Under the pieces are notes generated by a model. That model made no database searches and was not told where the DNA came from. It was given only the letters and a program-made list of their open reading frames with translations. A stretch of 11,118 nt of DNA from Candidatus Zixiibacteriota bacterium (GTDB lineage: Bacteria > SM23-81), in the NCBI GenBank assembly GCA_030628225.1, contig DAOVRJ010000059.1:1-11118 (forward strand). Direction: 5' to 3'. Shown here piece by piece: positions 1 through 11,118 of this stretch. Both the position numbers and the translations under genes were made by a program. The number at the start of each line of letters is the position of its first letter. Position 1 is the first letter of the stretch.

Positions 1-227
1 AACATCCCCCTTCCAACCCCAACCCAACCAGGATTTAGGGGTTAGGGTTTAGGGGAAAACAAGAAAACCTTCTTCTATTACAGTTAGTTACATGTTGGGG
101 GGTAGAAGCGGGGCCACTAATCCCTAACCCCTGATCCCTAATCCCTGTTTTTCCAGGGTCCCTAACCCCTTTCTTTTTCTCACAAACACAATTCACGTTC
201 ACGTAAAACACTTCGTATTCCCCGCAG
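1..227. repeat. Non-coding leader with inverted telomere-like G/C-rich arrays
   Basis: No gene is seen here. A C-rich stretch (6-30) is followed by a G-rich array at 31-55 built from TTTAGGGG and TTAGGG units. At 117-172 the same theme returns in the opposite orientation, with repeated CCCTAA and CCCTAAT units. The two arrays are therefore inverted relative to each other around a loop of about 60 nt. On the minus strand 122-145 gives four G-runs (3, 4, 3 and 3 or more G) with loops of 3-4 nt, which fits the standard G-quadruplex motif. The last 50 nt before dprA are AC-rich and show no convincing promoter or strong ribosome binding site. Such arrays resemble dispersed intergenic repeats, but only one copy is visible here. 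Confidence 0.6.
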
Positions 228-1316
228 ATGCAACCTGATTTGGAATCATGGCAGCGCCTTAACTCGGCGCCGGGGATTGGTCCCGTTCTTTTTCGCCAAC
301 TGGTGAAGCGTTTCGGCTCGCCGAAGCGAGTTCTGGCTGCTTCCATGGCGGAGCTTTGTTCTCTTCCGAACATCGATGAGAAGAGAGCCCGGGCCATTTT
401 TGAGGCTTCAGAGGTACCGCTGAGGGAGGAATGGCGATCTCTGCTGAAGGAGTTGGGAGCGACCATTCTGACCTATCAGGACCCGGGTTATCCTCAGAGG
501 CTCCTGACCATCTATGATTACCCGCCGCTGCTTTATGTGAGAGGCCGATTGACCGAGGCAGATGAGCTGGCCGTGGCGGTGGTGGGAAGCCGTCGGGCAA
601 GTTCCTACGGTCGGAAAGTGGCCCAGAACATCGCCGCCGGTCTGGCCCAACGAGGCGTAACCGTGATCAGCGGTCTGGCCCGCGGCGTCGATTCCGTTGC
701 TCACAGGGGTGTCCTGGCTGTGGGGGGACGAACGGTTGCCGTTCTGGGTTCCGGGATCGACGTGATCTATCCGGCGGAAAATCAAGCCCTGGCGGAACAG
801 ATCGTGCAGAACGGGGCAGTGATTTCCGAGTTCCCCCCGGGGTCGGAGCCCGAGGCCGGCCATTTTCCCAGGAGGAATCGGATCATCAGCGGGTTGAGCA
901 TGGGTGTGGTGGTGGAGGCCAGAGTCCGAAGTGGCGCCCTGCTGACTGCTCGCTTTGCCCTGGATCAGAACCGCGAGGTGTTTGCCGTTCCCGGGAACAT
1001 CGATTTTGCTGGAAGTCAGGGTCCTCATCATCTCATCCAGGATGGCGCCAAGCTCGTCCGGAACGTACAGGATATTTTGGACGAGCTTTCAGTGCCCGGC
1101 CGGGCTGAGCATGCCGGATTGCCGGTCAGGTCGATGCCCAGCCTCTCTGCTGATGAGGAAAAGCTTCTGGACGTGGTGACGGATCAACCCGCTGCGGTGG
1201 ATGGTCTTATCGCTCGTTCGGGTTTGCAGCCCGCGGAGACCCTGGTCCTGTTATTGTCCCTGGAGATGAAGGGGTTGGTCCAGCAGCTTTCTGGTAAGAA
1301 GTTCGTCAGGAAGTAG
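228..1316 (+). CDS. dprA: DNA-processing protein DprA (Smf), recombination mediator
   Basis: DprA binds incoming single-stranded DNA in the cytoplasm during natural transformation and loads RecA onto it; many non-competent bacteria also keep it. The 362-aa product has the usual layout: an N-terminal helix-hairpin-helix/SAM-like part (about 8-65), a Rossmann-fold DprA domain (about 80-290) and a C-terminal winged-helix DML1-like domain (about 305-360). Visible family motifs are GSRRAS (120-125), SGLARGVDSVAH (148-159), GSGIDVIYP (174-182), FPRRNRIISGLS (213-224), SGALLTA (235-241) and PGNI (255-258). ATG 228 is the only sensible start because an in-frame stop lies at 204-206; the Shine-Dalgarno match before it is poor. 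It appears to head the operon, 61 nt before ptsH. Family assignment is very secure. Whether the cell is competent cannot be told from this window. Confidence 0.97.
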   Translation: MQPDLESWQRLNSAPGIGPVLFRQLVKRFGSPKRVLAASMAELCSLPNIDEKRARAIFEASEVPLREEWRSLLKELGATILTYQDPGYPQRLLTIYDYPPLLYVRGRLTEADELAVAVVGSRRASSYGRKVAQNIAAGLAQRGVTVISGLARGVDSVAHRGVLAVGGRTVAVLGSGIDVIYPAENQALAEQIVQNGAVISEFPPGSEPEAGHFPRRNRIISGLSMGVVVEARVRSGALLTARFALDQNREVFAVPGNIDFAGSQGPHHLIQDGAKLVRNVQDILDELSVPGRAEHAGLPVRSMPSLSADEEKLLDVVTDQPAAVDGLIARSGLQPAETLVLLLSLEMKGLVQQLSGKKFVRK

Positions 1317-1377
1317 CTCCGTTCTGGTCAGGTGAGAGCGGGTCCCAGATTTGCTGAAAGAGCATGAGAGAGTTTGG

Positions 1378-1644
1378 ATGATAGAGAAAACCATAACCGT
1401 TCAGAACAAGTTGGGCCTGCACGCGCGACCCGCTGCGCTGGTGGTCAGTGAAGCCGGCCGCTTTTATGCTGAGATCAACCTGAATAAAGATGGTTTGGAG
1501 GTCAATGCCAAGAGCATCATGGGGGTGATGATGTTGGCGGCGGAGATGGGCAGCCAGATCCTCATCACCGCCGATGGGCAGGATGAGGAGATGGCCATTC
1601 AGGCTTTGGAGGTCCTTTTTGCCTCCAAATTCGATGAGGAATAG
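1378..1644 (+). CDS. ptsH: Phosphocarrier protein HPr
   Basis: HPr is the small cytoplasmic phosphocarrier that takes phosphate from Enzyme I and passes it to EIIA proteins. From ATG 1378 the product is 88 aa, the normal HPr length, and the active-site motif GLHARPAA places the histidine exactly at residue 15. The second motif, NAKSIMGVMML, places serine at residue 46, the site used by HPr kinase/phosphorylase in bacteria that have it. A TTG codon at 1351 would add nine residues ahead of the conserved N-terminus and misplace both sites, so ATG 1378 is preferred; a GAGAG block lies just upstream. ptsI follows after 38 nt. Whether Ser46 is actually phosphorylated depends on an hprK gene elsewhere. 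Confidence 0.96.
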   Translation: MIEKTITVQNKLGLHARPAALVVSEAGRFYAEINLNKDGLEVNAKSIMGVMMLAAEMGSQILITADGQDEEMAIQALEVLFASKFDEE

Positions 1645-1682
1645 TTGGAGATTTTCCATATGATCAGGGGGGTTCCGGAAGC

Positions 1683-3461
1683 ATGGGGAAGAAATTGACC
1701 AAGAAGAACCTTGTTTTGGATGGGGTAGCCGTTTCCCCCGGCATCGCCATCGGGCTGGCCTTTTTGCTCCATCATGATGAGCTGCAGGTGGAGGAAGAGG
1801 AGATCCTCCCGGATCAAGTGGCCTCTGAGGTGGAGAAGTTCAAGAGAGCCGTCCAGCAGACCAAGGAGGAGCTTAGATCCATTCGCCGCCGGGTCAGCAG
1901 GGACATGGGGGAAGAGCAGGCGCGTATCTTCGATGTGCAACTGTTGATGCTGGACGATGTGATGGCTTTTGATGAGACCATATCGGCCATCCAGGATCGC
2001 AAGAGGAACGCGGAGTTCCTCTTTTGGGAGAACCTCAACACGGCCATCGCCGCCATCGAAGCCTCAGACCATGCCTTTTTCCGCGAGAGAGCGGCGGACA
2101 TAAAGGATTTAGGCCGCCGTGTGTTGCACAATCTTCTGGGAATCAAGCATCTGACCATCTCCGGGATCCGATCCGAAGTTGTGGTGGTCAGCCCGGACCT
2201 GAGCCCCACCGACACGATCATGATGCATCGAAAGAACATCTTGGGGTTTGCCACCGACATGGGTGGCAGAACCTCCCATGCGGCCATCATGGCTCGATCT
2301 TTGGAGATTCCCTCCGTGGTCGGGCTCAGGGACGCCACTAGCCGGGTGGAACACGGGGAGACGATCATCTTGGATGGAAACAAGGGCACTTTGGTGATCG
2401 CTCCTGACGAAAAGTTGTTAGAGCACTATCGGGCCGAGCAAAGGAAATATCTGCAGTGGTCCTCCGATCTGGCCGCCCTCAGGGACCTTCCCGCGCACAC
2501 CCTGGACCACCAGGCTATCCAGCTGCATGCCAATATCGAGTTTCCCGACGAGACCGACTCCGCTCTATCTCACGGGGCCACCGGGATTGGGCTTTATCGA
2601 ACGGAGTTCCTCTACCTGAGTCGCACGGACCTGCCCGGGGAGGAAGAGCAATTTAAGGCCTATAAAAGCGTTGCCGAGAAGATGATCCCGAACCCGGTCA
2701 CCATCCGGACCTTCGACTTGGGCGGCGACAAATTCTCCATGTACCTCAAAGGATACACTGAGGCGAACCCTTTTCTGGGCCAGCGGGCCATTCGCCTTTG
2801 TCTCCAGCACCCCGACATTTTCAAGGTCCAGTTGGCGGCTATTCTCAGGGCCAGCGCTGCCGGAAATATGAAGATCATATTTCCCATGATCTCGGGGATA
2901 GAACAGCTTAGGCAGGCCAAGGAGATCCTCGGTAGTGTACAGGAGGATCTCAGAGCCCGAGGGGTGCCCATCGACCCCGACATTCCCGTGGGCGTGATGA
3001 TTGAGATTCCCTCCGCCGTGCTGGTGGCCGATTCCCTGGCCCGGGAAGTCGATTTCTTCAGCATTGGAACCAACGACCTGATCCAGTATACCCTGGCCGT
3101 GGATCGGGGCAACGAACAGGTGGCCGAGCTCTTTGATGCTTTTCATCCCGCCGTTCTCAAGCTGATCAAACAGGTGGTGGAAGCGGGCCAGCGGGCCCAG
3201 ATTCCGGTGGCCATATGTGGGGAGATGTGCGCAGAGCCCATGGCTACCGTATTGTTGTTGGGACTGGGGTTTGATGAGTTCAGCATGAGCTCTGTTTCCA
3301 TTCCCCAGATCAAGAAGATCATCAGGTCGGTGAACATGGAAGAGGCCAGAGCCGTGGCCCTTCACGCCATTGAGCTGGAGACCGGCCGGCAGATCAAAGC
3401 CTATTTGAAGGAGCAGATTGGCAATCTGCACCCTGATTTTTTAACAGCTGATATGACTTGA
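1683..3461 (+). CDS. ptsI: PTS Enzyme I (phosphoenolpyruvate-protein phosphotransferase)
   Basis: Enzyme I autophosphorylates from phosphoenolpyruvate and hands the phosphate to HPr His15. The 592-aa product is close to the classical length of about 575 and lacks the N-terminal GAF domain of the nitrogen-type Enzyme I (PtsP). The N-terminal HPr-binding and phosphohistidine part carries GGRTSHAAIMA with the active histidine at 199. The C-terminal PEP-binding TIM barrel carries GLYRTEFL (303-310), DLGGDK (345-350), Glu441 in VGVMIEIPSA, Asp465 in GTNDLIQYT and Cys512 in CGEMCA. These match E. coli His189, Glu431, Asp455 and Cys502 with a constant offset of ten, so the enzyme looks intact. The Shine-Dalgarno before ATG 1683 is weak (GGAAG). 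The gene lies between ptsH and the isomerase and is surely cotranscribed with ptsH. Confidence 0.97.
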   Translation: MGKKLTKKNLVLDGVAVSPGIAIGLAFLLHHDELQVEEEEILPDQVASEVEKFKRAVQQTKEELRSIRRRVSRDMGEEQARIFDVQLLMLDDVMAFDETISAIQDRKRNAEFLFWENLNTAIAAIEASDHAFFRERAADIKDLGRRVLHNLLGIKHLTISGIRSEVVVVSPDLSPTDTIMMHRKNILGFATDMGGRTSHAAIMARSLEIPSVVGLRDATSRVEHGETIILDGNKGTLVIAPDEKLLEHYRAEQRKYLQWSSDLAALRDLPAHTLDHQAIQLHANIEFPDETDSALSHGATGIGLYRTEFLYLSRTDLPGEEEQFKAYKSVAEKMIPNPVTIRTFDLGGDKFSMYLKGYTEANPFLGQRAIRLCLQHPDIFKVQLAAILRASAAGNMKIIFPMISGIEQLRQAKEILGSVQEDLRARGVPIDPDIPVGVMIEIPSAVLVADSLAREVDFFSIGTNDLIQYTLAVDRGNEQVAELFDAFHPAVLKLIKQVVEAGQRAQIPVAICGEMCAEPMATVLLLGLGFDEFSMSSVSIPQIKKIIRSVNMEEARAVALHAIELETGRQIKAYLKEQIGNLHPDFLTADMT

Positions 3462-3487
3462 GCATTTTCGACCTCTGCGGAGGATTG

Positions 3488-4555
3488 ATGGAATTTCCAG
3501 TAAGCGCCCAGCAGATTCGTCGTCTGGATGGCGCGAATATTTTTAACCTGCTTATTTCCTTTTCCGATCAGATGGGCGAGGCCATGGAGATCATGCGCCG
3601 GGCTCAGATTTCCCTCAGCGGGAGGGCCATCCACAATGTGGTTGTGAGCGGGATGGGGGGATCGGCCATCGGGGGAGATCTGCTGCGCACCTATCTTGTC
3701 GACCTCGTTGATCTGCCCATCCTGGTGAACAGGGGATATACGCTCCCGCGCTTCGTGGGGCCCTCCACTCTGGTCTTTGTCTCCAGCTATTCCGGAAACA
3801 CGGAGGAAACTCTCACCGCTTGTCGGCAGGCCGTCCGGAGCAACTCGCAGATCATCGCCATCACCAGCGGGGGAGAGTTGGCTCGCCTGGCCGCCAGGGA
3901 GGGTTTTCCGCTGATTCAGATCCCCTCAGGATATCCGCCTCGGGCAGCCCTGGGATATTCCTTTGTGGCCCTGCTGATGAGCATGTCCAAACTGGGATTT
4001 GTTGGCGATCAACAGGAGGGTCTTGGGGAGGCTCAGGAGCTGGTTCGACAAAAGGGCCTTGAATATGATCTCTCTTGTTCCCTGAATGAGAATCAGGCCA
4101 AACGGGTTGCCCTGAAGCTCCACGGTAAGCTTCCTGTCATCTACGCCTGGGGTCATCACTTCGAGGCCGTGGCCGTTCGCTGGCGGGGACAGTTGGCCGA
4201 GAACAGCAAGCAGCTATCCAGTCATCATCTCTTTCCGGAGATGAACCACAACGAGATCGTCGGCTGGCAGATCCCGGACGATCTGTTGAAGAGGATGGTG
4301 GTTATCCTGCTGAGGGATGGGCAGGACCCAAAGTCAATCGGCAAGAGGATGGAGATCACCCGGGAGCTCATCGCTCCCTCAGCCGCCGAGATCATAGAGG
4401 TCTGGGCCACGGGCGGCTCCCTTCTGGCTCGTTTGTTTTCCCTGCTTTATTTGGGGGATTTCGTCAGTTTCTACCTGGCGGCGCTCAATGGGGTGGATCC
4501 CACTCCTGTTTTGAGGATTGAGGAGCTGAAAAGGAGACTGGCCGGCGACTCATAG
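3488..4555 (+). CDS. Bifunctional phosphoglucose/phosphomannose isomerase (SIS-domain family)
   Basis: This enzyme interconverts glucose-6-phosphate or mannose-6-phosphate with fructose-6-phosphate. It belongs to the short SIS-domain family first known from archaea, not to classical PGI. The 355-aa product shows GMGGSAIGGDL (55-65), SSYSGNTEET (99-108, the phosphate-binding SIS motif), SGYPPRAALGY (147-157), QLAENSK with Glu238, and MNHNEIVGW with His254. The 16-residue Glu-His spacing matches the catalytic Glu203/His219 pair of the Pyrobaculum enzyme as I recall it, and Arg152 is the likely third catalytic residue. ATG 3488 has GGAGG four nt upstream. A TTG at 3458 overlapping the ptsI stop is possible but less likely. 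Its position between ptsI and a nucleotidyltransferase gene suggests it feeds fructose-6-phosphate or mannose-6-phosphate toward glycolysis and sugar-nucleotide synthesis. It could also serve mainly as the cell's glycolytic PGI. Confidence 0.92.
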   Translation: MEFPVSAQQIRRLDGANIFNLLISFSDQMGEAMEIMRRAQISLSGRAIHNVVVSGMGGSAIGGDLLRTYLVDLVDLPILVNRGYTLPRFVGPSTLVFVSSYSGNTEETLTACRQAVRSNSQIIAITSGGELARLAAREGFPLIQIPSGYPPRAALGYSFVALLMSMSKLGFVGDQQEGLGEAQELVRQKGLEYDLSCSLNENQAKRVALKLHGKLPVIYAWGHHFEAVAVRWRGQLAENSKQLSSHHLFPEMNHNEIVGWQIPDDLLKRMVVILLRDGQDPKSIGKRMEITRELIAPSAAEIIEVWATGGSLLARLFSLLYLGDFVSFYLAALNGVDPTPVLRIEELKRRLAGDS

Positions 4556-4590
4556 AGCCGCCGTGTCGCCCCTTTACAGGAGGAATACCA

Positions 4591-5574
4591 GTGAAGGCAA
4601 TTATTCCGGCTGCGGGCATTGGCTCTCGCCTCCGGCCTCATACGCACACCTGTCCAAAAGCCTTGCTGCATGTGGCTGGAAAGCCTATCATCGGCCATAT
4701 CCTGGACCATTTGGTGGAGTTGGACGTGAATGAAGTGGTCATCGTAATCGGGGCCATGGGCGAGAAGATAAAAACTTACCTGCGCGAGAATTACCAGATG
4801 AAAGCTACATTTGTGGAACAGATGGAGCGCAAGGGTTTGGGGCATTCCATCTACCTGGCCCTGCAGGCCACGAAGCCGGAACCGGTGCTTATCGTCTATG
4901 GAGACACTATTTTCCAGGGGAACATCGGTGGGGGCATTGATTTTTCCGTGGATGGGTCTCTGGGGGTCAAGGAAGTTGCTGATCCGCGGCGGTTCGGAAC
5001 AGTGGAGGTGAAGGGTGGCCGGGTCGTCGGGCTGGTGGAGAAGCCGGACAAGCCCACATCGAACCTGGTAATCGTGGGTGTCAATTTCATCAACAACTTC
5101 CAGCTGCTCCTGGACTGTTTGAGAAGGATCGTCGAGGAGGATATTAAGACTCGGGGTGAGTATCAGCTCACAGATGCCTTCCAATTCATGGTCGATGAGG
5201 GTGCCAACTTGACCACCTTTCCCATCGAGGGTTGGTTTGACTGTGGAAAGCCGGAGACCCTGCTGGCCACTAACAAGCATTTATTAGAAAAGTTCCAGTA
5301 TGGGGCCGAGATCGAAGGGTCCGTGGTGAAATCGCCCACCTACGTTTCTCCCAGCGCTCAGGTGTACAACTCCATCCTCGGGCCCAACGTCTCAGTGGCA
5401 GATGAGGCTATTATTAGAAATTCCATAGTGGAGGATTCCATCATCGGAGAACGGGCCGAGGTCACCAATTGTCTGCTCAAAAGCTGTCTGGTAGGAGACA
5501 ATGCATTGGTCCAGGGCAAATATACACAATTGAGCGTGGGAGATTCCTCAGAGATCAAATTTTCCACCAGTTGA
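4591..5574 (+). CDS. Sugar-1-phosphate nucleotidyltransferase with hexapeptide beta-helix tail
   Basis: This is a cytoplasmic enzyme joining a sugar-1-phosphate to an NTP to give an NDP-sugar and pyrophosphate. The 327-aa product has an N-terminal nucleotidyltransferase domain (about 1-235) with the signature AAGIGSRLRP...CPKALLHVAGKPI (7-33), the metal-binding Asp in YGDT (103-106), GEYQLTDA (189-196) and WFDCGKPETLLATN (215-228). The last two resemble the long RmlA/StrD glucose-1-phosphate thymidylyltransferase group. Residues about 243-318 are short hexapeptide repeats ([IV]xxSIVxxx, [IV]GxxA types) predicting a left-handed beta helix. The tail is too short for a GlmU-type acetyltransferase, so a structural or oligomerisation role is more likely. 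The start is GTG 4591 with a perfect AGGAGG seven nt upstream. The exact sugar and nucleotide (dTDP-glucose, UDP-glucose or GDP-mannose) cannot be fixed from sequence alone. Confidence 0.88.
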   Translation: MKAIIPAAGIGSRLRPHTHTCPKALLHVAGKPIIGHILDHLVELDVNEVVIVIGAMGEKIKTYLRENYQMKATFVEQMERKGLGHSIYLALQATKPEPVLIVYGDTIFQGNIGGGIDFSVDGSLGVKEVADPRRFGTVEVKGGRVVGLVEKPDKPTSNLVIVGVNFINNFQLLLDCLRRIVEEDIKTRGEYQLTDAFQFMVDEGANLTTFPIEGWFDCGKPETLLATNKHLLEKFQYGAEIEGSVVKSPTYVSPSAQVYNSILGPNVSVADEAIIRNSIVEDSIIGERAEVTNCLLKSCLVGDNALVQGKYTQLSVGDSSEIKFSTS

Positions 5575-5595
5575 GTCCTTTCAGGAGAGGAGTAT

Positions 5596-6750
5596 ATGGA
5601 GAAGCATCTATTCACCTCTGAATCAGTGACCGAAGGCCATCCGGACAAGATCTGCGATCAGATCTCCGATGGCATCTTGGATGAGGTTCTGGACCAGGAT
5701 CTGGCCGGCAGGGTGGCCTGCGAAACCTTCATCACCTCAGGTCTGATTATTGTGGGGGGGGAGCTCACCACCACATCCTGGGTGGATGTGCCCCAGCTGG
5801 TGCGCAATATCGTCGCTGAGATCGGGTACGACCACCCTCGTTACGGTTTCGACGCCGCTTCATGTGCCATCTTAAATGCAATCGGCAAGCAGTCGCCGGA
5901 CATCGCCCAGGGGGTGAACAGGGGTGGGGCGGGAGATCAAGGGTTGATGGTGGGATATGCCTGCCGGGAAACCCCGCAGCTGATGCCCCTGCCTATCATG
6001 CTGGCCCATCGTCTGACTCAAAGGCTGGCCCAGGTGAGGAGAGAGAGAGTCCTGGATTTTTTAGGACCGGATGGCAAAGCTCAGGTCACCGTGGAATACG
6101 AGAACGATCAACCTCGTCGGGTAACCACGGTGGTCCTGGCCTGTCAGCACACCAGCGACGTGCTGGACGAGACAGGGGAGAGGATGACCGGGGAGTCCAT
6201 CGAGCAGATCAGGGAGAAAGTGGTGGGCGCGGTCATCGAGCCTGAGCTTCTGGCCGATGACGCCCAGATTTTGATCAACCGGACGGGCAAATTCGTCATC
6301 GGCGGGCCTCAGTCCGATACCGGAATGACCGGTCGCAAGATCATCGTTGATACCTATGGTGGTGCCGTTCCCCACGGGGGAGGCGCTTTTTCCGGCAAGG
6401 ACCCGAGCAAGGTGGATCGCTCTGCTACCTACATGGCCCGATACATCGCCAAGAACATTGTCGCCGCCGAGTTGGCGGATTCATGTGTTATTCAGCTGGC
6501 CTATGTCATCGGCGAGCCCCAGCCGGTCTCGGTGATGATTTCCACGAATGGCACAGGGGTCATGCCCGACGATCGCCTGGAGGAACTGGTCAGGAAGCAC
6601 TTTGATCTGTCGCCCCGAGGAATCATAGAAGGCCTGGATCTTCTCCGTCCCATCTACCGCCAAACAGCCGCTTATGGTCATTTCGGGCGAGAGCTGCCCG
6701 ATTTCACCTGGGAGAGAACGGACAGGGTGGGGGAGTTGAAGAAGGGGTAG
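5596..6750 (+). CDS. metK: S-adenosylmethionine synthetase (methionine adenosyltransferase)
   Basis: MetK makes S-adenosylmethionine from methionine and ATP in the cytoplasm. The 384-aa product is full length and contains the family hallmarks: [17 protein letters not shown] (6-22, with the ATP-site histidine at 15), the first signature [12 protein letters not shown] (111-122), the second signature [16 protein letters not shown] (261-276), and the C-terminal AAYGHFGR (358-365). The start ATG 5596 has AGGAG eight nt upstream and GAGGAG three nt upstream. It is 21 nt behind the nucleotidyltransferase gene and is probably the last gene of the dprA-led operon. No SAM riboswitch fold was recognised in the 21-nt gap or earlier in the operon. 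Downstream, after a repeat-rich spacer, lies ahcY, which handles the product left after SAM is used for methylation. Confidence 0.98.
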
Positions 6751-6787
6751 GGTTGTAGGGGGAAGTCCACCCCACCTGTTGCTCCCT

Positions 6788-6970
6788 TGGGTCGCAACCC
6801 ACCACGCTTTAGCGGCACCTGCGGTGCCGCCATTGCAAATTGAAAAATGCAAAGTGCAAATTTTAAAATGATTTTCACTGACAGATCTTTCCCTGATACA
6901 ACCGGGCTTGATGCGATACATTTTTCACTTTTCATTTTGCATTTTTCACTGCGACCTTCGCAGAAGGTCG
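6788..6970. repeat. Symmetrical hairpin-flanked inverted-repeat element in the metK-ahcY spacer
   Basis: This lies in the 311-nt gene-free stretch 6751-7061. A small hairpin (TGGGT 6788-6792 / ACCCA 6797-6801) is followed by a perfect 8-bp GC-rich hairpin: GCGGCACC 6812-6819, loop TGC, GGTGCCGC 6823-6830. Inside comes an A-rich arm with three TGCAAA copies (6834, 6848, 6855). A 13-bp perfect inverted repeat pairs TGAAAAATGCAAA (6841-6853) with TTTGCATTTTTCA (6936-6948). The right side closes with a second perfect 8-bp hairpin: CGACCTTC 6952-6959, loop GCA, GAAGGTCG 6963-6970. The nested symmetry looks like a MITE-like or REP/BIME-like dispersed element, though no target-site duplication or transposase is seen. 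Neither GC hairpin has a T-run, so classic termination is unlikely. Confidence 0.6.
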
Positions 6971-7001
6971 TCAAACTGTCCTCCGCTACCCCCTCTGAAA
7001 G

Positions 7002-7025
7002 ACCGAAACTCGAATCTCGGTTTTT
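7002..7025 (+). terminator. Possible weak terminator or attenuator before ahcY
   Basis: ACCGA (7002-7006) and TCGGT (7017-7021) can pair across a 10-nt loop, and the stem runs straight into a T-run ending at 7025. The stem is only 5 bp with a wide loop, so a real terminator is doubtful. It lies 36 nt before the ahcY start, where it could end transcription from metK or act in the ahcY leader. Confidence 0.25.
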
Positions 7026-7061
7026 ATCCAGAACCCGGTTTCATAAAGGAGTAACGATCTA

Positions 7062-8318
<1,257 letters not shown>

Positions 8319-8333
8319 CAAAGGAGGTGTGCT

Positions 8334-8885
8334 GTGAGAAGATGGTTTGTATTCTCCGTGATCCTTTTGGCGATGAGTGGGCTGTATTCAACGGCCCTGG
8401 CTCGTCCCATCGGTGTGGGAGTTCTTGCCGGTGCGAACATCCCCATTGTCCAGGATGACGCCGGCAGCGGGTTTCTTTACGGGGCAAAATTGAGAATAGG
8501 CGCGACTCCTTTTCTTGCCGTAGAGCCCACATTGACCTTTTTTGAGCAGGGCGATGTCGCCGTCGAGGTGGGGAGGGAGGAAGCTGATCTGGATGGGGGT
8601 AAATCCACCGCTCTGGGCATCAACCTGATCATCGGCTCCGTGGGTCCGCCGGCCGGTCTGCGATTCCATGGCATCGTCGGTTTTGCCAGCCACGCCATGA
8701 AGCAGGAGGGCACTGAGGACGAGAGCCGGTTCGCCCTGACTTTCGGGCCGGGTTTGGAAGTTCAGGTGGGCGAGAAGTTAGCCCTGGATTTTGAGGTTCT
8801 TCTGCACATGATCAGTTTTGCAGATGGAGGGGCGCGCAAGAACCTGGGTTTATCCGGCGGGCTGATCTATTATGTGGGCAATTGA
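8334..8885 (+). CDS. Small secreted protein, predicted outer-membrane beta-barrel
   Basis: The 183-aa product begins with a clear signal peptide: MRRW, a hydrophobic core FVFSVILLAMSGLY, and a probable signal peptidase I site after ALA at residue 23. The mature part of about 160 aa is made of alternating hydrophobic/polar stretches rich in Gly (IGVGVLAG, LYGAKLRIGATPFLAVEPTLTFF, TALGINLIIGS, GLRFHGIVGFASHA, RFALTFGPGLEVQVG, LALDFEVLLHMISF, LGLSGGLIYYVG). It ends in an aromatic-rich strand. This fits an eight-stranded OmpA/OmpW-like barrel or a general porin-family membrane protein. No catalytic motif is visible. GTG 8334 has a strong AAGGAGG six nt upstream, and the gene starts only 15 nt behind ahcY, so cotranscription is likely. 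The exact family and cargo are unknown; the barrel call rests on residue pattern alone. Confidence 0.75.
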   Translation: MRRWFVFSVILLAMSGLYSTALARPIGVGVLAGANIPIVQDDAGSGFLYGAKLRIGATPFLAVEPTLTFFEQGDVAVEVGREEADLDGGKSTALGINLIIGSVGPPAGLRFHGIVGFASHAMKQEGTEDESRFALTFGPGLEVQVGEKLALDFEVLLHMISFADGGARKNLGLSGGLIYYVGN

Positions 8886-8910
8886 GGTTATTGAGAAGGA
8901 GTCGATGCCG

Positions 8911-9471
8911 ATGAAATCCAAGTTAAAATTGGTGACCGCGGGAATCTTGCTGGTGGCTCTCATGGCTTTTGTTTGGCAGTGCACCTCCTGGTTCAGTTCC
9001 ACCACCCTGCGACTGACCTACTATATAGAAGATGACATCCATTCGGTGGAGAGCGTTGTGGGCAAAGCCGAGATAGATCTCACCGAGCATGAGGATTGGC
9101 AGGAGCACCACGATGATGTGAAAGGCATCAACCGGGTCCTGTTTGCCTTTTGGGTGAAAAACCACGGCGATGTTGAGGCCACGGCGCAGTTTTTTATATC
9201 AGAGGGCTGTGATCTGAATACGGAGGGGGAGGTCAGGAACGGAGCCACATTGGTTCTGGATGGCATCTCCGTGCCGGCCAACGATTCTATCTACGTCACG
9301 GCCAAGAAGAGCTATCGGTATCTCCGCCACTTTGATGAGTTGGAGAAGCGGCTGATAGAGGGGCAGTTCTGCCTGTATTGTATTGCTGAGAACGCCCCTT
9401 TTGACATTGAGGTTCCGGATAGTGCAGCGATGGTGATCGATTTTACCTACGCTGTGGACTGGGAATTCTGA
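8911..9471 (+). CDS. Unrecognised exported or membrane-anchored protein
   Basis: I do not recognise this family. From ATG 8911 the product is 186 aa. It has a basic start (MKSKLK), a hydrophobic segment of about 16 residues (LVTAGILLVALMAFVW), then QC at 23-24. The Cys position suggests a lipoprotein, but VWQC is a poor lipobox, so a signal anchor is equally possible. The rest alternates hydrophobic and polar residues (LRLTYYIEDDI, RVLFAFWVKNHGDVEATAQFFIS, ATLVLDGISVPANDSIYVTAKKSY, AAMVIDFTYAVDWEF) and looks like a beta-sandwich with two further Cys (FCLYC) near 155. An earlier in-frame ATG at 8872 overlaps the previous gene. ATG 8905 sits only three nt from AAGGAG (8896-8901) while ATG 8911 sits nine nt away, so 8911 is preferred. 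It follows the barrel gene by 25 nt and ends just before a terminator. Confidence 0.72.
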   Translation: MKSKLKLVTAGILLVALMAFVWQCTSWFSSTTLRLTYYIEDDIHSVESVVGKAEIDLTEHEDWQEHHDDVKGINRVLFAFWVKNHGDVEATAQFFISEGCDLNTEGEVRNGATLVLDGISVPANDSIYVTAKKSYRYLRHFDELEKRLIEGQFCLYCIAENAPFDIEVPDSAAMVIDFTYAVDWEF

Positions 9472-9477
9472 GGTCTC

Positions 9478-9499
9478 AAAGGGCGAAGCCCCCTTTTTT
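9478..9499 (+). terminator. Intrinsic (Rho-independent) terminator
   Basis: GGGC (9481-9484), loop GAA, GCCC (9488-9491), followed by two C and a run of six T (9494-9499). The stem can also be drawn as AAAGGG pairing with CCCTTT at its base. It sits seven nt behind the stop codon at 9471 and closes the ahcY group. Confidence 0.85.
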
Positions 9500-9666
9500 G
9501 TTGCAAAATGCCATGTCTTCTGGCAAAATCGGGTTTTTGGAGGCCTTCGTTGATCGTATGCGGTTTTTAAGTTGTTCGGCCCGAAAGCAGCTCAAATGGC
9601 CGTTTTTAAGAAAACTGCCCTGGTGATGAAGGCGCACACGTTATTGTTGTGGTGGTTTGGCTGCGC
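9500..9666 (+). promoter_or_regulatory. Gene-free stretch with GG-T5 direct repeats upstream of the sigma-54 promoter
   Basis: No gene is seen. A direct repeat GCGGTTTTTAAG (9560-9571) and GCCGTTTTTAAG (9599-9610) matches at 11 of 12 positions with a 39-bp step. A looser relative, GGGTTTTTGG, lies at 9531-9540. The two close copies end about 60-100 bp upstream of the sigma-54 promoter, the usual range for enhancer-binding-protein sites. A binding role is inference only. Confidence 0.3.
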
Positions 9667-9683
9667 TGGCATGGTCCTTGCTT
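9667..9683 (+). promoter_or_regulatory. Sigma-54 (RpoN) -24/-12 promoter
   Basis: The sequence TGGCATGGTCCTTGCTT matches the consensus TGGCACG-N4-TTGCW except for one base. The diagnostic GG (9668-9669) and GC (9680-9681) are separated by exactly ten nt. It points toward the secreted-protein gene at 10002, and the predicted start is near 9693. Sigma-54 promoters need an ATP-dependent enhancer-binding activator; none is encoded in the window. Confidence 0.75.
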
Positions 9684-9687
9684 CAAA

Positions 9688-9715
9688 GTGCACAGATTCC
9701 TTTGACCTGTGCCAC
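9688..9715. promoter_or_regulatory. Imperfect inverted repeat over the predicted sigma-54 start site
   Basis: GTGCACAG (9688-9695) faces CTGTGCCAC (9707-9715) across 11 nt; the two arms pair fully apart from one extra C. It covers the predicted sigma-54 start and lies 32 bp upstream of the -35 box of the next promoter. It could be an operator, or a small hairpin in the first nucleotides of the sigma-54 transcript. Confidence 0.4.
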
Positions 9716-9747
9716 ACAAAAAAATTGTCTGTGATTCAAAAAAAGTC

Positions 9748-9776
9748 TTGACAAATTTCCCTGCATATGATAAAAT
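9748..9776 (+). promoter_or_regulatory. Housekeeping (sigma-70-type) promoter
   Basis: The -35 box TTGACA (9748-9753) is perfect, the spacer is the optimal 17 nt, and the -10 box TAAAAT (9771-9776) differs from TATAAT at one base. An A-rich tract at 9718-9744 could act as an UP element. The predicted start is near 9783, giving a leader of about 220 nt before the gene at 10002. Confidence 0.85.
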
Positions 9777-9782
9777 GGTCTT

Positions 9783-10001
9783 AAGAAGGTGAAGGTATTT
9801 AAAAAGAGAGATATATTTCCGCAGGGAGGTGGTGTCTGTAAGTCCGTGTCTTTTAATGCATTTTAATCCGTTTAATACATTTTGTTTCGGTTGTTAAATT
9901 GCTCACCTTAAAAGAGATCTGAAAGGAGGTGGAAAGGCGGGAAAGTTATTATCCCGTTGTAGCTGTTGATGCTGAGTGTCCACGCTTAAGGAGGTTCGAT
10001 A
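9783..10001 (+). promoter_or_regulatory. Long 5' leader with phased T-rich repeats and several SD-like blocks
   Basis: No known riboswitch was recognised. Units TTTTAATGCA, TTTTAATCC and GTTTAATACA follow each other from 9851 in steps of 9-10 nt; TTTAATGCATTTT (9852-9864) and TTTAATACATTTT (9871-9883) match at 12 of 13. CACCTT (9904-9909) can pair with GAGGTG (9926-9931), covering a perfect AAGGAGGT block (9923-9930) that has no start codon at usable distance. CGGGA (9938-9942) and TCCCG (9952-9956) form a second weak hairpin. The working ribosome binding site is AAGGAGG at 9988-9994, seven nt before ATG 10002. Confidence 0.5.
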
Positions 10002-11118
10002 ATGGTAAGAAAAGTATTGTTTGCGATTTTAATCGGCGTTATCCTGACCAGCGGGTGGGCTTACGCCACTGTCTGTGATAAAGAAGAGGCTAAATCTGAA
10101 AACCGCTATGTCATCACGGCGAAAGTGGTGGATGAGACCTATGGTGTCAGGGATAACGAAGTACACCAGTTCGATGCCCAAAGGACTCCCTGGGTCAGGC
10201 ATGGTTCCAAGGCCGTGGTTTTTGACACCATCGCCTGGTTTAGCGCTGAGGGTCCCAGTTGGAACGATGAAGTGATGGTTACGCCCTGGGATAAGATAGA
10301 CGCCACGGATATCCCCAGCACCTGGCATGTTGACGACTTCAAAGTCTGCAGTGACGACAGCGCTTGGTGGTCTGGCGATCCCAGCATAGGCTCCCAGGGT
10401 GGATACTTGGACGACTGGTGGCAGCAGCTGGACACTCCGGCCATAGTTGATATAAGCGACAGCACGTTCCTGATTTACGATCAGTGGCTGAAGTGTGAGC
10501 CCGGCGAGGGCTCAGACCATGGCTGGGATGGCTACCAGGTGCGGGTGTCCACCGACTACCCCGGTTTCGCCGACAGCACTTACCTCGAGATTAAGCCTTA
10601 CAAGGTGGCCGATGACAGCTCCTACTATACGCATGCCCAGAACGGTGAGTGGGACAGCCTGTATGCTATGGGCTACCATGGGTCAACCGGTGGCGGTTTT
10701 GGCACTCCCGATGAACTTGCTTGCTCGGGGAAGATATTTGATCTCCGCGGTTTAGAGGGCGACACCATCTCGGTGCGCTTCATCTTTGCCTCCGACCCGG
10801 CATACAATACTTTGGACGCGGACTCCCTGTTCGGCCTGATTCTGGATGACATCCTGGTGGTGGAGGGGATGGACTCCTTGACTCTGGCCACTCTGCCGGA
10901 GCCTCTGGGAGGAGACACTCTGTTCTTCGAGGATGGCGAGAGCCTGCCGCACCAGATGATCCCCTCTATTCCCCTAGCCACGGGAAGCTGGTGGTGGCTG
11001 GCCTTTGGTGGATATACCGGCGCATATAAGGCCATGGATTCCGACAGTATGACCAGCCGGTACGTACCCGACATGGAGGACATGCTGGTCTCGCCCAAGA
11101 TCGCCAAGGCCGATTTGG
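10002..11118 (+). CDS. Large secreted beta-sandwich protein, 3' end beyond the window
   Basis: The frame from ATG 10002 stays open to the window edge, giving 372 visible residues. Residues 1-22 are a classical signal peptide (MVRKVLFAILIGVILTSG, cleavage after AYA), so the protein is exported. The mature part is rich in Trp, Asp, Tyr and Gly. Region about 72-286 reads as one jelly-roll/MAM-like unit: FDTIAWF, STWHVDDF, WWSGD, YLDDWWQQLDTPAI, FLIYDQWLKCEPG, WDGYQVRVSTD, ISVRFIFASD, FGLILDDILVVEG. A second unit starts at about 305 with LFFEDGE and continues through WWWLAFGGYTGAY to DMLVSPKI. Such units occur in immune-inhibitor-A (M6) peptidases and in choice-of-anchor proteins of environmental bacteria. 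No protease motif (HExxH) is seen in the visible part. It could be a cell-surface adhesin, a protease accessory region or an enzyme carrier. The strong SD and two upstream promoters argue that it is a real, regulated gene. Confidence 0.88.
   Translation, partial: MVRKVLFAILIGVILTSGWAYATVCDKEEAKSENRYVITAKVVDETYGVRDNEVHQFDAQRTPWVRHGSKAVVFDTIAWFSAEGPSWNDEVMVTPWDKIDATDIPSTWHVDDFKVCSDDSAWWSGDPSIGSQGGYLDDWWQQLDTPAIVDISDSTFLIYDQWLKCEPGEGSDHGWDGYQVRVSTDYPGFADSTYLEIKPYKVADDSSYYTHAQNGEWDSLYAMGYHGSTGGGFGTPDELACSGKIFDLRGLEGDTISVRFIFASDPAYNTLDADSLFGLILDDILVVEGMDSLTLATLPEPLGGDTLFFEDGESLPHQMIPSIPLATGSWWWLAFGGYTGAYKAMDSDSMTSRYVPDMEDMLVSPKIAKADL

Follow-up and report, generated by a model that had tools for sequence, protein, structure and literature searches.

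The exported-protein gene at position 10002 is most probably preceded by a compound regulatory region, in which predicted sigma-54 and sigma-70 promoters both read into a leader and the gene itself, and a set of exported proteins in the phylum appears to share this layout. Because the pair is kept before other exported-protein genes in related genera, the stacked promoters are probably a real regulatory layout. Dual sigma-54/sigma-70 control had been put forward in an earlier note on this DNA. As a promoter architecture the idea is strongly supported by sequence, given the conservation of both elements, the presence of rpoN and of sigma-54 activators, and the recurrence of the pair; the parts that we infer are its operation in vivo, the additive logic and the choice of activator. 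The components are known elsewhere; the novelty lies in their pairing, which an uncultured phylum has conserved in front of exported-protein genes.

The stretch of DNA analysed (the window, 11,118 nucleotides) is the entire contig C146 of a metagenome-assembled genome of 2.34 Mb, designated G000. It was compared with three further genomes of the phylum: G001, the sole genome of the same family in the comparison and a member of a different genus, and G002 and G003, which represent a second family. Sequence of G000 outside the window was drawn on as targeted stretches and as 20 contigs sampled at random.

Genes of the window and the exported protein

Genes resembling dprA, ptsI, S-adenosylmethionine synthetase and SAH hydrolase are found in the window, together with a gene for a beta-barrel outer-membrane protein at position 8334 and a lipoprotein-like gene at 8872. 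These are followed by an intergenic region of 530 bp and then by the gene at 10002 (10002-11118, plus strand), which is cut by the contig end after 372 visible amino acids and is preceded by the ribosome binding site TAAGGAGG (9987-9994, plus strand). Its product begins with a clear signal peptide, MVRKVLFAILIGVILTSGWAYA, and both promoters thus precede an exported-protein gene, as had been claimed. One good relative was found in G001, an ortholog of 920 amino acids (46% identity, E 9.5e-72) that has the same upstream neighbours as the window gene. Neither a PEP-CTERM C-terminus, sought at the end of this ortholog since the window gene itself is cut, nor the T9SS sorting domain PF18962/TIGR04183 was present in the full-length G001 protein. 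The jelly-roll fold suggested earlier was not confirmed: searches with Pfam and NCBIfam profiles gave no match to the window protein, and a single-sequence structure model was unusable (pLDDT 31).

Two promoter elements are conserved in another genus

The sigma-54 -24/-12 element TGGCATGGTCCTTGCT lies at 9667-9682 on the plus strand, with GG at 9668-9669 and GC at 9680-9681 separated by N10, and its predicted start is near 9693. It fits TGGCAYRN4TTGCW, with one mismatch to TGGCACGN4TTGCW and none to TGGCAYGN4TTGCW. Downstream on the same strand are a sigma-70 -35 element, TTGACA (9748-9753), and an extended -10 element, TAAAAT with TG (9771-9776), separated by a spacer of 17 nt; this promoter scores 11/12, and its start is predicted near 9783. 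The description in the earlier note, of a near-consensus element with an exact GG-N10-GC followed about 80 bp later by a perfect -35, a 17-nt spacing and a one-off -10, therefore holds in full. Judged within the window, neither element stands out. Two sigma-54 matches with at most two mismatches were found where 1.6 were expected, and the sigma-70 promoter is the best among four matches where shuffling expects 5.6. Since the sigma-54 match equals chance expectation in 11 kb, the case for it rests on comparison.

Alignment of the window and G001 upstream regions on the sigma-54 site gave three shared blocks: TGGCATGGTCCTTGCT at 0, identical at 16 of 16 positions, CTTGACAAATT at +80, and the 12-mer TGATAAAATGGT, which contains the -10 element, at +101. 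The -35 element is in register, 81 nt from the start of the sigma-54 site in both genomes, and there is no net indel across about 120 bp of diverged DNA. The shared word observed was of length 16, while words of at least 14 arose in only 2 of 500 shuffles, whose maximum was 14. Because both elements occur in register at the ortholog from a different genus, they exceed chance, and the retention of the sigma-54 16-mer and of the -35/-10 at identical spacing indicates that two separate elements are conserved across genera. The remaining upstream DNA showed background similarity apart from the A-tracts before the -35. Upstream of the sigma-54 site the sole word common to the two genomes was the 8-mer TTGCAAAA, at about -165, which is at chance level.

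Two A7 tracts, about two helical turns apart, lie between the promoters on the plus strand. The first (9718-9724) has a counterpart at nearly the same place in G001, and the second (9738-9744), which is UP-element-like and just 5' of the -35, is in register there. An inverted repeat, GCACAG-N11-CTGTGC (9690-9712), also lies between the promoters and may be an operator or a hairpin; it is not conserved in G001.

Based on this arrangement, RpoN holoenzyme would wait at 9667-9682 until fired by an activator, an enhancer-binding protein bound upstream, and transcription would then start at about 9693. The strong housekeeping sigma-70 promoter, some 90 bp downstream with a start at about 9783, would provide standing expression, to which the sigma-54 start would add a second, longer transcript when the activator is on. 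Both transcripts would read through a long leader into the exported-protein gene at 10002.

The tandem layout recurs before exported-protein genes

Tandem arrangements were defined by a sigma-70 promoter scoring at least 10/12 that lies 40-160 bp downstream of an intergenic sigma-54 site on the same strand. Five of the 27 intergenic sites in G000 had such a promoter, compared to none with the promoter upstream and none with it on the opposite strand. The genes were the window gene (spacing +81), an M14 carboxypeptidase on C9 (+86), a T9SS-tail protein on C195 in which the sorting domain PF18962/TIGR04183 was found (+81), a gene on C205 (+99) and a subtilase on C255 (+110). Across the four genomes, the pattern TGGCN7TTGCN{50,80}TTGACA gave ten matches, a few of them unconvincing (L179, L183), and its reverse gave none.

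Three G000/G001 orthologous pairs retained both promoters as conserved blocks, namely the window gene, the C195/C10 T9SS-tail protein and the C9/C91 M14 carboxypeptidase, and an A-tract precedes the -35 in all three. A fourth case came from the second family, where an orthologous exported protein of 175 amino acids in G002 and G003 is preceded by identical sigma-54 16-mers and a weaker -10.

The constant spacing in the three orthologous pairs (73-86 bp), together with the absence of a net indel in the window pair and the phased A-tracts between the promoters, would also suit a sigma-54 holoenzyme site whose main role is to tune the sigma-70 promoter, through interference, read-through or A-tract bending, and which is not an independent promoter. 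We regard this as improbable, in that two other tandem genes have a spacing of 99-110 bp, several sigma-54 sites lack any sigma-70 partner, and no known system of such a type was found in the papers searched. A related and bolder proposal is that of a phylum-wide class of compound promoters, with the sigma-54 site at a near-fixed 73-86 bp before an A-tract sigma-70 promoter, a functional spacing and a coordinated set of exported products (peptidases, T9SS-tail and PEP-CTERM proteins); we offer it tentatively and consider it rather unlikely. If fixed spacing does matter, these genes would offer a well-defined case in nature of a constitutive promoter linked to one that depends on an activator.

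Very little probability attaches to the reading in which the sigma-70 promoter alone works and the resemblance of the upstream sequence to a sigma-54 site is accidental. That promoter does look sufficient by itself, and the sigma-54 match is within chance when only the window is considered. In addition, a perfect TTGACA-17-TANNNT promoter with no sigma-54 site ahead of it is located 60-244 nt upstream of about 10 of 34 T9SS-tail genes (loci L229-L268), compared to 5 of 79 random genes, which mostly have poorer -10s; secretion cargo thus seems to have unusually strong promoters. Against a chance match stand the full identity of the sigma-54 element in the other genus amid diverged DNA and its retention in two further orthologous pairs and in the second family. 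The compound region with two promoters is the preferred reading. It does not amount to a general rule for secretion cargo: sigma-54 control of T9SS cargo at large was considered and rejected because good sites precede only about 3 of the 34 T9SS-tail genes.

Sigma-54 machinery and predicted sites across the genome

The gene rpoN, whose absence the earlier note had named as fatal to its proposal, was looked for and found in G000 (PF04552, E 3.4e-61, in a 466-aa frame). The enhancer-binding proteins that the same note had suggested looking for are also encoded, with eight strong matches to the sigma-54 activator domain PF00158. The genome was scanned, as had likewise been suggested, for TGGCAYGN4TTGCW with up to one mismatch, with the reversed pattern as control. 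G000 had an excess of matches (50 vs 22 reversed), and the other three genomes gave 55 vs 23, 55 vs 6 and 19 vs 7. Exported proteins were enriched among genes with a site in promoter position, at 14 of 18 compared to 25 of 79 in a random background drawn from 20 contigs of G000 and including operon-internal genes (Fisher P = 4e-4); signal peptides were called with a simple home-made script that is approximate and was applied alike to both gene sets. The reversed-pattern control gave three sites in promoter position, one of them before an exported-protein gene.

Four of the eight activator genes (on C4, C34, C81 and C232) have a sigma-54 site about 2 kb or less downstream. By eye, the repeats upstream of the sites at the Hsp20 gene (G000 and G001) and at the C4 exported-protein gene are alike in both genera, as would be expected for activator sites.

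Sites were also found upstream of Hsp20 genes in G000, G001 and G002 (L005, L150, L074), with an activator gene adjoining in G000 (C81:3349). A small heat-shock protein would not ordinarily be expected to depend on sigma-54. In both G000 and G001 a site precedes the gene for a protein with the sequence MTIxxPLFGxRVSPRFDCAP (L063, L151), adjoined in G000 by an activator gene (C232:2424); we take this protein to be a candidate member of the dinitrogenase-cofactor family.

The exported proteins preceded by sigma-54 sites include PEP-CTERM proteins on C47, C169 and C278, proteases of the M14, C25 and S8 families, a lamin-tail protein, a lipoprotein and T9SS-tail proteins. The genome encodes an exosortase (PF09721, E 5.8e-75) and PrsR (TIGR02915, 579.9 bits; curated cut-off 502.6), and the large membrane-protein gene upstream of the PrsR gene is, by its position only, a candidate for PrsK. 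PrsR, the exosortase and PEP-CTERM genes preceded by sigma-54 sites thus occur outside the Proteobacteria (L375 3231-4598, on C205; L369, at C173:6340; L015, L028, L068).

Conservation by itself does not name the binder, and the conserved TGGCA-N6-TTGC element could be bound by a regulator other than RpoN, but there is scant probability of this, as each of the eight tandem sites agrees with the sigma-54 consensus at GG, GC and TT, and the motif is also found next to activator genes, upstream of Hsp20 in three genomes, and upstream of PEP-CTERM genes, an association published for sigma-54 (PMC1569441).

Relation to known sigma-54 systems

Sigma-54/PrsR promoters of PEP-CTERM genes have been described as a motif pair in Proteobacteria only, in which motif 1, with TTTACA at its end, is located 32-92 nt upstream of the sigma-54 motif (Haft et al. 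2006, PMC1569441), and RpoN dependence was tested for one PEP-CTERM gene (Xia et al. 2023, PMC9850573). G000 resembles that system in having -24/-12 elements before exported-protein genes, along with an exosortase, PrsR and sigma-54 sites at three PEP-CTERM genes. It differs in that the host belongs to an uncultured phylum and not to the Proteobacteria, the ortholog of the window gene lacks a PEP-CTERM end, and a sigma-70 promoter follows. In addition, a PrsR box was sought by eye in the 170 nt before the window sigma-54 site and no TTTACA was found. Elsewhere in the phylum motif 1 resembles, by eye, ATAACA or ATTACA and not TTTACA.

Pairs of sigma-70 and sigma-54 promoters in tandem are classical. 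According to PMC9731577, which cites Reitzer and Magasanik 1985, glnA of Escherichia coli is expressed from a sigma-70 promoter, glnAp1, and a sigma-54 promoter, glnAp2, giving basal plus induced expression. Both there and at 10002 a sigma-70 and a sigma-54 promoter serve one gene, but the order is reversed, with the sigma-54 promoter proximal at glnA, and the genes differ. NtrC has an additional role at glnA, as a repressor of the sigma-70 promoters.

The role of sigma-54 in controlling the exterior of the bacterial cell, a known theme, has also been surveyed (Francke et al. 2011, PMC3162934). The targets found here likewise concern the cell exterior. The emphasis of that survey is on how exopolysaccharide, LPS, lipoprotein and flagella are synthesized and transported, whereas the targets in the present case are exported proteins as such, proteases and T9SS-tail proteins among them. 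Publications already describe control by sigma-54 both of exported PEP-CTERM proteins (PMC1569441, PMC9850573) and, in general, of the cell exterior (PMC3162934), and for this reason the earlier note's hint that such control is not obvious went too far.

These observations provide evidence at the sequence level for RpoN control of exported proteins in an uncultured phylum with both T9SS tails and exosortase/PEP-CTERM sorting. They suggest that PrsR/sigma-54 control of PEP-CTERM genes extends beyond the Proteobacteria, and they offer concrete conserved promoters for testing.

A conserved element in the leader

The leader of the window gene contains a Shine-Dalgarno-like element, TCTGAAAGGAGGTGGAA (9918-9934, plus strand), some 80 nt upstream of the start codon, and an exact 17-nt match to it is present in the leader of the G001 ortholog. 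Its offset from the sigma-54 site differs between the two genomes (+251 and +342). A short leader peptide at TCTGAAAGGAGGTGGAA was considered and rejected, as a start codon at proper spacing is absent, and an Rfam scan of the window leader gave no match. The element resembles the STAB-SD of Bacillus; action together with RNase J was unsupported, since RNase J was absent above the cut-off in the four genomes.

The Shine-Dalgarno-like sequence GAAAGGAGGTG was observed 75-103 nt before the start codon, likewise without a properly spaced start codon of its own, at the window locus 9918-9934, at L046 (1416-1432) and at L057, L378, L070, L232, L239 and L249. Among exported-protein genes, every occurrence of the leader element coincided with a perfect TTGACA sigma-70 promoter (4/13 vs 0/55, P = 9e-4), and it was also present at three non-exported genes of the background.
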